From Komagataeibacter xylinus (lineage in GTDB: Bacteria; Pseudomonadota; Alphaproteobacteria; Acetobacterales; Acetobacteraceae): a stretch of DNA of 64,000 nt. The position numbers and the translations under genes are program-made. The notes under the pieces were generated by a model. It did no database searches and was not told the DNA's origin. It worked only from the letters and a program-made list of their open reading frames with translations. Where the stretch lies: contig NZ_JARWSK010000004.1 in the NCBI RefSeq assembly GCF_031081985.1, positions 248,001 to 312,000 on the forward strand, given 5' to 3'. This document shows positions 1-64,000 of this stretch, in pieces (positions within the stretch are counted from its first letter, which is position 1; each line of letters starts with the position of its first letter).

Positions 1-447
1 GCGCGTGCGCGAGGTCAGCGCCAGGATCATGACCGGCGCGCCGTTGGGGTTGGCCTTGAAGTAGCTCGGGTTCTGCCGCAGCGAGGAAGGCAGGTCGGCA
101 TGGGCGGCCTGAAGGGCGGCCTCCACGTCGCGGGCGGCACCGTTGATGTCGCGGTCAAGCGAGAACTGCAGCGTGATCCGCGCCTGGTTGGCCGATGACT
201 GCGAGGTCATTTCCGTCAGGTCGGCAATGGCGCCAAGGTGCCGCTCGAGCGGGGCGGCCACCGAGCTTGCAATTTCCTCCGGCGAGCCGCCGGCCTGCTG
301 CGCCTGCACCTGTATGACCGGAAAATCCACATTGGGCATGTCGGCCACCGGCAGGGTGGTATAGCCGATAACGCCGCCGAGGATCAGCGCTACCGTCAGC
401 AATACGGTAGCGACCGGCCTGCGTACGAAGATGGCAAGCGGGTTCAT
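1..447 (-). CDS. mdtC: RND multidrug efflux permease, MdtC-like (3' part beyond window)
   Basis: The first 149 codons of a second RND inner-membrane permease are visible; the rest lies beyond position 1. The N-terminus [17 protein letters not shown] leads into the first membrane helix (about residues 12-30), followed by the start of the periplasmic porter domain. Its ATG overlaps the stop of the upstream permease (ATGA), so the two are translationally coupled, as in mdtB-mdtC pairs that form a mixed trimer. With the adaptor gene upstream this makes a three-gene mdtABC-type operon exporting drugs or bile-like compounds by proton motive force. Substrate cannot be told from sequence. Confidence 0.9.
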
Positions 448-3400
448 GCAGAAGCCTGCGGGCCGGGCTGGCCGCCATCAGGTCTGGCCTGATCCGTTCC
501 ACCAAAGCGGCGGGCCAGTTTCTGGCTGATCCCGTCCATGAGCAGGTAGATGACCGGGGTGGTGAACAGCGTGAGCAACTGGCTCACCGCAAGCCCGCCC
601 ACGATGGCGATGCCCAGCGGGCGGCGCAGTTCCGAGCCGGTGCCGGTGCCCAGCATCATCGGCACGGCGCCCAGCATGGCTGCCAGCGTGGTCATGAGGA
701 TGGGGCGGAAGCGCAGCAGGGCGGCGTGGCGGATGGAGTGCAGCGGCGTCATGCCCTCCACCCGCTCGGCCTCAAGCGCGAAGTCGATCATCATGATGGC
801 GTTTTTCTTGACGATGCCGATCAGCAGCACCAGCCCGATGATGCCCATCACGTCCAGCCCCGATCCCGTCAGCCACAGCGCCAGTAACGCCCCAATGCCA
901 GCCGAGGGCAGGGTGGAGAGAATGGTGATGGGATGGACAAAGCTCTCGTACAGGATGCCCAGCACGATATAAACCGCAACCAGCGCTGCCAGCACCAGCC
1001 ACGCCTCGTTTGACAGCGAACTGCGGAAGGCCGCCGCCGTGCCCTGGAACGATGTCTGGAAGCTTGAGGGCAGGTGGATGTCCTTCGCCGCCCGCTCGAT
1101 CGCATCCGTAGCATCCCCCAGCGCATAGCCGGGCCTGACGTTGAACGAGACGGTGGTGGCCGGGAACTGCCCCACATGCGTGATCAGCAGCGGCGCTGTA
1201 TCCTGCGTAACCGTGGTGACGGAGGAAAGCGGCACCAGCCCCGAGGTGGGCGAGCGGGTGGGGCCGGACGTGCTCTCGCCCGCATTGCCGCTGATGCCCG
1301 GCAGGTAGATCTGGCTCAGCGAGCCCATGTCCTGCTGGAAGCTGGGCGTGGCCTCAAGGATCACGCGGTACTGGTTGGACTGGGTGAAGATGGTCGAGAT
1401 CTGGCGCTGGCCAAAACTGTCATACAGCACGTTGTCGATGGTCTGCGGCGTGATCGAGTAGCGCGCGCCGGTGGTGCGGTCGAGATCGACATGCGCCACG
1501 AGTCCCGCCGCCTGCAGGTCCGATGTCACGTCGGACAGCGCTTTTTCCTGCTGCAGGCGGGCGATGAATTTCGGCACCCAGGTGGTGAACTGGCTGTAGT
1601 CGGGGTTTTCGAGCAGGAACTGGTACTGCGTGGCGGCGACCGAGGTATCAAGCGAGAGATCCTGCACCGGCTGCACGTACAGTTCAGCCCCCGGTATGTC
1701 GGCGGTCTCGGCCCGCAGCCGGGTCGCCACCTGCTGCGCGGTGGATGAGCGCTTGTCCACCGGCTTGAGGTTGATGAGGAAGCGCCCCTGGTTGAGGGTG
1801 ACGTTCTGCCCGTCCACCCCCACGAAGGAGGACAGGCTGGCCACGTCCTCATCTTGCAGGATGCGCTCGGCAAGTTCCTGCTGGTGGCGCTTCATGGCGC
1901 TGAACGAGGTGGACTGCGCCATGACCGATATGCCTTGGATCACGCCCGTATCCTGCACGGGGAAGAAACCCTTGGGAATGATCACCGCCAGCACGCCGGT
2001 CAGCATCAGTGTCGCGCCAAACACGCCCAGCGTCAGCCTGCGGTGGCGCAGCACTACATCGAGCGCGCGGCCATAGCCCTCGATCGTGGCGACCGTCCAG
2101 CGCTCGATGGCGGCCGACCAGGCCGGTTCGGCATGCTTGGTGTCGTGCTCATGCAAAAGGCGGGCGCACATCATGGGCACCAGCGTGAGCGAGACCACGG
2201 CGGAGAGGATGATGGTGACCGCCAGCGTCATGGCGAATTCATGGAACAGGCGGCCTACCACGTCACCCATGAACAGCAGCGGGATCAGCACCGCGATCAG
2301 CGATACGGTGAGCGAGATGATGGTGAACCCGATTTCGCCCGCGCCCTTCAGCGCCGCCTGCATGCGGGTATCGCCCATCTCGATGTAGCGGGCGATGTTC
2401 TCGATCATGACGATGGCGTCATCCACCACGAAACCCGTGGCGATGGTGAGCGACATGAGCGAGAGGTTGTCGAGCGAGAAGCCGAACAGGTACATCACCG
2501 CCAGCGTGCCCACCAGCGACAGCGGCACCGACAGGCTGGGGATCAGCGTGGCTGGCACGTTGCGCAGGAACACGAAGATCACGCACACGACCAGCACCAG
2601 CGCCAGGCCCAGTTCAAACTCCACATCCTCCACCGAGGCGCGGATGGTGGTGGTCCGGTCGGTCAGCGGGGTGATGGTGATGCCCGGCGGCAGGGCCTCC
2701 TGCAGGCGGGGCAGGGCGTATTTGATGTTGTCCACCACCGAGATCACGTTCGCACCCGGCTGGCGCTGCACGTTCATGACCAGGGCTGGCGTGCGGTTGG
2801 CCCAGGCGGCCAGCTCGGTGTTCTCCGGCCCGATCACCACGCTGGCCACGTCGCGGATGCGCACGGGGCCGTTGTTCTGGTAGGCGATGACCTGGTCAAG
2901 AAGCTGCTGCACCCCGGTGATCTGGCCATCAATGCGCAGCGTGGTCGCGCGCTTGGGGCCATCGAACGTGCCGGTGGGGGAGTTGATGTTGACGTTACCG
3001 ATGGTGGTGCGCAGCGTATCAAGGTCTATGCCGAACGAGGTCAGCTTGGGGATGTTGACGCGCACCCGCAGCGCCTTGCGGTTGCCGCCCGAAAGCGTGA
3101 CCAGCCCCACGCCCGAGATCTGGCTGATCTTCTCGGCCAGGCGGGTATCGACGTAATCCTCCACCTCCGTCAGCGGCATGGTCTTTGACGAGATGCCAAG
3201 GGTCACGACCGGCGTGTCGGCGGGGTTGACCTTGGCATAGACCGGGGGCGCGGGCAGGTCGGTCGGCAGCAGGGAATTGGCCTGGTTGATCGCGGCCTGC
3301 ACTTCCTGCTCGGCAATGTCCATGGTCATGGTCAGGCCAAAGCGCAGCGTAATGACCGATGAGCCGCCCGAGGAGCGCGATGTCATCTGCTCCAGCCCCG

Positions 3401-3623
3401 ACATTTCGCCCAGTTGCGTTTCAAGCGGGGCGGTGACGGAGGTAGCCATCACATCGGGGCTGGCGCCGGGGTAGAAGGTCTGCACCGTGATGGTGGGGTA
3501 TTCCACCTCCGGCAGGGCCGATACGGGCAGGAAGTGATAGCCCAGCAGCCCCGCCAGCAGGATGGCCAGCATGAGCAGCGTGGTCGCGACCGGACGGTGT
3601 ATGAAAAGGCGGGAAGGATTCAC
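444..3623 (-). CDS. mdtB: RND multidrug efflux permease, MdtB-like
   Basis: Full-length RND (AcrB/MdtB class) proton-driven exporter of 1059 residues, the usual size. Membrane helix 1 lies at about residues 12-30; the proton-relay pair of aspartates sits in [13 protein letters not shown] near residue 400, and the matching lysine in [13 protein letters not shown] in the C-terminal half. The start is GTG, with GGAG eight bases upstream. It lies 63 bp downstream of the MdtA-like adaptor gene and its stop overlaps the ATG of the MdtC-like gene. The order adaptor-permease-permease is what supports the MdtABC assignment rather than a single-permease AcrAB system. Confidence 0.93.
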
Positions 3624-3686
3624 GCAGCAATCTCCGGCAACGCGCAGGGCAGGTCAGGCAGGGAGGCGGGCAGGCGGGCGCGCACC

Positions 3687-4904
3687 CTATTGCTTGCCCT
3701 TCTGCGGGGCAGGGGTGCTGTCGGCAGGCTGGGGAATGCTGACCTTTACGCCATCACGCAGGTGGTCCACGCCATCGGTCACCACGCGCTCGCCTTCCTT
3801 CACGCCGTCGCTCACCACGGTCATGGTGTTGTTGGCATGGCCGGTCTTGACGTTGCGCACTTCCACCGTGCTGTCCGCCTTGACGACGTAAACGAACTGG
3901 CCGTTGGGGCCATTTTGCAGGGCATTGGTGGGCACGAGCAGGGCGTCATGGTCGGTGCTGACAAGCATGCGGGCGTTGACGAACTGGTTGGGGAAGAGTT
4001 CTTCCTGCGAATTGGGGAAGATCGCGCGCATGCGCACCGTGCCGGTCGAGGTATCGATCTGGCTGTCGAGCACGCTGGCCTGGCCGGTGGCGATCTTGTT
4101 GAGGTTGGCGCTGTCCCATGCATCGACCTCGAGCGGCGTGCCTTCGCGCAGGCGGGTGGCCACGGGGCCGATATCGTTTTCGGGCAGGGTGAAGATGACC
4201 GAGATCGGCTGCATCTGCGTCAGGATCACGAGGCCATTGGTCTGCCCTGCGGTGATGTAGTTGCCCATGTCCACTTCACGGATGCCCACGCGCCCGTCAA
4301 CGGGGGCTATGATATGGCAGTACGTGATCTGGAGCTTCTCGTTATCGACAAGCGCCTGGTCGGCCTTGACCGTGCCCTCGAGCTGCTCGACCTTGTACTG
4401 CTGGTCCTTGGCCGTCATGGCGGCAACGCTGTTCTGCTGGATCAGGCGCTGGTAGCGGGCGTTATCCACCTGGGCGGCCCTGAGCTGGGCCACGTCCTGC
4501 GCGAGCTGGCCTTCGTACTGCGCGAGCAGCACCTCATAGGGGCGGGTATCGATCAGGGCCAGCAGGTCGCCCTTGTGCACATGCTGCCCTTCGGTAAAGA
4601 GCACCTGCATCAGGTAGCCATCAATGCGCGACTGCACCGTGACGTTGGTGATGGGCACCACCGTGCCCAGCTCCGTCAGCACCACGGGCATGTCGCCCCG
4701 GCTTACGGCGGTGACCGCCACGGGCTGGTCGCCGCTTGCGGCGTGCTTCTTGTTGGTGCCGGCATGGGGGCGCAGGAAAGCGACCGCAAGCACGACCGCC
4801 AGCGCCCCGCCCGCCAGGTAGAGCACGCGCCGCCCACGGCGCGGTCGGTCGGTCGGGGGCGTGGGTGTGGCGCTGGCGCGGGGCGGGGGGGGCGTTGTAT
4901 CCAT
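3687..4904 (-). CDS. mdtA: RND efflux periplasmic adaptor, MdtA-like
   Basis: Membrane fusion protein of 405 residues linking the RND permeases to an outer-membrane channel. A proline-rich basic N-terminus is followed by one membrane anchor (about residues 27-45). Then come the barrel-sandwich half motif (VQSRIDGYLMQVLFTEGQ), a coiled-coil hairpin (about 120-180), the second barrel half (APVDGRVGIREVDMGNYI) and a beta-barrel domain. It is the first gene of the minus-strand mdtABC operon. No outer-membrane TolC-type gene is seen in the window, so the channel is either further downstream or shared. The 180 bp upstream hold the probable promoter, but no convincing -35/-10 pair could be picked. 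Confidence 0.92.
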   Translation of the reverse strand: MDTTPPPPRASATPTPPTDRPRRGRRVLYLAGGALAVVLAVAFLRPHAGTNKKHAASGDQPVAVTAVSRGDMPVVLTELGTVVPITNVTVQSRIDGYLMQVLFTEGQHVHKGDLLALIDTRPYEVLLAQYEGQLAQDVAQLRAAQVDNARYQRLIQQNSVAAMTAKDQQYKVEQLEGTVKADQALVDNEKLQITYCHIIAPVDGRVGIREVDMGNYITAGQTNGLVILTQMQPISVIFTLPENDIGPVATRLREGTPLEVDAWDSANLNKIATGQASVLDSQIDTSTGTVRMRAIFPNSQEELFPNQFVNARMLVSTDHDALLVPTNALQNGPNGQFVYVVKADSTVEVRNVKTGHANNTMTVVSDGVKEGERVVTDGVDHLRDGVKVSIPQPADSTPAPQKGKQ

Positions 4905-5084
4905 GCGGTCGGGTTTCTGCCTGCTTGCTGTCGAATGGGGGTCGGTGTGAATAACCGGGCCGTTATGAAAAAAGCGTAAGGTTGAACCGGGGAATACCCC
5001 AGTATTAACATGGCGCGTGAATGGAATAAGTTAGGGAATGTAACATCCTGTGCGGCGGGTGGAAGGGCCAAAACGCCAGACGTT

Positions 5085-6599
5085 TCACAACCGGTCCTTT
5101 TGTGTGGCGGTGTGGTCATGACCACTCACCGCAGCCCCCGCATTGGGCGAAAGCCGCAGCAGCACCGGCAGCGCCATCGTGGCGACAAGGCCGCACAGGA
5201 TAAAGGTCAGGCGGTAGTCGTGCATCTGGAGCGATGACGGCAGCACCAGCCGCGCGGAGGTCAGCACGCCTGCCGCAAAGCAAATGCCCAGCGTGAGCAT
5301 GACCTGCTGGGCGGTTGAATACAGGCTCGTGGCCGCCCCCATGCGCGCAGGCGGCATGTCGGCATAGGCGATGGTGTTGTAGCCGGTATAGACCGTGGTC
5401 TGCCCCATGCCATGCATGGCCAGCAGTGCGAGCAGCGCGGGCATGCCCATGCCGGGGTCATACAGCGCCAGCAGCAGGCACACCAGAGGCAGGGTCATGC
5501 TGCTCGCGCACATGACGCTGCGGTAGCCCCGGGCGCGGTACAGCGCGGGCGCGCCAAAGCGCATGACCACCGCACCGAGCGGGGCGATGAAGGTGATCAG
5601 GCCGCTCTGCGCCGCACTCGCGCCAAAGCGGGTCTGGAGCAGGGAGGGCAGGAGAAAGATGATGCCCCCGGTGGCGATGCGCGTGCATGCGCCTGCAATG
5701 ACCGAGATGCGGAAGGTGCTCACCCGCAGCAGCGACAGGTCAAGCAGCGGATGGGCAAGCCTGCTGGCATGGCGGATATAGGCCACGCTGCACACCGGCA
5801 CCACGGCAAGCAGGGCGCAGGCCACGATGCGGGTCGTGCCGGAATGGGTCAGCAGTTCCAGCCCGAAGATCAGCCCCGCCAGCGCCAGCGCGCACCATAC
5901 GTTGCCCTTGAGGTCGAATGGCGGGGGATGGCGCATGCGCACCTGCGGAATGAACCGCCCGATCAGCCCGATGGCCAGCAGCCCGAGCGGGATGTTGATG
6001 TAGAAGATCCACCGCCATGACAGCAGCGAAGTCAGCACGCCGCCAAGCACCGGGCCTGCCATGGGGCCGATGGTGGCGGTGAGCATGACCCACCCCATGA
6101 CCGACATCAGCTCCGACTTGGGCACGTTCTGCAGGATCACGAGTCGGCCCACCGGCACCATCATCGCCCCGCCCAGCCCCTGCACCAGCCGTGCCAGCGC
6201 CAGCACGGGCAGGTTGGGCGCAAGCCCGCCAAGCAGCGAGCCGGCAAGGAACACGAGAATGGCCCAGCGCAGCGTGACCCGGTTGCCAAACCGCTCGGCA
6301 ATGCGGCCCGAGGCCGGGATCAGGGCCGCAAGCCCCAGCATGTAGACCGTAAGCGTGATGCTGGTCTGGGGAATATCGACATGGAAGTCGGTTGCCATGG
6401 CGGGCAGCGCCGTGGTCAGCGCCGTGCCATCGATCTGTTCCATCATCATCAGGCTCGACACGATCAGCGCCATGAGCCTTTTGCGCCGGGGCGAAAGGGG
6501 GGGCATGTCGGTGCAGGGCGTGGGCCGTTCGGTCTGGGTTGTCGTCAAGGGCGGCATCATCATGCATGATAGTATGGAGTACGGAACTGCAAGCGCCAT
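5085..6599 (-). CDS. MFS drug exporter, DHA2 (EmrB/QacA) family
   Basis: A 504-residue, highly hydrophobic protein consistent with the 14-helix DHA2 drug:proton antiporters. The family motif between helices 2 and 3 reads GRIAERFGNRVTLR, and helix 5 carries GPMAGPVLGGVL, the antiporter motif C. Several in-frame ATGs compete for the start (6599, 6563, 6560, 6557, 6506); none has a strong ribosome binding site, and the first membrane helix begins after MPPLSPRRKRLMA, so the true protein may start as late as 6506. It lacks a neighbouring EmrA adaptor and probably works alone or with the separate emrAB pair elsewhere in the window. Confidence 0.85.
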   Translation of the reverse strand: MALAVPYSILSCMMMPPLTTTQTERPTPCTDMPPLSPRRKRLMALIVSSLMMMEQIDGTALTTALPAMATDFHVDIPQTSITLTVYMLGLAALIPASGRIAERFGNRVTLRWAILVFLAGSLLGGLAPNLPVLALARLVQGLGGAMMVPVGRLVILQNVPKSELMSVMGWVMLTATIGPMAGPVLGGVLTSLLSWRWIFYINIPLGLLAIGLIGRFIPQVRMRHPPPFDLKGNVWCALALAGLIFGLELLTHSGTTRIVACALLAVVPVCSVAYIRHASRLAHPLLDLSLLRVSTFRISVIAGACTRIATGGIIFLLPSLLQTRFGASAAQSGLITFIAPLGAVVMRFGAPALYRARGYRSVMCASSMTLPLVCLLLALYDPGMGMPALLALLAMHGMGQTTVYTGYNTIAYADMPPARMGAATSLYSTAQQVMLTLGICFAAGVLTSARLVLPSSLQMHDYRLTFILCGLVATMALPVLLRLSPNAGAAVSGHDHTATQKDRL

Positions 6600-6648
6600 C
6601 GTGGCGTTATGGGTCCACGCTACAAAACAGCGATATTACGGAGTGTGA

Positions 6649-6954
6649 ATGATGTCGGAAGACAAGGCAAAAAACATCGAGACCAAGGCCGAGGGCATGG
6701 TGGATGAAGGCGTAGGCCGCCTGAAGGACGCCGCCGGTGGCCTGACGGGCAATGTGGGCATGCAGGCCGAAGGTAAGGTTGACCAGCTTTCGGGCATGGC
6801 GCGGCAGGAATTTGCTGACCTTTATGATGAAGGCGAAGGCAAGATCGAGCGCGCCGTGACCTTCGTGCGCGAACGCCCGCTGTTTTCCCTCGGTATCGCG
6901 GCGGTGCTCGGCACCATCATGGGGCTGATTTTCATTCCCCGCCGCAAGGGCTGA
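6649..6954 (+). CDS. CsbD-like stress protein with C-terminal membrane anchor
   Basis: Small 101-residue protein. The N-terminal half (MSEDKAKNIETKAEGMVDEG and the following repeat-like GRLKDAAGGLTGN / AEGKVDQLSGMARQ) resembles CsbD-family general-stress proteins. The C-terminal half ends in one membrane helix (about residues 78-96) and a basic tail, FIPRRKG, like DUF883/ElaB-type ribosome-associated membrane proteins. A GGAG site at 6640-6643 lies 5 bp before the first ATG and 8 bp before a second ATG at 6652, so either could be used. Monocistronic; divergent from the MFS gene. Role is inferred to be envelope or general stress; no direct evidence. Confidence 0.8.
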   Translation: MMSEDKAKNIETKAEGMVDEGVGRLKDAAGGLTGNVGMQAEGKVDQLSGMARQEFADLYDEGEGKIERAVTFVRERPLFSLGIAAVLGTIMGLIFIPRRKG

Positions 6955-7110
6955 TCACAGGTCGAGTCGTTTTTTTTCATTTTAAGGGACTCGATGAGTC
7001 CACAGCATCTTGCACAACCGTGCATAAAAATGGTTTCCATCCTTCCAGAATATGAATCTGGTGCGAATCGGGCCTGAACCCCCGATTCGCACCATGACGG
7101 GAAGGACCGG
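6955..7110 (+). promoter_or_regulatory. GANTC-rich leader of the rnhB-ccrM operon
   Basis: This intergenic stretch holds six GANTC sites, the target of the CcrM enzyme encoded downstream: 6964 (GAGTC), 6988 (GACTC), 6996 (GAGTC), 7054 (GAATC), 7065 (GAATC) and 7084 (GATTC). Two sites form the small palindrome GACTCGATGAGTC (6988-7000), and two sit in the arms of the hairpin at 7060-7093. In Caulobacter, GANTC sites in the ccrM leader affect its transcription; a similar role here is inference. No unambiguous -35/-10 was found. Confidence 0.55.
7060..7093 (+). promoter_or_regulatory. 13-bp inverted repeat with GANTC in both arms, upstream of rnhB
   Basis: GGTGCGAATCGGG (7060-7072) and CCCGATTCGCACC (7081-7093) are perfect complements around an 8-nt loop, ending 17 bp before the rnhB ATG. 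Each arm contains one GANTC. It could act as an operator or as an RNA hairpin next to the ribosome binding region; it lacks a T-run, so it is not a standard terminator. Confidence 0.6.
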
Positions 7111-7764
7111 ATGCCGGATTACACGCTTGAGCATGCCCATGGGGGACGGGTCGCCGGTGTCGATGAAGTCGGTCGCGGCCCGCTGGCCGGTCCGGTCGTG
7201 GCGGCGGCGGTCATGTTCCTCTCGGGCGTGCCGGGCACCCTGGCTGACTCGCTTGATGACTCAAAAAAGCTCAGGCCCAGGGTCCGGCAGCAGCTTTACG
7301 ATACGCTGCATGACACCCCCGATGTCCTGATCGGGGTGGGGGCGGCCTCCGTGGCCGAAATCGAACAGCACAACATCCTGCGCGCCTCATGGATCGCCAT
7401 GCAGCGTGCTGTCGGCCGCCTGCCGCAATGGCCCGAACTGGTCCTGGTTGATGGCAACGCCGCGCCCGATTTCGGGTGCCCGGCGCAATGCGTCGTGGGT
7501 GGCGATGCGATCAGCCTGTCCATTGCCGCAGCCTCGGTCGTGGCCAAGGTCGTGCGCGACCGGGCTATGGAGCGGCTGGCCCGGCGCTGGCCCGCCTATG
7601 GCTGGGAGCGCAATGCCGGTTATGGCACCCCCGTCCACCGCGCGGGGCTGATGGCCCACGGCGCAACCCCCCACCACCGGGCGGCCTTCGGCACGGTGCG
7701 CCGCATCCTGCAGGCTTCCGGCCTTTCTTCCTCACATTCAAGCGCGGAGCAGCCATCATGCTGA
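7111..7764 (+). CDS. rnhB: Ribonuclease HII
   Basis: RNase HII of 217 residues, cleaving the RNA strand of RNA-DNA hybrids and removing single ribonucleotides from DNA. The signature [14 protein letters not shown] at residues 16-29 supplies the first catalytic Asp and Glu. Further acidic residues are in LDDSKKL and in LVDGN (the third Asp), and the C-terminal region has [20 protein letters not shown], typical of the family. It is the first gene of a tight rnhB-ccrM pair (7 bp gap), an arrangement I know from other alphaproteobacteria. Two more GACTC sites occur inside the gene (7246, 7258). Confidence 0.96.
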
Positions 7765-7771
7765 ACAATTC

Positions 7772-8875
7772 ATGAGCGGTGCGGTAATGATGGAATTGCC
7801 CCTTGACCAGGTACTGCGCGGCGACTGCGTGGAAATGATGCAGACCCTGCCCGCGGGGTCGATCGACTGCGTGTTTGCCGATCCGCCATACAACCTCCAG
7901 CTCAAGGGCGAACTGCGCCGCCCCGATGACAGCGTGGTTGATGGCGTGGATGACGACTGGGACAAATTCGCCGACCTGCGGGCCTATGACGAATTCACCC
8001 GCGCCTGGCTGACCGAGGCGCGGCGCGTAATGCGCAAGGATGGCACGATCTGGGTCATCGGCTCGTATCACAACATCTTCCGCATCGGCGCGATTTTGCA
8101 GGATCTCGGATTCTGGATCCTGAACGATGTGATCTGGCGCAAGTCCAACCCCATGCCCAACTTCCGCGGGCGGCGCTTCACCAACGCGCATGAAACGCTG
8201 ATCTGGGCGGCGCGCGGGCCGGACAGTCGCTACCGCTTCAACTACCAGGCCATGAAGGCGCTCAATGACGATGTGCAGATGCGCTCGGACTGGTACCTGC
8301 CGCTGTGCACCGGCGGCGAGCGGCTGCGCAACGAACATGGCCTGAAGCTGCACCCCACCCAGAAGCCCGAAAGCCTGCTGCACCGCGTGCTCGTGGCCTC
8401 GACCAATGTGGATGACGTGGTGCTCGACCCCTTTACCGGCACCGGCACCACCACGGCCATGGCGCGCAGGCTGCGCCGCCGCTTTATTGGCATCGAGCGC
8501 CACCCCGATTATGCCGAGGCTGCGATTGGCCGCGCCCGGCGCGAAAAACCCGTGCCGCTCGACAGCGTGCTGACCACCCCCGCCCGGCGTGAAAGTCCGC
8601 GCGTGCCCTTTGGCGTGCTGGTCGAGCGTGGCATGGTGCCTGCGGGCACCGTGCTCATGGACCGGCAGAAGCGCGTGCGCGCCACCGTCTCGCCCGATGG
8701 CACGCTGGTCAGCGGTCGGCACCGGGGGTCCATTCACAAGATGGGGGCGACGCTGACCAACGCGCCCTCGTGCAATGGCTGGACGTTCTGGTATTTCGAG
8801 CACGAAGGCGAACTGGTGCAACTCGATACGCTGCGCAGCGAGATCCGGGCGGAGCAGGCAGCCGTCGCATCCTGA
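7772..8875 (+). CDS. ccrM: Cell-cycle adenine-N6 DNA methyltransferase CcrM (GANTC)
   Basis: Beta-class adenine methyltransferase of 367 residues: the catalytic DPPY motif (37-40, preceded by FA) comes before the SAM-binding motif DPFTGTGTT. The C-terminal 100 residues contain the extra domain seen in CcrM (RAMA-like; LVERGMVPAGTVLMDRQKR and GSIHKMGA), which helps DNA recognition. CcrM methylates GANTC after replication and couples gene expression to the cell cycle. Start is ATG 7772; ATGs at 7787 and 7790 are alternatives giving the more usual MELPLDQVLRGDC start. No cognate restriction gene is nearby, as expected for CcrM. Confidence 0.95.
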   Translation: MSGAVMMELPLDQVLRGDCVEMMQTLPAGSIDCVFADPPYNLQLKGELRRPDDSVVDGVDDDWDKFADLRAYDEFTRAWLTEARRVMRKDGTIWVIGSYHNIFRIGAILQDLGFWILNDVIWRKSNPMPNFRGRRFTNAHETLIWAARGPDSRYRFNYQAMKALNDDVQMRSDWYLPLCTGGERLRNEHGLKLHPTQKPESLLHRVLVASTNVDDVVLDPFTGTGTTTAMARRLRRRFIGIERHPDYAEAAIGRARREKPVPLDSVLTTPARRESPRVPFGVLVERGMVPAGTVLMDRQKRVRATVSPDGTLVSGRHRGSIHKMGATLTNAPSCNGWTFWYFEHEGELVQLDTLRSEIRAEQAAVAS

Positions 8876-8897
8876 TGGCGGGGCAAGGCAGGGTGGC

Positions 8898-10172
8898 ATG
8901 AACCGGCACCCCGATCCTGACGGGCCGCATGGCCTGCCCGGCATCCAATGGAGCCCGGCCCGCCATGCGGCGCTGCTGACCGGGGAATACCTGTTCAGCC
9001 AGCTCATTCCCTATATCGGCAACAAGCGCAAGCTGCTTGGCCTGATCGCGCAGGCCATCGCGGCTACGGGCGAGGCGCCGCAGCACACCGATTTCATTGA
9101 CCTGTTTGCCGGCACCGGCGTGGTTTCAAGGCTGGCCAAGCGGCTTGGCTTTCGCGTGCTGTGCAATGACTGGGAGCCCTATAGCGAGCAGATCAACCGC
9201 TGCCATGTGGCCCAGTCGCGCGCGCCGGTCTTTTATGGCGGGCGCGATTATGGGCAGGTCATGGCGGAACTCAACGCCCTGCCGCCGCTTGAGGGCTGGA
9301 TCACCCGCCATCTCTGCCCCGATGATGACGTGCATTATGACACCGCGCGCGACCGGATGTTCTACATGCGCAAGAACGGTATGCGCATCGACGCCATCCG
9401 CACGCAGATTGCGCGGTGGGAGCATGACGGCCTGCTTGATGAAGGGCAGAAAGCCTGCCTGCTGGCCCCGTTGCTGTACAGCGCCAGCTACAACAGCAAT
9501 ACCAGCGGGCTGTTCAAGGGGTTTCACCACGGCTGGGGCGGGCGCACGGGCACGGCGCTGTACCGCATTGCCGCCGATCTTGCGCTACGCCCGGCGCGGT
9601 TTATTGATAACGGGCATGAGCACAGGGTGCTGCGCATGGATGCCCATGCCCTGGCCGCCAATCTTGCGGGAGAGGTGGGCGAGGCCGCCATCGCCTATAT
9701 CGATCCGCCCTACAACCAGCATCCCTACGGCGCCAATTACCACGTGCTCAACACCATCGCCCTGTGGGACAGCCCGCCCCTTGCCCCCAAGATTACCGGG
9801 CGCGACAAGGCGGCCATACGCCAGGACTGGCGCACCGAGCGGCGCAGCCCCTACAACCACCGCAGGCAGGCGCTTGCGGCCTACCGGCAGCTCCTGTCGG
9901 TGCTTGATACGCGCTGGATCGCCACGAGCTACAGCACCGATGGCTTCATTGCGCTCAAAGACATGCTGCAGGTTAATTGCGAGCGGGGCGCGGTGCAGGT
10001 CTTTACCCGCCCCTACAAGCGCTACCGTGTCAGCCGCCAGCGCTATTCCGCCCGCCCCATGACGCTGGAATTCGTCGTGCTGACCAACACCCGCCGCACG
10101 CCGCAACGCACGGCCGATGAGATCTGGCACGAGATCACGACCCTTGAGGCCAGCCTGAACGGTGTATCCTGA
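8898..10172 (+). CDS. Alpha-class (D12/Dam-type) adenine-specific DNA methyltransferase
   Basis: Protein of 424 residues, started at ATG 8898 behind the purine-rich AGGGTGG; a longer reading frame upstream overlaps ccrM and is not needed. Motif order is PYIGNKRKLL (38-47), then FIDLFAGTGVVSRL (SAM binding, 66-79), then YIDPPYNQ (catalytic, 267-274), which is the D12/Dam class. Residues 80-260 hold a long target-recognition insert. It follows ccrM by 22 bp on the same strand and is probably co-transcribed. No restriction endonuclease lies beside it, so it looks like a solitary modification enzyme. Its target sequence cannot be read from the protein. Confidence 0.88.
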   Translation: MNRHPDPDGPHGLPGIQWSPARHAALLTGEYLFSQLIPYIGNKRKLLGLIAQAIAATGEAPQHTDFIDLFAGTGVVSRLAKRLGFRVLCNDWEPYSEQINRCHVAQSRAPVFYGGRDYGQVMAELNALPPLEGWITRHLCPDDDVHYDTARDRMFYMRKNGMRIDAIRTQIARWEHDGLLDEGQKACLLAPLLYSASYNSNTSGLFKGFHHGWGGRTGTALYRIAADLALRPARFIDNGHEHRVLRMDAHALAANLAGEVGEAAIAYIDPPYNQHPYGANYHVLNTIALWDSPPLAPKITGRDKAAIRQDWRTERRSPYNHRRQALAAYRQLLSVLDTRWIATSYSTDGFIALKDMLQVNCERGAVQVFTRPYKRYRVSRQRYSARPMTLEFVVLTNTRRTPQRTADEIWHEITTLEASLNGVS

Positions 10173-10205
10173 ACAAGGCAGGTTCTGGTGGCGTTTTTGT
10201 TTAAG

Positions 10206-10252
10206 GAAGTTTTTGCTGAAGCTTTTTTCAAAAAGCTTCGGAGAACGCCGCC
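10206..10252 (+). repeat. Composite palindromic repeat, copy A (3'-truncated)
   Basis: Contains the 10-bp hairpin GAAGCTTTTT/AAAAAGCTTC (10218-10239) preceded by GAAGTTTTTGCT and followed by GAGAACGCCGCC, the beginning of the second hairpin, after which the repeat stops. It lies between the converging ends of the D12 methyltransferase and the ankyrin gene and could serve as terminator for both. Confidence 0.75.
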
Positions 10253-10261
10253 GTAACCAGC

Positions 10262-10858
10262 CTAGCTGCCGCCAAAGCCGAGGAACCCGATCGACGGATC
10301 GGCATGGCCGCCTGATGCGTCATAGCGCCGGTCGGGCGAGGCTGTGGTCGAGGCATGCCTGGGCATGGTGAGCGGCGGGGTGTCGTCCTCGCCACTTTCG
10401 AGGTTGTTGGAGGCGAAATGCGGGTCCGCATCCGAGAAGGTGCGCATCGACAGCAGCAGGAAGGTGATGTCGTTGCGGTTCAGGTCGATCGCCATGTCAA
10501 GCGGCGTCTGGCCAAGCTGGTTCTGGGCCGTCATGTCCGCGCCGCGGTTCAGCGCTTCCTTCGCCGCGCCAAGACTGCCACGGTTGATGGCATCGAACAG
10601 CGCATTGGTCGGGTTCATGTCGGAATTGGCGTGGCCGTGCTCTTCCTCGCGGGATTCAGCGCCCGGCAGTGCGGCCGGAGGGGCCGCAGCCTTGGCCGCG
10701 CGGCGGGCCTCGGCCTTCTTGGCGGCATCGGCGGCCTCTGATTCGGCTTCAGCGTCTTCGGCATCCTGCGCATGGGCCACATGCAGCGGCATGCACACGG
10801 CAGGAAGGCCCGCGAACAGGGCGGCGACAAGAAGATATATACCGGATCTGGAAATCAT
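10262..10858 (-). CDS. Secreted ankyrin-repeat protein
   Basis: A 198-residue exported protein. The start at 10858 is preceded by GGACAGG and gives a signal peptide (MISRSGIYLLVAALFAGLPA... cleaved after HVAHA, about residue 29). An acidic, alanine-rich linker (about 30-75) follows, then two ankyrin-like units (NALFDAINRGSLGAAKEAL and GQTPLDMAIDLNRNDITFLLL, about 85-140), and a low-complexity C-terminus ending in FLGFGGS. Ankyrin repeats mediate protein contacts, so a periplasmic scaffold role is likely; the partner is unknown. It lies alone between two repeat elements. A longer frame to 11080 lacks a plausible start and would hide the signal peptide. Confidence 0.78.
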   Translation of the reverse strand: MISRSGIYLLVAALFAGLPAVCMPLHVAHAQDAEDAEAESEAADAAKKAEARRAAKAAAPPAALPGAESREEEHGHANSDMNPTNALFDAINRGSLGAAKEALNRGADMTAQNQLGQTPLDMAIDLNRNDITFLLLSMRTFSDADPHFASNNLESGEDDTPPLTMPRHASTTASPDRRYDASGGHADPSIGFLGFGGS

Positions 10859-11016
10859 GTCCTGTCCCGAGAGTGAGCGTTCAGCCAGCCGCGCAACAGC
10901 CCTACGCCGCCTGCCGGTTCTGCTGATTACCGCAAAATGATGGTTGATGCGACGATTAATCCACTTTCCCGCCACGGCTGCCTGAAAAGCGCGCCTGTTC
11001 AGCATCGTGCACGCAT

Positions 11017-11097
11017 AAAGACGTTTTGGGGCCGCCCTTGTTTCCGAACGCCGCCTTTTTGAAAAAAGGCGGCATCCCAAAACTTTTATTATTTTTT
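11017..11097 (+). repeat. Composite palindromic repeat, copy B
   Basis: The right half is intact: GCCGCCTTTTT/AAAAAGGCGGC (11050-11060 and 11063-11073) followed by ATCCCAAAACTTTTAT. The left hairpin is diverged (GGGGCCGCCCTTGTTTCC). It lies just past the stop of the vWA-domain gene, so on the minus strand it sits where a terminator is expected. Confidence 0.75.
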
Positions 11098-11116
11098 ATC
11101 AACTGTTTGCATGATT

Positions 11117-13252
11117 TCAGGGCCGACTTTCCCGCCACCATGCCATGAACACCATCAGCAGCACGAACAGCCCCATGGCCCAGGCCGGGAGCACGGCACT
11201 GGCCTGCTGCCCCGACACGCTGTGGGCATTGCGGGCGGGGAAGGCGAAGCGGCTGGCCGATGAAGCGTGGCTCCCGTCCGCCATCGTCATCTCGGGCAGG
11301 GATGGGGCCTGCGCATCTGCGCCAAGCCAGTGCACGCCGCCGCCGGTCGCGGCCGCCATGGGGCCAAGCACGGAAGCCGTGGCCCGCAGGTCGGCAAACT
11401 CCAGGGGGTCTTCCGCGCGCGGGGCGGCGAAGGCTTCATGCCCGGCATCATCACGCACAGTCCATATGCCGTCCTGTGTGGCGGCCAGGCGGGCGCGGGC
11501 GAGGCCGGTATTGCCCGCAGGGTCGAGTGTGACCTGCTGGCTGGTGCCATCGGGCGCCGTGACACGCACCACCGGCGCAGGCCCGGCGGTGACCGAGCGG
11601 CGGGTGATGGTCATCTGCCCTGCCGCGATGTTGGCCTCAAGCTGGTTTTCCTCCAGTTCCGGCTCCTTCATCAGCCAGTGCGAGATGCGGCGCAGCAGTT
11701 CGGATTGCGGGCCGCCGCCGCCCTCGCCATGCGACCACAGCCAGGCCTGATCGGACATCAGGAAGGCCACGCGCCCCTTATCCGCATGGTCGAGCACCAG
11801 CAGGGGCTGGTGGTCGGGGCCGGTCATCAGCACCTCGCCCCGGGCGGAATCGCTGCGCAGGCTGCGATACCACGGCCCCCAGCCCGGCTTGCTCCCTGCA
11901 TGCTCGGGCGCGCCAGGCAGGCCGGAGGTGACCGGATGGCGCATGCCGGTCTCGGTCAGGTCGGGTTTGAAGCGCTGGATGGCCATGCCATCGGCCGTGG
12001 TCACATGCGCGGGCAGGATATCGGCAAGCGGCGTATCCTGCAGCGAACCGGGGGTGAGGAATTCCGGCCCGCCAATCAGCAGCAGCCCGCCGCCTTCACG
12101 GATGTGATTGACGATGTTGCGCAGATAGGCTTCGGGCAGGATGCCACGGTTTTCAAACCCGTCGAGAATGATGAGGTCGAACTGCCCCACCTTCTGCTGG
12201 AACAGCTCATTGACGGGGAAGGCGATCAGCGCCAGGTCGGAAAGCGGCGTGCCGTCATCACGGTCGGGTGGCCGCAGGATGGTGAAGTGCACGAGGTCAA
12301 CCGAAGGATCAGCCTTGAGCAGCCGCCGCCACACGCGCTCGCCCTGGTTGGGCGTGCCGGACACCAGCAGCACGCGCAGCCGGTCGCGCACGCCGTTGAT
12401 GCGGATGACATCATGGTTGTTGCGCGTCGAGACCTCGCCGGGCAGTTCGGGCGCTGACAGGCCAATGAGCATCTCGCCCGGATGGGTGACGGGCAGGGTA
12501 ATGTCCTGCGGCTCCCCAATCTTCACGGGGCGGGTAAAGGTCGCGCCATCGCCCTGCGTGAGCGTGAGTTGCGTGGTGGCGCCGGGCCGGGCGGGCGCGC
12601 CCTGATCGTCGATCTGCACGCGGATGGTCACGTCCTTGCCCACGATGGCGAAGGGCGGGGCCTGGAGCACGCGCAGGTGGCGGTCGGTTTCCTCGCCCCT
12701 GCCGGTCAGCAGCACGTGCAGCGGCAGGCGCGTGCGGTGGCCGTGGCCATCATCGGGGTTGAGCGTGTCGGGCACGATGGCGGGCACGTCATGGTCCTCG
12801 CCATCGGTAATCAGCACCGCACCCGCCAGGCGGGAAGGGGGAATGTCAGCCGCCGCCTGCTGCAATGCCGCAAACAGCCGCGTGCCGCCATGCTGTGCCG
12901 CGCGCACGGTCACGATGCGTGGCACGAGGCCGGGCACGCGGTTCATGGCGGCCTGCACGCTCGCTGCCGCATTGCGCGCCATCTCGCCCCGGTTACGCTC
13001 GTTCATCGAGGCCGACTGGTCCACCACCACAAGTGCCGTTTCAGGCAGGGGGTGCCATGTCTCGGTAATGCGCTGGGGGTTGTACAGCCACAGGGCAACA
13101 CCCAGCCCGGCCAGCAGCCGCCACACGCTGCCGCGCACCCGGCGGGCAAGGCCCCACAGGGCAAGGGCTGCGCAGGCCGCCAGCAGCAGGTTGATGCACC
13201 ATGGCGGCACAAGCGGGCTGAGCGCCATCATGTGGCGCGACAGGTCAGGCAT
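11117..13252 (-). CDS. Membrane protein with vWA-like and glutamine-amidotransferase-like domains
   Basis: A 711-residue protein, last of the moxR operon. Two N-terminal membrane helices (about 18-55) precede a von Willebrand A-like domain with a metal site of the DxSxS type (VVDQSASMNE, about 77-86) and VLITDGEDHD. The middle (about 270-400) resembles class I glutamine-amidotransferase-like folds (LRVLLVSGTP ... LIILDGFEN ... GGGLLLIGGPEF). One C-terminal helix (VLPAWAMGLFVLLMVFMAWW) anchors the end, giving a large periplasmic module. Such proteins occur with MoxR ATPases and DUF58 proteins; a chaperone or metal-insertion role is assumed for the family, but the client is unknown. Confidence 0.8.
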   Translation of the reverse strand: MPDLSRHMMALSPLVPPWCINLLLAACAALALWGLARRVRGSVWRLLAGLGVALWLYNPQRITETWHPLPETALVVVDQSASMNERNRGEMARNAAASVQAAMNRVPGLVPRIVTVRAAQHGGTRLFAALQQAAADIPPSRLAGAVLITDGEDHDVPAIVPDTLNPDDGHGHRTRLPLHVLLTGRGEETDRHLRVLQAPPFAIVGKDVTIRVQIDDQGAPARPGATTQLTLTQGDGATFTRPVKIGEPQDITLPVTHPGEMLIGLSAPELPGEVSTRNNHDVIRINGVRDRLRVLLVSGTPNQGERVWRRLLKADPSVDLVHFTILRPPDRDDGTPLSDLALIAFPVNELFQQKVGQFDLIILDGFENRGILPEAYLRNIVNHIREGGGLLLIGGPEFLTPGSLQDTPLADILPAHVTTADGMAIQRFKPDLTETGMRHPVTSGLPGAPEHAGSKPGWGPWYRSLRSDSARGEVLMTGPDHQPLLVLDHADKGRVAFLMSDQAWLWSHGEGGGGPQSELLRRISHWLMKEPELEENQLEANIAAGQMTITRRSVTAGPAPVVRVTAPDGTSQQVTLDPAGNTGLARARLAATQDGIWTVRDDAGHEAFAAPRAEDPLEFADLRATASVLGPMAAATGGGVHWLGADAQAPSLPEMTMADGSHASSASRFAFPARNAHSVSGQQASAVLPAWAMGLFVLLMVFMAWWRESRP

Positions 13253-13257
13253 GCCGC

Positions 13258-15999
13258 TTACTCCCCAAGCCGTTTGAGCAGCGCAGGCACATGCACCTGG
13301 TCCGCCTTGTAGTTGCCGGTCAGGGCATAGATCACGGCATTCACGCCAAAACGGTAGGCTGTGACGCGCTGTTCCGCCCCGTCGGGCACGGGAGCGTAGG
13401 GCGTGTTGCCCGTTGCATCCACCGCCCAGGCATGCGCCCAGTCATTACTGCCGATGATGACCGGGCTCACCCCGTCATTGGTGCTGTCACCCTCCTGCGC
13501 CACCCATACGGGCATGCCATCGTACCGGCCGGGAAAATCATGCAGCAGGTAGAAGGTGTGCGAGAGCACATGATGGCTGTCGAGCCGGGCGAGCGGCGGA
13601 ATGTCCAGCCCCGCCGTCATGCGCTTCAGCGCTGCGGCCGTGCCCGGTGCCGAGCCGGTATAGCTGCTGGCGTTTTCGGGCGCGGTGGCGGGGTCCTGAC
13701 CCTGCGTGTCGATCAGCAGGATGCCGCCGTGGCGCATATAGGTGTTCAGCGCTGCCGTGCGGGCCGGGCTGGTGGCGGCATCGGGTGTGACCGGCCAGTA
13801 GATGAGCGGGTAATAGGACAGGTCATCACGCTCCGGCGTCACGCCATCGGGGTGGCCCAGCATGGCGGAGGTGCGGGCATTGACGTAGTCCGACAGGCCC
13901 TGAAGCCCCTCTTTCGACACGTCATCGATCTCGGGGTGATCGGTCACGATATAGGCCAGCCGGGTTTCAAGGGCGGCACGCGGCACGTCGGGCGGTATGT
14001 CTGCCGCCTGCGCGTGGGCGCCCGCCATGCCCACGGCGCAGCACAGGGCCAGGGCCGCAAGCCCACGCCATTGCCGCCCGCGCTGCACGATGCTGACCAG
14101 CCCGTCGGCCAGGAGCAGCATGGTGGCCAGCACAAGCAGCACCGGCCCGATGGACAGGTCGGCCACCTGCCCGCGCAGGTCGGACACGGTGCCGATGGGG
14201 GGCTGGGCCGCGAGGGCTGCCGGGTCATCGCCTACATTGAGCGCGCGGCGGCTGTTGCGCGGGCCGTAAAGGCCCGGCGGGTGTTCCGGGCTGGGGGCGG
14301 TGTGGCCAAACGCATCGGCCCGCAGCGCCTGCGCGCCCGCAGGCGGCGAGACCAGAGTGCCATCGCCATCAAGCGCCATGTAGGGGGCCAGCAGGGTGGC
14401 GCCCGCAGGTGTTTCGATGCCCGAGGCCTGATCGATCAGGTGCTGGAGCATGCCCACGAACAGTCCCGAAAGCGGCAGGTTCGACCATTCCGCCGTGCTG
14501 GTGACATGGAACAGCACCACCTGCCCCGCGCCAAGTGCGGCGTGGGTGACCAGCGGCGTACCATCATCGAGCCGCGCCCAGCTATGGCTGTCCAGATCGG
14601 TGGAAGGCTGGGCCAGCACCTGCCGCGACACCGTGACATCGGCCGGGATGTCAAGATCATGGAAGGGCGACGTGGCGGGGAAGGGGGCCAGATGTTCGGG
14701 CTTGCTCCATGACATTGCTCCCCCCAGTTCGCGCGCGCCCGCCATGAGCGGCACGGGCAGGAGCGGGTCGGCCTGCGGGGCTGGCGTATCGCCACCGCCA
14801 TCCGTGGTGTCTGCGCCCTGAATGAGCAGCGGGCCGGCAAAGCGGATCAGCGTGCCGCCCGCGCGCACCCATGCCGCGACTTTGTTGCGGCTTTCGGGGC
14901 TGCCCAATGTGCCATCGGGCGCGATGATGACCGAAAGCGGGCGGGCGAGCAGCGTATCGAGGTCGCCCTCGCGCAGTTCGGCGGCGGGTTGCAGCGCGCG
15001 GCGCAGGTAGAACAGGCTGCCCATCAGCGGCGTGTCGGAACTGCCGGTTGCGATCAGCCCCACCGGGCGTTGGCGCTCGCGCTCGTCAAGCAGGCGGATG
15101 CCCGCAGGTCCGGCCATGCCCTCAAGGGCGAGGTGATCGACCTTGTTGCGCAGTTCGGCGGGCAGGTCGGGGGCGAGATCGGCATGGTCGGCGCCTGCTG
15201 GCAGGTTGACCGGCAGCAGGCCGAGCGTGCCCCCGGTTGCGGTTTCAAGGCGGAGCTGGCCGCTGCGTGGATGGTCGCGTGGCACCGTGCGCAGCCGCGT
15301 GGCCAGGCTGCCCTGCCCGCTGGCAGGCGGGGCGAGCAGCATGATGTCGGATTGCGGCACCTGCATGTCATGCACGGGGCCAATGGCGGCAAGCGCTGCG
15401 GCAAAACCCGTGTCGCCCTGCGTGGCCAGCCCGTCGGCAATGTAGATGACCGGCCCACGCCAGCCCTGGTCCGCAAGGGTTGTGAGCGCATGGGTGGCTG
15501 CAAGGCGGTCGGTGGGCCAGGCGCGCGGCAGCATCGGGTCGAGCTGGCTGCGCAGCAGGTCAGCCTGCAGGGCGGGCTGGACCGTGATCGGGTCGAGCGC
15601 GTCGTTGTGGGCGGTGAGCAGCAGGCGCGCGGTGTGGCCCGTGCGGGCAAGATGGTCGAGCAGGTTATCAAGCGCGTGGACGCGCTGCGACCATGTGCCC
15701 GCCGCGGCCCAGCCGTTATCGAGCACGATCAGGCAGTCGGCATCGGGCAGGCCGCCCTGCCCGCGTGGAAAGACCGGCTGCGCCAGTCCAAGCACCAGCC
15801 CCAGCACGGCCAGGCAGCGCAGCAAGACGCGCCACAGCGGGGCGGAGGTTGCATCAGGCGGTGGGGCCGCAAGCGTTGCAAGCAGCCGCATGGGCGGGAA
15901 GGACTGCGTGCGCGGCGCGGGCGGGCGGGCATGCAGCAGCCACCACACGGCGGGCAGGGCCAGCAGGCCGAGCAGCATCCAGGGCGCCAGCAGGATCAT
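13258..15999 (-). CDS. BatA-like N-terminal / DUF4159 C-terminal membrane protein
   Basis: A 913-residue protein. The first 80 residues carry two membrane helices around LHARPPAPRTQSFPPMRLLA, matching the N-terminal domain of BatA-type aerotolerance proteins. A degenerate vWA region follows (LIVLDNGWAAAGTW, about 90-260), then a central amidotransferase-like region, a further membrane helix near residue 650, and a C-terminal DUF4159 domain (about 680-900, with ILLIDTQGQDP). Its ATG overlaps the DUF58 gene stop (15996-15999), and the next gene follows after 5 bp, so the operon is tightly coupled. The metal-binding serines of a true vWA are not conserved. Confidence 0.82.
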   Translation of the reverse strand: MILLAPWMLLGLLALPAVWWLLHARPPAPRTQSFPPMRLLATLAAPPPDATSAPLWRVLLRCLAVLGLVLGLAQPVFPRGQGGLPDADCLIVLDNGWAAAGTWSQRVHALDNLLDHLARTGHTARLLLTAHNDALDPITVQPALQADLLRSQLDPMLPRAWPTDRLAATHALTTLADQGWRGPVIYIADGLATQGDTGFAAALAAIGPVHDMQVPQSDIMLLAPPASGQGSLATRLRTVPRDHPRSGQLRLETATGGTLGLLPVNLPAGADHADLAPDLPAELRNKVDHLALEGMAGPAGIRLLDERERQRPVGLIATGSSDTPLMGSLFYLRRALQPAAELREGDLDTLLARPLSVIIAPDGTLGSPESRNKVAAWVRAGGTLIRFAGPLLIQGADTTDGGGDTPAPQADPLLPVPLMAGARELGGAMSWSKPEHLAPFPATSPFHDLDIPADVTVSRQVLAQPSTDLDSHSWARLDDGTPLVTHAALGAGQVVLFHVTSTAEWSNLPLSGLFVGMLQHLIDQASGIETPAGATLLAPYMALDGDGTLVSPPAGAQALRADAFGHTAPSPEHPPGLYGPRNSRRALNVGDDPAALAAQPPIGTVSDLRGQVADLSIGPVLLVLATMLLLADGLVSIVQRGRQWRGLAALALCCAVGMAGAHAQAADIPPDVPRAALETRLAYIVTDHPEIDDVSKEGLQGLSDYVNARTSAMLGHPDGVTPERDDLSYYPLIYWPVTPDAATSPARTAALNTYMRHGGILLIDTQGQDPATAPENASSYTGSAPGTAAALKRMTAGLDIPPLARLDSHHVLSHTFYLLHDFPGRYDGMPVWVAQEGDSTNDGVSPVIIGSNDWAHAWAVDATGNTPYAPVPDGAEQRVTAYRFGVNAVIYALTGNYKADQVHVPALLKRLGE

Positions 16000-16991
16000 G
16001 GCCGCCCTCCCGCCCCGAGCAGGGTGTGCAATGCCATCAGGGCGTCAAGCGGCGGCTGGTCGGTCATATGCACGACGGGCGGGCTGCCCGCCGCCATGCA
16101 CAGCGCGCGAAGCCGCGCCTGGTGGCGCTGCCAGATCACGGCATAATCCTGTTGCAGCGCAGGGCTGCCATAAAGCAGGCGGCCTGCGTCCTCCTCCACG
16201 GCGGTGAAACGGGTGGGGCCGGTATAGGGCAGGGTGGTCTCCGCCGGGTCTATGGTTTCCACCAGCGTGGCGGTGGCCTGGCATGTGGCAAGCTGGCGCA
16301 GGAAGGTTTCAAGCTGTCCGGATGGGTACAGCCCGTCGCCAAACAGCAGCACGCGGCTGCGGGCGGGGATGGCGGCGGGTAGCGGCAGGTCCGGCGCATC
16401 GGGCGCATGGCGCAGGGCGGCGAGCAGCGCATGGGCCATCTGCTCAAGCGCGCGATGGCCGTGCAGGCGCAGCGGCGGTATTGTGGGGTTGGTGCCAAGC
16501 AGGCGGATCTGCTCGCCCTGCCCGAGCAGCATGGCGGCACTGGCCAGAGCCAGCAAAAAGGCCCGCTCGGCTTTGGGCGGCAGGCCGGGGGCGGAATGCC
16601 AGCGCATGGAGGCGCTATTATCGCACCAGATGCAGATGGTGTGGGGAGTCTGGGCTTCGCGCTCGCGCACGAAAGCCCGGTCGCCCCGCGCCGACTGCCG
16701 CCAGTCAATCGCGCTGGCCGCCTCGCCCTGCGTTGCGGGGCGGTATTGCCAGAACTCGTCGCCCTGGCCTGCCCTGCGGCGTGCATGGCGGCCCTGGCCT
16801 GTGGCGCGGGCAAGGCGCCCGGCGGCAATGAGCAGGGCGGGCAGCCTGCTGGCCAGGTCATCGGCCAGCGCGGTGGCGGTAATGGCGTTGCGCGGCAGGA
16901 ACCCGGCCCCCGCCGCCTCCGGCGCGGGACGTGACGCGCCGGAGGCGGCATTGGGGATCAGCCGCGACAGGAAGGAGGGAAGGACGGCCAA
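15996..16991 (-). CDS. DUF58 domain protein
   Basis: A 331-residue protein with the DUF58 core, recognised from the stretch AASAIDWRQSARGDRAFVRE followed by IWCDNSASMRW, a vWA-like DxSxS site. DUF58 proteins are nearly always encoded next to MoxR ATPases and are thought to act with them on an unknown client. The start is TTG at 16991, three bases after the moxR stop; the next ATG is far inside the conserved region, so TTG is likely right. No signal peptide, so it is probably cytoplasmic or peripheral. Confidence 0.85.
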   Translation of the reverse strand: MAVLPSFLSRLIPNAASGASRPAPEAAGAGFLPRNAITATALADDLASRLPALLIAAGRLARATGQGRHARRRAGQGDEFWQYRPATQGEAASAIDWRQSARGDRAFVREREAQTPHTICIWCDNSASMRWHSAPGLPPKAERAFLLALASAAMLLGQGEQIRLLGTNPTIPPLRLHGHRALEQMAHALLAALRHAPDAPDLPLPAAIPARSRVLLFGDGLYPSGQLETFLRQLATCQATATLVETIDPAETTLPYTGPTRFTAVEEDAGRLLYGSPALQQDYAVIWQRHQARLRALCMAAGSPPVVHMTDQPPLDALMALHTLLGAGGRP

Positions 16992-16993
16992 TG

Positions 16994-18046
<1,053 letters not shown>

Positions 18047-18140
18047 TCCAACAGTCTGACAGGTCCGGGGGTTTCATCAAGCCGGTGTTGATCCCTATAT
18101 CAAGTCCAGCAGCTTCCATAGTGTCGGGTTAACGCAATTG

Positions 18141-18710
18141 ATGGACGATTTCGAGACAGGACAGAACCCGCCCGCCCGCGCGCCGGGGCAGGCGGGAACA
18201 TGCGGCGCGCTGCCGTTCGTGATCAGGCGCGACGGAACGTGGCTGTACCGTGGCTCCCCCATCCGCCGCAAGCCGATGGTCTGCCTGTTCGCCTCCACCC
18301 TGCGGCGCGACGCGCAGGGCGGCTTCAGGCTCCAGACCCCGGTGGAGCAGGGCACGATCGAGGTGGAGGATGCCCCCTTCGTGGCCAATCACCTTGAATG
18401 GCATGGCTGCGGGCGGGGGCAGGTGCTCTCGTTTCGTACCAATGTCGACCAGGTGATCTGCGCAGGGCCTGACCACCCGATTCGATGTGACTGGAACGTG
18501 CCGTGCGAAGGCTGCGGCACCGGCCCGGTGCCCTACCTGCATGTGCGCGACGGTGATGGCGCGCTGCCCATCGAGGCCCGCATCGCCCGCCCGGTCTATT
18601 ACGAACTCGCCGCCCTTGCGGTGGAGGGGCACTGCCAGGGCGTGCCCTGCCTTGGCGTGTGGAGCCAGCATGTGTTCTTCCCGCTTTCCGCCATGGAGGC
18701 GGCCTCGTGA
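18141..18710 (+). CDS. DUF1285 family protein
   Basis: A 189-residue protein of the DUF1285 family, recognised from FVIRRDGTWLYRGSPIRRK, FASTLRRDAQG and the long beta-rich body. The start is taken at ATG 18141; a TTG one codon earlier is possible. Its stop overlaps the GTG start of the CCA-adding enzyme gene (GTGA), a coupling I recall as common in alphaproteobacteria. Two-domain beta-barrel-like proteins of unknown function; no catalytic residues can be assigned. Two cysteines in CEGCGTG near residue 122 could bind metal, but this is speculative. Confidence 0.85.
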   Translation: MDDFETGQNPPARAPGQAGTCGALPFVIRRDGTWLYRGSPIRRKPMVCLFASTLRRDAQGGFRLQTPVEQGTIEVEDAPFVANHLEWHGCGRGQVLSFRTNVDQVICAGPDHPIRCDWNVPCEGCGTGPVPYLHVRDGDGALPIEARIARPVYYELAALAVEGHCQGVPCLGVWSQHVFFPLSAMEAAS

Positions 18711-19927
18711 CCAGCCCACTTGCCACGCTGGCCCACGGCATGCCCGGCGTGCTGGAACAGCTTGGCCGGATCTGGACCATCCTCCCCGATGCAAGGCTGG
18801 TGGGCGGCGCCGTGCGCGACCTGCTGCGCGGGCAGGCGGTCGCCGATATCGACCTGGCCTGCGCCGAGGCCCCTGATGTGGTGATGGCGAAGCTGAAGGC
18901 CGCGGGCATGAAGGTGGTGCCCACGGGGCTTGCGCATGGTACGGTCACCGCCGTCATTGACCGCCGCCCCTTCGAGATCACGACCCTGCGGCGCGATGAG
19001 GACACCGATGGCCGCCACGCCACCGTGGCCTGGACACAGGACTGGCGCGAGGATGCGGCAAGGCGCGACTTCACCATCAACGCCATGTCATGCGATAGCG
19101 CGGGCGTGGTGCATGATTATTTTGGCGGGCAGGCTGACCTGGCGGCAGGAAGGGTGCGTTTTGTGGGCGATGCCCGCCTGCGCATTACCGAGGATGCCCT
19201 GCGGATCCTGCGCTTCTTCCGCTTTCAGGCCCGGTATGGCGGCAGCAGGCCGGACCCACAGGCGATCAACGCCATAACCGATCTCGCCGCCCTGATCGAC
19301 CGCCTCTCGGTCGAGCGGGTCTGGTCGGAGCTGCGGCGTATCCTGACCGGCCCCGAGGTCACGCGCACGCTATGGCAGATGCATGAGTGCGGCGTGCTGG
19401 CCCGTGTCCTGCCCGAAGGCAGCAGCATCCCCCGCCTCGAGCGCCTGCTGGCCTGTGGGGCGCCGGATGAGCCGGTGCTGCTTCTGGCCGCGCTGGTGGC
19501 GGGCGACGAGCGTGCGGTGGCGCGGCGGCTGAAACTGTCACGCGCGGAGGGTGGCGCGCTGGCGCGTACGCGCGGCGAGCCGGTGCCGTGCCCCGGCCTT
19601 GATGGCGCTGCCATCCTGCGCCTGCTGGCCGACTATGCGCCATGCGACCTGATCTGGCGCGCATGGTTGCGGCAGGCTGACGTGCTGGGGCGCCCCGATG
19701 CCGGGTGGGAGGGCCTGCGCGACCAGCTTGCGCACACGCCGCCGCCGGTTTTCCCGCTCAATGGCGGCGATGCCCTGAACGCTGGCTGCCCGCCCGGTGC
19801 GGCAGTGGGGCAGGTGCTGGGGCAGGTGCGGCAGTGGTGGCTGGAAAAGGGCTGCGCGCCGGACCATGCCGCCTGCATCACGCGCCTGCGCGCCGTGCTG
19901 GCTGAAGGCGTTGCGCGCGCCACATAA
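18707..19927 (+). CDS. CCA tRNA nucleotidyltransferase / poly(A) polymerase family
   Basis: Class II nucleotidyltransferase of 406 residues with a GTG start at 18707 overlapping the DUF1285 stop. Motifs: ARLVGGAVRDLLRG (flexible loop, about 26-39), DIDLA (metal-binding carboxylates, about 46-50), RRDFTINAM and EDALRILRFFRFQARY. The family contains CCA-adding enzymes and poly(A) polymerases; in alphaproteobacteria without another copy this type usually repairs tRNA 3' ends, so CCA addition is preferred. No HD phosphohydrolase domain follows, and the C-terminal part is short. Confidence 0.87.
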   Translation: MTSPLATLAHGMPGVLEQLGRIWTILPDARLVGGAVRDLLRGQAVADIDLACAEAPDVVMAKLKAAGMKVVPTGLAHGTVTAVIDRRPFEITTLRRDEDTDGRHATVAWTQDWREDAARRDFTINAMSCDSAGVVHDYFGGQADLAAGRVRFVGDARLRITEDALRILRFFRFQARYGGSRPDPQAINAITDLAALIDRLSVERVWSELRRILTGPEVTRTLWQMHECGVLARVLPEGSSIPRLERLLACGAPDEPVLLLAALVAGDERAVARRLKLSRAEGGALARTRGEPVPCPGLDGAAILRLLADYAPCDLIWRAWLRQADVLGRPDAGWEGLRDQLAHTPPPVFPLNGGDALNAGCPPGAAVGQVLGQVRQWWLEKGCAPDHAACITRLRAVLAEGVARAT

Positions 19928-19938
19928 TTTGTAACCGC

Positions 19939-21771
19939 ATGTCGCGGCGCTTTGTTTTGCGCTGGCTTGCGGCTATAGGCCGATTGATGAACGCAATAAA
20001 AATGACCGCGCCAGATCGTGCGGCGGCGCCTGATGCACCGGTGTCGTCACGCCGCCTCATGCGGCGGCTGTGGCGCGATGAACTGGCCCGCCACAAGCTG
20101 CGTATCATGGCGGTTATGGTGCTGACGGCGCTCATGGCCATATTCAGCGCGCTCTACCCGCTGGTGATCCAGCGCGCGCTCGACATGTTTGCCGATCATG
20201 ACCCCCGCATCCTGTACCAGGTGCCCATTCTGGTAGTGGTGATTACGGTGGCCAAGGCCATCTCGCAGTACGGGCAGTCGATTGCGGTGCAGTCGCTGGT
20301 GCTGGTGGTGATCCGGGGCCTGCAGGGGCGCATGTTCCACCACCTGGTCAATGCCGATATCTCGCGCATTGAAACCGAGGCCCCGGCCCAGATCGCGGCC
20401 CGCTTCACCACCGATGCCGTCTCGATTCGCGAGGCCATGATCCGTGCCACCAATGCGCTGGGCGATGCGGTGACCGTGGTGGGGCTGATCGCCTCCATGC
20501 TGTACATGGACTGGGAACTCAGCCTGATCGCCGCCGTGCTCTACCCCATCGCCGCCCTGCCGGTGCGCCGCCTGGGCAAGCGGCTGCGGCGGGAATCCGG
20601 CGGCGTGCATGAACAGATTGGCGAGACCAGCGCGATGCTGGCCGAAAGTTTTGGCCAGTCGCGTACCATCCGCGTCTATCGCCTTGAAGCCGAGGAGGAA
20701 GGCCGCGCCGCCCGCGTGCTCGACATCCTGCATGACCGCCTGCTGCGCATTGCGCGCGGGCGCGCGCGCGTGGACCCGATGCTTGAGGTGCTTGGCGGCA
20801 TTGCCGTGGCGGCCGTGCTGGGCTTTGCGGGCTGGCGGGCCACGCAGGGCGGGGCCACGCTGGGCGATTTTTCCGGCTTTGTGGCCGCCCTGCTGCTGGC
20901 CGCCCGCCCGCTGCGCGCGCTCGGCACGCTCAACATCGCCCTGCAGGAAGGGCTTGGTGGCCTGCAGCGCGTATTTGACGTGATTGACGAGCCCGTGGCC
21001 GTGGCCCAGGCGCCAGATGCCATCAGCCTGCCCGCAGGCGGGGGCAACCTGTGCTTCGAGCAGGTGGCCTTTCGCTACCCCGATGGGCGCATGGGGCTGA
21101 GCGGGCTGGATTTTGTGGCCGCGCCGGGCCTGACCGTGGCCCTTGTCGGCCCATCGGGGGCAGGCAAGTCCACCGCACTTTCGCTCATTCCGCGCCTGCA
21201 TGATGTGACCGGCGGGCGCATCACGCTCGATGGCGTGGACCTGCGCCGCCTGATCCTGTCCGACCTGCGCGATGCCATTGCCTATGTCAGCCAGGACACG
21301 CTCCTGTTCGACCTGCCGGTCATCGACAACATCCGCATGGGCAACCCCAAGGCCACTGATGCACAGGTGCATGAAGCCGCCCGCGCCGCCGCGGCCGATG
21401 CGTTCATCACGGCGCTGCCACAGGGGTACGGCACGGTGGTCGGCCCCGGCGGGCAGCGCCTCTCAGGCGGGCAGCGGCAGCGCGTGGCGCTGGCCCGCGC
21501 CCTGCTGCGCAACCCGCGCGTGCTTTTGCTTGATGAGGCGACAAGCGCGCTTGATAGCGAGAGCGAGGCCATCGTGCAGCAGGCCCTGACGCATCTGCGC
21601 CACGGGCGCACGACCATTGTGGTGGCGCACAGGCTCTCCACCGTGCGCTCGGCGGATCTGGTGGTGGTGATCGCGCAGGGGCAGGCGGTGGAATGCGGCA
21701 CGCATGATGCGCTGATGGAACATGATGGCCTGTATGCCCGCATGGTGCGCAATCAGGCTTTCACGCTCTGA
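19939..21771 (+). CDS. ABC exporter, MsbA/multidrug type (fused permease-ATPase)
   Basis: A 610-residue half-transporter: six membrane helices (about 50-330) followed by a nucleotide-binding domain with Walker A GPSGAGKS, Q-loop YVSQDTLLFD, signature LSGGQRQRVALARALL, Walker B VLLLDEATSALD and the H-loop AHRLS. It would act as a homodimer. The family exports lipids or drugs; lipid A-core export (MsbA) is possible but not proven. Starts at 19939, 19987 and 20002 are all open; none has a strong Shine-Dalgarno. It stands alone, 12 bp after the CCA-enzyme gene, possibly co-transcribed. Confidence 0.88.
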   Translation: MSRRFVLRWLAAIGRLMNAIKMTAPDRAAAPDAPVSSRRLMRRLWRDELARHKLRIMAVMVLTALMAIFSALYPLVIQRALDMFADHDPRILYQVPILVVVITVAKAISQYGQSIAVQSLVLVVIRGLQGRMFHHLVNADISRIETEAPAQIAARFTTDAVSIREAMIRATNALGDAVTVVGLIASMLYMDWELSLIAAVLYPIAALPVRRLGKRLRRESGGVHEQIGETSAMLAESFGQSRTIRVYRLEAEEEGRAARVLDILHDRLLRIARGRARVDPMLEVLGGIAVAAVLGFAGWRATQGGATLGDFSGFVAALLLAARPLRALGTLNIALQEGLGGLQRVFDVIDEPVAVAQAPDAISLPAGGGNLCFEQVAFRYPDGRMGLSGLDFVAAPGLTVALVGPSGAGKSTALSLIPRLHDVTGGRITLDGVDLRRLILSDLRDAIAYVSQDTLLFDLPVIDNIRMGNPKATDAQVHEAARAAAADAFITALPQGYGTVVGPGGQRLSGGQRQRVALARALLRNPRVLLLDEATSALDSESEAIVQQALTHLRHGRTTIVVAHRLSTVRSADLVVVIAQGQAVECGTHDALMEHDGLYARMVRNQAFTL

Positions 21772-21838
21772 GGTAACCGGGCGAATGTGCACTTGGGCCG
21801 GGGTTGGCGGTTGAAGTGTGGCAAGCTTCGTGCAATGG

Positions 21839-21861
21839 ATTGACCGACCCGTTCGGTCAAT
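21839..21861. promoter_or_regulatory. TetR-type operator palindrome upstream of emrAB-like pump
   Basis: ATTGACCGA and TCGGTCAAT are perfect 9-bp arms around CCCGT. The spacing and the GACCGA/TCGGTC core match operators of TetR-family repressors that control efflux pumps. It lies 53-75 bp before the ATG of the membrane fusion protein. No TetR gene is encoded in the window, so the repressor must act from elsewhere. Confidence 0.6.
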
Positions 21862-21913
21862 GCGCGAGATGACAGGATCAGGGGCTGCAATCAAGTGATG
21901 ATGAGGAAAGCAG

Positions 21914-23002
21914 ATGGCCGCGGACGAAGGCAACGCACCTGAAGACGGACAGGACAAGAAGAAAAAGGAAGTATCGCCGCGCCGCAAGCTGATCCTGATC
22001 GGTATTGTCGTGGTGGTCGTGGTGCTGGGCGTGCTGTACTGGTTCCTGCACCGCAACGAGGTGGAAACCGATGATGCCTTCACCGCCGGCCGTGCCGTGG
22101 CGGTGGCCCCCCATGTGTCCGGTTACGTGACCGAACTGCTGGTGAACGACAACCAGTTCGTCCATCAGGGTGATGTCATTGCCCGCATTGATGACCGCAA
22201 CTGGCGCGCCCAGCGTGACCAGGCGGCGGCCGCCGTCGATATCGCGCGCGCGCAGGTGCAGAACTATACCCTTCTGGCTGAAGTGGCCAAAAAGAACTTC
22301 CCCGGCCACCTCATGGTCGCCCAGGGGCAGTTGCAGCAGGCGCAGGCGCAGGAGTTCAAGGCCGAGACCGATTACCGCCGCCAGCATGGCGTAACCCGCG
22401 AGGCGACATCGCAGCAGAACATCGATTACGCCACCGCCGCGCTGAATGCGGCCAAGGCGCAGGTGCTTGAAGCGCAGGGCAACCTTGAAACCGCGCTGCC
22501 CGTCATCCCCAACATTGCCAGCACCGAGGCCCGCGTGAGCGGGGAGCAGGCCACGCTGAGCCAGGCCGAGGCGAAGCTGCGCGAGGCGGAGCTGAACGTG
22601 GAATGGACCACCATCCGCGCGCCCCATGATGGCTGGATCTCGCAGCGCAACATCGAGCGTGGCACGTATGTCACCGCAGGCCAGACGGTCGTGTCCGTGG
22701 TCGAGCCTGAAATCTGGGTCGTGGCCAACTACAAGGAAACGCAGCTCACCCACATGCGTCCCGGCCAGAAGGTGGATATCGCCATTGATGCCTACCCGTT
22801 CCTCAAGCTCAGGGGCCATGTTGACTCGCTGCAGCTTGGCACGGGCGCAACCTTCAGCGCCTTCCCGCCAGAAAACGCCACGGGCAACTACGTGAAGATC
22901 GTGCAGCGCGTGCCGGTCAAGATCCTGATCGACGAGGGGCTGCGTGCCGACCTGCCGCTTTCCCTCGGGCTGTCGGTTGAACCTACGGTCCATACGGAAT
23001 GA
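21914..23002 (+). CDS. emrA: HlyD/EmrA-family membrane fusion protein
   Basis: A 362-residue adaptor: a lysine-rich N-terminus (DGQDKKKKE), one membrane helix (about 27-50), the EmrA signature NEVETDDAFTAGRAVAVAPH, a coiled-coil hairpin (about 100-200) and the second biotinyl-lipoyl half (IRAPHDGWISQRNIERGTYV). It works with the MFS permease encoded next, whose ATG overlaps its stop, to carry drugs across both membranes with an outer-membrane channel. A TetR-type palindrome lies in its promoter region, so induction by a pump substrate is likely. The emrA label rests on family and context, not on demonstrated substrate. Confidence 0.9.
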   Translation: MAADEGNAPEDGQDKKKKEVSPRRKLILIGIVVVVVVLGVLYWFLHRNEVETDDAFTAGRAVAVAPHVSGYVTELLVNDNQFVHQGDVIARIDDRNWRAQRDQAAAAVDIARAQVQNYTLLAEVAKKNFPGHLMVAQGQLQQAQAQEFKAETDYRRQHGVTREATSQQNIDYATAALNAAKAQVLEAQGNLETALPVIPNIASTEARVSGEQATLSQAEAKLREAELNVEWTTIRAPHDGWISQRNIERGTYVTAGQTVVSVVEPEIWVVANYKETQLTHMRPGQKVDIAIDAYPFLKLRGHVDSLQLGTGATFSAFPPENATGNYVKIVQRVPVKILIDEGLRADLPLSLGLSVEPTVHTE

Positions 23003-24573
23003 GCGCGCAGGCAGCGCCTGCGGCCCCGGCGGATGGCGCGGGCTGGAAACCGAAGCACAACCCATGGCTGATCGCCGTGGTTGTGACGGTGGCCGCCTTC
23101 ATGGAAATTCTCGATACCACCATCGTCAACGTGGCGCTGCCGCATATCGCAGGCAGCCTGTCCTCAACCTATGATGATGCGACCTGGACGCTCACCTCCT
23201 ATCTGGTAGCCAACGGCATCGTGCTCACCATATCGGGCTGGCTGGGCAAGTTGTTCGGGCGCAAGCGTTACTTCCTCATCTGCATTGCCATGTTCTCGCT
23301 CTCGTCGTTCCTGTGCGGCATTTCGACGAGCCTGCCCGAACTGATCTTCTTCCGCCTGATGCAGGGCTTTTTTGGCGGTGGGCTCCAGCCCAACCAGCAA
23401 TCCATCATTCTTGACACCTTCCCGCCTGACAAACGCGCCGCGGCCTTTGGCCTGACGGCGATCGCCACCGTGGTGGCCCCCGTGCTCGGCCCGTCGCTTG
23501 GCGGGTGGATTACGGATAACTACTCGTGGCGGTGGGTGTTCTTCATCAACGTGCCGGTGGGCATCCTAGCCACCATCGCGGTCTCGATCATGATCGATGA
23601 CCCGCCATGGGCGCGCAAGCAGAACGCGCCGCTCGACTTCGTGGGCATCGGGCTGATCACCATCGGCTTTGGCTGCCTTGAAGTGGCGGTTGACCGTGGC
23701 GAGGACGAGGACTGGTTCGGCTCGCGCATTATCGTCACCATGGCCATTCTTGCCTTCCTTGGCATAGGCGGCGCCATCATCTGGCTGCTGCGGGCCAAGA
23801 ACCCGGCGGTGGATTTGCGGGTGTTCAAGGACCGCAACTTCGCCGTGGGCACCGGGCTGATGGGGGCGGTGGGGGCGCTGCTCTATTCCTCGGCCATTAT
23901 CGTGCCGCAGTTCTCGCAGCAGATCATGGGCTATACCGCAACACTGTCGGGGCTGATCCTCTCGCCCGGCGGCATTGTGGTGATCGTGCTCATCCCGCTG
24001 GTGGGCATTGCGATGAAGTATGTGCAGTTGCGCTATATCATCGCGCTGGGCTTCTTCCTCATGGGCATATCCATGATCTGGTCGGCGCAACTGGTGCCTG
24101 ACCTTGATTTCCGGCATCTGGTGCTGTTCCGCATGAGCCAGACGGGGACGATGGCCTTCCTGTTCGTGCCGATCTCGACCATTACCTACGCCACCTTGCC
24201 CCGCAACCTGAACGCCGATGGCTCAGCGCTGTTCAGCATGGCGCGTAACGTACTGGGATCACTCAGTATTTCAGGTGCTACCGCCATGGTGACGGAACTG
24301 CGACAGGCGCACCAGAACCAGATGGTGCACTGGATGACGCCCTACCACCAGCCCTTCAACGAATACCTCGCCCACAGCCGGGGCGTTGCGGTGATGCGTG
24401 GTTACGCACAGGGCGCGCTCAATAACGTGGCGGTGGGGCGGCTGTACAAGGAGTTCCAGCGTCAGGTTGCGATCCTGGCCTATAACGAGGTCTTCATGAT
24501 CCTCGGTATCGGGTGCATGCTGGTTGTGCCGTTCTGCTTCCTCATGTCGCCGCTCAAAGGCGGGGACAAGTAA
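22999..24573 (+). CDS. emrB: MFS drug exporter, EmrB family
   Basis: A 524-residue, 14-helix DHA2 exporter. Helix 1 has the family motif LDTTIVNVALPHIAGSL; the loop 2-3 motif reads GWLGKLFGRKRYF; helix 5 has GPSLGGWITD. Translationally coupled (ATGA) to the EmrA-like adaptor. A soluble loop near residues 440-490 (HQNQMVHWMTPYHQPFNEYL) is typical of EmrB proteins that work with an adaptor. Followed directly by a palindromic repeat that may terminate the transcript. Confidence 0.92.
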   Translation: MSAQAAPAAPADGAGWKPKHNPWLIAVVVTVAAFMEILDTTIVNVALPHIAGSLSSTYDDATWTLTSYLVANGIVLTISGWLGKLFGRKRYFLICIAMFSLSSFLCGISTSLPELIFFRLMQGFFGGGLQPNQQSIILDTFPPDKRAAAFGLTAIATVVAPVLGPSLGGWITDNYSWRWVFFINVPVGILATIAVSIMIDDPPWARKQNAPLDFVGIGLITIGFGCLEVAVDRGEDEDWFGSRIIVTMAILAFLGIGGAIIWLLRAKNPAVDLRVFKDRNFAVGTGLMGAVGALLYSSAIIVPQFSQQIMGYTATLSGLILSPGGIVVIVLIPLVGIAMKYVQLRYIIALGFFLMGISMIWSAQLVPDLDFRHLVLFRMSQTGTMAFLFVPISTITYATLPRNLNADGSALFSMARNVLGSLSISGATAMVTELRQAHQNQMVHWMTPYHQPFNEYLAHSRGVAVMRGYAQGALNNVAVGRLYKEFQRQVAILAYNEVFMILGIGCMLVVPFCFLMSPLKGGDK

Positions 24574-24579
24574 TGTATG

Positions 24580-24656
24580 AAAGTTTTTGGTGAAGCTTTT
24601 TTCAAAAAGCTTCAAAGAACGCCGCCTTTTTGAAAGAAGGGCGGCACCCAAAAACC
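24580..24656 (+). repeat. Composite palindromic repeat, copy C (full length)
   Basis: Outer arm AAAGTTTTTGGTG at the left and CACCCAAAAACC at the right enclose two hairpins: GAAGCTTTTTTCAAAAAGC-TTC and GCCGCCTTTTTG / AAGGGCGGC. Joined by AAAGAAC. Lies 7 bp after the emrB-like stop and 28 bp before the Nudix gene. Confidence 0.8.
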
Positions 24657-24684
24657 TGTATCCGTTTCAGGCAGGAGAAAGGCC

Positions 24685-25104
24685 ATGACAAAAGTAATCC
24701 GGGTCGTCTGCGCCGCGATTATTGAACAAGAGCGGTTGCTGGTCGTGCGCAAACGCGGCACCACGGCCTTCATGCTGCCCGGCGGCAAGCCGGAGGTGGG
24801 TGAAAGCCCGGAGCAGGCATTACGGCGTGAAATTGATGAGGAACTGGGCTGCCCCCTTACATTGGGGGCGGAACTGGCCGGTGATTTTTCAGCGCCCGCC
24901 GCCAATGAGCCAGGCTATACCGTGCAGGCCCGCATCTGGACCGGGCAGCTTGAAGCCACGCCCGCTATTGCTGCTGAAATTGCCGAACTGCGCTGGATTA
25001 CGGCTGCCGATGCAGCAGGATTGTGCCTCGCGCCGCTGCTCAGTGGCAAAACGTGGACGGCGCTTGCCCGCGCGGGCCTCATGCCTCAGCTTGCGGTGGC
25101 GTAA
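24685..25104 (+). CDS. Nudix hydrolase (MutT-like)
   Basis: A 139-residue Nudix protein with a complete Nudix box at residues 33-55 (GGKPEVGESPEQALRRE followed by IDEELG), the fold that binds Mg and cleaves nucleoside diphosphate-X bonds. Size and the early AAIIEQERLLVVRKRG strand resemble MutT/NudG-like sanitising enzymes, but substrate cannot be read. ATG 24685 has AGGAGAAAGG upstream. The last 19 bp overlap tail to tail with the rppH gene on the other strand. Confidence 0.88.
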   Translation: MTKVIRVVCAAIIEQERLLVVRKRGTTAFMLPGGKPEVGESPEQALRREIDEELGCPLTLGAELAGDFSAPAANEPGYTVQARIWTGQLEATPAIAAEIAELRWITAADAAGLCLAPLLSGKTWTALARAGLMPQLAVA

Positions 25105-25607
25105 GGCGCGAAATAGGCGGCAAGCTTTGCGTAAATATCTTTTTTGATGCCGACATTGAGGTGCGGCAACTGCGCGAGCTCCACCCACTTCCATAAATCG
25201 AATTCGGCAGGCTGGTGGGTATCGAGCCGTATGTCCCCGTCCTGCCCGGTAAAGCGCAGGGCGAACCACTGCTGCGTCTGCCCCCGGTAGCGGCCGCCAA
25301 GCGCCTTGCCAATCAGGTGGCCGGGCAGGTCGTAGCTGAGCCATTCGGGGTAGGCGGCGAGGATCTCGGCCCTGTCGGTGCCGATTTCCTCATGCAGTTC
25401 GCGCAATACGGCAACCTGCGGGCTCTCGCCTTCATCAATGCCGCCCTGCGGGCACTGCCATACGCCTTCATCCGGCGGCCCGCCGGCGCCTGGCATGTCG
25501 GTGCGGCGGGCGACAAGCACCTGCCCGCGCAGGTTGAACACGAGCGCACCCACATTGGGGCGATAGGGCAGGGTGGTGTTGCTGGTCAAAGGCTGGTCTT
25601 CCGGCAC
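25086..25607 (-). CDS. rppH: RNA pyrophosphohydrolase RppH
   Basis: A 173-residue Nudix enzyme removing pyrophosphate from mRNA 5' ends and so starting decay. The hallmarks are YRPNVGALVFN, VWQCPQGGIDEGE, the Nudix box at 55-76 ending in RELHEEIG, and the conserved late segment GQTQQWFALRF plus EFDLWKWV. It starts 2 bp after the ctpA stop, matching the ctpA-rppH order I know from other alphaproteobacteria. It overlaps the convergent Nudix gene by 19 bp. Confidence 0.94.
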   Translation of the reverse strand: MPEDQPLTSNTTLPYRPNVGALVFNLRGQVLVARRTDMPGAGGPPDEGVWQCPQGGIDEGESPQVAVLRELHEEIGTDRAEILAAYPEWLSYDLPGHLIGKALGGRYRGQTQQWFALRFTGQDGDIRLDTHQPAEFDLWKWVELAQLPHLNVGIKKDIYAKLAAYFAPYATAS

Positions 25608-25609
25608 GA

Positions 25610-27214
25610 TCAGGGCTGGGCCGGTGCGGCGGGCACCGCAGGCGTTGCCGGGGCCGCAGGGGCCTGCTTCTCCGCCGGTGCGGGTGGCGGGGCAGCGGTT
25701 GCGGGCGGCGTTGCATCCGGCGTGGTGGTGGGGGCCGCAGCCGATGGGGCGGCAGGCGGCGTGGCCTTGGGGGCCGGTGTGGCAGCAGCGGTGGCAGGCG
25801 CCTTGCCAGCCGGGGGTGCGGGCGGCTCGGGCGGCACCGGCAGCCCGGCCATGGAGCGCACGACGCGCAGCCCTTCCTGAAGCTGGAAGTCGGTCGTGGG
25901 CTTGGTCGGGTCAAATTCCGGCCAGTTGGCAGGCGGCTGGGTCGGGATGGTCTTGGCTATTGCGGGCAGGTCGGTGCGCGTGGGCGGCTGGGCCGTGTTG
26001 CCGCCCCGGTTCTTGATGATATGCGCGAGATCGGCCTCGTGAATGCTGTAGCCGCTATCATCATGCGCCTCGCGCACGGGAATGTCGGGGATGATGCCCA
26101 GCCCTTGGATGGAACGGCCCGACGGCGTGTAGTAGCGCGCCGTGGTCAGGCGGATCGCGCCCTCGCCGGGAATGGGCAGGATGGTCTGCACCGAGCCCTT
26201 GCCAAAGGTCTTCTCGCCCAGCAGCACGGCGCGCTGGTGGTCCTGCAGCGCACCGGCCACGATTTCACTGGCCGAGGCCGAGCCACCATTGATCAGCACG
26301 ACAATGGGCAGGCCGCCGGTAATGTCGGAATTATGCGCATCCCAGCGCTGGCTGTCCTGCGGGTGGCGGGCGCGGGTGGAGACGATCTCGCCACTGCGGA
26401 TGAAGTCGGAGCCTACGTCGATCGCCTGTGTCAGCAGCCCGCCGGGGTCGGAGCGCAGGTCGATGATCAGGCCCGCCATCCTGTTATGGGTCTGGGCCTG
26501 CAGCTTCTTGTAGGCGGCCATCAGGCCGGACTGCGTTTCCTCGTTGAACTGCGCGATTCGGATATAACCGACATTGTCATACAGCGCGGACTTGATGACC
26601 TGCAGCGGAATGATGGCGCGCGTCAGCGTGACGATGACGGGCTTGGGCGTCTTTTCACGGATCAGGGTCAGGGTGATGCGCGTATCGGGCTTGCCGCGCA
26701 TGCGGGTCACGACCTGATCGAGCGGCTGGCCATCAATGTTCTTGCCATCGATCGCCACGATGAAGTCACCGGGCTTGATGCCTGCGCGGGCTGCGGGCGT
26801 GTCATCAATGGGGGAGACCACGCGCACGTGCCCGTCCTCGCCCTGCACTTCAAGGCCGAGGCCGCCAAACGAGCCCTTGGTCTGGACCTGCAGGTCGGAG
26901 AACTGCTTCTCGGTCATGTAGGAGGAGTGCGGGTCGAGCCCGCTCAGCATGCCGTTGAGCGCGTTGGTGATGAGGTCGCGCGTGGAGACCGGCTCGACGT
27001 AATTGGCCTTCACCTTTTCCAGCACGTAACCGAACAGGAACATGAGCTGTTCGATTTCCTGGGGGGAATTGTCATCCTTCGAGACTGCGTCCGCCGCATG
27101 GGCCATGGGGGCAAAACCGCCCCACCTGCTGGCTGAATAGTGGGCAACCTGCGGGGCCACCACGATCCCTGCAAGAAAGGCGCAACCGATCAGCAGGCCA
27201 TTACGGAATTTCAT
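25610..27214 (-). CDS. ctpA: C-terminal processing serine peptidase (S41, CtpA-type)
   Basis: A 534-residue periplasmic protease. The start at 27214 follows CAGGAGACAACGC and gives a signal peptide (about 1-42, ending MAHA). A PDZ domain spans about 115-200 (SFGGLGLEVQGEDGHVRVV); the S41 catalytic pair is Ser314 in NGGSASASE and Lys339 in GEKTFGKGS, 25 residues apart as in known enzymes. The last ~75 residues are an unusually long run of proline, alanine and threonine, probably a flexible spacer or wall-contact tail. It sits between the EnvC-like cell-division factor upstream and RppH downstream, an order consistent with envelope maintenance. Confidence 0.93.
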   Translation of the reverse strand: MKFRNGLLIGCAFLAGIVVAPQVAHYSASRWGGFAPMAHAADAVSKDDNSPQEIEQLMFLFGYVLEKVKANYVEPVSTRDLITNALNGMLSGLDPHSSYMTEKQFSDLQVQTKGSFGGLGLEVQGEDGHVRVVSPIDDTPAARAGIKPGDFIVAIDGKNIDGQPLDQVVTRMRGKPDTRITLTLIREKTPKPVIVTLTRAIIPLQVIKSALYDNVGYIRIAQFNEETQSGLMAAYKKLQAQTHNRMAGLIIDLRSDPGGLLTQAIDVGSDFIRSGEIVSTRARHPQDSQRWDAHNSDITGGLPIVVLINGGSASASEIVAGALQDHQRAVLLGEKTFGKGSVQTILPIPGEGAIRLTTARYYTPSGRSIQGLGIIPDIPVREAHDDSGYSIHEADLAHIIKNRGGNTAQPPTRTDLPAIAKTIPTQPPANWPEFDPTKPTTDFQLQEGLRVVRSMAGLPVPPEPPAPPAGKAPATAAATPAPKATPPAAPSAAAPTTTPDATPPATAAPPPAPAEKQAPAAPATPAVPAAPAQP

Positions 27215-27361
27215 GCGTCGTTGTCTCCTGGGTGCCCGCCGCCATGCTCCGGCAGGCCTGCACGTAATCTTCGCGTTGCGTTGTAACGTGGTCTTGCCCA
27301 TCCGTCACGGGTCGGTAGCATATACCGAACCCGCGTAGGGACAAAACCGCCTTGCGCGCCA

Positions 27362-28666
27362 TTACAGGTATGGCGCGGGGTTGACCGTGCCCCCCCCGTG
27401 GCGCAGTTGCACGAACAGGGTCGGCCTTGAGCCGCCGCCGCTCCATTGCGGCATCTGGCCTACCGCCGCCCCGCGGCTTACCTGCTGGCCGGCGGCGACC
27501 GCGATCTCGCCAAGTCCTGCGAGCACGAAGCGGTAATGCTTGCCACAGTCAAGGATCATCATCTGGCCATAGGTACGGAACGGCCCGGCAAAATCAATGC
27601 GCCCCGTGCATGGCGCGCGTACGCTTGCGCGTGAAGGGGGCGCGTAGGTGATGCCGGTGGCAGGCCCGCTTTCCGTCGTGTGGCCCCAGGCGGTCAGCAC
27701 CGTGCCCGCCACGGGCGCGCCCGCGCTGGCATTGGCGGTGCTGATGCCGGGGCCTGCGCCATCAGCCATTTCATGCGCCTGGCGGCGGGCTGCGGTGGCG
27801 GCCTGCATGTTATGCGCGCGCTCGGCGGCGCGGGCGGCCTGTTCAAGATTTTTTTCGGCCTGTTCCTCGGTTTCCTCGATGCGGGTAATGGCGTCCTGCA
27901 CGCTCGAGGCGCGGCGGGCGGCGTCTTCCACCGCCTGGGTGGCGCTGAGGGCTGCGGCATTCGAGCGCTGCTGGGCCTCAAGGGCGGCATGGGCCGCGCG
28001 GTTGACCGCATCGCGCTGGCTTTCACGCTGGGTTACGACCTGGCGCATCTGCTGCTGCTGGCGGCCAAGTTCATCATCAAGGGCAAGCAGGCGGGTGCGG
28101 CGGTCGTGTATGGCGCGGGCCTGCCGGGCGATGTCGGTCATCATGCCATGCACCACCAGCAGGCCGGTCACGGCGCGGTCAGCCGGTAGCGGCACGGCCA
28201 GCAATGTATCGGCGGGGTAGAGCGACAGGCGCTCGGCCAGCGGCAGCAGGGGGGCGAGGCGGGCGACCTGGGCTGCAAGCTGCTGGCGCAGGGCCGCCTG
28301 CTCGGCATGCAGGTCGCCAATGCGGTCGTCGATATCGGCGGCCTGCTGCTCGGTCTGTTGCAGGCGCGCCGTGGCATCCACCGTGGCGGCGGACAGGCTG
28401 GCCGCTTTTTCAGCATCCGCGCGGGCCTGCTCGCGGGCCTCCTGCTGTTCCCTGCGGCGGGCCTCGAGGTCGTGGGCCTGCTGCTGCTCGCGTGCCAGCA
28501 GGTTTTCATGCGCGCTGCGCGCGGCTTCAAGCTGTTCGCGGATGCGCTGCTCGCTGGCCGTGGGGGCATGGGGTGTGGCGTGCGTGGCATGGCCTGCATG
28601 GGCATGGGTACCGCCCGCATGGGAGGATACGGCCCCGGCAGGCGCGTGTGCCGCGCATAAAAACAC
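27362..28666 (-). CDS. EnvC-like murein hydrolase activator (degenerate M23 domain)
   Basis: About 434 residues: a histidine-rich start, two long coiled coils (about 35-130 and 180-300) and a C-terminal LytM/M23 fold (about 310-434). The catalytic zinc motifs of M23 peptidases (H-x3-D and HxH) are absent (TYAPPSRASVRAPCTG, ILDCGKHYRFVLAG), as in EnvC, which activates amidases instead of cutting murein itself. The GTG at 28666 is the only standard start in the right place, but the frame stays open upstream and would supply a better signal peptide (RLHATARWPVRLASGFVFL) if a CTG near 28711 or 28723 were used. A hairpin overlaps this region. Confidence 0.82.
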   Translation of the reverse strand: MFLCAAHAPAGAVSSHAGGTHAHAGHATHATPHAPTASEQRIREQLEAARSAHENLLAREQQQAHDLEARRREQQEAREQARADAEKAASLSAATVDATARLQQTEQQAADIDDRIGDLHAEQAALRQQLAAQVARLAPLLPLAERLSLYPADTLLAVPLPADRAVTGLLVVHGMMTDIARQARAIHDRRTRLLALDDELGRQQQQMRQVVTQRESQRDAVNRAAHAALEAQQRSNAAALSATQAVEDAARRASSVQDAITRIEETEEQAEKNLEQAARAAERAHNMQAATAARRQAHEMADGAGPGISTANASAGAPVAGTVLTAWGHTTESGPATGITYAPPSRASVRAPCTGRIDFAGPFRTYGQMMILDCGKHYRFVLAGLGEIAVAAGQQVSRGAAVGQMPQWSGGGSRPTLFVQLRHGGGTVNPAPYL

Positions 28667-28669
28667 GAA

Positions 28670-28698
28670 CCCGCTGGCCAGGCGGACCGGCCAGCGGG
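28670..28698 (-). terminator. Hairpin after gpmI, overlapping the envC start region
   Basis: CCCGCTGGCC and GGCCAGCGGG form a perfect 10-bp stem with a 9-nt loop. On the minus strand the stem is followed by TTCGTGTTTTTATG, a T-rich stretch, and it starts 21 bp after the gpmI stop codon. This is the layout of an intrinsic terminator, but the EnvC-like reading frame begins in the same place. Confidence 0.55.
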
Positions 28699-28719
28699 CT
28701 GTGGCATGCAGGCGTGGTG

Positions 28720-30276
28720 TCAGGATGGCGTGGACCCGTCCAGCAGGGAGTGCCCGGTCATGGCGGCGGGCTGGGGCAGGTGCATGAGTTGCAGCAGCGT
28801 GGGCGCCAGATCGGCCAGGCGGCCATCATGCAGCCCGACGCCTTCTGGCCCGCCGGCCAGCACTACGGGCACCACGTTGAGCGTATGCGCGGTGTGGGGG
28901 CCGTTGGTTTCGGGGTCGAACATGGTTTCCGCATTACCGTGATCGGCGGTGACCAGCAATGCGCCGCCTGCGTGTTCGATGGCTTTTGCAATGCGGCCCA
29001 GCCCGGTATCAACCGCCTCGACCGCCTTGATGGCGGCGGCGAGCACGCCGGTATGGCCCACCATGTCGGCATTGGCGAAGTTGAGCACGATCAGGTCATA
29101 TTTGCCGCTGCCGATCGCCTCGACCGCGCGGTCGGTCAGTTCGGGGGCCGACATTTCGGGCTGGAGGTCATAGGTCGCGACCTTGGGGGAGGGCACCATG
29201 ATCCGGTCCTCGCCCGCAAGCTGCGCCTCGCGCCCGCCATTGAGGAAGTAGGTCACGTGCGGGTATTTTTCCGTCTCGGCCATGCGGAGCTGCTTCAGCC
29301 CCGCCTCGCTCACCACATCACCCAGCAGATCATGCAGGGATTGCGGGGGGAACAGCACGGTCATCAGTTCGGCCAGCCGGTCGCTGTAGCGGGTCATGCC
29401 GGTCACGGCGGCGAGGTTGACCAGCTTCACGCGCGCAAATCCCTCGAAGCCGGGTTCAAGCAGCGCATCGAGCAACTGGCGGATGCGGTCGGCGCGGAAA
29501 TTGAAGCTCAGCACCCCGTCGCCATCGCGCATGCCGCCATATTCGCCAATGACGGTGGGGATGATGAACTCATCGGTGGTGCCCGCCTCATACGCCTTGT
29601 CGAGCACATCGAGCGCATCGCCCGCATGCGGGCCTTCACCGGCCACGATGGCGTTGTAGGTCTTCTCCACGCGCTCCCAGCGGCGGTCGCGGTCCATGGC
29701 GTAATAGCGGCCCGACACGGTGCCGATGCGCGTGCCCTCGGGCAGGGCCGAGAGCAGTTTGCACACATAGCCGTGCCCGGATTGCGGGGCGGTATCGCGC
29801 CCATCGGTAAAGATGTGCATGGTTACCGGCACGCCCGCCGCGCGCACGATGCGGGCAAGGGCTACGGCATGGTCCTGATGCGCATGCACGCCACCGGGCG
29901 AGACAAGGCCCATGAGGTGGCAGGTACCGCCGGTTTTTTTCAGCGCGGCAATGAAATCGCGCATCACGTCGCTGTTGGCCACCGTGCCATCGGCAAGGCC
30001 GGTGCTGATGCGCGGCAGTTCCTGCATGACCACGCGGCCCGCGCCGATATTGAGGTGGCCCACCTCGGAATTGCCCATCTGCCCGCCCGGCAGGCCCACG
30101 TCCTCGCCACACGTCTTGAGGAAGGCGCGGGGGCCGGTTGCCCATAATTGATCAAAGGCGGGGGTACGGGCGGCTTTTACCGCGTTATTGGCTTCATCCT
30201 CGCGCCAGCCGAATCCATCAAGTACCACCAGCATGACGGGGCGGGGGGGCCTGTTCACCGATTCATGGTCGTTCAT
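28720..30276 (-). CDS. gpmI: 2,3-bisphosphoglycerate-independent phosphoglycerate mutase
   Basis: A 518-residue metalloenzyme converting 3- to 2-phosphoglycerate in glycolysis. Alkaline-phosphatase-fold motifs: VMLVVLDGFGWRED at the N-terminus, the phospho-acceptor Ser70 in GGQMGNSEVGHLNIGAG, HIFTDGRDT, and the C-terminal ANADMVGHTG and TADHGNAE metal ligands. The start is set at 30276, which has GGGAG upstream; an ATG at 30312 would put that site inside the gene. Divergent from msrB, sharing a 92-bp promoter gap. Confidence 0.95.
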   Translation of the reverse strand: MNDHESVNRPPRPVMLVVLDGFGWREDEANNAVKAARTPAFDQLWATGPRAFLKTCGEDVGLPGGQMGNSEVGHLNIGAGRVVMQELPRISTGLADGTVANSDVMRDFIAALKKTGGTCHLMGLVSPGGVHAHQDHAVALARIVRAAGVPVTMHIFTDGRDTAPQSGHGYVCKLLSALPEGTRIGTVSGRYYAMDRDRRWERVEKTYNAIVAGEGPHAGDALDVLDKAYEAGTTDEFIIPTVIGEYGGMRDGDGVLSFNFRADRIRQLLDALLEPGFEGFARVKLVNLAAVTGMTRYSDRLAELMTVLFPPQSLHDLLGDVVSEAGLKQLRMAETEKYPHVTYFLNGGREAQLAGEDRIMVPSPKVATYDLQPEMSAPELTDRAVEAIGSGKYDLIVLNFANADMVGHTGVLAAAIKAVEAVDTGLGRIAKAIEHAGGALLVTADHGNAETMFDPETNGPHTAHTLNVVPVVLAGGPEGVGLHDGRLADLAPTLLQLMHLPQPAAMTGHSLLDGSTPS

Positions 30277-30368
30277 GGGGTTATTTTCTCCCTGTTTTAT
30301 TTTGTGTGGCATGATGCCCTAAAAGCGTTCAGCGTCAAATGCCTCTGTAGCCAAGGAAGGAAGCAGCC

Positions 30369-30767
30369 ATGTCTGATCCCGCAAGCAAGGGGGCCTCATG
30401 CGGCTGCCTGAGCCCCGAGCAGTTGCGCATATTGCGCGAACACGGCACCGAGCGCCCCGGCTCCAGCCCGCTGAACAACGAAAAGCGTGCCGGTGAATAT
30501 CGTTGCGCGGGCTGTGGCGCGCCACTGTTCTATTCCGGCACGAAATATGAAAGCGGCAGCGGCTGGCCGTCGTTTTTCGATGCCATTCCCGGCGCGGTGG
30601 GCACCACCACCGATACCAGCCACGGCATGACCCGCACGGAGGTGCACTGCGCGCACTGCCACGGGCATCTGGGCCATGTCTTTCCCGACGGGCCGCCGCC
30701 CACCGGCCTGCGCTATTGCATGAACGGACTGGCCCTGACATTCGTGCCGCGTGACGGGGCTGCGTGA
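30369..30767 (+). CDS. msrB: Peptide-methionine (R)-S-oxide reductase MsrB
   Basis: A 132-residue repair enzyme reducing methionine-R-sulfoxide. Two CxxC pairs (Cys46/49 and Cys94/97) form the structural zinc site, and Cys117 in [11 protein letters not shown] is the catalytic cysteine. [11 protein letters not shown] is the substrate-binding signature. No signal peptide, so it is cytoplasmic. A strong AAGGAAGGAAG ribosome binding site precedes ATG 30369. Extra cysteines (11 and 13) at the N-terminus may be the resolving partners. Confidence 0.96.
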
Positions 30768-30776
30768 AGCAGGCCG

Positions 30777-30858
30777 AAAAAAGTTTCTGGTGAAGCTTTT
30801 TTTTAAAACTTCGAAGAACGTCGCCTGTGTGAAAAAAGGCGACACCCGGAAACTTTCA
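30777..30858 (+). repeat. Composite palindromic repeat, copy D (diverged)
   Basis: Same plan as copy C, with mutations: AAAGTTTCTGGTGAAGC at the left, an imperfect first hairpin (GAAGCTTTTTTTT/AAAACTTC), linker GAAGAAC, a second hairpin GTCGCC...GGCGAC and the right arm ACACCCGGAAACTTT. Compensating changes in GTCGCC/GGCGAC keep the stem paired, which suggests the folded form is selected. Between msrB and upp; its last bases reach an unused ATG upstream of upp. Confidence 0.7.
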
Positions 30859-30881
30859 TGACTTTAACAGAAGGAAGCAAA

Positions 30882-31535
30882 ATGACCGAGCCTGCCGCCC
30901 CGCATGATACGGGTGTTGTTGTTGTCGATCACCCGCTGGTGCAGCACAAACTGACTCTGATGCGCGAACGCCAGACTTCGACCGGGGAATTTCGCAGGCT
31001 TGCGCGTGAACTCAGCCTGCTGCTTGGCTATGAGGCGATGCGTGACCTGCCGCTCGAGCCGGTGGAAATCGATACCCCGCTCGAGCGTATGGAGGCCCGG
31101 CGGTTGGCGGGCAAGAAGCTGTGCCTTGTTTCCATCCTGCGCGCGGGCAATGGCATTCTTGACGGGCTGCTCGACCTTGTGCCCTCGGCGCGTATTGGCC
31201 ATGTCGGGCTGTATCGTGACCCCGAAACGCTGGAGCCGGTCGAGTATTACCTCAAGCTGCCCGATGATGTCGGCAACCGCATCTGCCTTGTGGTCGACCC
31301 CATGCTGGCCACCGGCCACAGCGCCGTGGCGGCCATTGACCGGCTGAAGCAGGCCGGGTGCAACAGGATGGTGTTCGTGTGCCTGCTCGCCTCGCCCGAA
31401 GGGGTAGCCTGCCTGCGCCGCGCGCACCCCGATGTGCGGATCGTGACCTGCGCCATTGATCGTGGGCTGGATGAGCATGGCTATATCCGCCCCGGCCTGG
31501 GCGATGCGGGCGACCGGCTGTTCGGCACGAAATAA
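30882..31535 (+). CDS. upp: Uracil phosphoribosyltransferase
   Basis: A 217-residue pyrimidine salvage enzyme making UMP from uracil and PRPP. The start at 30882 has AGAAGGAAG upstream and gives close to the usual ~208 residues; an ATG at 30858 lies inside a repeat. Motifs: [13 protein letters not shown] at the N-terminus, [12 protein letters not shown], the PRPP-binding loop [11 protein letters not shown] and the uracil-binding C-terminal [20 protein letters not shown]. Single-gene unit between two repeat elements. Confidence 0.96.
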
Positions 31536-31605
31536 AACACCACGCGGTTCTGCATGCTGCCCCGCAGACCTGTGATTTTAAGAGACTGTTTGGAAATAAC
31601 CCATT

Positions 31606-31691
31606 GATAAAAGTTTTTGGGTGCCGCCTTTTTTCAAAAAGGCGGCGTTTTTCGAAGCTTTTTGAAAAAAGCTTCACCCAAAACTTTTATC
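31606..31691 (-). repeat. Composite palindromic repeat, copy E (best preserved, inverted)
   Basis: The most complete copy. Outer arms GATAAAAGTTTTTGGGTG and CACCCAAAACTTTTATC enclose GCCGCCTTTTTTCAAAAAGGCGGC-type and GAAGCTTTTTGAAAAAAGCTTC-type hairpins, joined by GTTTTTC. The order of hairpins is reversed relative to copies A-D. It lies between the converging ends of upp and the threonine ammonia-lyase gene and could stop transcription from both sides. Confidence 0.85.
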
Positions 31692-31712
31692 TTCTGTTTT
31701 TGCGCGCCCGCG

Positions 31713-32909
31713 TCAGGCCCGCCGCACGATATAGGTCTTGGCCAGTTCGGCCTCGAGTGCGCGGGCATGTTCGGGGTCACGGGCCTCGATCATCACCTCA
31801 AGCTCGGCGGCCTGCACGCTTGGCGTGGTGAACAGGCGCTGGTGCGAGACCTCGATGATGTTGCCACCTTCATCGCCAATCTTGCGCGAGATGTCGGCCA
31901 GCACGCCGGGGCGGTCGGGTATTTCCATCTTCAGGCACAAAAGCCGCCCGTCGCGCAGCAGCGAGCGCAGCAGGGTATTGGCCAGGATGCGGCTGTCGAT
32001 GTTGCCGCCCGTAATGGGTAGGGCCACGCGCTTGCCGCGGAACAGTTCGGGGTAGGTCAGCACGGCAGCAAGGGCCGTGGCCCCCGCGCCCTCGCTCACC
32101 TGCTTGGCCCCTTCGGCCAGCATGGTAATCGCGGTCTCGATCGCACTTTCGGGCACAACCAGCACGCTTGATACGAGTTCCCGAATGACCTCGAGCGGCT
32201 GGCGGCCGATCTGCAGCACCGCAATGCCCTCGGCAATGGTGGCACCACCCGGTGGCATCACCTCATCACCGGGGAAGCCGGAAAGCGAGGAGAAGTTTTC
32301 AACCTGCACGCCAATGATGTCCATGCCCGGCTGGAGCGCGCGCCCGGCCACGGCGCAGCCCGAAAGCAGGCCGCCGCCGCCAATGGGGCAGACGAAGGTG
32401 TCAAGCGGGCCTGCATCCTCGAACAGTTCGAGTGCAAACGTGCCCTGTCCGGCCATGACCTCGGGGTCGTCATAGGGGTGGACGAATACCCGCCCCTCGC
32501 GCTGGCACAGCATGTTGGCATGCGCCGTGGCCTCGGCGAAGTTGTCGCCTTCCAGCACCACGGTCGCCCCCCACGCCGCCGTGCGCGTGACCTTGGCGGC
32601 GGGCGTGAAGCGCGGCATGACAATCACCGCGTCAATGCCGAGCAGGGAGGCATGGCGGGCCACGCCCTGCGCATGATTGCCCGCTGATACGGTAATCACG
32701 CCGCGCTCGCGCTCACGCGGGGTGAGCAGGGCGAGCTTGTTGGCTGCCCCGCGCTCCTTGAACGAGCCGACCGCCTGCAGGTTATCGAGCTTGAGCACGA
32801 TATCCGCGCCGGTCGCGCGCGAGAGGGTCTGGCACGGGACGGTGGGCGTGTGGAGTACGCGCCCCTTTATCCGCTTTGCGGCGGCGGTGATGTCTTCAAG
32901 CGTGATCAC
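31713..32909 (-). CDS. ilvA: Threonine ammonia-lyase with ACT domain
   Basis: A 398-residue PLP enzyme turning threonine into 2-oxobutanoate, the entry to isoleucine synthesis, or acting in degradation. PLP-binding Lys51 is in GSFKERGAAN; the PLP phosphate loop is PIGGGGLLSG. A single C-terminal ACT domain (about 325-398) allows amino-acid feedback. This short, one-ACT form is closer to TdcB/IlvA2-like enzymes than to the 510-residue E. coli IlvA, so the gene symbol is tentative. GTG start at 32909, 11 bp after greA. Confidence 0.88.
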   Translation of the reverse strand: MITLEDITAAAKRIKGRVLHTPTVPCQTLSRATGADIVLKLDNLQAVGSFKERGAANKLALLTPRERERGVITVSAGNHAQGVARHASLLGIDAVIVMPRFTPAAKVTRTAAWGATVVLEGDNFAEATAHANMLCQREGRVFVHPYDDPEVMAGQGTFALELFEDAGPLDTFVCPIGGGGLLSGCAVAGRALQPGMDIIGVQVENFSSLSGFPGDEVMPPGGATIAEGIAVLQIGRQPLEVIRELVSSVLVVPESAIETAITMLAEGAKQVSEGAGATALAAVLTYPELFRGKRVALPITGGNIDSRILANTLLRSLLRDGRLLCLKMEIPDRPGVLADISRKIGDEGGNIIEVSHQRLFTTPSVQAAELEVMIEARDPEHARALEAELAKTYIVRRA

Positions 32910-32920
32910 GGGTTTATGGC

Positions 32921-33394
32921 CTAGCCGTAGGTAACTTCCAGGATTTCGTAGGTCCGGTCGCCGCCGGGGGCGGGCACGGACACGCTGTCGCCCACGCTCT
33001 TGCCAATCAGCGACTTGGCCAGCGGGGAAGAAATGGACAGAAGCCCCTGCTTGATGTCGGCCTCGTACACGCCCACGATCTGGTAGGTGGCTTCCTTGTC
33101 GGTTTCCTCATCCACCAGCTTTACGCGCGCGCCGAACTTGACCTGATCGCCCGAGAGCGAGGCCGGGTCGATCACCTCGACGGAGGAGACAATTTCCTCA
33201 AGTTCCTGGATGCGCCCTTCGGTAAAGGACTGGCGCTCGCGGGCGGCATGGTATTCCGCGTTTTCCGAAAGGTCGCCGTGGCTCCGCGCTTCGGCAATGG
33301 CGCGTATGATCGCGGGGCGTTCTTCACTCTTGAGTTTGCGCAGTTCGTCTTCGAGCCGTTCGAGCCCGGGGGCTGTCATCGGAAATTTCTGCAA
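32921..33394 (-). CDS. greA: Transcription elongation factor GreA
   Basis: A 157-residue factor that rescues backtracked RNA polymerase by stimulating transcript cleavage. The N-terminal coiled coil (about 8-75) carries the acidic tip in ARSHGDLSENAEYHAARE with the key Asp and Glu; the C-terminal FKBP-like domain follows (GARVKLVDEETDKEATYQIV). The start is TTG (33392-33394) with GGGGA six bases upstream; the resulting MQKFPMT start matches the family, so the TTG is convincing. Lies between carB and ilvA on the same strand, with 134 bp to carB. Confidence 0.95.
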   Translation of the reverse strand: MQKFPMTAPGLERLEDELRKLKSEERPAIIRAIAEARSHGDLSENAEYHAARERQSFTEGRIQELEEIVSSVEVIDPASLSGDQVKFGARVKLVDEETDKEATYQIVGVYEADIKQGLLSISSPLAKSLIGKSVGDSVSVPAPGGDRTYEILEVTYG

Positions 33395-33414
33395 GGTTTG
33401 TCCCCGAGGTGAAG

Positions 33415-33433
33415 GTCAGTTTCCGCAACTGAC
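33415..33433 (-). promoter_or_regulatory. Small hairpin in the greA leader
   Basis: GTCAGTT and AACTGAC form a 7-bp stem around a 5-nt loop, ending about 20 bp before the greA start. No T-run follows on either strand. It could affect greA translation or be a pausing site; evidence is only the palindrome. Confidence 0.35.
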
Positions 33434-33528
33434 GGTTGGTTGCTGTGTCCGGGTGCATTGCCTGTAATACGACGCGGGCAGCCTGCCAGCCCAGGGACCA
33501 GCAGACCACCCGCGTTGTGGCGATGCGC

Positions 33529-36783
<3,255 letters not shown>

Positions 36784-36796
36784 GTCGGGTCGGCTT

Positions 36797-38194
36797 TCAC
36801 GCGGTCTTGGTTGTGGTGTCGATCAGATCGACAAAACGGCGGAACAGGTAGTGGCTGTCTGACGGGCCGGGGCTGGCCTCGGGGTGGTACTGCACCGAGA
36901 ACGCCGGGTAGCGGCTGGTGGCGATCCCCTCGTTCGAGCCGTCAAACAGGCTGGTATGGGTGGCGCGCACATCGGCGGGCAGCGACTTGTCATCCACCGC
37001 AAAACCATGGTTCTGGCTGGTGATCTCCACCTTGCCGGTTTCAAGGTCTTTCACCGGCTGGTTGGCGCCACGGTGGCCGCGCGCCAGCTTGTAGGTCTTG
37101 GCACCGAGTGCGAGGGCCAGGAGCTGGTGGCCAAGGCAGATGCCAAAAAGCGGCTTGCCCGCCTCGAGCACGCCCCTGATGGCGGGCACGGCATAGCTGG
37201 CGGTCGCCGCCGGGTCGCCCGGCCCGTTGGACAGGAACACGCCTGCGGGGTCGAGGGCGAGGATTTCCTCGGCGGTCGTGGTGGCGGGCACCACGGTCAC
37301 GTCACAGCCAGCCGAGGCCAGGCAGCGCAGGATGTTGCGCTTGGCCCCGTAGTCAACGGCTACCACCTTGTGGCGCTTGGCGGGCAGGGGTGCGGTGCCA
37401 TGCGGCCACTGCCACACGCCCTCGCTCCACGCGTAAGGCTTGGCGCAGGTGACTTCACGCGCAAGGTCCATGCCCTCCAGCCCCGGCCAGGCGCGGGCCT
37501 GGGCCTGCAAGGCCGCGATGTCAAACTGGCCATCGGCAGGGTAGGCCACGATGGCCGTCTGCGGGCCGCCCTCGCGGATGCGTCGCGTGATGGCGCGGGT
37601 GTCGATGCCGCAGATGCCCGGCACGTTCTGGGCTTTCAGCCACGCATCGAGCGATTCGGTCGCGCGCCAGTTGGCGGGCGCGGTCAGGTCTTCCTTCACC
37701 ACCAGCGCGCGGGCGTTGATGGTGGTGGCCTCATCATCCTCCGGCGTGGTGCCGGTATTGCCGATATGGGGGAAGGTGAAGGTAATGATCTGGCCTGCGA
37801 AGGACGGGTCGGTCAGCGTTTCCTGGTAGCCGGTCATGCCGGTGGAAAAGCAGATCTCGCCCAGCGCGCGCTCCGTGCTGTACGCGCCGAATCCGCACCC
37901 CCACAGGATGGTGCCATCGGCCAGGATCAGGGCGGCTGTCGCAGCTTTGGGCCTGTCGGCCGGTGCGATCGGGTTTGACGTGCTCATCGGGGGCTCCGGT
38001 CGGTCGGATTCTGTAGCGGGTTGCAGGTCGGACAGTGACAGGCCGGTGGCGCGCAGCACCGTGGTCCAGTGCTTGGGCGGAATGGCGCGGGCCTGCCGCC
38101 ATTTGCGAATGGCCTCGGTGCTGACGCCAGTCAGCTTCGCGGCCTGTTCGGCCCCGCCAAGGCGTTCGATAATACTTTCTATCGTCATCGGCAT
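36797..38194 (-). CDS. carA: Carbamoyl phosphate synthase small subunit with N-terminal HTH-like domain
   Basis: Glutaminase subunit feeding ammonia to CarB. Read from ATG 38194 (AAGGGA upstream) it has 465 residues. Residues 1-60 form an extra domain resembling Cro/YdaS-type helix-turn-helix folds ([18 protein letters not shown], then IPPKHW), which E. coli CarA (382 aa) lacks; residues 61-70 link it to standard CarA. The glutamine amidotransferase triad is Cys353 (FGICLGHQ), His437 and Glu439 (HPEA). An internal ATG at 37987 with GGAG six bases upstream would give a normal 396-residue CarA, so two forms are possible. I recall an NCBI family name, carph-isopro, for this kind of N-terminal domain but cannot check it. 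Confidence 0.93.
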
Positions 38195-38242
38195 TGGATG
38201 ATGTCCCTTCCGGGAGTATTGCCTAACAGCGTCTCTGGTAAT

Positions 38243-38259
38243 TGGGAAGAAAATTCCCA
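38243..38259. promoter_or_regulatory. Palindrome 1 (TGGGAA-N5-TTCCCA) in the carA/yqeY promoter region
   Basis: TGGGAA (38243-38248) and TTCCCA (38254-38259) are perfect inverted arms around GAAAA. The near edge is 48 bp upstream of the carA ATG. Its flank ATTGGGAA is repeated exactly at palindrome 2. Candidate operator. Confidence 0.6.
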
Positions 38260-38280
38260 CATACCCTTGCACCGAGACAT

Positions 38281-38297
38281 TGGGAAAATTATTCCCG
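38281..38297. promoter_or_regulatory. Palindrome 2 (TGGGAA-N5-TTCCCG) in the carA/yqeY promoter region
   Basis: TGGGAA (38281-38286) and TTCCCG (38292-38297) around AATTA. Centre-to-centre distance from palindrome 1 is 38 bp, and its near edge is 49 bp upstream of the yqeY ATG. It overlaps a weak TTGCAC-N17-TATTCC promoter-like pair (38267-38295) for yqeY-dnaG. Confidence 0.6.
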
Positions 38298-38346
38298 GCA
38301 TGCAAGGGGGCATCGTGCCCTCCCGCCGGGCAGAGGAGTTGACAGC

Positions 38347-38805
38347 ATGTCCCTGCGCGCACGTTTCATGGATGACCTGAAAACCGCCATGAAGGCTGGC
38401 CAGAGCGAAAAGGTCGGCACCATCCGCATGATTACGGCAAAGCTGAAGGATGTCGATATCGCAGGCCGCGCCAAGGGCGAGGACCAGGTAAGCGATGAGG
38501 CGGTGATTTCCATGCTGCGTGGCATGATCAAGTCCCGCACGGAATCGGCGGCGATGTACATCAAGGGCGGTCGCCCCGAACTGGCCGAGAAGGAAGAGGC
38601 CGAGATCGCGATCATCCGCGACTACCTGCCGCCTGATCTGGATGACGCCACCATCGAGGCCGCGGTGCGCGAAGCCATCGAGCGCACCGATGCCACCTCC
38701 ATGAAGGACATGGGCAAGGTCATGGCAGCACTCAAGGAGCAGTTTGGCGCGGCACTGAATCCGGCCAGCGCATCGGCGGTCGTGCGCGCGCGGCTTTCGG
38801 CCTGA
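38347..38805 (+). CDS. GatB/YqeY domain protein
   Basis: A 152-residue YqeY-family protein, related to the tail domain of the GatB amidotransferase subunit and suspected to bind tRNA or modulate amidotransferases. The start at 38347 has GAGGAG upstream; a longer open frame back to 38242 crosses the promoter palindromes and is rejected. Recognised from MIKSRTESAAMYIKGGRPEL, IRDYLPPDLDD and the end MGKVMAALKEQFG. First of the yqeY-dnaG-rpoD unit, an order typical of alphaproteobacteria, divergent from carA. Confidence 0.92.
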   Translation: MSLRARFMDDLKTAMKAGQSEKVGTIRMITAKLKDVDIAGRAKGEDQVSDEAVISMLRGMIKSRTESAAMYIKGGRPELAEKEEAEIAIIRDYLPPDLDDATIEAAVREAIERTDATSMKDMGKVMAALKEQFGAALNPASASAVVRARLSA

Positions 38806-38827
38806 TTGCGCCGGAGTCCGTGTAACG

Positions 38828-40621
38828 ATGGCGCTTGACCCCGCATTCCTTGACGAGCTGCGTGCCCGCACGCCCATCGCCCCCATTATCGGGCGGCGCA
38901 CCAAGCTGGTGCGCTCGGGGAAGCACTGGAAGGCGTGCTGTCCCTTCCACGGGGAAAAGACGCCATCATTCTACGTCTATGACGACCACTACCACTGCTT
39001 TGGCTGCCAGGCGCATGGCGATGTCATTACGTTTGTCATGCAGAGCGAGGGCCGTTCCTTCCCCGAGGCGGTGGAGGAACTGGCCACCGCGGCGGGCATG
39101 GACATGCCAAAGCCCGACCCGGTGCAGCGCGAACGTGCCGAGCAGGCCCGCACGCTGGGCGATGTGCTCGAGGCCGTGCAGCAGTCATGGCAGCGCAGGC
39201 TGTATGAACCCGAAGGGCGCGAGGGGCTGGCCTATCTCCACGGCCGTGGCCTGACCGATGAGACCATCGCTGGCTTCGGCCTGGGCTGGTCGGGTGCCGG
39301 GCGGGGCGAACTGGTGGCCGAAATGGCCAAACTCGACATCACGCCCGCCATGCTGCGTGATGCGGGGGTGATGCGCGCCGATGAAAGTGGCGCCCCCCAG
39401 CGTGAACTGTTCTTCAACCGCGTGACCTTTCCCATCCGCGACCGGCGCGGGCGGCTGGTCTCGTTTGGCGGGCGCATTCTGGGCGATGGCCAGCCCAAAT
39501 ACCTCAACGGGCCGGAGACCGCGCTCTTCTCCAAGCGCCGGGTGCTGTTCGGCCTTGACCGCGCGCGCGAGGGCGTGCGCGGCAGCGGGGCAGGGGCGGA
39601 ACTGCTGGTGGTTGAAGGCTACATGGATGTGATCGCGCTGCACCAGGCGGGCTTTCATGGCGCGGTCGCCCCGCTGGGCACGGCGCTCACCGCCGAGCAG
39701 CTCGAGGCGCTGTGGCAGGTCGCCCCCGCCCCCGTGCTGTGCTTCGATGGCGATGGCGCGGGCCAGCGCGCGGCGGTGAAGGCGGCGGAAACCGCGCTGC
39801 CGCTGCTCAATGTCGAGCGCACGCTGCGCTTTTGCACCCTGCCCGAAGGCGAAGACCCCGACAGCCTCGTGCGCCGCCATGGCAGCGCCGCCATGGCCGC
39901 CATGATCGAGGGCGCGCGCCCGATGGGGCAGGTGCTGTTCGGGCTGATGAGCGAGGGCGTGCGCGATCCCGGCCCCGAGCAGCGCGCGGCCCTGCGGCGC
40001 AAGCTTGTGGCAGTGGCGGCCCTCATCCCTGACAAGACGCTGGCCGCCGAATACCGCTCGACCCTGCTCGACAGCTTTTTCCAGACCTTCCGCCGCGATG
40101 GGCGCGGCGGCGCGAAACGGGTGCCCGTGGCCACGGCCCCGGTCGCCCCCATGGCCGCCGACCTGCAGCGCCAGTGCATTCTCAGCGCCATCCTGCTCGA
40201 ACAGCCCCGCGTGCTTGACGCGGTGCAGGACGCCTATTGCAGCCTTGCGCTGCCGCCCGACCTCGCCGCCCTGCGCGAGGAACTGCTCGACCTGTATGAC
40301 CGCAACGGCGAACTGCCCGATGCGGATGAACTTGCCGCACGGCTGGCCGAAGCGGGCCTTGCCGATGTGCGCCAGCGCGTGGATGCCACCCGCGGGCGGC
40401 GGGGCCAGGCTGCCGATGCCGACCTGTTTGACACCGACCCCGTGCAGGAGTGGTGGCATTTCTACGCCCTGCTTGACGTGGAGCGCTTCGCCGCAGAACT
40501 GCGCGCCGATACCGAGCGCCTGTGCGCGGGTACGCCTGATGAGGCGGAATGGGACAGCCTGCGCACCCGCCTCATCGCCCTCGATGCCCTGCGTCGCGGT
40601 GGTGACGAGGAGGAGGAATGA
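38828..40621 (+). CDS. dnaG: DNA primase
   Basis: A 597-residue primase making RNA primers for replication. The N-terminal zinc finger uses Cys38, His41, Cys57 and Cys60 (CCPFHGEKTPSF ... HCFGCQAHGD). The catalytic core has FNRVTFPIRDRRGRLVSFGGR, and the TOPRIM domain begins LLVVEGYMDVIALHQAGF, with DGDGAGQRAA supplying the metal-binding acids. The C-terminal helicase-binding part is present. ATG is 22 bp after yqeY. Confidence 0.96.
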   Translation: MALDPAFLDELRARTPIAPIIGRRTKLVRSGKHWKACCPFHGEKTPSFYVYDDHYHCFGCQAHGDVITFVMQSEGRSFPEAVEELATAAGMDMPKPDPVQRERAEQARTLGDVLEAVQQSWQRRLYEPEGREGLAYLHGRGLTDETIAGFGLGWSGAGRGELVAEMAKLDITPAMLRDAGVMRADESGAPQRELFFNRVTFPIRDRRGRLVSFGGRILGDGQPKYLNGPETALFSKRRVLFGLDRAREGVRGSGAGAELLVVEGYMDVIALHQAGFHGAVAPLGTALTAEQLEALWQVAPAPVLCFDGDGAGQRAAVKAAETALPLLNVERTLRFCTLPEGEDPDSLVRRHGSAAMAAMIEGARPMGQVLFGLMSEGVRDPGPEQRAALRRKLVAVAALIPDKTLAAEYRSTLLDSFFQTFRRDGRGGAKRVPVATAPVAPMAADLQRQCILSAILLEQPRVLDAVQDAYCSLALPPDLAALREELLDLYDRNGELPDADELAARLAEAGLADVRQRVDATRGRRGQAADADLFDTDPVQEWWHFYALLDVERFAAELRADTERLCAGTPDEAEWDSLRTRLIALDALRRGGDEEEE

Positions 40622-40696
40622 GGCGGAAAATGGGCCGATTGAATGAAATGGGGCGCGCGTGCCCTTGACTTCGACCATGTTATCGACCACCTGCAC

Positions 40697-40725
40697 CAGA
40701 CAAATGCAGATGAAAACGGTATGAT
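40697..40725 (+). promoter_or_regulatory. Possible rpoD promoter
   Basis: CAGACA (40697-40702), 17-bp spacer, TATGAT (40720-40725), against consensus TTGACA/TATAAT. Lies in the 220-bp dnaG-rpoD gap, 116 bp before the rpoD ATG. Best candidate found there by eye; a weak match in the -35. Confidence 0.35.
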
Positions 40726-40841
40726 TGGCCGTATCCTGTCCCGCTGCGCGAAGGGGGCGGGAACAAGGGCGCGGCCCCTGTGCGCGGGCTGGTTTGGGCG
40801 CACGCGTGTAAACGGATTTGCTGGGTAGGGATTGATCGGGC

Positions 40842-42810
<1,969 letters not shown>

Positions 42811-42821
<11 letters not shown>

Positions 42822-43413
42822 GGTTCCATGTGCCCCCGGCCGCGACGCGCCGGAGGGGGGCGGAACACGGATCGGGGTGGATGTGACGTTCCTGTGCATG
42901 GACCGTCCGCCACCCGGAATCCCCCCGGCGCTGCCGCCGGGCTACAGCATTCACCAGACCTTCCGCCCCGGCGTGGCCTGGTACCGCGCCCTGTATGATG
43001 CGGTCGGGCAGGATTATTGCTGGTGGCTGCGCCGCGTCATGCCTGATGCCCAGCTTGCCCGCCTGCTCTGTGGCCCCGGCATTGCCGTGCATGTGCTCTA
43101 TGATGGCAGCGAGCCTGCCGGTTTCTGCGAACTCGACAGCCGCTACGCGCCGGACGTGAACATCGCCTATTTCGGCCTGTTGCCCGCATGGATCGGGCGT
43201 GGGGTGGGGCAGGCATTCCTGCACAACATGGTGGCGCGGGCCTGGGGGCTGCGGCCAGCCGTGCTCCGGGTCAATACCTGCTCGGCCGATCATCCGCGCG
43301 CCCTGCCCAATTACCTGCGGGCAGGGTTTCGCAAGGTGCGCACCCTGCATGAGGTCTGGACCATTCCGCATGCGCTCGGCCTTGTGCCGCCCGCACGGCT
43401 GCGGCTGGCCTGA
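42811..43413 (+). CDS. GNAT-family N-acetyltransferase
   Basis: About 200 residues with the GNAT fold: the acetyl-CoA-binding strand and loop are [20 protein letters not shown] (Q/RxxGxG/A type), and the C-terminal helix and loop contain [14 protein letters not shown]. The N-terminal half has [21 protein letters not shown], seen in a distinct GNAT subgroup. The frame begins inside the last codons of rpoD (ATG 42811; TTG one codon earlier). A later start such as ATG 42898 ([10 protein letters not shown]) is quite possible, because the first 29 residues look non-conserved. Substrate unknown. Confidence 0.82.
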
Positions 43414-43506
43414 ATGCAGGCATGCGCATAAAAATAGTATTCCAGATATTGTTATAACACGAAATCGTTACCATTTCTTTCCTGTCCCATAATTGGAGAG
43501 AGGGAA

Positions 43507-44061
43507 ATGGAGTTCGACGTATCCTACTACAAATTCCACGGCGTTGATCGGGCTGCCCTGATCGATGCGCTTGGCCTGCGTGACACCGGCACGCCGGACC
43601 CGGGTGGTGAGGCGCCTTATGCCATAGCCGACCTGCCCAACGGGTGGTTTGTCATCCGCGTTGATAACGATAGCGGGCTTCTGGCCGATTATGACCGCAA
43701 GACCCTGGTGCGCGAGGGCAGGCTGGTAACGTGTGATGTGGGGAGCGTCGACCCCGTCAGTCAGGCCCAGGGCTATGAGGCGGGCGAGGAATGCTGGAGC
43801 GTGGTGCATGACGGGCGCGGCGGGGAAATGCTCGCGCTCGAGATACGCGGCGAGGCCCCGCCCGCCGTGCCCATGCTGCACAAGGAGGCCTTTGCCGCCA
43901 CCCGCGCCCTGATGGCGAAGGGCGAGACCCGTGCCCCCGGCCCGATGCTTGACGTGCCGCTTGCGGTGGTCAAGTCGGTCACGGGGTTCCGCCATGACGA
44001 GCCGCAGCTTGTCTCGCCCGAGCCCGTCTTTACGTGGCTGGCGCCAAAAGATCCGAAGTAA
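43507..44061 (+). CDS. Conserved-looking protein of unknown function
   Basis: A 184-residue soluble protein I do not recognise. It starts MEFDVSYYKFHGVDRAALID after a strong GGAGAGAGGGAA site. No signal peptide, membrane helix or known catalytic motif; two tryptophan-containing blocks (LPNGWFVIRVDN and EECWSVVHDGRGG) alternate with acidic loops, suggesting a two-lobed beta-rich fold. Base composition and codon choice match its neighbours, so it is a native gene. It lies alone between the GNAT gene and the rpsF operon. Confidence 0.75.
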   Translation: MEFDVSYYKFHGVDRAALIDALGLRDTGTPDPGGEAPYAIADLPNGWFVIRVDNDSGLLADYDRKTLVREGRLVTCDVGSVDPVSQAQGYEAGEECWSVVHDGRGGEMLALEIRGEAPPAVPMLHKEAFAATRALMAKGETRAPGPMLDVPLAVVKSVTGFRHDEPQLVSPEPVFTWLAPKDPK

Positions 44062-44079
44062 ACCGTACTTTTTCCTTGT

Positions 44080-44119
44080 GCAGGGACGGGGTTTGTGTTT
44101 CAACCCGCTCCTTCCCTGC
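44080..44119 (+). other. Nested stem-loop between the unknown gene and rpsF
   Basis: GCAGGGA (44080-44086) pairs with TCCCTGC (44113-44119), and inside it GGGTT pairs with AACCC. It starts 18 bp after the upstream stop and ends about 100 bp before rpsF. No T-run follows, so it may be a rho-dependent 3' end or part of an rpsF leader rather than an intrinsic terminator. Confidence 0.4.
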
Positions 44120-44220
44120 CGGGTGCGTGGCATCGCCCCCGGCTATACCCGTGCCCTATGGGCAACATGGCGGACCGTGTCCGTCCATGCGGGGGTTGAA
44201 GTGATCCGAAGGGAGTTCCA

Positions 44221-44706
44221 ATGCCGTTGTATGAAACCGTGCTGATTGCACGTAATGACGTGTCGCAGCAGCAGGTCGAAGCCATTGCTGATGGCATCGC
44301 CACCTATCTGGAAGCCGAATCCGGCTCCATCAAGAAGCGCGAATACTGGGGCCTGCGCACGCTGGCTTACCGTATCAAGAAGAACCGCAAGGGCCATTAC
44401 ATGCTCCTCGGCCTTGATGCGCCTTCTGCCGCGGTCAAGGAAATCGAGCGCCAGCTCGGCCTGAACGAAGATATCCTGCGCGTCCTGACCCTGCGCATCG
44501 ACGAGATCGACGAGGCTCCCTCGGTCATCCTGTCGCGCAAGGGTGACGAGCGTGAGCGTGGCTTCCGTGGGCCCAAGCCCACCGGCCGTTTCGAGAGCGG
44601 TCGTGGCACGCGCCGCAATTTCGATGACCGCGAGGAGTTCCGCGCCCGTAACGAGCGTGAAGAACAGCAGCGCGCCAACGCCACTGCCAGCGCCGAAGCG
44701 GAGTAA
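44221..44706 (+). CDS. rpsF: 30S ribosomal protein S6
   Basis: bS6 of 161 residues; E. coli S6 is about 131-135. The conserved core is residues 1-100 (MPLYETVLIARNDVSQQQVE, REYWGLRTLAYRIKKNRKGHY, LGLNEDILRVLTLR). The C-terminus is a longer charged tail (EREERGFRGPKPTGR-like, then RNEREEQQRANATASAEAE), common in alphaproteobacteria. AAGGGAG lies upstream. First of the S6-S18-L9 operon; S6 pairs with S18 in the 30S platform. Confidence 0.97.
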   Translation: MPLYETVLIARNDVSQQQVEAIADGIATYLEAESGSIKKREYWGLRTLAYRIKKNRKGHYMLLGLDAPSAAVKEIERQLGLNEDILRVLTLRIDEIDEAPSVILSRKGDERERGFRGPKPTGRFESGRGTRRNFDDREEFRARNEREEQQRANATASAEAE

Positions 44707-44712
44707 GAGCTG

Positions 44713-44988
44713 ATGTCTGAAACCACCGAGATCAACCCCGCCGCCCGCCGCGTTGCGGTTGGTGCGCGCCGTCCGTTCTACCGTCGCCGCAAGTCCTGCC
44801 CGTTCTCCGGCCCCAACGCGCCGAAGATCGACTACAAGGACGTGCGCCTGCTGAGCCGCTTCCTGTCCGAGCGTGGCAAGATCGTTCCCAGCCGCATCAC
44901 GGCAGTCTCCGCCAAGAAGCAGCGTGAACTGGCCCAGGCCATCAAGCGTGCGCGTTTCCTGGCTTTGCTGCCCTACATTGTAAGCTGA
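44713..44988 (+). CDS. rpsR: 30S ribosomal protein S18
   Basis: bS18 of 91 residues, identified by [40 protein letters not shown] and [13 protein letters not shown]. Starts 6 bp after rpsF. It binds S6 and 16S rRNA. Confidence 0.98.
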
Positions 44989-45001
44989 GGGAGGCAGAAT
45001 C

Positions 45002-45592
45002 ATGTCCGCAGTAGAACTCATCCTGCTCCAGCGCGTCGAGAAGCTGGGCCAGATGGGCGAGATCGTCACGGTGAAGCCGGGTTATGCCCGTAACTTCCTG
45101 CTGCCCCAGGGCAAGGCGATCCGCGCCAACGCACATAACCGCGAGCGCTTCGAGCGTGAGCGCGTGCAGCTTGAGGCCCAGAACCTCAAGAACCGCGAGG
45201 AGGCCGAGCGCCTTTCCGAGCGCATGCACGGCCTGTCGGTCATCCTGATCCGCCAGGCAGGTGACAGCGGCAGCCTGTACGGTTCGGTCACGACCCGCGA
45301 CATCGCTGAAGCGGCGACCAAGGCCGGCCTGAGCATCACCCGCAACCAGGTGATCCTGCCCGAGCCGATCAAGCAGCTTGGCCTGTATGACGTCAGCGTC
45401 GCCCTGCACCCGGAAGTGTCCATGCAGGTGACCGTGAACGTTGCCCGCTCTGAGGAAGAAGCAGAGCGTCAGGCCCGTGGCGAGGAAATCGGCGTTGATA
45501 TCGACGACGAACCCACACTGGCTGATGAAGGCGTGGTAACTGAGGGCGAAGTTTCGGAAGAGACCGCCATCGAGGAAACCCCGGCTGTCTGA
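45002..45592 (+). CDS. rplI: 50S ribosomal protein L9
   Basis: bL9 of 196 residues; the usual length is about 150, so it has an acidic C-terminal extension. The N-terminal rRNA-binding domain is [20 protein letters not shown] and [13 protein letters not shown]; a long connecting helix and the C-terminal domain ([14 protein letters not shown]) follow, then about 45 residues rich in Glu ([18 protein letters not shown] and onward). Last gene of the operon, followed by a strong terminator. Confidence 0.96.
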
Positions 45593-45638
45593 CTGACCTG
45601 ACCCATCACCCGCTTCGCGGGTGGCTGGAATGGTTGTG

Positions 45639-45671
45639 AAAGCCCGGAAGAGGCAACTCTTCCGGGCTTTT
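45639..45671 (+). terminator. Intrinsic terminator of the rpsF-rpsR-rplI operon
   Basis: A perfect 14-bp stem, AAAGCCCGGAAGAG (45639-45652) and CTCTTCCGGGCTTT (45657-45670), with a GCAA tetraloop and a closing T-run. A smaller hairpin ACCCGC-TTC-GCGGGT lies just before it (45608-45622). The symmetric A- and T-runs mean it could work in both directions. Confidence 0.9.
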
Positions 45672-45712
45672 GCCGTTCGGGTTGCAGCAAAAGGCATGCG
45701 GGGAGAAGACCG

Positions 45713-46936
45713 ATGGCGCCTGTACTGCTGGACCGGGCGTTCGCCCATTTCATTACATCAGGCCGGCTCGAGGTCTATTACCCTGACGGTGACCGGCGCA
45801 GCTACGTGGGCAGGCCCGGCCCGCAAGCCGCCATGCGCCTTGCTGATACGGCTACCGCGCGTGCCCTGCTGCTCGACCCCGCGCTGAAGGTGGGCGAGGC
45901 CTATATGGCGGGCACGCTGCACCCCGTGGACTGCACGCTGTATGAACTGATGCATGTGCTCATGCGCAACGTGATGGAGCGCAGCCCGGCGGGCGAGCGC
46001 GTGTTTTCCACCCTGCGCTACATGGCGCGGTCGTGGCTGCAAGATAACACCCGGGGACGCGCCCGGCGCAATGTCGCCCATCATTATGACCTCGACAGCA
46101 CGCTTTACCGGCATTTCCTTGATGAGGACATGCAGTATTCCTGCGGCTACTTCCCCACCGGGCACGAAACGCTGGCCGAGGCGCAGGCCGCCAAGAAGCA
46201 TCATCTTGCCGCCAAGCTGCACCTGCACCGCCCCGGCATGAGCGTGCTGGATGTGGGCTGTGGCTGGGGCGGGCTGGGGCTGACGCTGGCGCGTGATTAC
46301 GGCGCTTATGTCACGGGCATCACGCTCTCGCGCGAGCAGTTACACATTGCCCGGGGCCGGGCGCATGCTGCCGGGCTGGAGGGCAGGGTGCGCTTCGAGC
46401 TGCTCGATTACCGCGCTGTTGCCCGGCAGTATGACCGGATCATTTCAGTCGGCATGTTCGAGCATGTGGGGGTGGCGCATTACCGTGCCTTCTTTGCCAC
46501 CATGCGCCGCGTGCTCCGGCCCGATGGCGTGATGGTGCTGCACGCCATCGGCCGCAGGGAAGGGCCGGGCGTGACCAATCCGTGGATTGACCGCTACATC
46601 TTTCCCGGTGGCTATTCCCCTGCCGTGAGCGAGGTGGTGGGGGCGGTTGAGCATGCCGGGCTGTGGCTGGCTGATTGCGAGATCTGGCGCCTGCATTACG
46701 CCCGCACCATCGCGCACTGGCGCAGCCGCTTCAATGCGCGGCGCGCGCAGATCGCCCGGCTGTATGACGAGCGTTTCTGCCGCATGTTCGAGTTCTATCT
46801 GGTGGTGTCGGAACTGGCGTTTCGCGTGCAGGGGCACATGAACTTCCAGCTTACGCTCTCGCGTGAAATCGATGCCCTGCCACTGGCGCGTGATTACATG
46901 ATGGCGCGGGGGCAGCGGGTGGAAAGTGCCGCGTAA
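45713..46936 (+). CDS. cfa: Cyclopropane-fatty-acyl-phospholipid synthase family methyltransferase
   Basis: A 407-residue SAM-dependent enzyme adding a methylene bridge to unsaturated phospholipid acyl chains, which toughens membranes against acid and ethanol, fitting an acetic acid bacterium. The N-terminal lipid-binding part (1-120) is followed by HHYDLDSTLYRHFLDEDMQY-type substrate residues, the SAM motif VLDVGCGWGG (178-187), MFEHVG and the bicarbonate-site region near the end (FEFYLVVSELAFR). GGGGAGAAG precedes ATG 45713. Confidence 0.93.
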   Translation: MAPVLLDRAFAHFITSGRLEVYYPDGDRRSYVGRPGPQAAMRLADTATARALLLDPALKVGEAYMAGTLHPVDCTLYELMHVLMRNVMERSPAGERVFSTLRYMARSWLQDNTRGRARRNVAHHYDLDSTLYRHFLDEDMQYSCGYFPTGHETLAEAQAAKKHHLAAKLHLHRPGMSVLDVGCGWGGLGLTLARDYGAYVTGITLSREQLHIARGRAHAAGLEGRVRFELLDYRAVARQYDRIISVGMFEHVGVAHYRAFFATMRRVLRPDGVMVLHAIGRREGPGVTNPWIDRYIFPGGYSPAVSEVVGAVEHAGLWLADCEIWRLHYARTIAHWRSRFNARRAQIARLYDERFCRMFEFYLVVSELAFRVQGHMNFQLTLSREIDALPLARDYMMARGQRVESAA

Positions 46937-46946
46937 GCCGCAACAG

Positions 46947-47002
46947 GATAAAAGTTCGTGGATGCTGCTTTTTTGAAAAAAGCTTCACCAAAAACTTTTA
47001 TC
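46947..47002 (-). repeat. Composite palindromic repeat, copy F (internal deletion)
   Basis: Keeps both outer arms, GATAAAAGTTCGTGG and CCAAAAACTTTTATC, but has a single merged hairpin (GCTTTTTTGAAAAAAGC), as if the region between the two original hairpins were deleted. Same orientation as copy E. It lies between the converging ends of the cfa and ksgA genes. Confidence 0.75.
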
Positions 47003-47005
47003 TCT

Positions 47006-47857
47006 TCAGGTTACGGTGGCGCTGCGGCGGGCATGCAGGCGGGCAAGGCGGTCGAAATCCGCGATCTCGAGCGTTTCCGCCCGGCGGCTGCCCTCAATTC
47101 CCGCCTCGGCCAGAAGCGCTTCGCCGCCGATGGATTTCAGCGACCCGCGCAGCATCTTGCGCCGCTGCCCGAAGGCTGCGGCCGTAACCTGCTCCATGGC
47201 GCGGAACAGGGCGGCATCGGGCTGCTCGGCATGCGGGATCAGCCCCACCACGGCGGAGTGGACCTTGGGCGGCGGCGAGAACGCGCCGGGGGGAATATGC
47301 ATCATGACCCCGCAGCGGCATGTCCACTGCGCCAGCACGCCCAGCCGGCCATAATGGTCGGAGCCGGGGGCGGCGCAGATGCGTTCGGCCACTTCCTGCT
47401 GGAACATGAGCGTCAGCCGCGACCACGCGTTTGCCTGCCGCAGCCAGCCCACCAGCAGCGGCGTGCCTACATTGTAGGGCAGGTTGGCAATGATCTGGCG
47501 CGGGGCGGGGCACAGGGTTGCAAGATCCTGGCGCATGGCGTCCGCCTCGATGATCTGCAACCGCTCCGGCGCATGTGCCGCAAGCTCGGTAATGACCGCC
47601 ACCGCGCGTGGATCGACCTCGACGGCGATGATGCTGGCCGCCTCCGTGTCAAGCAGCGCGCGGGTCAGGCCGCCGGGGCCGGGGCCGACCTCGACCACAT
47701 GCTGCCCTGCAAGGTCGCCCGCCAGGGCCGCGATCCGCGCCGTAATGCCCGGATCAAGCAGGAAGTGCTGCCCAAGCGCCTTGCGTGCATCCAGCCCATG
47801 CCGCGCAATGGTGTCGCGCAGCGGCTCAAGCCCGTGGGGGCGTTGTGGCATGGTCAT
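47006..47857 (-). CDS. rsmA: 16S rRNA dimethyladenosine transferase KsgA/RsmA
   Basis: A 283-residue methyltransferase dimethylating two adjacent adenines in the 16S rRNA 3' hairpin. Motifs: ALGQHFLLDPGITARIAALA, the SAM loop VVEVGPGPGGLTRALLD and the catalytic NLPYNVGTPLL (NLPY). Starts 8 bp after the surA stop and is the last gene of the lptFGD-surA-rsmA run. Many proteobacteria have pdxA between surA and this gene; here it is absent. Confidence 0.96.
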   Translation of the reverse strand: MTMPQRPHGLEPLRDTIARHGLDARKALGQHFLLDPGITARIAALAGDLAGQHVVEVGPGPGGLTRALLDTEAASIIAVEVDPRAVAVITELAAHAPERLQIIEADAMRQDLATLCPAPRQIIANLPYNVGTPLLVGWLRQANAWSRLTLMFQQEVAERICAAPGSDHYGRLGVLAQWTCRCGVMMHIPPGAFSPPPKVHSAVVGLIPHAEQPDAALFRAMEQVTAAAFGQRRKMLRGSLKSIGGEALLAEAGIEGSRRAETLEIADFDRLARLHARRSATVT

Positions 47858-47865
47858 GACGGCAC

Positions 47866-49275
47866 TCAGGTCTTGGAGCGCATGTCGATGATCGCGCGGC
47901 GCTGCAGGTCGCGGTTGAGCTGGCGCGAGGTCTGCTCCACGCGCTCGCTCAGCAGGTGGTCGGCAATCTGGCTGGGTGTCTGGATGGCGATGTTGCGCTC
48001 TTCACGCGAGCAGACCATCAGCACCAGAATGCCATCTACCGAAACCAGCGGATGGCTGGGCTTGCCGGGCGGGAGTGGCTCAAGTACTTCGCGCATCTGC
48101 GGGTTGAGGTGGTTCAGCATCAGCTCGCCGGGGTCAGCGGGGTGCTTTTCACCGTTTTTCTTGTTCTGCGCTTCCACCTGGTCGCAGTTCTTGGCAGTGG
48201 TGGAAAAGGCATTGGCGGCATCGAGCGTCTGCTTTTGCTGGTCCGTCGGGTTCTCGGGGTCAAGCGGCGCATCGAAGGGGAAGAAGGCCTGCCGGATGGC
48301 CAGCACGGTCACCATCTGGTGGCCCACCGTGCGGCGCTCGGCAATGGTGGCGATCACGTAACCACCCGCCACCCGGATGGGGTTGGAAATCGCGCCATCG
48401 GGCATCTGGCGGGCCACGGTCACCACCTGCGGGTCAAGCCCGTCTTCCTGCGTCCAGCCCATCATGCCGCCATCAAGCGCGCTCTGCCCCTGCGAGAACT
48501 GCGCCGCGACAATGGGGAAGGGCGCGCCCTCGCGCAGTTCCTGAATGATGGTTTCGGTGAATTTCAGCTCGCCTTCGGGGTGGCGCTGATCCTCGACGGG
48601 AATGAAGATCTCGCTGATCATGTATTCCGGCTTGCCGTCCTCGCGCTTGAGCGCTGCCATGCGCTGCTCGATCTCGGCTGCGGTGATGCGCCCGTGTTCC
48701 GCCGTTTCCTGCCGCAGCACCTGCGACCAGCCAAGCTGCACGCGGATCTGGTCGATCAGCGTGGTGAGCGACACGCCATCTTCCGCCAGCTTGTTGCGCA
48801 GCGCGTTCTCGGGCATGCCATTGCGCTGCTCGATGCCCGAAATGGCCCCCGCAATCTGCTGGATGGGCACGTTGATGTGGCGATCAAGCATTTCCTGCAT
48901 GCGCAGTTTTTCATCGATCAACTGGCGCACGATCTGCGGGCGCAGGCGCTGCATCACGTCATCGCTCACATCCAGCCCCGAGGAGAGCGCAAAAAGCCGT
49001 CCCCGCGTGTCGATGTCGCGCTTGGTCAGCACCGCGCCATTGACGGTGGCGACAATGGAGTCCTGATCTTCCGCCGCCTGGGCCTGCTGGGCAATGGCAT
49101 GGGCGCTGCGGGCACTGGCCACGGGCTGGTGCCCCACCAGCGCCACGCAGGCCAGCAGGGCCGTAGCCAGCATGCGGCGCGGGCCACGGCTGCACGGTGC
49201 GGGGGGGAAGGCTGTGCCAAGGGGGGCAGGGAAGAGGAACATCCGGCTCGGTCTTTCGCGCATCAGGTCAGCCAT
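47866..49275 (-). CDS. surA: SurA-like periplasmic peptidyl-prolyl isomerase/chaperone
   Basis: A 469-residue periplasmic chaperone for outer-membrane proteins. A signal peptide is visible (hydrophobic MLATALLACVALVGH, cleaved about residue 55 if translation starts at 49275). The SurA N-terminal chaperone domain has IVATVNGAVLTKRDIDTR, and one parvulin domain follows (YMISEIFIPVEDQRHPEGEL to YVIATIAERR). Starts at 49275, 49242 or 49173 are possible; the first overlaps lptD by 8 bp. Placed next to LptD, whose folding depends on SurA in E. coli. Confidence 0.92.
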   Translation of the reverse strand: MADLMRERPSRMFLFPAPLGTAFPPAPCSRGPRRMLATALLACVALVGHQPVASARSAHAIAQQAQAAEDQDSIVATVNGAVLTKRDIDTRGRLFALSSGLDVSDDVMQRLRPQIVRQLIDEKLRMQEMLDRHINVPIQQIAGAISGIEQRNGMPENALRNKLAEDGVSLTTLIDQIRVQLGWSQVLRQETAEHGRITAAEIEQRMAALKREDGKPEYMISEIFIPVEDQRHPEGELKFTETIIQELREGAPFPIVAAQFSQGQSALDGGMMGWTQEDGLDPQVVTVARQMPDGAISNPIRVAGGYVIATIAERRTVGHQMVTVLAIRQAFFPFDAPLDPENPTDQQKQTLDAANAFSTTAKNCDQVEAQNKKNGEKHPADPGELMLNHLNPQMREVLEPLPPGKPSHPLVSVDGILVLMVCSREERNIAIQTPSQIADHLLSERVEQTSRQLNRDLQRRAIIDMRSKT

Positions 49276-51646
49276 TTATACCAAACGTGCCGATGGTTTT
49301 GAACGTAAGGGAGAACATTACGGTCGAATTGCTCTGTTGGCCACCAATCGTGGTGTACTGCTTGAGATACATGACATCGAGCCCGAAGCAGTCATTCTGG
49401 TAGCCCGCATCGCCACCCACCGCCACGCTTTCCTTGCGCGACAGGCTGCGGCGCAGATAGGCGGCGATGTGCCAGTTATCCCAGTTGGAGGCGGCGCCAA
49501 GAGTCAGTTCGCTGACCGGCTTGTAGTAAATGGCCGGGGGCGTCGAGGCGTATGAGCGCTGGGCGTAATAGTAATACGGTGTCACCGGCTCGAACAGGTA
49601 GCCGCCCGTTACGCGGAAATGGCGGAACCCCGCGCTGCCCAGCGCATCGCCAAAATCCACCTTGCCCGCATAGGGGTCGAGCCGCATCTTGCCGTCAAAA
49701 TCGAAATACTGGTTGGGCACCATGTGCGTGCCCATCACCACATCCGACAGGTGATGGTTCAGCCCCGAATAGGGGATGCGGTTGTGGTCGATATGCTCCT
49801 GGAAGCTCTCGCCGATCAGCACGTCGATCTGGTGGCCGTTCCATGTCCAGTTATTGTGCAGCCCCACATTGGCGCGCAGGCCGCCATCAAGCCGGTCGGT
49901 GCCCGCGTAGCGGTTGATGGCGAACAGCGTGGAATCGGTGAACTCATAGGTCAGGCTGTCCTCGTTGGGGATGTTGCGCGAGGTGCTGTTGCCGGTGTTG
50001 GGGGCGGCGATGAACTGCACGATCGGCTCGAGGATCTGGGTGCCGGTATTGTGGTTGAAGCTGCGGAGGAAAGGCCAGTTCATTTTCAGCGCAACCGTGG
50101 GTTCCACCTGGCCTTGCACCTGCGTGCGCGCGGTGCGGCCGAAATTGGGCTGGGCGTTGAGGTCGGTCGCGCGATGGACGGCGGATTCGACATGCAGCGT
50201 CAGGTTCCAGATCTGCCCCAGCGAGTTATGGAAGGGGCGGTCCCAGTTGAGCGAGAGCTGGCCGCGCTGGTCGGATGTGCCATTCTGGCGATAGACATAG
50301 AAATCCGTCGTATCGAGCGCAAAACGGCCGCCCAGCGCATCGGGCTGGCCAAAATAGCTGTAGGTGTAGCGCGGAAGGACCCATGGCAGGTCCTTGTTGT
50401 TGATGATGCCCTGGTTCATGCCCTGATAGCCCTCGGCATCGATGCGCGAATACGAGCCCGTGCCAAAGCCTTCAAGGTAGAGGTTGGAATTGAGCGTGTC
50501 CTGACCATAACCACTGACACGGTAGTCACGCATGTAGTTGGGCGAACTGGCCCACTGGATATTGCCGCCCGCGCGCCAGGTCTTGTTGATGTTCACCTGC
50601 CCGCTGGCCGAGATATAGCCCTGTATGCCGTGGTTGTTCGAGCTGTCCACCGTATCGCCAAATGTATTGACGTATGTGCTGTCGTGGTGGGTGTCATAGG
50701 CGATGTTGCCATTGACGAAGAGGCGCGCGGCCTTGAAATACCGGCGGAAACTCATCATGAGTTCCGGCCCGGTGCGCGTGGCGAACAGCCCGGTTGCCGT
50801 CAGGTCCGAGAAGCGGTCGATCACCCAGTAATACGGGATGGTGACATAGGTGCCCAGGTAGCGGTCATGCGGGGTGAAGCCGGGGGTGAGGAACCCGCTC
50901 TGCCGCCGCACGGACGGGTCGGTCATGGAGAAGGCGGGCAGGTAGAAAACCGGCACGCCAAAGAAATCGAAGAACACATCGCGGAATTCCAGCCGCTTGT
51001 GCTGCAGGTCATGTGTCGCGTCAAAGGAGCGGAACTGCCAGAACGGCGCGCGCTCGGGGTGGCGGGCGCAGATCTCGCAGGCGGTATAGACCACGCGCGT
51101 GAGGTCATTGACCTTGCTGTTTGTGCGCCGCAGGCCGTTGGCGGCAAGGCGGGCGTTGTCATACATCTGGGCGTACATGCGCGTCATGATGCCATCGCGC
51201 ATGCCGTTGCTCAGCTCGGCATATTCGGTAAACAGCACGGTGCCGTCAGGCTCGACAAGGGCCACGTTGCCCCGCGCCGCGGCAACGCCGGTGTTGCGGT
51301 CGTATACGACCCTGTCGGCGCGCATGATCTGGTCATTCTGCCATAACTGCACGTTGCCGGTCCATGTGGCGATGCCGTTCTTGCTGTCATAGGCCACATG
51401 GTCGGCCTGGAAAGTCATCGGGTCGGTATTCGAGACCGTGCCGGTAAACGAGGCCGGGGCTTCAGGCTGGCTTTTGGGGGCATGGATGGGCATGGCGCGC
51501 ACCGGCGAGTCCGCCCGCGCATCCGTTGCTGACATGAGTCCGCCCAGCATGGTGGCCGCAAGCAGCAGCCCGCGCGAAAACCGCCGCATGGCGGCGGGGG
51601 GCCGTAGCAGTGACGGCGCGCGCGTGGAAGGGACGGGACGGGACAT
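49268..51646 (-). CDS. lptD: LPS-assembly protein LptD
   Basis: A 792-residue outer-membrane protein inserting LPS into the outer leaflet. The start at 51646 has AGAGGACGG upstream and overlaps the lptG stop (TAATG). A signal peptide ends near DARA (about residue 46), then an OstA-like N-terminal domain (FQADHVAYDSKNGIATWTGN), then a long beta-barrel rich in aromatic, alternating strands ending in ...LTFKTIGTFGING. Only two cysteines are obvious in the N-terminal part (CEICARH), so the disulfide pattern differs from E. coli LptD. Confidence 0.94.
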   Translation of the reverse strand: MSRPVPSTRAPSLLRPPAAMRRFSRGLLLAATMLGGLMSATDARADSPVRAMPIHAPKSQPEAPASFTGTVSNTDPMTFQADHVAYDSKNGIATWTGNVQLWQNDQIMRADRVVYDRNTGVAAARGNVALVEPDGTVLFTEYAELSNGMRDGIMTRMYAQMYDNARLAANGLRRTNSKVNDLTRVVYTACEICARHPERAPFWQFRSFDATHDLQHKRLEFRDVFFDFFGVPVFYLPAFSMTDPSVRRQSGFLTPGFTPHDRYLGTYVTIPYYWVIDRFSDLTATGLFATRTGPELMMSFRRYFKAARLFVNGNIAYDTHHDSTYVNTFGDTVDSSNNHGIQGYISASGQVNINKTWRAGGNIQWASSPNYMRDYRVSGYGQDTLNSNLYLEGFGTGSYSRIDAEGYQGMNQGIINNKDLPWVLPRYTYSYFGQPDALGGRFALDTTDFYVYRQNGTSDQRGQLSLNWDRPFHNSLGQIWNLTLHVESAVHRATDLNAQPNFGRTARTQVQGQVEPTVALKMNWPFLRSFNHNTGTQILEPIVQFIAAPNTGNSTSRNIPNEDSLTYEFTDSTLFAINRYAGTDRLDGGLRANVGLHNNWTWNGHQIDVLIGESFQEHIDHNRIPYSGLNHHLSDVVMGTHMVPNQYFDFDGKMRLDPYAGKVDFGDALGSAGFRHFRVTGGYLFEPVTPYYYYAQRSYASTPPAIYYKPVSELTLGAASNWDNWHIAAYLRRSLSRKESVAVGGDAGYQNDCFGLDVMYLKQYTTIGGQQSNSTVMFSLTFKTIGTFGING

Positions 51647-52761
51647 TAACCGTCCTCTAGATGAAGAAGTAGCGTGACTGCAAGACAAAGCCCGGCCACG
51701 GTGGGCGCCCATGCGGCCAGAAGCGGTGGCAGGGTGCCCGTTTCACCAAACTGCGCCGCGATCTTGGAGATGGCGAACAGCGCGAAACCGGCGGCCACGC
51801 CAAAGCTGATCATGCGCACCACGCCGCCGCGCCGCGCGGGCCGCATGGAAAAACCGGCGGCCACCAGCGCCATGGTGCCCGACAGCACCGGCAGCGTGAG
51901 CAGGGTCTGGAAATGCAGCCGGTGGCGGATGGTGGAAAAGCCCGAGCGCTTGAGCTGGCGTATAAAGCCCGGCAGCGCCCAGACCGACAGCGTATCGGGC
52001 GAGGCGAAGCTCTCCTCCACCCCGGCCAGGGTCAGGTCGGCGGGGAGCGTGATCTCGCCCATTGCCTCGGGCAGTTCGTCGGGGCGGAGCAGGCGGGCCG
52101 TGGTCAGGATCCACCGCCCCTTGCCCAGGTAGCCGTTCTCGGCCTCGATGCGGGTGATCAGGTCATCATCGGGCCCCATGCGGAAGACGGTGATCCCCCC
52201 CACATGCAGCATGCCGCCACTGAGCCTGACCCGGCGGGCATGGATGATGGCCGTGCCGTGGCTGACCAGCCCGTTATCGCTCTGGCGCAGCCACAGCGTG
52301 CCGCCGGTCATGTTGAGCGACTTGCCGTTATTGTCGCGCAGGTACTGCCGGTCGAGCACTTCCGCGCGGCGATACATGACGGAGGAAAGGGGCGATATGG
52401 CGGTCGTGGCCACCGTGCCGATCAGCACGGCGCAGATGACCGGACCCGCCAGGAACTGCCATGCCGAGATGCCCGCCGCCCGCGCCACCACCAGCTCCGA
52501 TGTGCGGGCAAGCCGCCAGAAGCAGATGATGCCGCCCAGCAGCACGCCAAAGGGCAGGATCTCGAGGCAGGCGAAGGGAATGTGCAGGAACGCGATCTCG
52601 CTGACCAGCGATGTCGGCACGTTGGGGCGCGTCGAGACCCGGCGCAGCAGGTCGATGAAGTCGAACATCGTGATCAGCCCGGTCAGGAAGGCGATCACGG
52701 CCAGCGTGGCATAGGTGAACTGCCGCGCGATGTAGAGCGAGAGCGTAAAGGCCATGTTCAT
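51646..52761 (-). CDS. lptG: LPS export ABC transporter permease LptG
   Basis: A 371-residue inner-membrane subunit with six helices (three N-terminal within 1-115, three C-terminal within 280-371) and a periplasmic beta-jellyroll between them that extracts and passes on LPS. MNMAFTLSLYIARQFTYATL and FIDLLRRVS match the family. ATGA overlap with lptF. Works with LptF and the LptB ATPase, which is not in the window. Confidence 0.94.
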   Translation of the reverse strand: MNMAFTLSLYIARQFTYATLAVIAFLTGLITMFDFIDLLRRVSTRPNVPTSLVSEIAFLHIPFACLEILPFGVLLGGIICFWRLARTSELVVARAAGISAWQFLAGPVICAVLIGTVATTAISPLSSVMYRRAEVLDRQYLRDNNGKSLNMTGGTLWLRQSDNGLVSHGTAIIHARRVRLSGGMLHVGGITVFRMGPDDDLITRIEAENGYLGKGRWILTTARLLRPDELPEAMGEITLPADLTLAGVEESFASPDTLSVWALPGFIRQLKRSGFSTIRHRLHFQTLLTLPVLSGTMALVAAGFSMRPARRGGVVRMISFGVAAGFALFAISKIAAQFGETGTLPPLLAAWAPTVAGLCLAVTLLLHLEDG

Positions 52762-53924
52762 GGGCGGGGCCTGCCCGCCGGGGCGGGCGTTTCACGCTCG
52801 GCGTGGATTTCGGGCCAGAACAGGATCGCCGCACAGATCAGGCCGGGGGTGAGTGTGCAGATCCACATCAGCGGCATGAGCTGCAGGTTGCGCGAGGCAA
52901 GGTTTTGCACCGCGAGCGTGAGCGCCTGCACGGCCACCACGCCCAGTATGGCCAGCACCGGGCGGATGATGCTGGCTTGGCGGGAATAATTGCCCCCCAT
53001 CGCGCCAAGCAGCCCGATCATGGCGAACGAGAAGGCGCAGAACGGCGTGCTGAGCCTGCGCCATGCCTCGATGACCATCTTGCTCTCATCTCGGCGCGAA
53101 TAGACGTGCATGTCCGGGTGCAGCAGCTGGGCTATGGGCAGTTCATTGGCGTCGGGCTGGCGGGTGTGGCTGCCGTGCGGGCTGGACAGGTCGATGGTGT
53201 TGCGCGCGAAGGTGAGCACGTTGAGCCGGCCGGTATGGGCATCGATTTCCTGCCGTGAGCCGTTGAACAGCACCACGCGCGGCTGGTCGCCCACGATCAC
53301 GAGGTTGCCTTCCTCGGCCAGGATGGTGGCCTCGGCACCCGGCGTGCGGTCATCTTCCACCATGATGCCATGCAGCGTGCCGTCCTTGTCGCGCGCGCGG
53401 ATATACACCGTCATGCTGTCCGATACCTGCGTGAACACCCCATCCTGGATCAGGAAGGCGGCCATGCGGTTGCGGATCTGGAACTCGTACTGCCTGAAGG
53501 CATGGTAAGAGACCGGCACCACCCATACGTTGAGCAGCAGGCACGCGCCCGTGGCAATGGCCGCGCACATCAGCCCCGGCCGTGCCATCATGAACGGCGA
53601 GAGGCCGGCCGCCTGCATCACGGTCAGTTCGCGGTCGGTGCCGAAGCGCTGGTAGATGAACTGCACCACGACAAAGGTGGTGATGGGCAGGATCACCGCC
53701 ACGAAGGACGGGATGAGCAGGCTGGTCAGTTCAATGAACACGCGCAGCGACAGCCCGCGCCCCACCACCAGCGAGACGAAATGCAGCGACTGGGTCAGCC
53801 AGATCAGTGTTGCCAGCGCGCCCGTGCTCGCTGCCAGCGCCAGCAGGAGCTGGCGCAGCATGTAACGATCCAGAATCGACAGGCGCGGCGCAAGGCGGTC
53901 GGGACCAGGGCGGAGGGCGGGCAT
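52758..53924 (-). CDS. lptF: LPS export ABC transporter permease LptF
   Basis: A 388-residue partner of LptG, with the same six-helix plus jellyroll plan (SILDRYMLRQLLLALAAST at the N-terminus, RLSTPFCAFSFAMIGLLGA in the C-terminal helices). First gene of the lptF-lptG-lptD-surA-rsmA run; the promoter should lie in the 100 bp between it and the flavoprotein gene upstream, unless that gene is co-transcribed. Confidence 0.94.
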   Translation of the reverse strand: MPALRPGPDRLAPRLSILDRYMLRQLLLALAASTGALATLIWLTQSLHFVSLVVGRGLSLRVFIELTSLLIPSFVAVILPITTFVVVQFIYQRFGTDRELTVMQAAGLSPFMMARPGLMCAAIATGACLLLNVWVVPVSYHAFRQYEFQIRNRMAAFLIQDGVFTQVSDSMTVYIRARDKDGTLHGIMVEDDRTPGAEATILAEEGNLVIVGDQPRVVLFNGSRQEIDAHTGRLNVLTFARNTIDLSSPHGSHTRQPDANELPIAQLLHPDMHVYSRRDESKMVIEAWRRLSTPFCAFSFAMIGLLGAMGGNYSRQASIIRPVLAILGVVAVQALTLAVQNLASRNLQLMPLMWICTLTPGLICAAILFWPEIHAERETPAPAGRPRP

Positions 53925-54024
53925 GCCCCTGTCTACCCCTGTTCCCGCCGGGGCAAAAGGGGTGAACCCCGCCCGGATGAGGGGGTGGTACAGTCTGTTA
54001 CGCGCGACAAGGCAGGGCGTGGGC

Positions 54025-55482
54025 TCATGCGCCCGGTTGCGCGGGTGGCAGGACCTTGCCGGGGTTCATGAGGTTTTTGGGGTCGAGGGCGGCCTTGATG
54101 TGGCGCATGGCCGCAAGCTCCGCGCCGCCGCGCCAGGCGGGCATCATGTAGGGCTTGAGCTGCCCCACTCCATGCTCGGCCGAGAAGGAGCCATCAAGAT
54201 CCTTCACGATATCGGCCACCGTATCCATGATGTCATGGCTGCAGGCGAGGAAGGCGGCGGGGTCCATGCCCTCGGGCTGGACAAGGTTGAAGTGGATGTT
54301 GCCATCGCCCATGTGGCCAAAGGGAGCGGGGCGGATGCCCGGTATCAGCGCCTCGCACGCCGCTGTTGCGCGGCGGATCAGTTCCGGTACGTGCGTGACC
54401 GGTACCGACACGTCGTTCTTCACGCTCGCGCCTGCGCGGCGCTGGGCCTCGGCGTGTTCCTCGCGCAGCTTCCACAGCCCCGCGCGCTGGCCCTCGCTCT
54501 CGGCAATCACGGCATCGGTGATGATGCCTTCCTCAAGGGCCTCGCCCAGCACTTCCTCGGTGTATTCGCGCAGGTCGGCATCGGGGCGGGGGGTGGCGAG
54601 TTCAACCAGCACATAGGCGGGCGCGCGCTCGCCAAGCGGCACGGTGGTGCCCGCGATCAGGCTGGTCACGAGGTCCATGCCGGTGCCGGACATGAACTCG
54701 AACGCCTGCACCAGGGCCGGGTCGCGCGCGCGCAGCAGGCCAAGCAGCTTCAGCGCCGCATCGGCGTCATCCACCGCGCACAGTGCGGCCTCGATGGCGC
54801 GGGGCTGCGGATGGAGCTGGATGATGGCGGTGGTGATGATGCCCAGCGTGCCTTCCGAGCCGATGAGCAACTGGCGCAGCGCGTAGCCGGTATTGTCCTT
54901 GCGCAGGCGGCGCAGGCCATGGAACACGCTGCCATCGGGCATGACCGCCTCGACGCCCAGCGTGAGTTCACGCGCATTGCCATAGCGCAGCGTGTTGTTG
55001 CCGCCTGCATTGGTGGCCAGCACGCCGCCCATCTGGGCCGACCCTTCCGATGAGATGGAAAGCGGCAGCATGAAGCCTGCCTCGCGGGCTGCGTCCTGTG
55101 CTGCCTTCAGCGTAACACCTGCCTCGACCTCCATGGTCAGGTCGGCGGGGTCGATGGCGCGCACGCGGTTCATGCGCGACAGGCAGATCACCACCTCGCG
55201 CCCGCTCCCGTCGGGCGTTGCGCCGCCGACCATGCTGGTATTGCCGCCCTGGGGCACCATGGGCACGTCATGCTCGTTGCACAGGCGCACGATGGCGGCG
55301 AGTTCCGCCGTATTGGCGGGGCGCAGCACGGCCAGCGCGCGGCCATGGTACAGGTCGCGCCAGTCAGTGCAGAAACTGGCGGTGTCCGTCGCATCCACCA
55401 GCACGCCAACCGGGCCGAGCAGATCGGTAAAGCGCGCGATCAGGTCAGGGCGCGCAGGCGCGGGCGAGGGGGATACGGTCAT
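54025..55482 (-). CDS. FAD-binding oxidase, GlcD/D-lactate/D-2-hydroxyglutarate dehydrogenase family
   Basis: A 485-residue flavoprotein oxidising a D-2-hydroxyacid. The start at 55482 overlaps the stop of the upstream gene (ATGA). The FAD-binding PCMH domain (about 45-220) has VPMVPQGGNTSMVGGATPDG and GGVLATNAGGNNTLRYGN. The C-terminal domain carries the metal and substrate histidines in PFGHMGDGNIHFN and the ending HGVGQLKPYMM. The substrate (D-lactate, glycolate or D-2-hydroxyglutarate) cannot be decided. No iron-sulfur partner (GlcF) is adjacent. Confidence 0.9.
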   Translation of the reverse strand: MTVSPSPAPARPDLIARFTDLLGPVGVLVDATDTASFCTDWRDLYHGRALAVLRPANTAELAAIVRLCNEHDVPMVPQGGNTSMVGGATPDGSGREVVICLSRMNRVRAIDPADLTMEVEAGVTLKAAQDAAREAGFMLPLSISSEGSAQMGGVLATNAGGNNTLRYGNARELTLGVEAVMPDGSVFHGLRRLRKDNTGYALRQLLIGSEGTLGIITTAIIQLHPQPRAIEAALCAVDDADAALKLLGLLRARDPALVQAFEFMSGTGMDLVTSLIAGTTVPLGERAPAYVLVELATPRPDADLREYTEEVLGEALEEGIITDAVIAESEGQRAGLWKLREEHAEAQRRAGASVKNDVSVPVTHVPELIRRATAACEALIPGIRPAPFGHMGDGNIHFNLVQPEGMDPAAFLACSHDIMDTVADIVKDLDGSFSAEHGVGQLKPYMMPAWRGGAELAAMRHIKAALDPKNLMNPGKVLPPAQPGA

Positions 55483-56132
55483 GACAGCATGTGTCCTGTA
55501 TGGGAGGGGAAGGAGGAGGGCACGAGCCATGCCTGCCCATGGTGGCGCACCGGCGGGTAGGTGGCGCTGGCCTGCGCCGGGCTGGGCTGGGCCAGCAGGT
55601 GAAAGGCCTCGGTCAGCGCGAAGCCGGTCAGCGCGCCCACCGCGGCGGCCACGATCAGGCCCGATGAGCGGCGGGCAGGCGGCCGGGCGGTGTTCTGCGC
55701 GGCGGACAGGGCGGCCTGCGTCTCGGCGCGGGCCTGCTGGGTCTGGCGCAACTCTGCGGTCAGCGCATCGTTGCGGGCAAGGGAGGCGCGCAGTTCAACC
55801 CGCGTGTCGCGCAGCGTCGCATCGAGCGTGCGGATGCTTTCCGCCATCTCGGCAATGCGGGCGTGCGACTCCTCGATTTCTTTCTTGGCGGCAGCACTCG
55901 CCTTGGTGGCGCGCGGGGCGCGGGGCTTGGGGGCTGCCTTGGGCGGCGGGTTGGGCGCGATGGCGGTGAACAGGTTCTTGAGCGCGCCGCCCGTGACCTG
56001 ATTCTTGCCCGCGCGCGCGCGGATGGCCGCCAGCGCTGTTTCCGACTGGCCAGCGTTTTCATCCAGCACAAGGGCGAGAATATCCGAAAGGATTCTCAGC
56101 TCCCTGGGGTCGATTGTCTGTGTATCGCTCAT
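55479..56132 (-). CDS. Coiled-coil membrane protein of unknown function
   Basis: A 217-residue protein. N-terminal helical segment (RELRILSDILALVLDENAGQ), a basic proline/alanine linker (about 62-85), a coiled coil (about 85-145, EEIEESHARIAEMAESIR-like), then RRSSG and one membrane helix (about 153-173) followed by a short, presumably periplasmic, C-terminus. I recognise no family. It precedes the flavoprotein gene with a 4-bp overlap, so the two are coupled, though a functional link is not evident. Confidence 0.72.
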   Translation of the reverse strand: MSDTQTIDPRELRILSDILALVLDENAGQSETALAAIRARAGKNQVTGGALKNLFTAIAPNPPPKAAPKPRAPRATKASAAAKKEIEESHARIAEMAESIRTLDATLRDTRVELRASLARNDALTAELRQTQQARAETQAALSAAQNTARPPARRSSGLIVAAAVGALTGFALTEAFHLLAQPSPAQASATYPPVRHHGQAWLVPSSFPSHTGHMLS

Positions 56133-56170
56133 GTCAGCTGCACCAGGGTCGGATCATGCGGTTGAAGTCA

Positions 56171-57148
56171 TTACGAACGCGGACAGGCCGCACGGGTCAG
56201 CCGGTCGCGGATGGCCCGCCCCAGCGCATGCCGGGGCACGGGCTGCACGGCAATCCCGACCAGCCCCCGGCGCTGCCCCTCCATATCAAGAAACCGCAGC
56301 CCCGCGAAGAGGCGCGCTGCTGCTTCGTGCAAATCACCGCTTTCGCTCAGGTTCCACACAAGCGGGCTTCCCGCAAGCGGCGCGCCAAAGGCCAGCAGCG
56401 CCTCATCCGCGCCCACGCTGGTGGCGTCAAGCCGCACGGGCAGGCCGGGCGCGTAATGCGATGAAAGCTGGCCGGGGGCGGAAGGGCGGGTGTCATTGCT
56501 GGCGGCGTCTGGCAGGGCCACGGGCATGCCGCAGGCTTCCTCCAGCGCTTCAAGCGTGATGCCGCCGGGGCGCAGCAGCACGGGCACGGGGCCTGTGAGG
56601 TCGATGATCGTGCTCTCCACCCCCACGGGGCAGGGGCCGCAATCGAGCACCGCGTCAATCCGGCCCGCAAGCCCCGCCATGACATGCTGCGCATCTGACG
56701 GGCTGACCCTGCCCGAAGGATTGGCCGAAGGCGCCACGACGGGACAGCCGCATGCTTCCAGCAATGCCAGCGTGGTAGCGCCTGCGGGCACCCGCACGGC
56801 GGCAGTGCTTAACCCCGCCGTGGCGATGGATGAAATGCCGCAGCCGGGTGCCTGGGGCAGCACCATGGTCAGCGGGCCGGGCCAGAACCGCGCGGCCAGT
56901 ACGCGGGCCAGTTCCGTTGCCGCGACCTGCGCGAAGGCGGCCTGCGCGCTGGCGAAGTGGCTGATGAGCGGGTTGCGCCCCGGCCTGCCCTTGGCAGCAT
57001 AGATGGCGGCCACGGCCCGGTCATTGCCCGCATCCGCGCCGAGGCCATAGACCGTCTCGGTGCCAAAGGCCACAAGCCCGCCTGCGCGCAGGATAGCACT
57101 TGCGGTCTCGATCCCGGCGGGGGTGTCAGGGAGCAGGCGGGTTTGCAT
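56171..57148 (-). CDS. L-threonylcarbamoyladenylate synthase (Sua5 type)
   Basis: A 325-residue Sua5-type enzyme, the first step of the universal t6A modification in ANN-decoding tRNAs. The YrdC domain (about 10-200) includes GGLVAFGTETVYGLGADA, AIYAAKGRPGRNPLISH, PAGATTLALLEACGCPVVAPSAN and GVESTIIDL. The C-terminal Sua5 domain is linked by SAPGQLSSHYAP. The start is set at 57148, 11 bp after cysQ; an upstream extension to 57292 overlaps cysQ without conserved sequence. Confidence 0.94.
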   Translation of the reverse strand: MQTRLLPDTPAGIETASAILRAGGLVAFGTETVYGLGADAGNDRAVAAIYAAKGRPGRNPLISHFASAQAAFAQVAATELARVLAARFWPGPLTMVLPQAPGCGISSIATAGLSTAAVRVPAGATTLALLEACGCPVVAPSANPSGRVSPSDAQHVMAGLAGRIDAVLDCGPCPVGVESTIIDLTGPVPVLLRPGGITLEALEEACGMPVALPDAASNDTRPSAPGQLSSHYAPGLPVRLDATSVGADEALLAFGAPLAGSPLVWNLSESGDLHEAAARLFAGLRFLDMEGQRRGLVGIAVQPVPRHALGRAIRDRLTRAACPRS

Positions 57149-57159
57149 ACGGGCCGGAC

Positions 57160-57945
57160 CTACCGCGCCCCACGGCACACGAAGTGCGGGTTGCGCCATT
57201 CCGGCTTGCCATAGGCCAGTGGCCTGCCATCGGAGGTGAGGATGGCGCCACCGGCGGCCTCGACCACGGCCTGCGGGGCGGCGGTGTCCCACTCCATGGT
57301 GGTGCCGAGGCGGGGGTAGAGATCGGCCAGCCCTTCCGCCACGCGGATGAACTTGGCCGCCGAGCCGATATTGCCCAGATGGGCAACGGGGTGGCCGCCC
57401 AGGAATTCCTTCAGCCGCGGGTCATCGGCATAATGGCGCGAGGCCAGCACGGTCAGCCCCTCAGCCGGGGGCTTGCGGACATGGATGGCCTGCTCGCCCT
57501 GCGCATCAATGCGGAAGGCCCCGCGCCCGGCACCCGCGCCATAAAGCTGGTGGTAGGCGGGCAGGGCCACGGCGCCGAGCACCGGGCGGTTGTGGCGGAC
57601 CAGGCCGATATTGACGGTAAAATCATCGCGGCCGGCAGCAAATTCCCGCGTGCCATCAAGCGGGTCAACCAGCCAGAACTCGCTGCCGGGATCAATGCGG
57701 ATGCCCGCGGCCATTTCCTCCTCCGCCACGACGGGAATGGCAGGCGCATGGGCGCGCAGGCCCTTGAGGATATGCGCTTCCGCCGCGTGGTCGGCCTCGG
57801 TTACGGGGGAACTGTCGGTCTTGACCTTGGTGGAGAAGCCGCGCGCGCGGATGGCGCGGATCAGCTCGGCTGCTTCATCGGCAAGGCGCAGGGCCAGATC
57901 CAGAAGGAATCTGTCCTCATAAGCTGGCATGGATGGCGTATTCAT
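57160..57945 (-). CDS. cysQ: 3'(2'),5'-bisphosphate nucleotidase CysQ
   Basis: A 261-residue inositol-monophosphatase-family enzyme removing 3'-phosphate from PAP, the by-product of sulfate assimilation. Metal sites: VVAEEE (Glu of motif 1), DPLDGTREF (motif A) and WDTAAPQAV (motif B). The TREF sequence after DPLDG is typical of CysQ versus IMPase. Divergent from pepA, with a 121-bp shared gap; followed by the Sua5-type gene. Confidence 0.93.
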   Translation of the reverse strand: MNTPSMPAYEDRFLLDLALRLADEAAELIRAIRARGFSTKVKTDSSPVTEADHAAEAHILKGLRAHAPAIPVVAEEEMAAGIRIDPGSEFWLVDPLDGTREFAAGRDDFTVNIGLVRHNRPVLGAVALPAYHQLYGAGAGRGAFRIDAQGEQAIHVRKPPAEGLTVLASRHYADDPRLKEFLGGHPVAHLGNIGSAAKFIRVAEGLADLYPRLGTTMEWDTAAPQAVVEAAGGAILTSDGRPLAYGKPEWRNPHFVCRGAR

Positions 57946-58066
57946 GCTGTTCGCATTAGCTTACTCGTGCCGCGCCGTCATGCCTTTATCGGCCCTGATG
58001 GCGCCCGGCGGCGAAAAACCGGTCCTTTCGCGCCGTTCATCCACCATTTAACCAAAGCGGAGCTCC

Positions 58067-59545
58067 GTGACCCCCATGCTCGATATTGCCTTTTCCGATG
58101 CCACGGCGCCTGCCGGCGGCACGATCGCCATCCTTGCGCCCTCCGGCACGGCACCCGCTGGCCTGTTTGCCCAGGTCGATGCTGCCACCGGCGGGGCGCT
58201 GGCGCGTGCCGCCAAGGCAGCCCGCTTTGGCTTCGAACTTGCCAAGACCTGCGTGGTGCTGGCGCCCGGCGCAGGCTATGACCGCGTGATCCTTGTCGGG
58301 CTGGGCGCCATGAGCGAACTGTGCGCAACCGGGGCCGAACGCGCGGGCGTTGCCGCCGCGCGCGCCTTGGCGCAGGGTGGCGAGCAGGGCACGATCGTGG
58401 CCGACAGCCTGACACCCGGTTTTGCCGCCCATGCAGCACTTGGCGCCGTGCTGGGCAGCTACCGCTTCGATTCGTATCGCACCACCCCGCGCAAGGGCGA
58501 GGCAGGCAAGCTGACAACGGTGAGCGTGCTGGCAGCCGACCCGGCGGCCGCACAGGCGGCATGGCAGCCGCTGCTGGCCGTGGCGCGGGGCGTGTTCCTG
58601 TGCCGTGACCTTGTATCCGAGCCTGCCAACATGCTGCGCCCGCCCGAATTCGAGCAGCGCATCCTCGCCCTGCGCGACCTTGGCGTGGAAGTGGAGGTGC
58701 TCGACCGCGACGCCATGCACAAGCTGGGCTTTGGCGCGCTGCTGGGCGTGGCCCAGGGCAGCGATGCGCCGCCCCGCACGGTCATCATGCGCTGGAATGG
58801 CGGCACGCAGGGCGAAGCCCCGGTGGCTTTCGTTGGCAAGGGTGTGACGTTTGATTCCGGTGGCATCTCGATCAAGCCCGCCGCCGGCATGGACGAGATG
58901 AAGACCGACATGGGCGGTGCTGCCGCCGTGGTCGGCACCATGGCGGCCCTGGCCGGTCGCAAGGCGAAGGTCAACGCTGTGGGCGTGGTGGGCCTTGTGG
59001 AGAACATGCTGTCCGGCAACGCCCAGCGCCCCGGTGACGTGGTGCGCACGGCGGCGGGCCAGACGGTGGAAGTGCTCAACACCGATGCCGAAGGCCGCCT
59101 CGTGCTGGCCGATGTGCTGTGGTACACGCAGGACCGCTTCAAGCCGCGCTTCATGGTCAACCTCGCAACCCTCACCGGTGCGATCGTGGTCAGCCTTGGC
59201 GTGGAACGCGCGGGCCTGTTCTCGAACAATGATGAACTGGCAGGCCACTTGTCCGGCACCGGCGAGGCCACGGGCGAGAAACTGTGGCGCATGCCGCTGG
59301 ATGCCGCCTACCTCGAACTGCTGCGCTCGGACATTGCCGACCTCAAGAACATCGGCGGCCGCCCCGGCGGGTCGATTACGGCAGCCAAGTTCCTTGAATG
59401 CTTTGTCAATGACGTGCCCTGGGCGCATCTCGACATTGCGGGCACGGTGTTTTCCTCCCGCGCCACGTCGCACGCGCCCAAAGGGGCGACCGGCTTTGGC
59501 GTGCGCCTGCTCGACCGCCTGGTCAGCACGCATTACGAGGGGTAA
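58067..59545 (+). CDS. pepA: Leucyl aminopeptidase (M17)
   Basis: A 492-residue two-metal aminopeptidase. The catalytic C-terminal domain has the metal and catalytic motifs VGKGVTFDSGGISIKP and the family signature NTDAEGRLVLAD. The start is GTG 58067, with GGAG 4 bp upstream; ATG 58076 (MLDIAFSD) is the alternative. In many proteobacteria pepA sits next to lptF and holC; here holC follows, while lptF is about 4 kb away on the other strand. PepA can also bind DNA and regulate carAB in E. coli, which is of interest given the carA fusion elsewhere in the window. Confidence 0.95.
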   Translation: MTPMLDIAFSDATAPAGGTIAILAPSGTAPAGLFAQVDAATGGALARAAKAARFGFELAKTCVVLAPGAGYDRVILVGLGAMSELCATGAERAGVAAARALAQGGEQGTIVADSLTPGFAAHAALGAVLGSYRFDSYRTTPRKGEAGKLTTVSVLAADPAAAQAAWQPLLAVARGVFLCRDLVSEPANMLRPPEFEQRILALRDLGVEVEVLDRDAMHKLGFGALLGVAQGSDAPPRTVIMRWNGGTQGEAPVAFVGKGVTFDSGGISIKPAAGMDEMKTDMGGAAAVVGTMAALAGRKAKVNAVGVVGLVENMLSGNAQRPGDVVRTAAGQTVEVLNTDAEGRLVLADVLWYTQDRFKPRFMVNLATLTGAIVVSLGVERAGLFSNNDELAGHLSGTGEATGEKLWRMPLDAAYLELLRSDIADLKNIGGRPGGSITAAKFLECFVNDVPWAHLDIAGTVFSSRATSHAPKGATGFGVRLLDRLVSTHYEG

Positions 59546-59587
59546 TGCCTGCCCCGCGTGGCAGGATAGGGCAGGACAGGGAACTCC

Positions 59588-60034
59588 ATGGCGCAGATTG
59601 GCTTCTATCACCTGACGCGTTCCAAGGCGGTGGAAGTGCTGCCCGCGCTGCTTGGCCGCACGCTTGCGGCGGGCAGGCGCGCGGTCATCCGCTGTGGCAC
59701 GGCCGAGCGGGTGACCGAACTCGATGACGGGCTGTGGCGTTCCGCCAACCCGCTGTGGCTGCCCCATGGCACCAAGGCCATGGGGCATGGGGAATGGCAG
59801 CCCATCTGGCTGACGGAGGGGGAGGACGTGCCCAATGGCGCGACCTTCGCCTTCCTGCTCGATGGGGTGGAACTGCCCGATCTTTCCCCGTTCGAGCGGG
59901 TGTTCGACCTGTTCGATGGCCATGACGAGGCCGCCGTGGCAGGCGCCCGCGCCCGGTGGGTGGCGTGGCGCGAGGCCGGGCATGAACTGAGCTACTGGCA
60001 ACAGCAGCCAAAAGGCTGGGCGCGTCGCAAATAG
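59588..60034 (+). CDS. holC: DNA polymerase III chi subunit
   Basis: A 148-residue chi subunit linking the clamp loader to SSB. Recognised from IGFYHLTRSKAVEVLPALLG, RAVIRCGTAERVTELDDGLW and the SSB-contact end FLLDGVELPD plus RVFDLFDGHDEAAVAGARAR. Follows pepA by 42 bp on the same strand, the usual pepA-holC order. Confidence 0.95.
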   Translation: MAQIGFYHLTRSKAVEVLPALLGRTLAAGRRAVIRCGTAERVTELDDGLWRSANPLWLPHGTKAMGHGEWQPIWLTEGEDVPNGATFAFLLDGVELPDLSPFERVFDLFDGHDEAAVAGARARWVAWREAGHELSYWQQQPKGWARRK

Positions 60035-60086
60035 GCACCAGCGCGTGGGGCAGGCCCGCGCGGCATGGACGAAAGGCAGGTTGCGT

Positions 60087-60938
60087 ATGAAAACGGTCAC
60101 TTTCCCCAACGGCACCACTGTCCCGGCCCTTGGCATGGGCACATGGAACATGGGGGACAGCGACAGTCGCCGCGCGGATGAAATAAAAAGCATCCATGCC
60201 GGGCTTGAAGCCGGTATCCGCGTGGTCGACACCGCCGAGATGTATGGCTCCGGCCGATCGGAAAAACTGGTGGGCGAGGCGATACGCGGGCGGCGTGATG
60301 ATGTGTTTCTGGTCAGCAAGGTGCTGCCCTCGAACGCCTCGCGCAAGGGTGTGCGCCGCGCGTGCGAGGCCTCGCTCAAACGGCTGGGCACCGAATATCT
60401 CGACCTGTACCTGCTGCACTGGGAGGGCAGCGAGCCGCTGGAAGAGACCATTGCAGGCTTTGATGATCTGGTTGAAGCAGACCTGATCCGGGCCTGGGGC
60501 GTATCCAATTTCGATACCGACGCCATGCGCGAGGTAGAGAGTATTACCGCCACCACGCCGTGTGCCGCCAATCAGGTGCTGTACAGCCTCGACTACCGTG
60601 GCGCGGAATTCGACCTTCTGGCGCGTGACCATGAAGCGGGCATCGTGACCATGGCCTATTCGCCACTGGGGCAGGGCGGCGACCTGCTGCGTGCACCGGT
60701 GCTCGCGCGGGTGGCGGCAAGGCACACCACATCGCTCGGCCCGGCCAGTCCCGCCCAGATCGCGCTGGCCTGGGTGCTGCGGCAGGACAACGTGCTGGCC
60801 ATACCCAAGGCAGGCAGCCCGAAGCACCAGCATGAAAATTTTGCCGCAACCGAAATTACCTTGACGCGCGATGACCTGGCCGAGATCGACGCCGCCATTG
60901 CCCCGCCGCGCCGCAAGGAACCGCTGGCCATGATCTGA
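60087..60938 (+). CDS. Aldo/keto reductase
   Basis: A 283-residue NADPH-dependent reductase with a TIM-barrel fold. The catalytic tetrad is visible: Asp in VVDTAEMYG, Tyr in the same segment, Lys in LVSKVLPSN and His in LYLLHWEG. The start is set at 60087 (MKTVTFPNGTTVPALGMGTW); the frame reaches further upstream without conservation. Short AKRs of this type (about 280 aa, AKR5-like) reduce 2-oxo acids, methylglyoxal or ketones. Last gene before the AT-rich patch; a degenerate palindromic repeat lies 29 bp after its stop. Confidence 0.9.
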   Translation: MKTVTFPNGTTVPALGMGTWNMGDSDSRRADEIKSIHAGLEAGIRVVDTAEMYGSGRSEKLVGEAIRGRRDDVFLVSKVLPSNASRKGVRRACEASLKRLGTEYLDLYLLHWEGSEPLEETIAGFDDLVEADLIRAWGVSNFDTDAMREVESITATTPCAANQVLYSLDYRGAEFDLLARDHEAGIVTMAYSPLGQGGDLLRAPVLARVAARHTTSLGPASPAQIALAWVLRQDNVLAIPKAGSPKHQHENFAATEITLTRDDLAEIDAAIAPPRRKEPLAMI

Positions 60939-60961
60939 CGGGCCTGCCGGTCTGGTTGAAT

Positions 60962-61016
60962 GAAAACGCCGCCTTTATTTTAATCAAAGGCGGCACCCGG
61001 CAGCTTCCGTTTATGA
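60962..61016 (+). repeat. Composite palindromic repeat, copy G (degenerate right half)
   Basis: GAAAACGCCGCCTTT ... AAAGGCGGCACCCGG; the hairpin GCCGCCTTT/AAAGGCGGC (60968-60994) is intact but its loop is longer than in other copies. The left hairpin is missing. Downstream of the aldo/keto reductase gene and touching the end of the small lipoprotein-like ORF on the other strand. Confidence 0.6.
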
Positions 61017-61157
61017 TCCCGCCCGCGCAGGCAGGATGCGGATGTTCAGTTTCTCAGTTCCACAACCTCCCATTATCTTTTTGTCATCCTGCTTGAGCTG
61101 TTCGGGTGTGGGTGTGTCGTCACCGCAGGCGGACGGGGCGAGCAGGGGCAGCGGCAC
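61011..61157 (-). CDS. Possible small lipoprotein (48 aa)
   Basis: A short frame from GTG 61157 (AGG seven bases upstream) to TAA 61011. It begins VPLPLLAPSACGDDTPTPEQ: a short hydrophobic stretch ending in the lipobox-like APSAC, then a hydrophilic, coding-looking body (LKQDDKKIMGGCGTEKLNIR) to the stop. The signal peptide has no positive residues, so its 5' end may be lost, or the true start may be missing upstream (the frame is closed by a TAA a little further up). It follows the decayed secreted-protein gene on the same strand and may be its former operon partner. Function unknown. Confidence 0.45.
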   Translation of the reverse strand: MPLPLLAPSACGDDTPTPEQLKQDDKKIMGGCGTEKLNIRILPARAGS

Positions 61158-61202
61158 GGGTGGCCTGTCGTGTCCCTGCGGCCCGGATGTTTTACTTTAA
61201 AA

Positions 61203-61780
61203 TTACAGGTCGTCCTTTGTATTGTTGGCGCCTGCGTATTTTTTTACTGTCTGATTTAATTGCGATTCTACGTCGTCTATATCATCTTTAAAAATCTTTT
61301 CGTCTGTCAGGCACTCGCTCGCTCAATGAGTCCATGGCTTCTTCATCAGGGTTATGTTTTGGTTTTTCAGCAACAAACCTTACATAAAAGCAGATATCGC
61401 CATGTTCCTTACCGTCTGGCGGATTACGTACATCACACTCGTTATTATCGGATGCTGATTTTACGATGTTACCATTTCCGTGCAAATGGATGAATTGATA
61501 TATCGAAGGGGAATTATATAGCGGAGAGGCATGGTATCTTGCGCTTATATTATCTCCGTATTTTTAATTTATTTCAGAAATGATGGTGCTTGCGCATGGT
61601 GATACAAGGGTATCGCCATAAGCCATGCAGAACAACATTTGGATATGGCTTCGGTGCCTCGATGGTATGCTGAAGCGGGACAAGTGGCATATCTTGTGCA
61701 AAAGCAGGCGATGCGCACGCAGCCGCCGCCGTGATGGCAACGGAAGAACCAAATTCCATCATTACAATATCAGATGTCAT
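61203..61780 (-). pseudogene. Decayed secreted-protein gene in an AT-rich patch
   Basis: Conceptually about 190 residues. From ATG 61780 a signal peptide (MEFGSSVAITAAAACASPAF, then A|QDMP) leads into a protein that is interrupted three times: a one-base insertion near 61620-61622 (HGL... instead of HGYGDTLVSPC), an in-frame TAA at 61564-61566, and a 4-bp duplication in the GAGC triple repeat at 61314-61324. Repairing these gives a continuous frame through NNECDVRNPPDGKEHGDICF to ...VKKYAGANNTKDDL and TAA at 61203. Codon use is AT-rich, unlike the neighbours, suggesting acquisition by transfer and loss. No family recognised. Confidence 0.6.
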
Positions 61781-61956
61781 GTTTTTCGATACTTAAATGC
61801 AACATTTTGCTGAAGGTCGACAATATTTGATGTGCAGGTTTTGGCCGACATATGGCGCGCGTCGCGCGGTTGTCCGTCATGCGCTGCTGCCGGATCAGGC
61901 CTTCATCGTGGCACGCGGCCCGGAGTGCGACCGGCCCTATCTTGACGTGCGCGGAT

Positions 61957-63804
61957 ATGGCGCGGATTGATGAAGCCATCGGCACCGTAACACCCAATGG
62001 AGCGGGCCATGACCTGCCCGGTTGCCCGGGCGCATGCGGGAGGGCTGTCATCATTCCTGTCATCGTGCTTGCGGCCCTGCTGGCGGCAGCCCTGCTCACG
62101 GCCCTGCTGGCCTGCGTGCCAGGGCAGGCGGCCCGGATGCGGCCCATGCTTGTCGCCTGCTGGCTGGGGGTAAGCCTGCTGCAGGGCATGGCGCTTGCGG
62201 GGGGCAGGCTGCCCGGCGGGCTGGTGGCGTGGCCGGGCGTTTTTGCCGCGCGGCCTGATCTGGCCCTGCTGCTGCCGCTTGGCCTTGTTGGCGCGGCGGC
62301 CCGTAGCCTGCGCGACCTTGCGGCCTGTGTGGCGGCGGCGGTTGCAGTTGCAGGCGCGCCAGTTCTGGCCTGCATGGGGGCAGGCTGGGCGCTGCTGGCG
62401 CGCGGCGAGGCGTCACGCCACGGGCCGGAGCGCATCGCCCTGCTTTTACTGGCGGCGGGTTGCGTCTTTCCCACGCAGGCGGGGTGGCTGCTGCCGGGGC
62501 TGTGCGCGGTGGGCACGGGGGGGCTGCTGGGGCTTTCGCTTTCGCTGCGGGTGGCCCCGCGTGGCCTGCGGCCTTTCCACATGGCCGATATCGCCGCGAT
62601 GATTGCCGCCATGAGCCTGTGGGCGCGCCTGCCTGCGGGCACGGCGGTGTCCGACATGCGCTGGGGCGGCCTGCTGATCGTGGCGGGGTGCCTGTTTTAC
62701 ATGACCGCTTCGTGGCGGGCGCTGCGCGCGCCTGATGCGCGCCGGGTCCTGACCGGGCTGGCAGGGGGCACGGGGGCCATCATCATCATGCTCGCAGGCC
62801 TCATGCTGCTGGCGCGGGCCGATGACCTGCCGGGCATGGCCAGTTGTGCTCAGCGCACCTACCTGCTGGTGGCGGGGCTGCTGCTCGCTGGCATGCTGGC
62901 CGCCCGGGTGCTTGATGTGATGGAGCGCGAGGCAGGCGTGCTCTCGCTGCTCCGGTTGGGTGGGCTTGGGGTGCTCATGCCGCGCCTGTCCGCGCTGTTT
63001 GCGCTTGCGCTGCTGGCCGAAAGCGGGCTGCCGCCGCTGCTGGGGTTCTCCATTATCTGGATGCTGCTGCGCCTGCTGGCCTCCATGCCGCATGCGGGCG
63101 GGTTGGCGGGCGAGGTGCCGCTGCTGGGGGCGCTGGCCGTGCTGGGCGTGGGCTGGGCGGTGCGCCTGCTCGCCCTTGTGCGTATTGTGGCGGTCATGCT
63201 GTGCGGCAGGCCGCGCACGCCACGCGGCGCGGGGGCGGCTGACCCGCCCGTGCGCGCGCAATGGGGTGTGCTGGTGGCGGGGCTGCCGGTCATGCTGGTT
63301 TCCATCTGGCCCGGTTGCTGGCTGGCGTTGATGCAGGGTGCGGCCCCACAGGCGGCTGGCACATGGACGGACCTTGCCGCGGTTGCCCTGACATCGCCAG
63401 ATGGGGGTGCCGCCCTGCATCCGGCCCGCCTGTGCCTGTTTGTCGCCTTGGCAGGGGCAGTGGTGGCGGTTGTGCGGCGGCTGGCCTGCCGCACGCCCAC
63501 GCGGCAGGTGGCGGGGTGGCAGCAGGGCGCGCCCGTGGTGCCACCATGGATGGTGTTTGGTGATCCGCTCACGCAGGTCGGGCCGGGCAACCCCGCGCGC
63601 ATGCTGCTCGACATGGCCGTGGCGGGAGCAACGCGGCGGCATGCCATGCGTGATTATGCCCGTGGCCTGCGGCTGGCGCGCAGGCTCGCGCGGGCTGGCG
63701 CAGGTCGGGTGGCTGGCGCATGGCACGGGCGGCGGGTGCCGGGGCAGGTGGTGCTGGTGGTGGCCTGCGTGGGGGCGCTCATGTTCATTGCATGGCAGGG
63801 ATAG
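61957..63804 (+). CDS. Hydrogenase-4 component B / proton-antiporter-like membrane subunit (divergent)
   Basis: About 615 residues, very hydrophobic, with some 14-16 helices. The C-terminal half lines up by eye with HyfB/HycC/NuoL-like subunits: SWRALRAPDARRVLTG, ALLAESGLPPLLGFSIIW and VRIVAVMLCGRPRTP correspond to conserved stretches around helices 9-13. The canonical NHALFK lysine segment, the SSIENIG motif and the WLPxAHPxAP motif are not recognisable, so proton-pumping residues may be lost. The start is uncertain: ATG 61957 is the last before the first helix; the frame is open from 61852. The next gene resembles HyfC, supporting a hydrogenase-4/formate-hydrogenlyase-like membrane module. 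Confidence 0.7.
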   Translation: MARIDEAIGTVTPNGAGHDLPGCPGACGRAVIIPVIVLAALLAAALLTALLACVPGQAARMRPMLVACWLGVSLLQGMALAGGRLPGGLVAWPGVFAARPDLALLLPLGLVGAAARSLRDLAACVAAAVAVAGAPVLACMGAGWALLARGEASRHGPERIALLLLAAGCVFPTQAGWLLPGLCAVGTGGLLGLSLSLRVAPRGLRPFHMADIAAMIAAMSLWARLPAGTAVSDMRWGGLLIVAGCLFYMTASWRALRAPDARRVLTGLAGGTGAIIIMLAGLMLLARADDLPGMASCAQRTYLLVAGLLLAGMLAARVLDVMEREAGVLSLLRLGGLGVLMPRLSALFALALLAESGLPPLLGFSIIWMLLRLLASMPHAGGLAGEVPLLGALAVLGVGWAVRLLALVRIVAVMLCGRPRTPRGAGAADPPVRAQWGVLVAGLPVMLVSIWPGCWLALMQGAAPQAAGTWTDLAAVALTSPDGGAALHPARLCLFVALAGAVVAVVRRLACRTPTRQVAGWQQGAPVVPPWMVFGDPLTQVGPGNPARMLLDMAVAGATRRHAMRDYARGLRLARRLARAGAGRVAGAWHGRRVPGQVVLVVACVGALMFIAWQG

Positions 63805-63806
63805 GG

Positions 63807-64000
63807 ATGGTGGCACCGTTCCTTGCGGCACGCATGCAGGCGCTGTTACTGGCGGGCTGGCATATGGCGCTGGTTGCGCTGATGGCGCCGGTCTGGATCG
63901 CCCTGCTGCGCTGGATGGCGACCTGCATGCAGGGCGAACGCCACCCGCCCGCGCCGCTGGCACACTGGCGCGTGCTGCGCCATGCCTGGCGGCAGGCGGG
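63807..64000 (+). CDS. NuoH/HyfC-like membrane subunit (start only)
   Basis: Starts 2 bp after the upstream gene and runs off the window. The visible 64 residues have one membrane helix (LLLAGWHMALVALMAPVWIA) followed by MQGERHPPAPLAHWRVLRHA, resembling the quinone-site start of HyfC/HycD/NuoH proteins (W-x-x-ARLQGRRGPSP-type). This subunit anchors the peripheral arm in complex I-like hydrogenases, so a hyf-type cluster probably continues downstream. Confidence 0.65.
   Translation, partial: MVAPFLAARMQALLLAGWHMALVALMAPVWIALLRWMATCMQGERHPPAPLAHWRVLRHAWRQA

Follow-up and report, generated by a model that had tools for sequence, protein, structure and literature searches.

The window, a stretch of 64,000 nucleotides from Komagataeibacter xylinus, carries carA on its minus strand as one stop-free frame whose translation gives a protein of 465 amino acids, followed by carB. 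On the other side of carA a yqeY-like gene is read divergently, followed by dnaG and then by rpoD (sigma-70 domains). The carA-to-yqeY intergenic region is 152 bp long and contains both candidate operators (Table 1).

Table 1. Features at the carA locus, in window coordinates
Feature	Position	Strand	Basis or remark
carA, HTH-linker-CarA fusion, 465 aa	36797..38194	-	ATG at 38194
Cro/YdaS-like HTH domain, residues 5-58	38021..38182	-	NF046037, AlphaFold2, PDB sequence and Foldseek matches
Recognition helix of the HTH, residues 26-35	within 38021..38182	-	
Linker, variable and of low confidence, residues 59-82	37949..38020	-	pLDDT, lengths, dN/dS
CarA proper: CPSase small-chain domain and class I glutaminase	36800..37948	-	family matches
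Met70 internal ATG, possible start of a 396-aa short CarA	37985..37987	-	sequence
Shine-Dalgarno-like GGAAGGGA, 5' of the HTH start codon	38204..38211	-	sequence
carB, 3' of carA, same direction	33529..36783	-	
Candidate core promoter of carA	38220..38248	-	pattern match
TTCCCA, made up of the proximal operator's right half and one further base	38243-38248	-	part of the candidate promoter
Candidate extended -10, TG-T-TAGGCA	TAGGCA at 38220-38225	-	17-bp spacer after TTCCCA
Proximal operator (candidate) GGGAATTTTCTTCCC, minus-strand reading	38244..38258	.	centre 57 bp upstream of ATG
Distal operator (candidate) GGGAATAATTTTCCC, minus-strand reading	38282..38296	.	38 bp from the proximal operator
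yqeY-like divergent gene	38347..38805	+	PF09424, 142.9 bits

The original prediction was that a single frame joins a helix-turn-helix (HTH)-like segment to a complete CarA with its catalytic triad, and this is what the locus contains, with the family cut-offs passed by both parts. Residues 87-459 match the CPSase small subunit family TIGR01368 at 454.8 bits (cut-off 307.35), and the CarA part is also recognized by Pfam PF00988 and PF00117. C353, H437 and E439, which we take to be the glutaminase triad, are invariant in 30 aligned rows; judged by its domains and these residues, the CarA half is a complete glutamine-hydrolysing CPSase small subunit, predicted to be active. In the HMM search of the N-terminal segment, residues 5-58 match NF046037 at 64.2 bits within the whole protein, against a cut-off of 38, and the score rises to 68.2 bits for residues 1-69 alone. 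The name carph-isopro, given in the original prediction, is indeed that of NF046037. The description of this family as retrieved states no function, and the 'isopro' in its name fits 2-isopropylmalate synthase, which bears the same domain in other loci. A second, weak domain match in the same genome (24.6 bits, under the cut-off) lies in an 80-aa frame (L002, G000:C14:195538-195681).

Several lines of comparison place the N-terminal domain close to phage Cro proteins. The Pfam family P22_Cro is matched by residues 1-69 at 30.1 against a cut-off of 30.2, a borderline result, and YdaS is also under its cut-off. Sequence-profile matches in the PDB include XPH1, Xfaso 1 and N15 Cro at E 0.0002-0.0008, and P22 Cro at E 0.11. 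An AlphaFold2 model of residues 1-70 from 26 sequences (mean pLDDT 80.9, pTM 0.64) has helices at 5-12, 15-22, 26-35, 40-50 and 54-57. When this model is compared by Foldseek, places 1-8 are held by Xfaso 1 Cro, operator-bound N15 Cro, N15 Cro and the hybrid XPH1, with P22 Cro at place 10; the Cro matches have a probability of 0.99-1.00 and a TM-score on the query of 0.57-0.70, and no hit of any kind is under E 0.001. The structure prediction for this segment thus gave an HTH fold with Cro proteins as its best structural matches, and sequence and predicted fold together support a Cro-type HTH of the P22/N15 family. The full-length model (mean pLDDT 76.7) drops under 50 in the linker (residues 61-77) and likewise in parts of CarA, and for the latter reason it was used for the linker only.

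A survey of CarA across the Acetobacteraceae, as the original prediction had suggested, found the fusion to be widespread, with a domain match over the NF046037 cut-off in 374 of 397 genomes. The remaining 23 were searched with the window protein at E 1e-40: 15 have no CarA match at that level, 6 have a carA truncated where the contig ends, and an intact HTH-less carA is found in 2 (G210 and G029). Detailed examination covered 111 loci, drawn from some of the 374 domain-bearing genomes and from eight of the other 23. HTH and CarA share one frame in 97 of them, although in a few the contig ends within CarA. Four have a broken or stopped frame, three times inside CarA and once at a G run of the linker (L158), where we suspect a long-read error. 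In two further loci the HTH belongs to a protein other than CarA, and the remaining eight have carA but no HTH (2 intact, 6 contig-cut). The fusion is also present in 80/80 loci of a second, named set, which comprises the best 80 of 352 relatives and shares species with the first set; the nearest named relatives are Komagataeibacter species, with a domain identity of up to 100%. In one locus (L168, G038), such an HTH precedes a domain that looks TetR-type by eye, in a 364-aa stop-to-stop frame.

Matches to HTH-less CarA homologues mostly start near residue 65-85 of the window protein, as would be seen if the N-terminal segment were a misannotated, untranslated stretch. That explanation is very hard to sustain. 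The 97 fused loci have 29 linker lengths, from 18 to 67 amino acids, and the frame is retained through all of these; were the two parts read separately, two thirds of random changes would break it, which argues that the HTH is translated together with CarA. In nine pairs of closely related species, mean dN divided by mean dS comes to 0.11 in the HTH, 0.12 in CarA and 0.62 in the linker, which points to purifying selection on the HTH like that on CarA. The match of the segment's predicted fold to Cro also speaks against an artefact. As far as sequence can tell, the HTH segment is a real, translated protein.

The region upstream of the fused genes contains a conserved palindrome. We scanned 300 bp upstream of the HTH start codon in the 101 loci of the HTH-carA set, with dinucleotide shuffles and 300 coding bases as controls. 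The exact form GGGAA-N5-TTCCC is present in 79/101 loci (shuffles 0.05; coding control 0/101). With at most one mismatch it is found in 90/101 loci, and at least two sites are found in 74/101, where the shuffles give 1.75 and 0, respectively. Two mismatches would raise the count to 100/101, but shuffles (19.4) and coding sequence (9) also reach this level, and we therefore do not use it. Spacers of 2-4 and 6-8 and nine alternative arrangements of the half-site letters each yield 0-1 loci. A mismatch-free core, NGGAA-N5-TTCCN, occurs in 97/101 loci and twice in 58, of which 45 have the two cores 37-40 bp apart; the other four loci lack such a core, yet contain one-mismatch forms. In 11 loci the GGGAA form is missing even when one mismatch is allowed; seven of these carry an exact CGGAA-N5-TTCCG and four have one-sided or mismatched CGGAA forms. 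In the named set (again the best 80 of 352 relatives), at least one core is present in 80/80, two cores in 65 and the exact form in 74, and the spacing of the two cores is 38-40 bp in 43/65 and 44 bp in 19/65.

On the genome scale the palindrome is rare. The 3.5-Mb genome of the window strain has six exact copies (2 for the reversed control pattern), and the two at carA are the only pair. Of the other four, three lie inside long minus-strand ORFs and one between two such ORFs, under a plus-strand ORF. Across 19 members of the genus the palindrome occurs 4-14 times per genome (control 0-6), and among the matches listed at least ten members besides the window strain repeat the same two operator sequences 38 bp apart.

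The loci that lack the HTH provide a complementary comparison. At both intact HTH-less Acetobacteraceae carA genes (L184 in G210 and L188 in G029, genomes of 1.7 and 1.9 Mb), no operator with at most one mismatch was found in the 650 bp read. If two mismatches are allowed, L184 shows two matches and L188 none; shuffles reach this level in 19/101. We consider L184 a loss of the HTH, since on the CarA tree it is nested in a supported group in which the domain is otherwise present; L188 forms a long branch, and its placement is unsure. Outside the family, we sampled 28 genomes from other families of the class, 25 of which have carA (split over two loci in G408); in the 24 genomes other than G408, carA has no HTH, and the core palindrome is missing from 24/24 upstream regions of up to 400 bp. 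Together, these comparisons support that the carA operator goes with the HTH in presence and in absence.

Residues 34 and 36 of the HTH show a visible covariation with the outer base of the operator. All seven HTH loci with Ser or Ala at position 34 and Gly at 36 belong to the C-type (CGGAA) operator class, but position 34 is occupied by a different residue in 8 of the 15 C-type loci, and L180 (Ser34, Gln36) has mixed sites. In a paired test on the tree, there is one supported independent pair for residue 34 and there are four for residue 36. Coevolution of operator and recognition helix within CarA was therefore dropped as proof, given the C-type exceptions and independent events too few for significance.

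The position of the proximal operator relative to the putative promoter was also informative. In the 63 near-type loci, defined by a distance of up to 40 bp between proximal operator and start codon, TTG occurs exactly 7 nt before the operator in 54/63 (0-11 at eleven other offsets tried), and TA follows 2 nt after it in 39/63. By this pattern match, the operator (15 bp) and a flanking base at either end would fill the 17-bp spacer between -35 and -10. In loci of the window's type, TGNTA occurs exactly 15 nt after the operator in 60/68 named loci, mostly from acetic acid bacteria, which would place TTCCCA, the right half-site with its next base, 17 bp from an extended -10; in a genus-spread set of 34 far-type loci it was seen by eye at 15 nt in 6. 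Generic scans for sigma-70 promoters and terminators found none in 38100-38450. A proximal site that fills the -35/-10 spacer or overlaps the candidate -35 is in the position of a repressor site, where bound protein would lie on the core promoter.

The same or a related N-terminal domain was found on other proteins. A sister search covered 385 genomes of the class, 84 of which gave a match at E 1e-6 or better, and 398 genomes of the phylum, where 32 gave a match; the two sets partly overlap. Family scans identify the partners as aspartate carbamoyltransferase (PyrB, L076), acetylglutamate kinase (ArgB, L079 and L082), HisZ (L074, over a cut-off; L078, as best match under the cut-offs), the NAD(P)H-hydrate repair enzyme NnrD (L069), crotonyl-CoA carboxylase/reductase (Ccr, L073), phosphoglycerate dehydrogenase (SerA, L084), PDH E1-alpha (L080), 2-isopropylmalate synthase (LeuA, L328 and L329) and Mitofilin/Mic60 (L046). 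The HTH is over the NF046037 cut-off in L069, L073, L074, L076, L084, L046, L328 and L329, and under it in L078, L079, L080 and L082 (29-35 bits, E 1e-6 to 1e-8). Two other loci (L350 and L352) have a related HTH before a TorD/DmsD-like chaperone; L352, which was scanned, matches under the cut-offs.

Four of these enzyme groups, each with several loci, have palindromes of their own near the start codon. HisZ fusions (L192-L206) carry TTCAT-N5-ATGAA twice, 39 bp apart, in 15/15 loci, with one copy mismatched in one locus; these loci come from closely related members of a single family, and the upstream sequences of some are almost the same. PyrB fusions (L215-L217) have TTGCG-N5-CGCAA near the start codon in 3/3, ArgB fusions (L298-L301) have TTACT-N5-AGTAA in 3/4 at one mismatch or fewer, and NnrD fusions (L069, L207-L214) have TGTACG-N7-CGTACA within two mismatches in 9/9. 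The ArgB locus without a palindrome match is L300 (the same as L104), one of the first-seen loci. Loci of these groups that were not scanned individually were named by eye from their likeness to scanned ones. When the palindromes are matched across groups, the off-diagonal count is 0, except for one PyrB-type match in ArgB. Because the palindromes were first noticed in a few loci and then counted in further ones, the totals are not blind; the further loci alone give 13/13 for HisZ, 2/2 for PyrB and 1/1 for ArgB at one mismatch, and for NnrD 8/8 at up to two mismatches and 4/8 at up to one. In another HisZ fusion (g222), with an RKWRRRD-type helix, TGTCCTG-N4-CAGGACA lies upstream of L074, and degenerate relatives of it are seen in L075.

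No clear common operator was found for Ccr (L073, L092), SerA (L084), PDH E1-alpha (L080) or LeuA (L328, L329), each represented by few loci. Mic60-like proteins (L045-L072 and others) have the NF046037 domain, often with a TTVQGW-type helix, in front of a membrane segment. In 39 Mic60-type loci, typed by eye with L046 confirmed by Pfam, there is no recurrent palindrome at the own promoter; three loci have a distant NnrD-type match at two mismatches, and seven have palindromes scattered over differing places. The domain therefore need not always regulate its own gene, and on Mic60-like proteins it may tether DNA to the membrane or make some other contact. For the biosynthetic enzymes, we consider it probable that a Cro-type HTH has repeatedly been captured at the N-terminus of unrelated enzymes, mostly in Alphaproteobacteria, and that each has evolved a private palindrome at its own promoter.

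Our preferred reading for the window, to which we give a probability of about 0.84, is that the HTH of CarA binds the predicted operators and represses its own carAB operon by promoter occlusion. Control of the own operon through predicted DNA binding is the best reading of a Cro-type HTH that is translated with the enzyme and of an operator that is conserved and co-occurs with it. The HTH heads of CarA would dimerise on GGGAA-N5-TTCCC, of which the carAB promoter has one copy or, more commonly, two, and bound CarA would block sigma-70 RNA polymerase there, so that the amount of CPSase, perhaps also its ligand or assembly state, would set its own synthesis. UMP, ornithine or assembly with CarB might conceivably alter DNA binding. 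Binding by the CarA HTH, binding as a dimer and the repressive sign are what we infer from sequence patterns. DNA binding and control of the own operon had been part of the original prediction, and this part has gained the conserved operator in the carA promoter that tracks the HTH; the binding event and its effect on the operon keep the status of predictions. The operator pair in the intergenic region and the sister fusions go beyond the original prediction. A linker so variable and disordered speaks against a rigid relay between enzyme and HTH and favours control by amount or by oligomer number. Two operators might also fit a CarAB tetramer, which we retain as a mere possibility because fusions of HisZ, an unrelated enzyme, have the same 39-bp spacing; that spacings of 38-39 bp are shared with HisZ suggests that the geometry of the promoter or of the Cro domain, and not the shape of the enzyme, sets the distance.

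The most serious alternative, in our view unlikely though deserving of attention, is that translation from the linker ATG gives the main, HTH-less CarA, and that the long form is a minor subunit acting mainly as a repressor. An in-frame linker ATG exists in 68 of the 97 fused loci, 47 of them with a Shine-Dalgarno-like motif, and Met70 in the window is preceded by GGAG. However, 29/97 lack such an ATG, and the linker ATGs, 83 in frame as opposed to 47 and 2 in the other frames, show no clear enrichment. Two products would in any case modify the autorepressor reading, not replace it.

Both of the other alternatives concern what happens at the palindromes, and we regard them as improbable. Bound HTH could activate carAB, or could mainly control the divergent yqeY-dnaG-rpoD genes, as the sites in the window do lie in the divergent region beside a primase and sigma-factor operon. 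The placement of the proximal site in the spacer or over the -35 of the candidate carA promoter is nevertheless that of a repressor, and the site is retained in L017, where the divergent gene looks different by eye. Slightly less probable still is that another host protein binds the palindromes, the HTH serving in protein contact or nucleoid tethering, or being a relic. The related domain on Mic60-like proteins, which have no operator at their own promoter, would be in line with such a role. Against it stand the absence of the operator where the HTH is absent and its rarity in the own genome, where two of six sites are at carA. The palindromes also differ among the HisZ, PyrB, ArgB and NnrD fusions, and a single host regulator common to all of them would leave this difference unexplained. 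CarA might also act on the primase/sigma operon in this genus, as the operators are in the shared divergent region.

With autorepression by CarA as the preferred reading, the wider implication, if the capture of the module by unrelated enzymes is true, would be that self-regulating enzymes form a general class, in which the gene responds directly to the amount or state of its protein and needs no dedicated transcription factor. Enzymes that regulate genes have so far been known one by one, and a reusable DNA-binding tag, with an operator for each enzyme, would amount to a general design for feedback control. Such a design would supply a function for a database domain that has so far had only a name, make regulator and DNA site predictable together from sequence, and offer a simple part for building feedback-controlled pathways; the proposal is testable in acetic acid bacteria, which are harmless and genetically workable. 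Among the matches listed from open-licence papers (titles and abstract starts), neither the fusion, nor the operator, nor a self-regulating enzyme class is described. Enzymes with fused DNA-binding domains as such are known; what is new is the Cro module on CarA with its predicted operator, and its reuse on unrelated enzymes.

Trigger enzymes with a fused DNA-binding domain are exemplified by PutA, BirA and NadR, which use DNA-binding folds other than the Cro module. CarA resembles them in having a catalytic and a predicted DNA-binding part in one polypeptide, with probable control of the own pathway, and differs in that the same small module is found on many unrelated enzymes. To phage Cro of the P22/N15/Xfaso type (P22_Cro, YdaS) the likeness is in sequence, in the helical fold and in the short palindrome at a promoter; unlike phage Cro, the CarA HTH is encoded on the chromosome as part of a biosynthetic enzyme, and this enzyme has a predicted operator of its own. 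Within NF046037 the window HTH is a clear member, to which the operator and the autoregulatory reading are newly added. In E. coli, according to a review, carAB is controlled by the separate proteins ArgR, PepA, PurR, RutR and IHF, of which PepA is an enzyme acting as a carAB repressor (PMC6245113). As in E. coli (PMC6245113), carAB transcription would here be tied to the metabolic state, but the regulator in Komagataeibacter would be the enzyme subunit itself.
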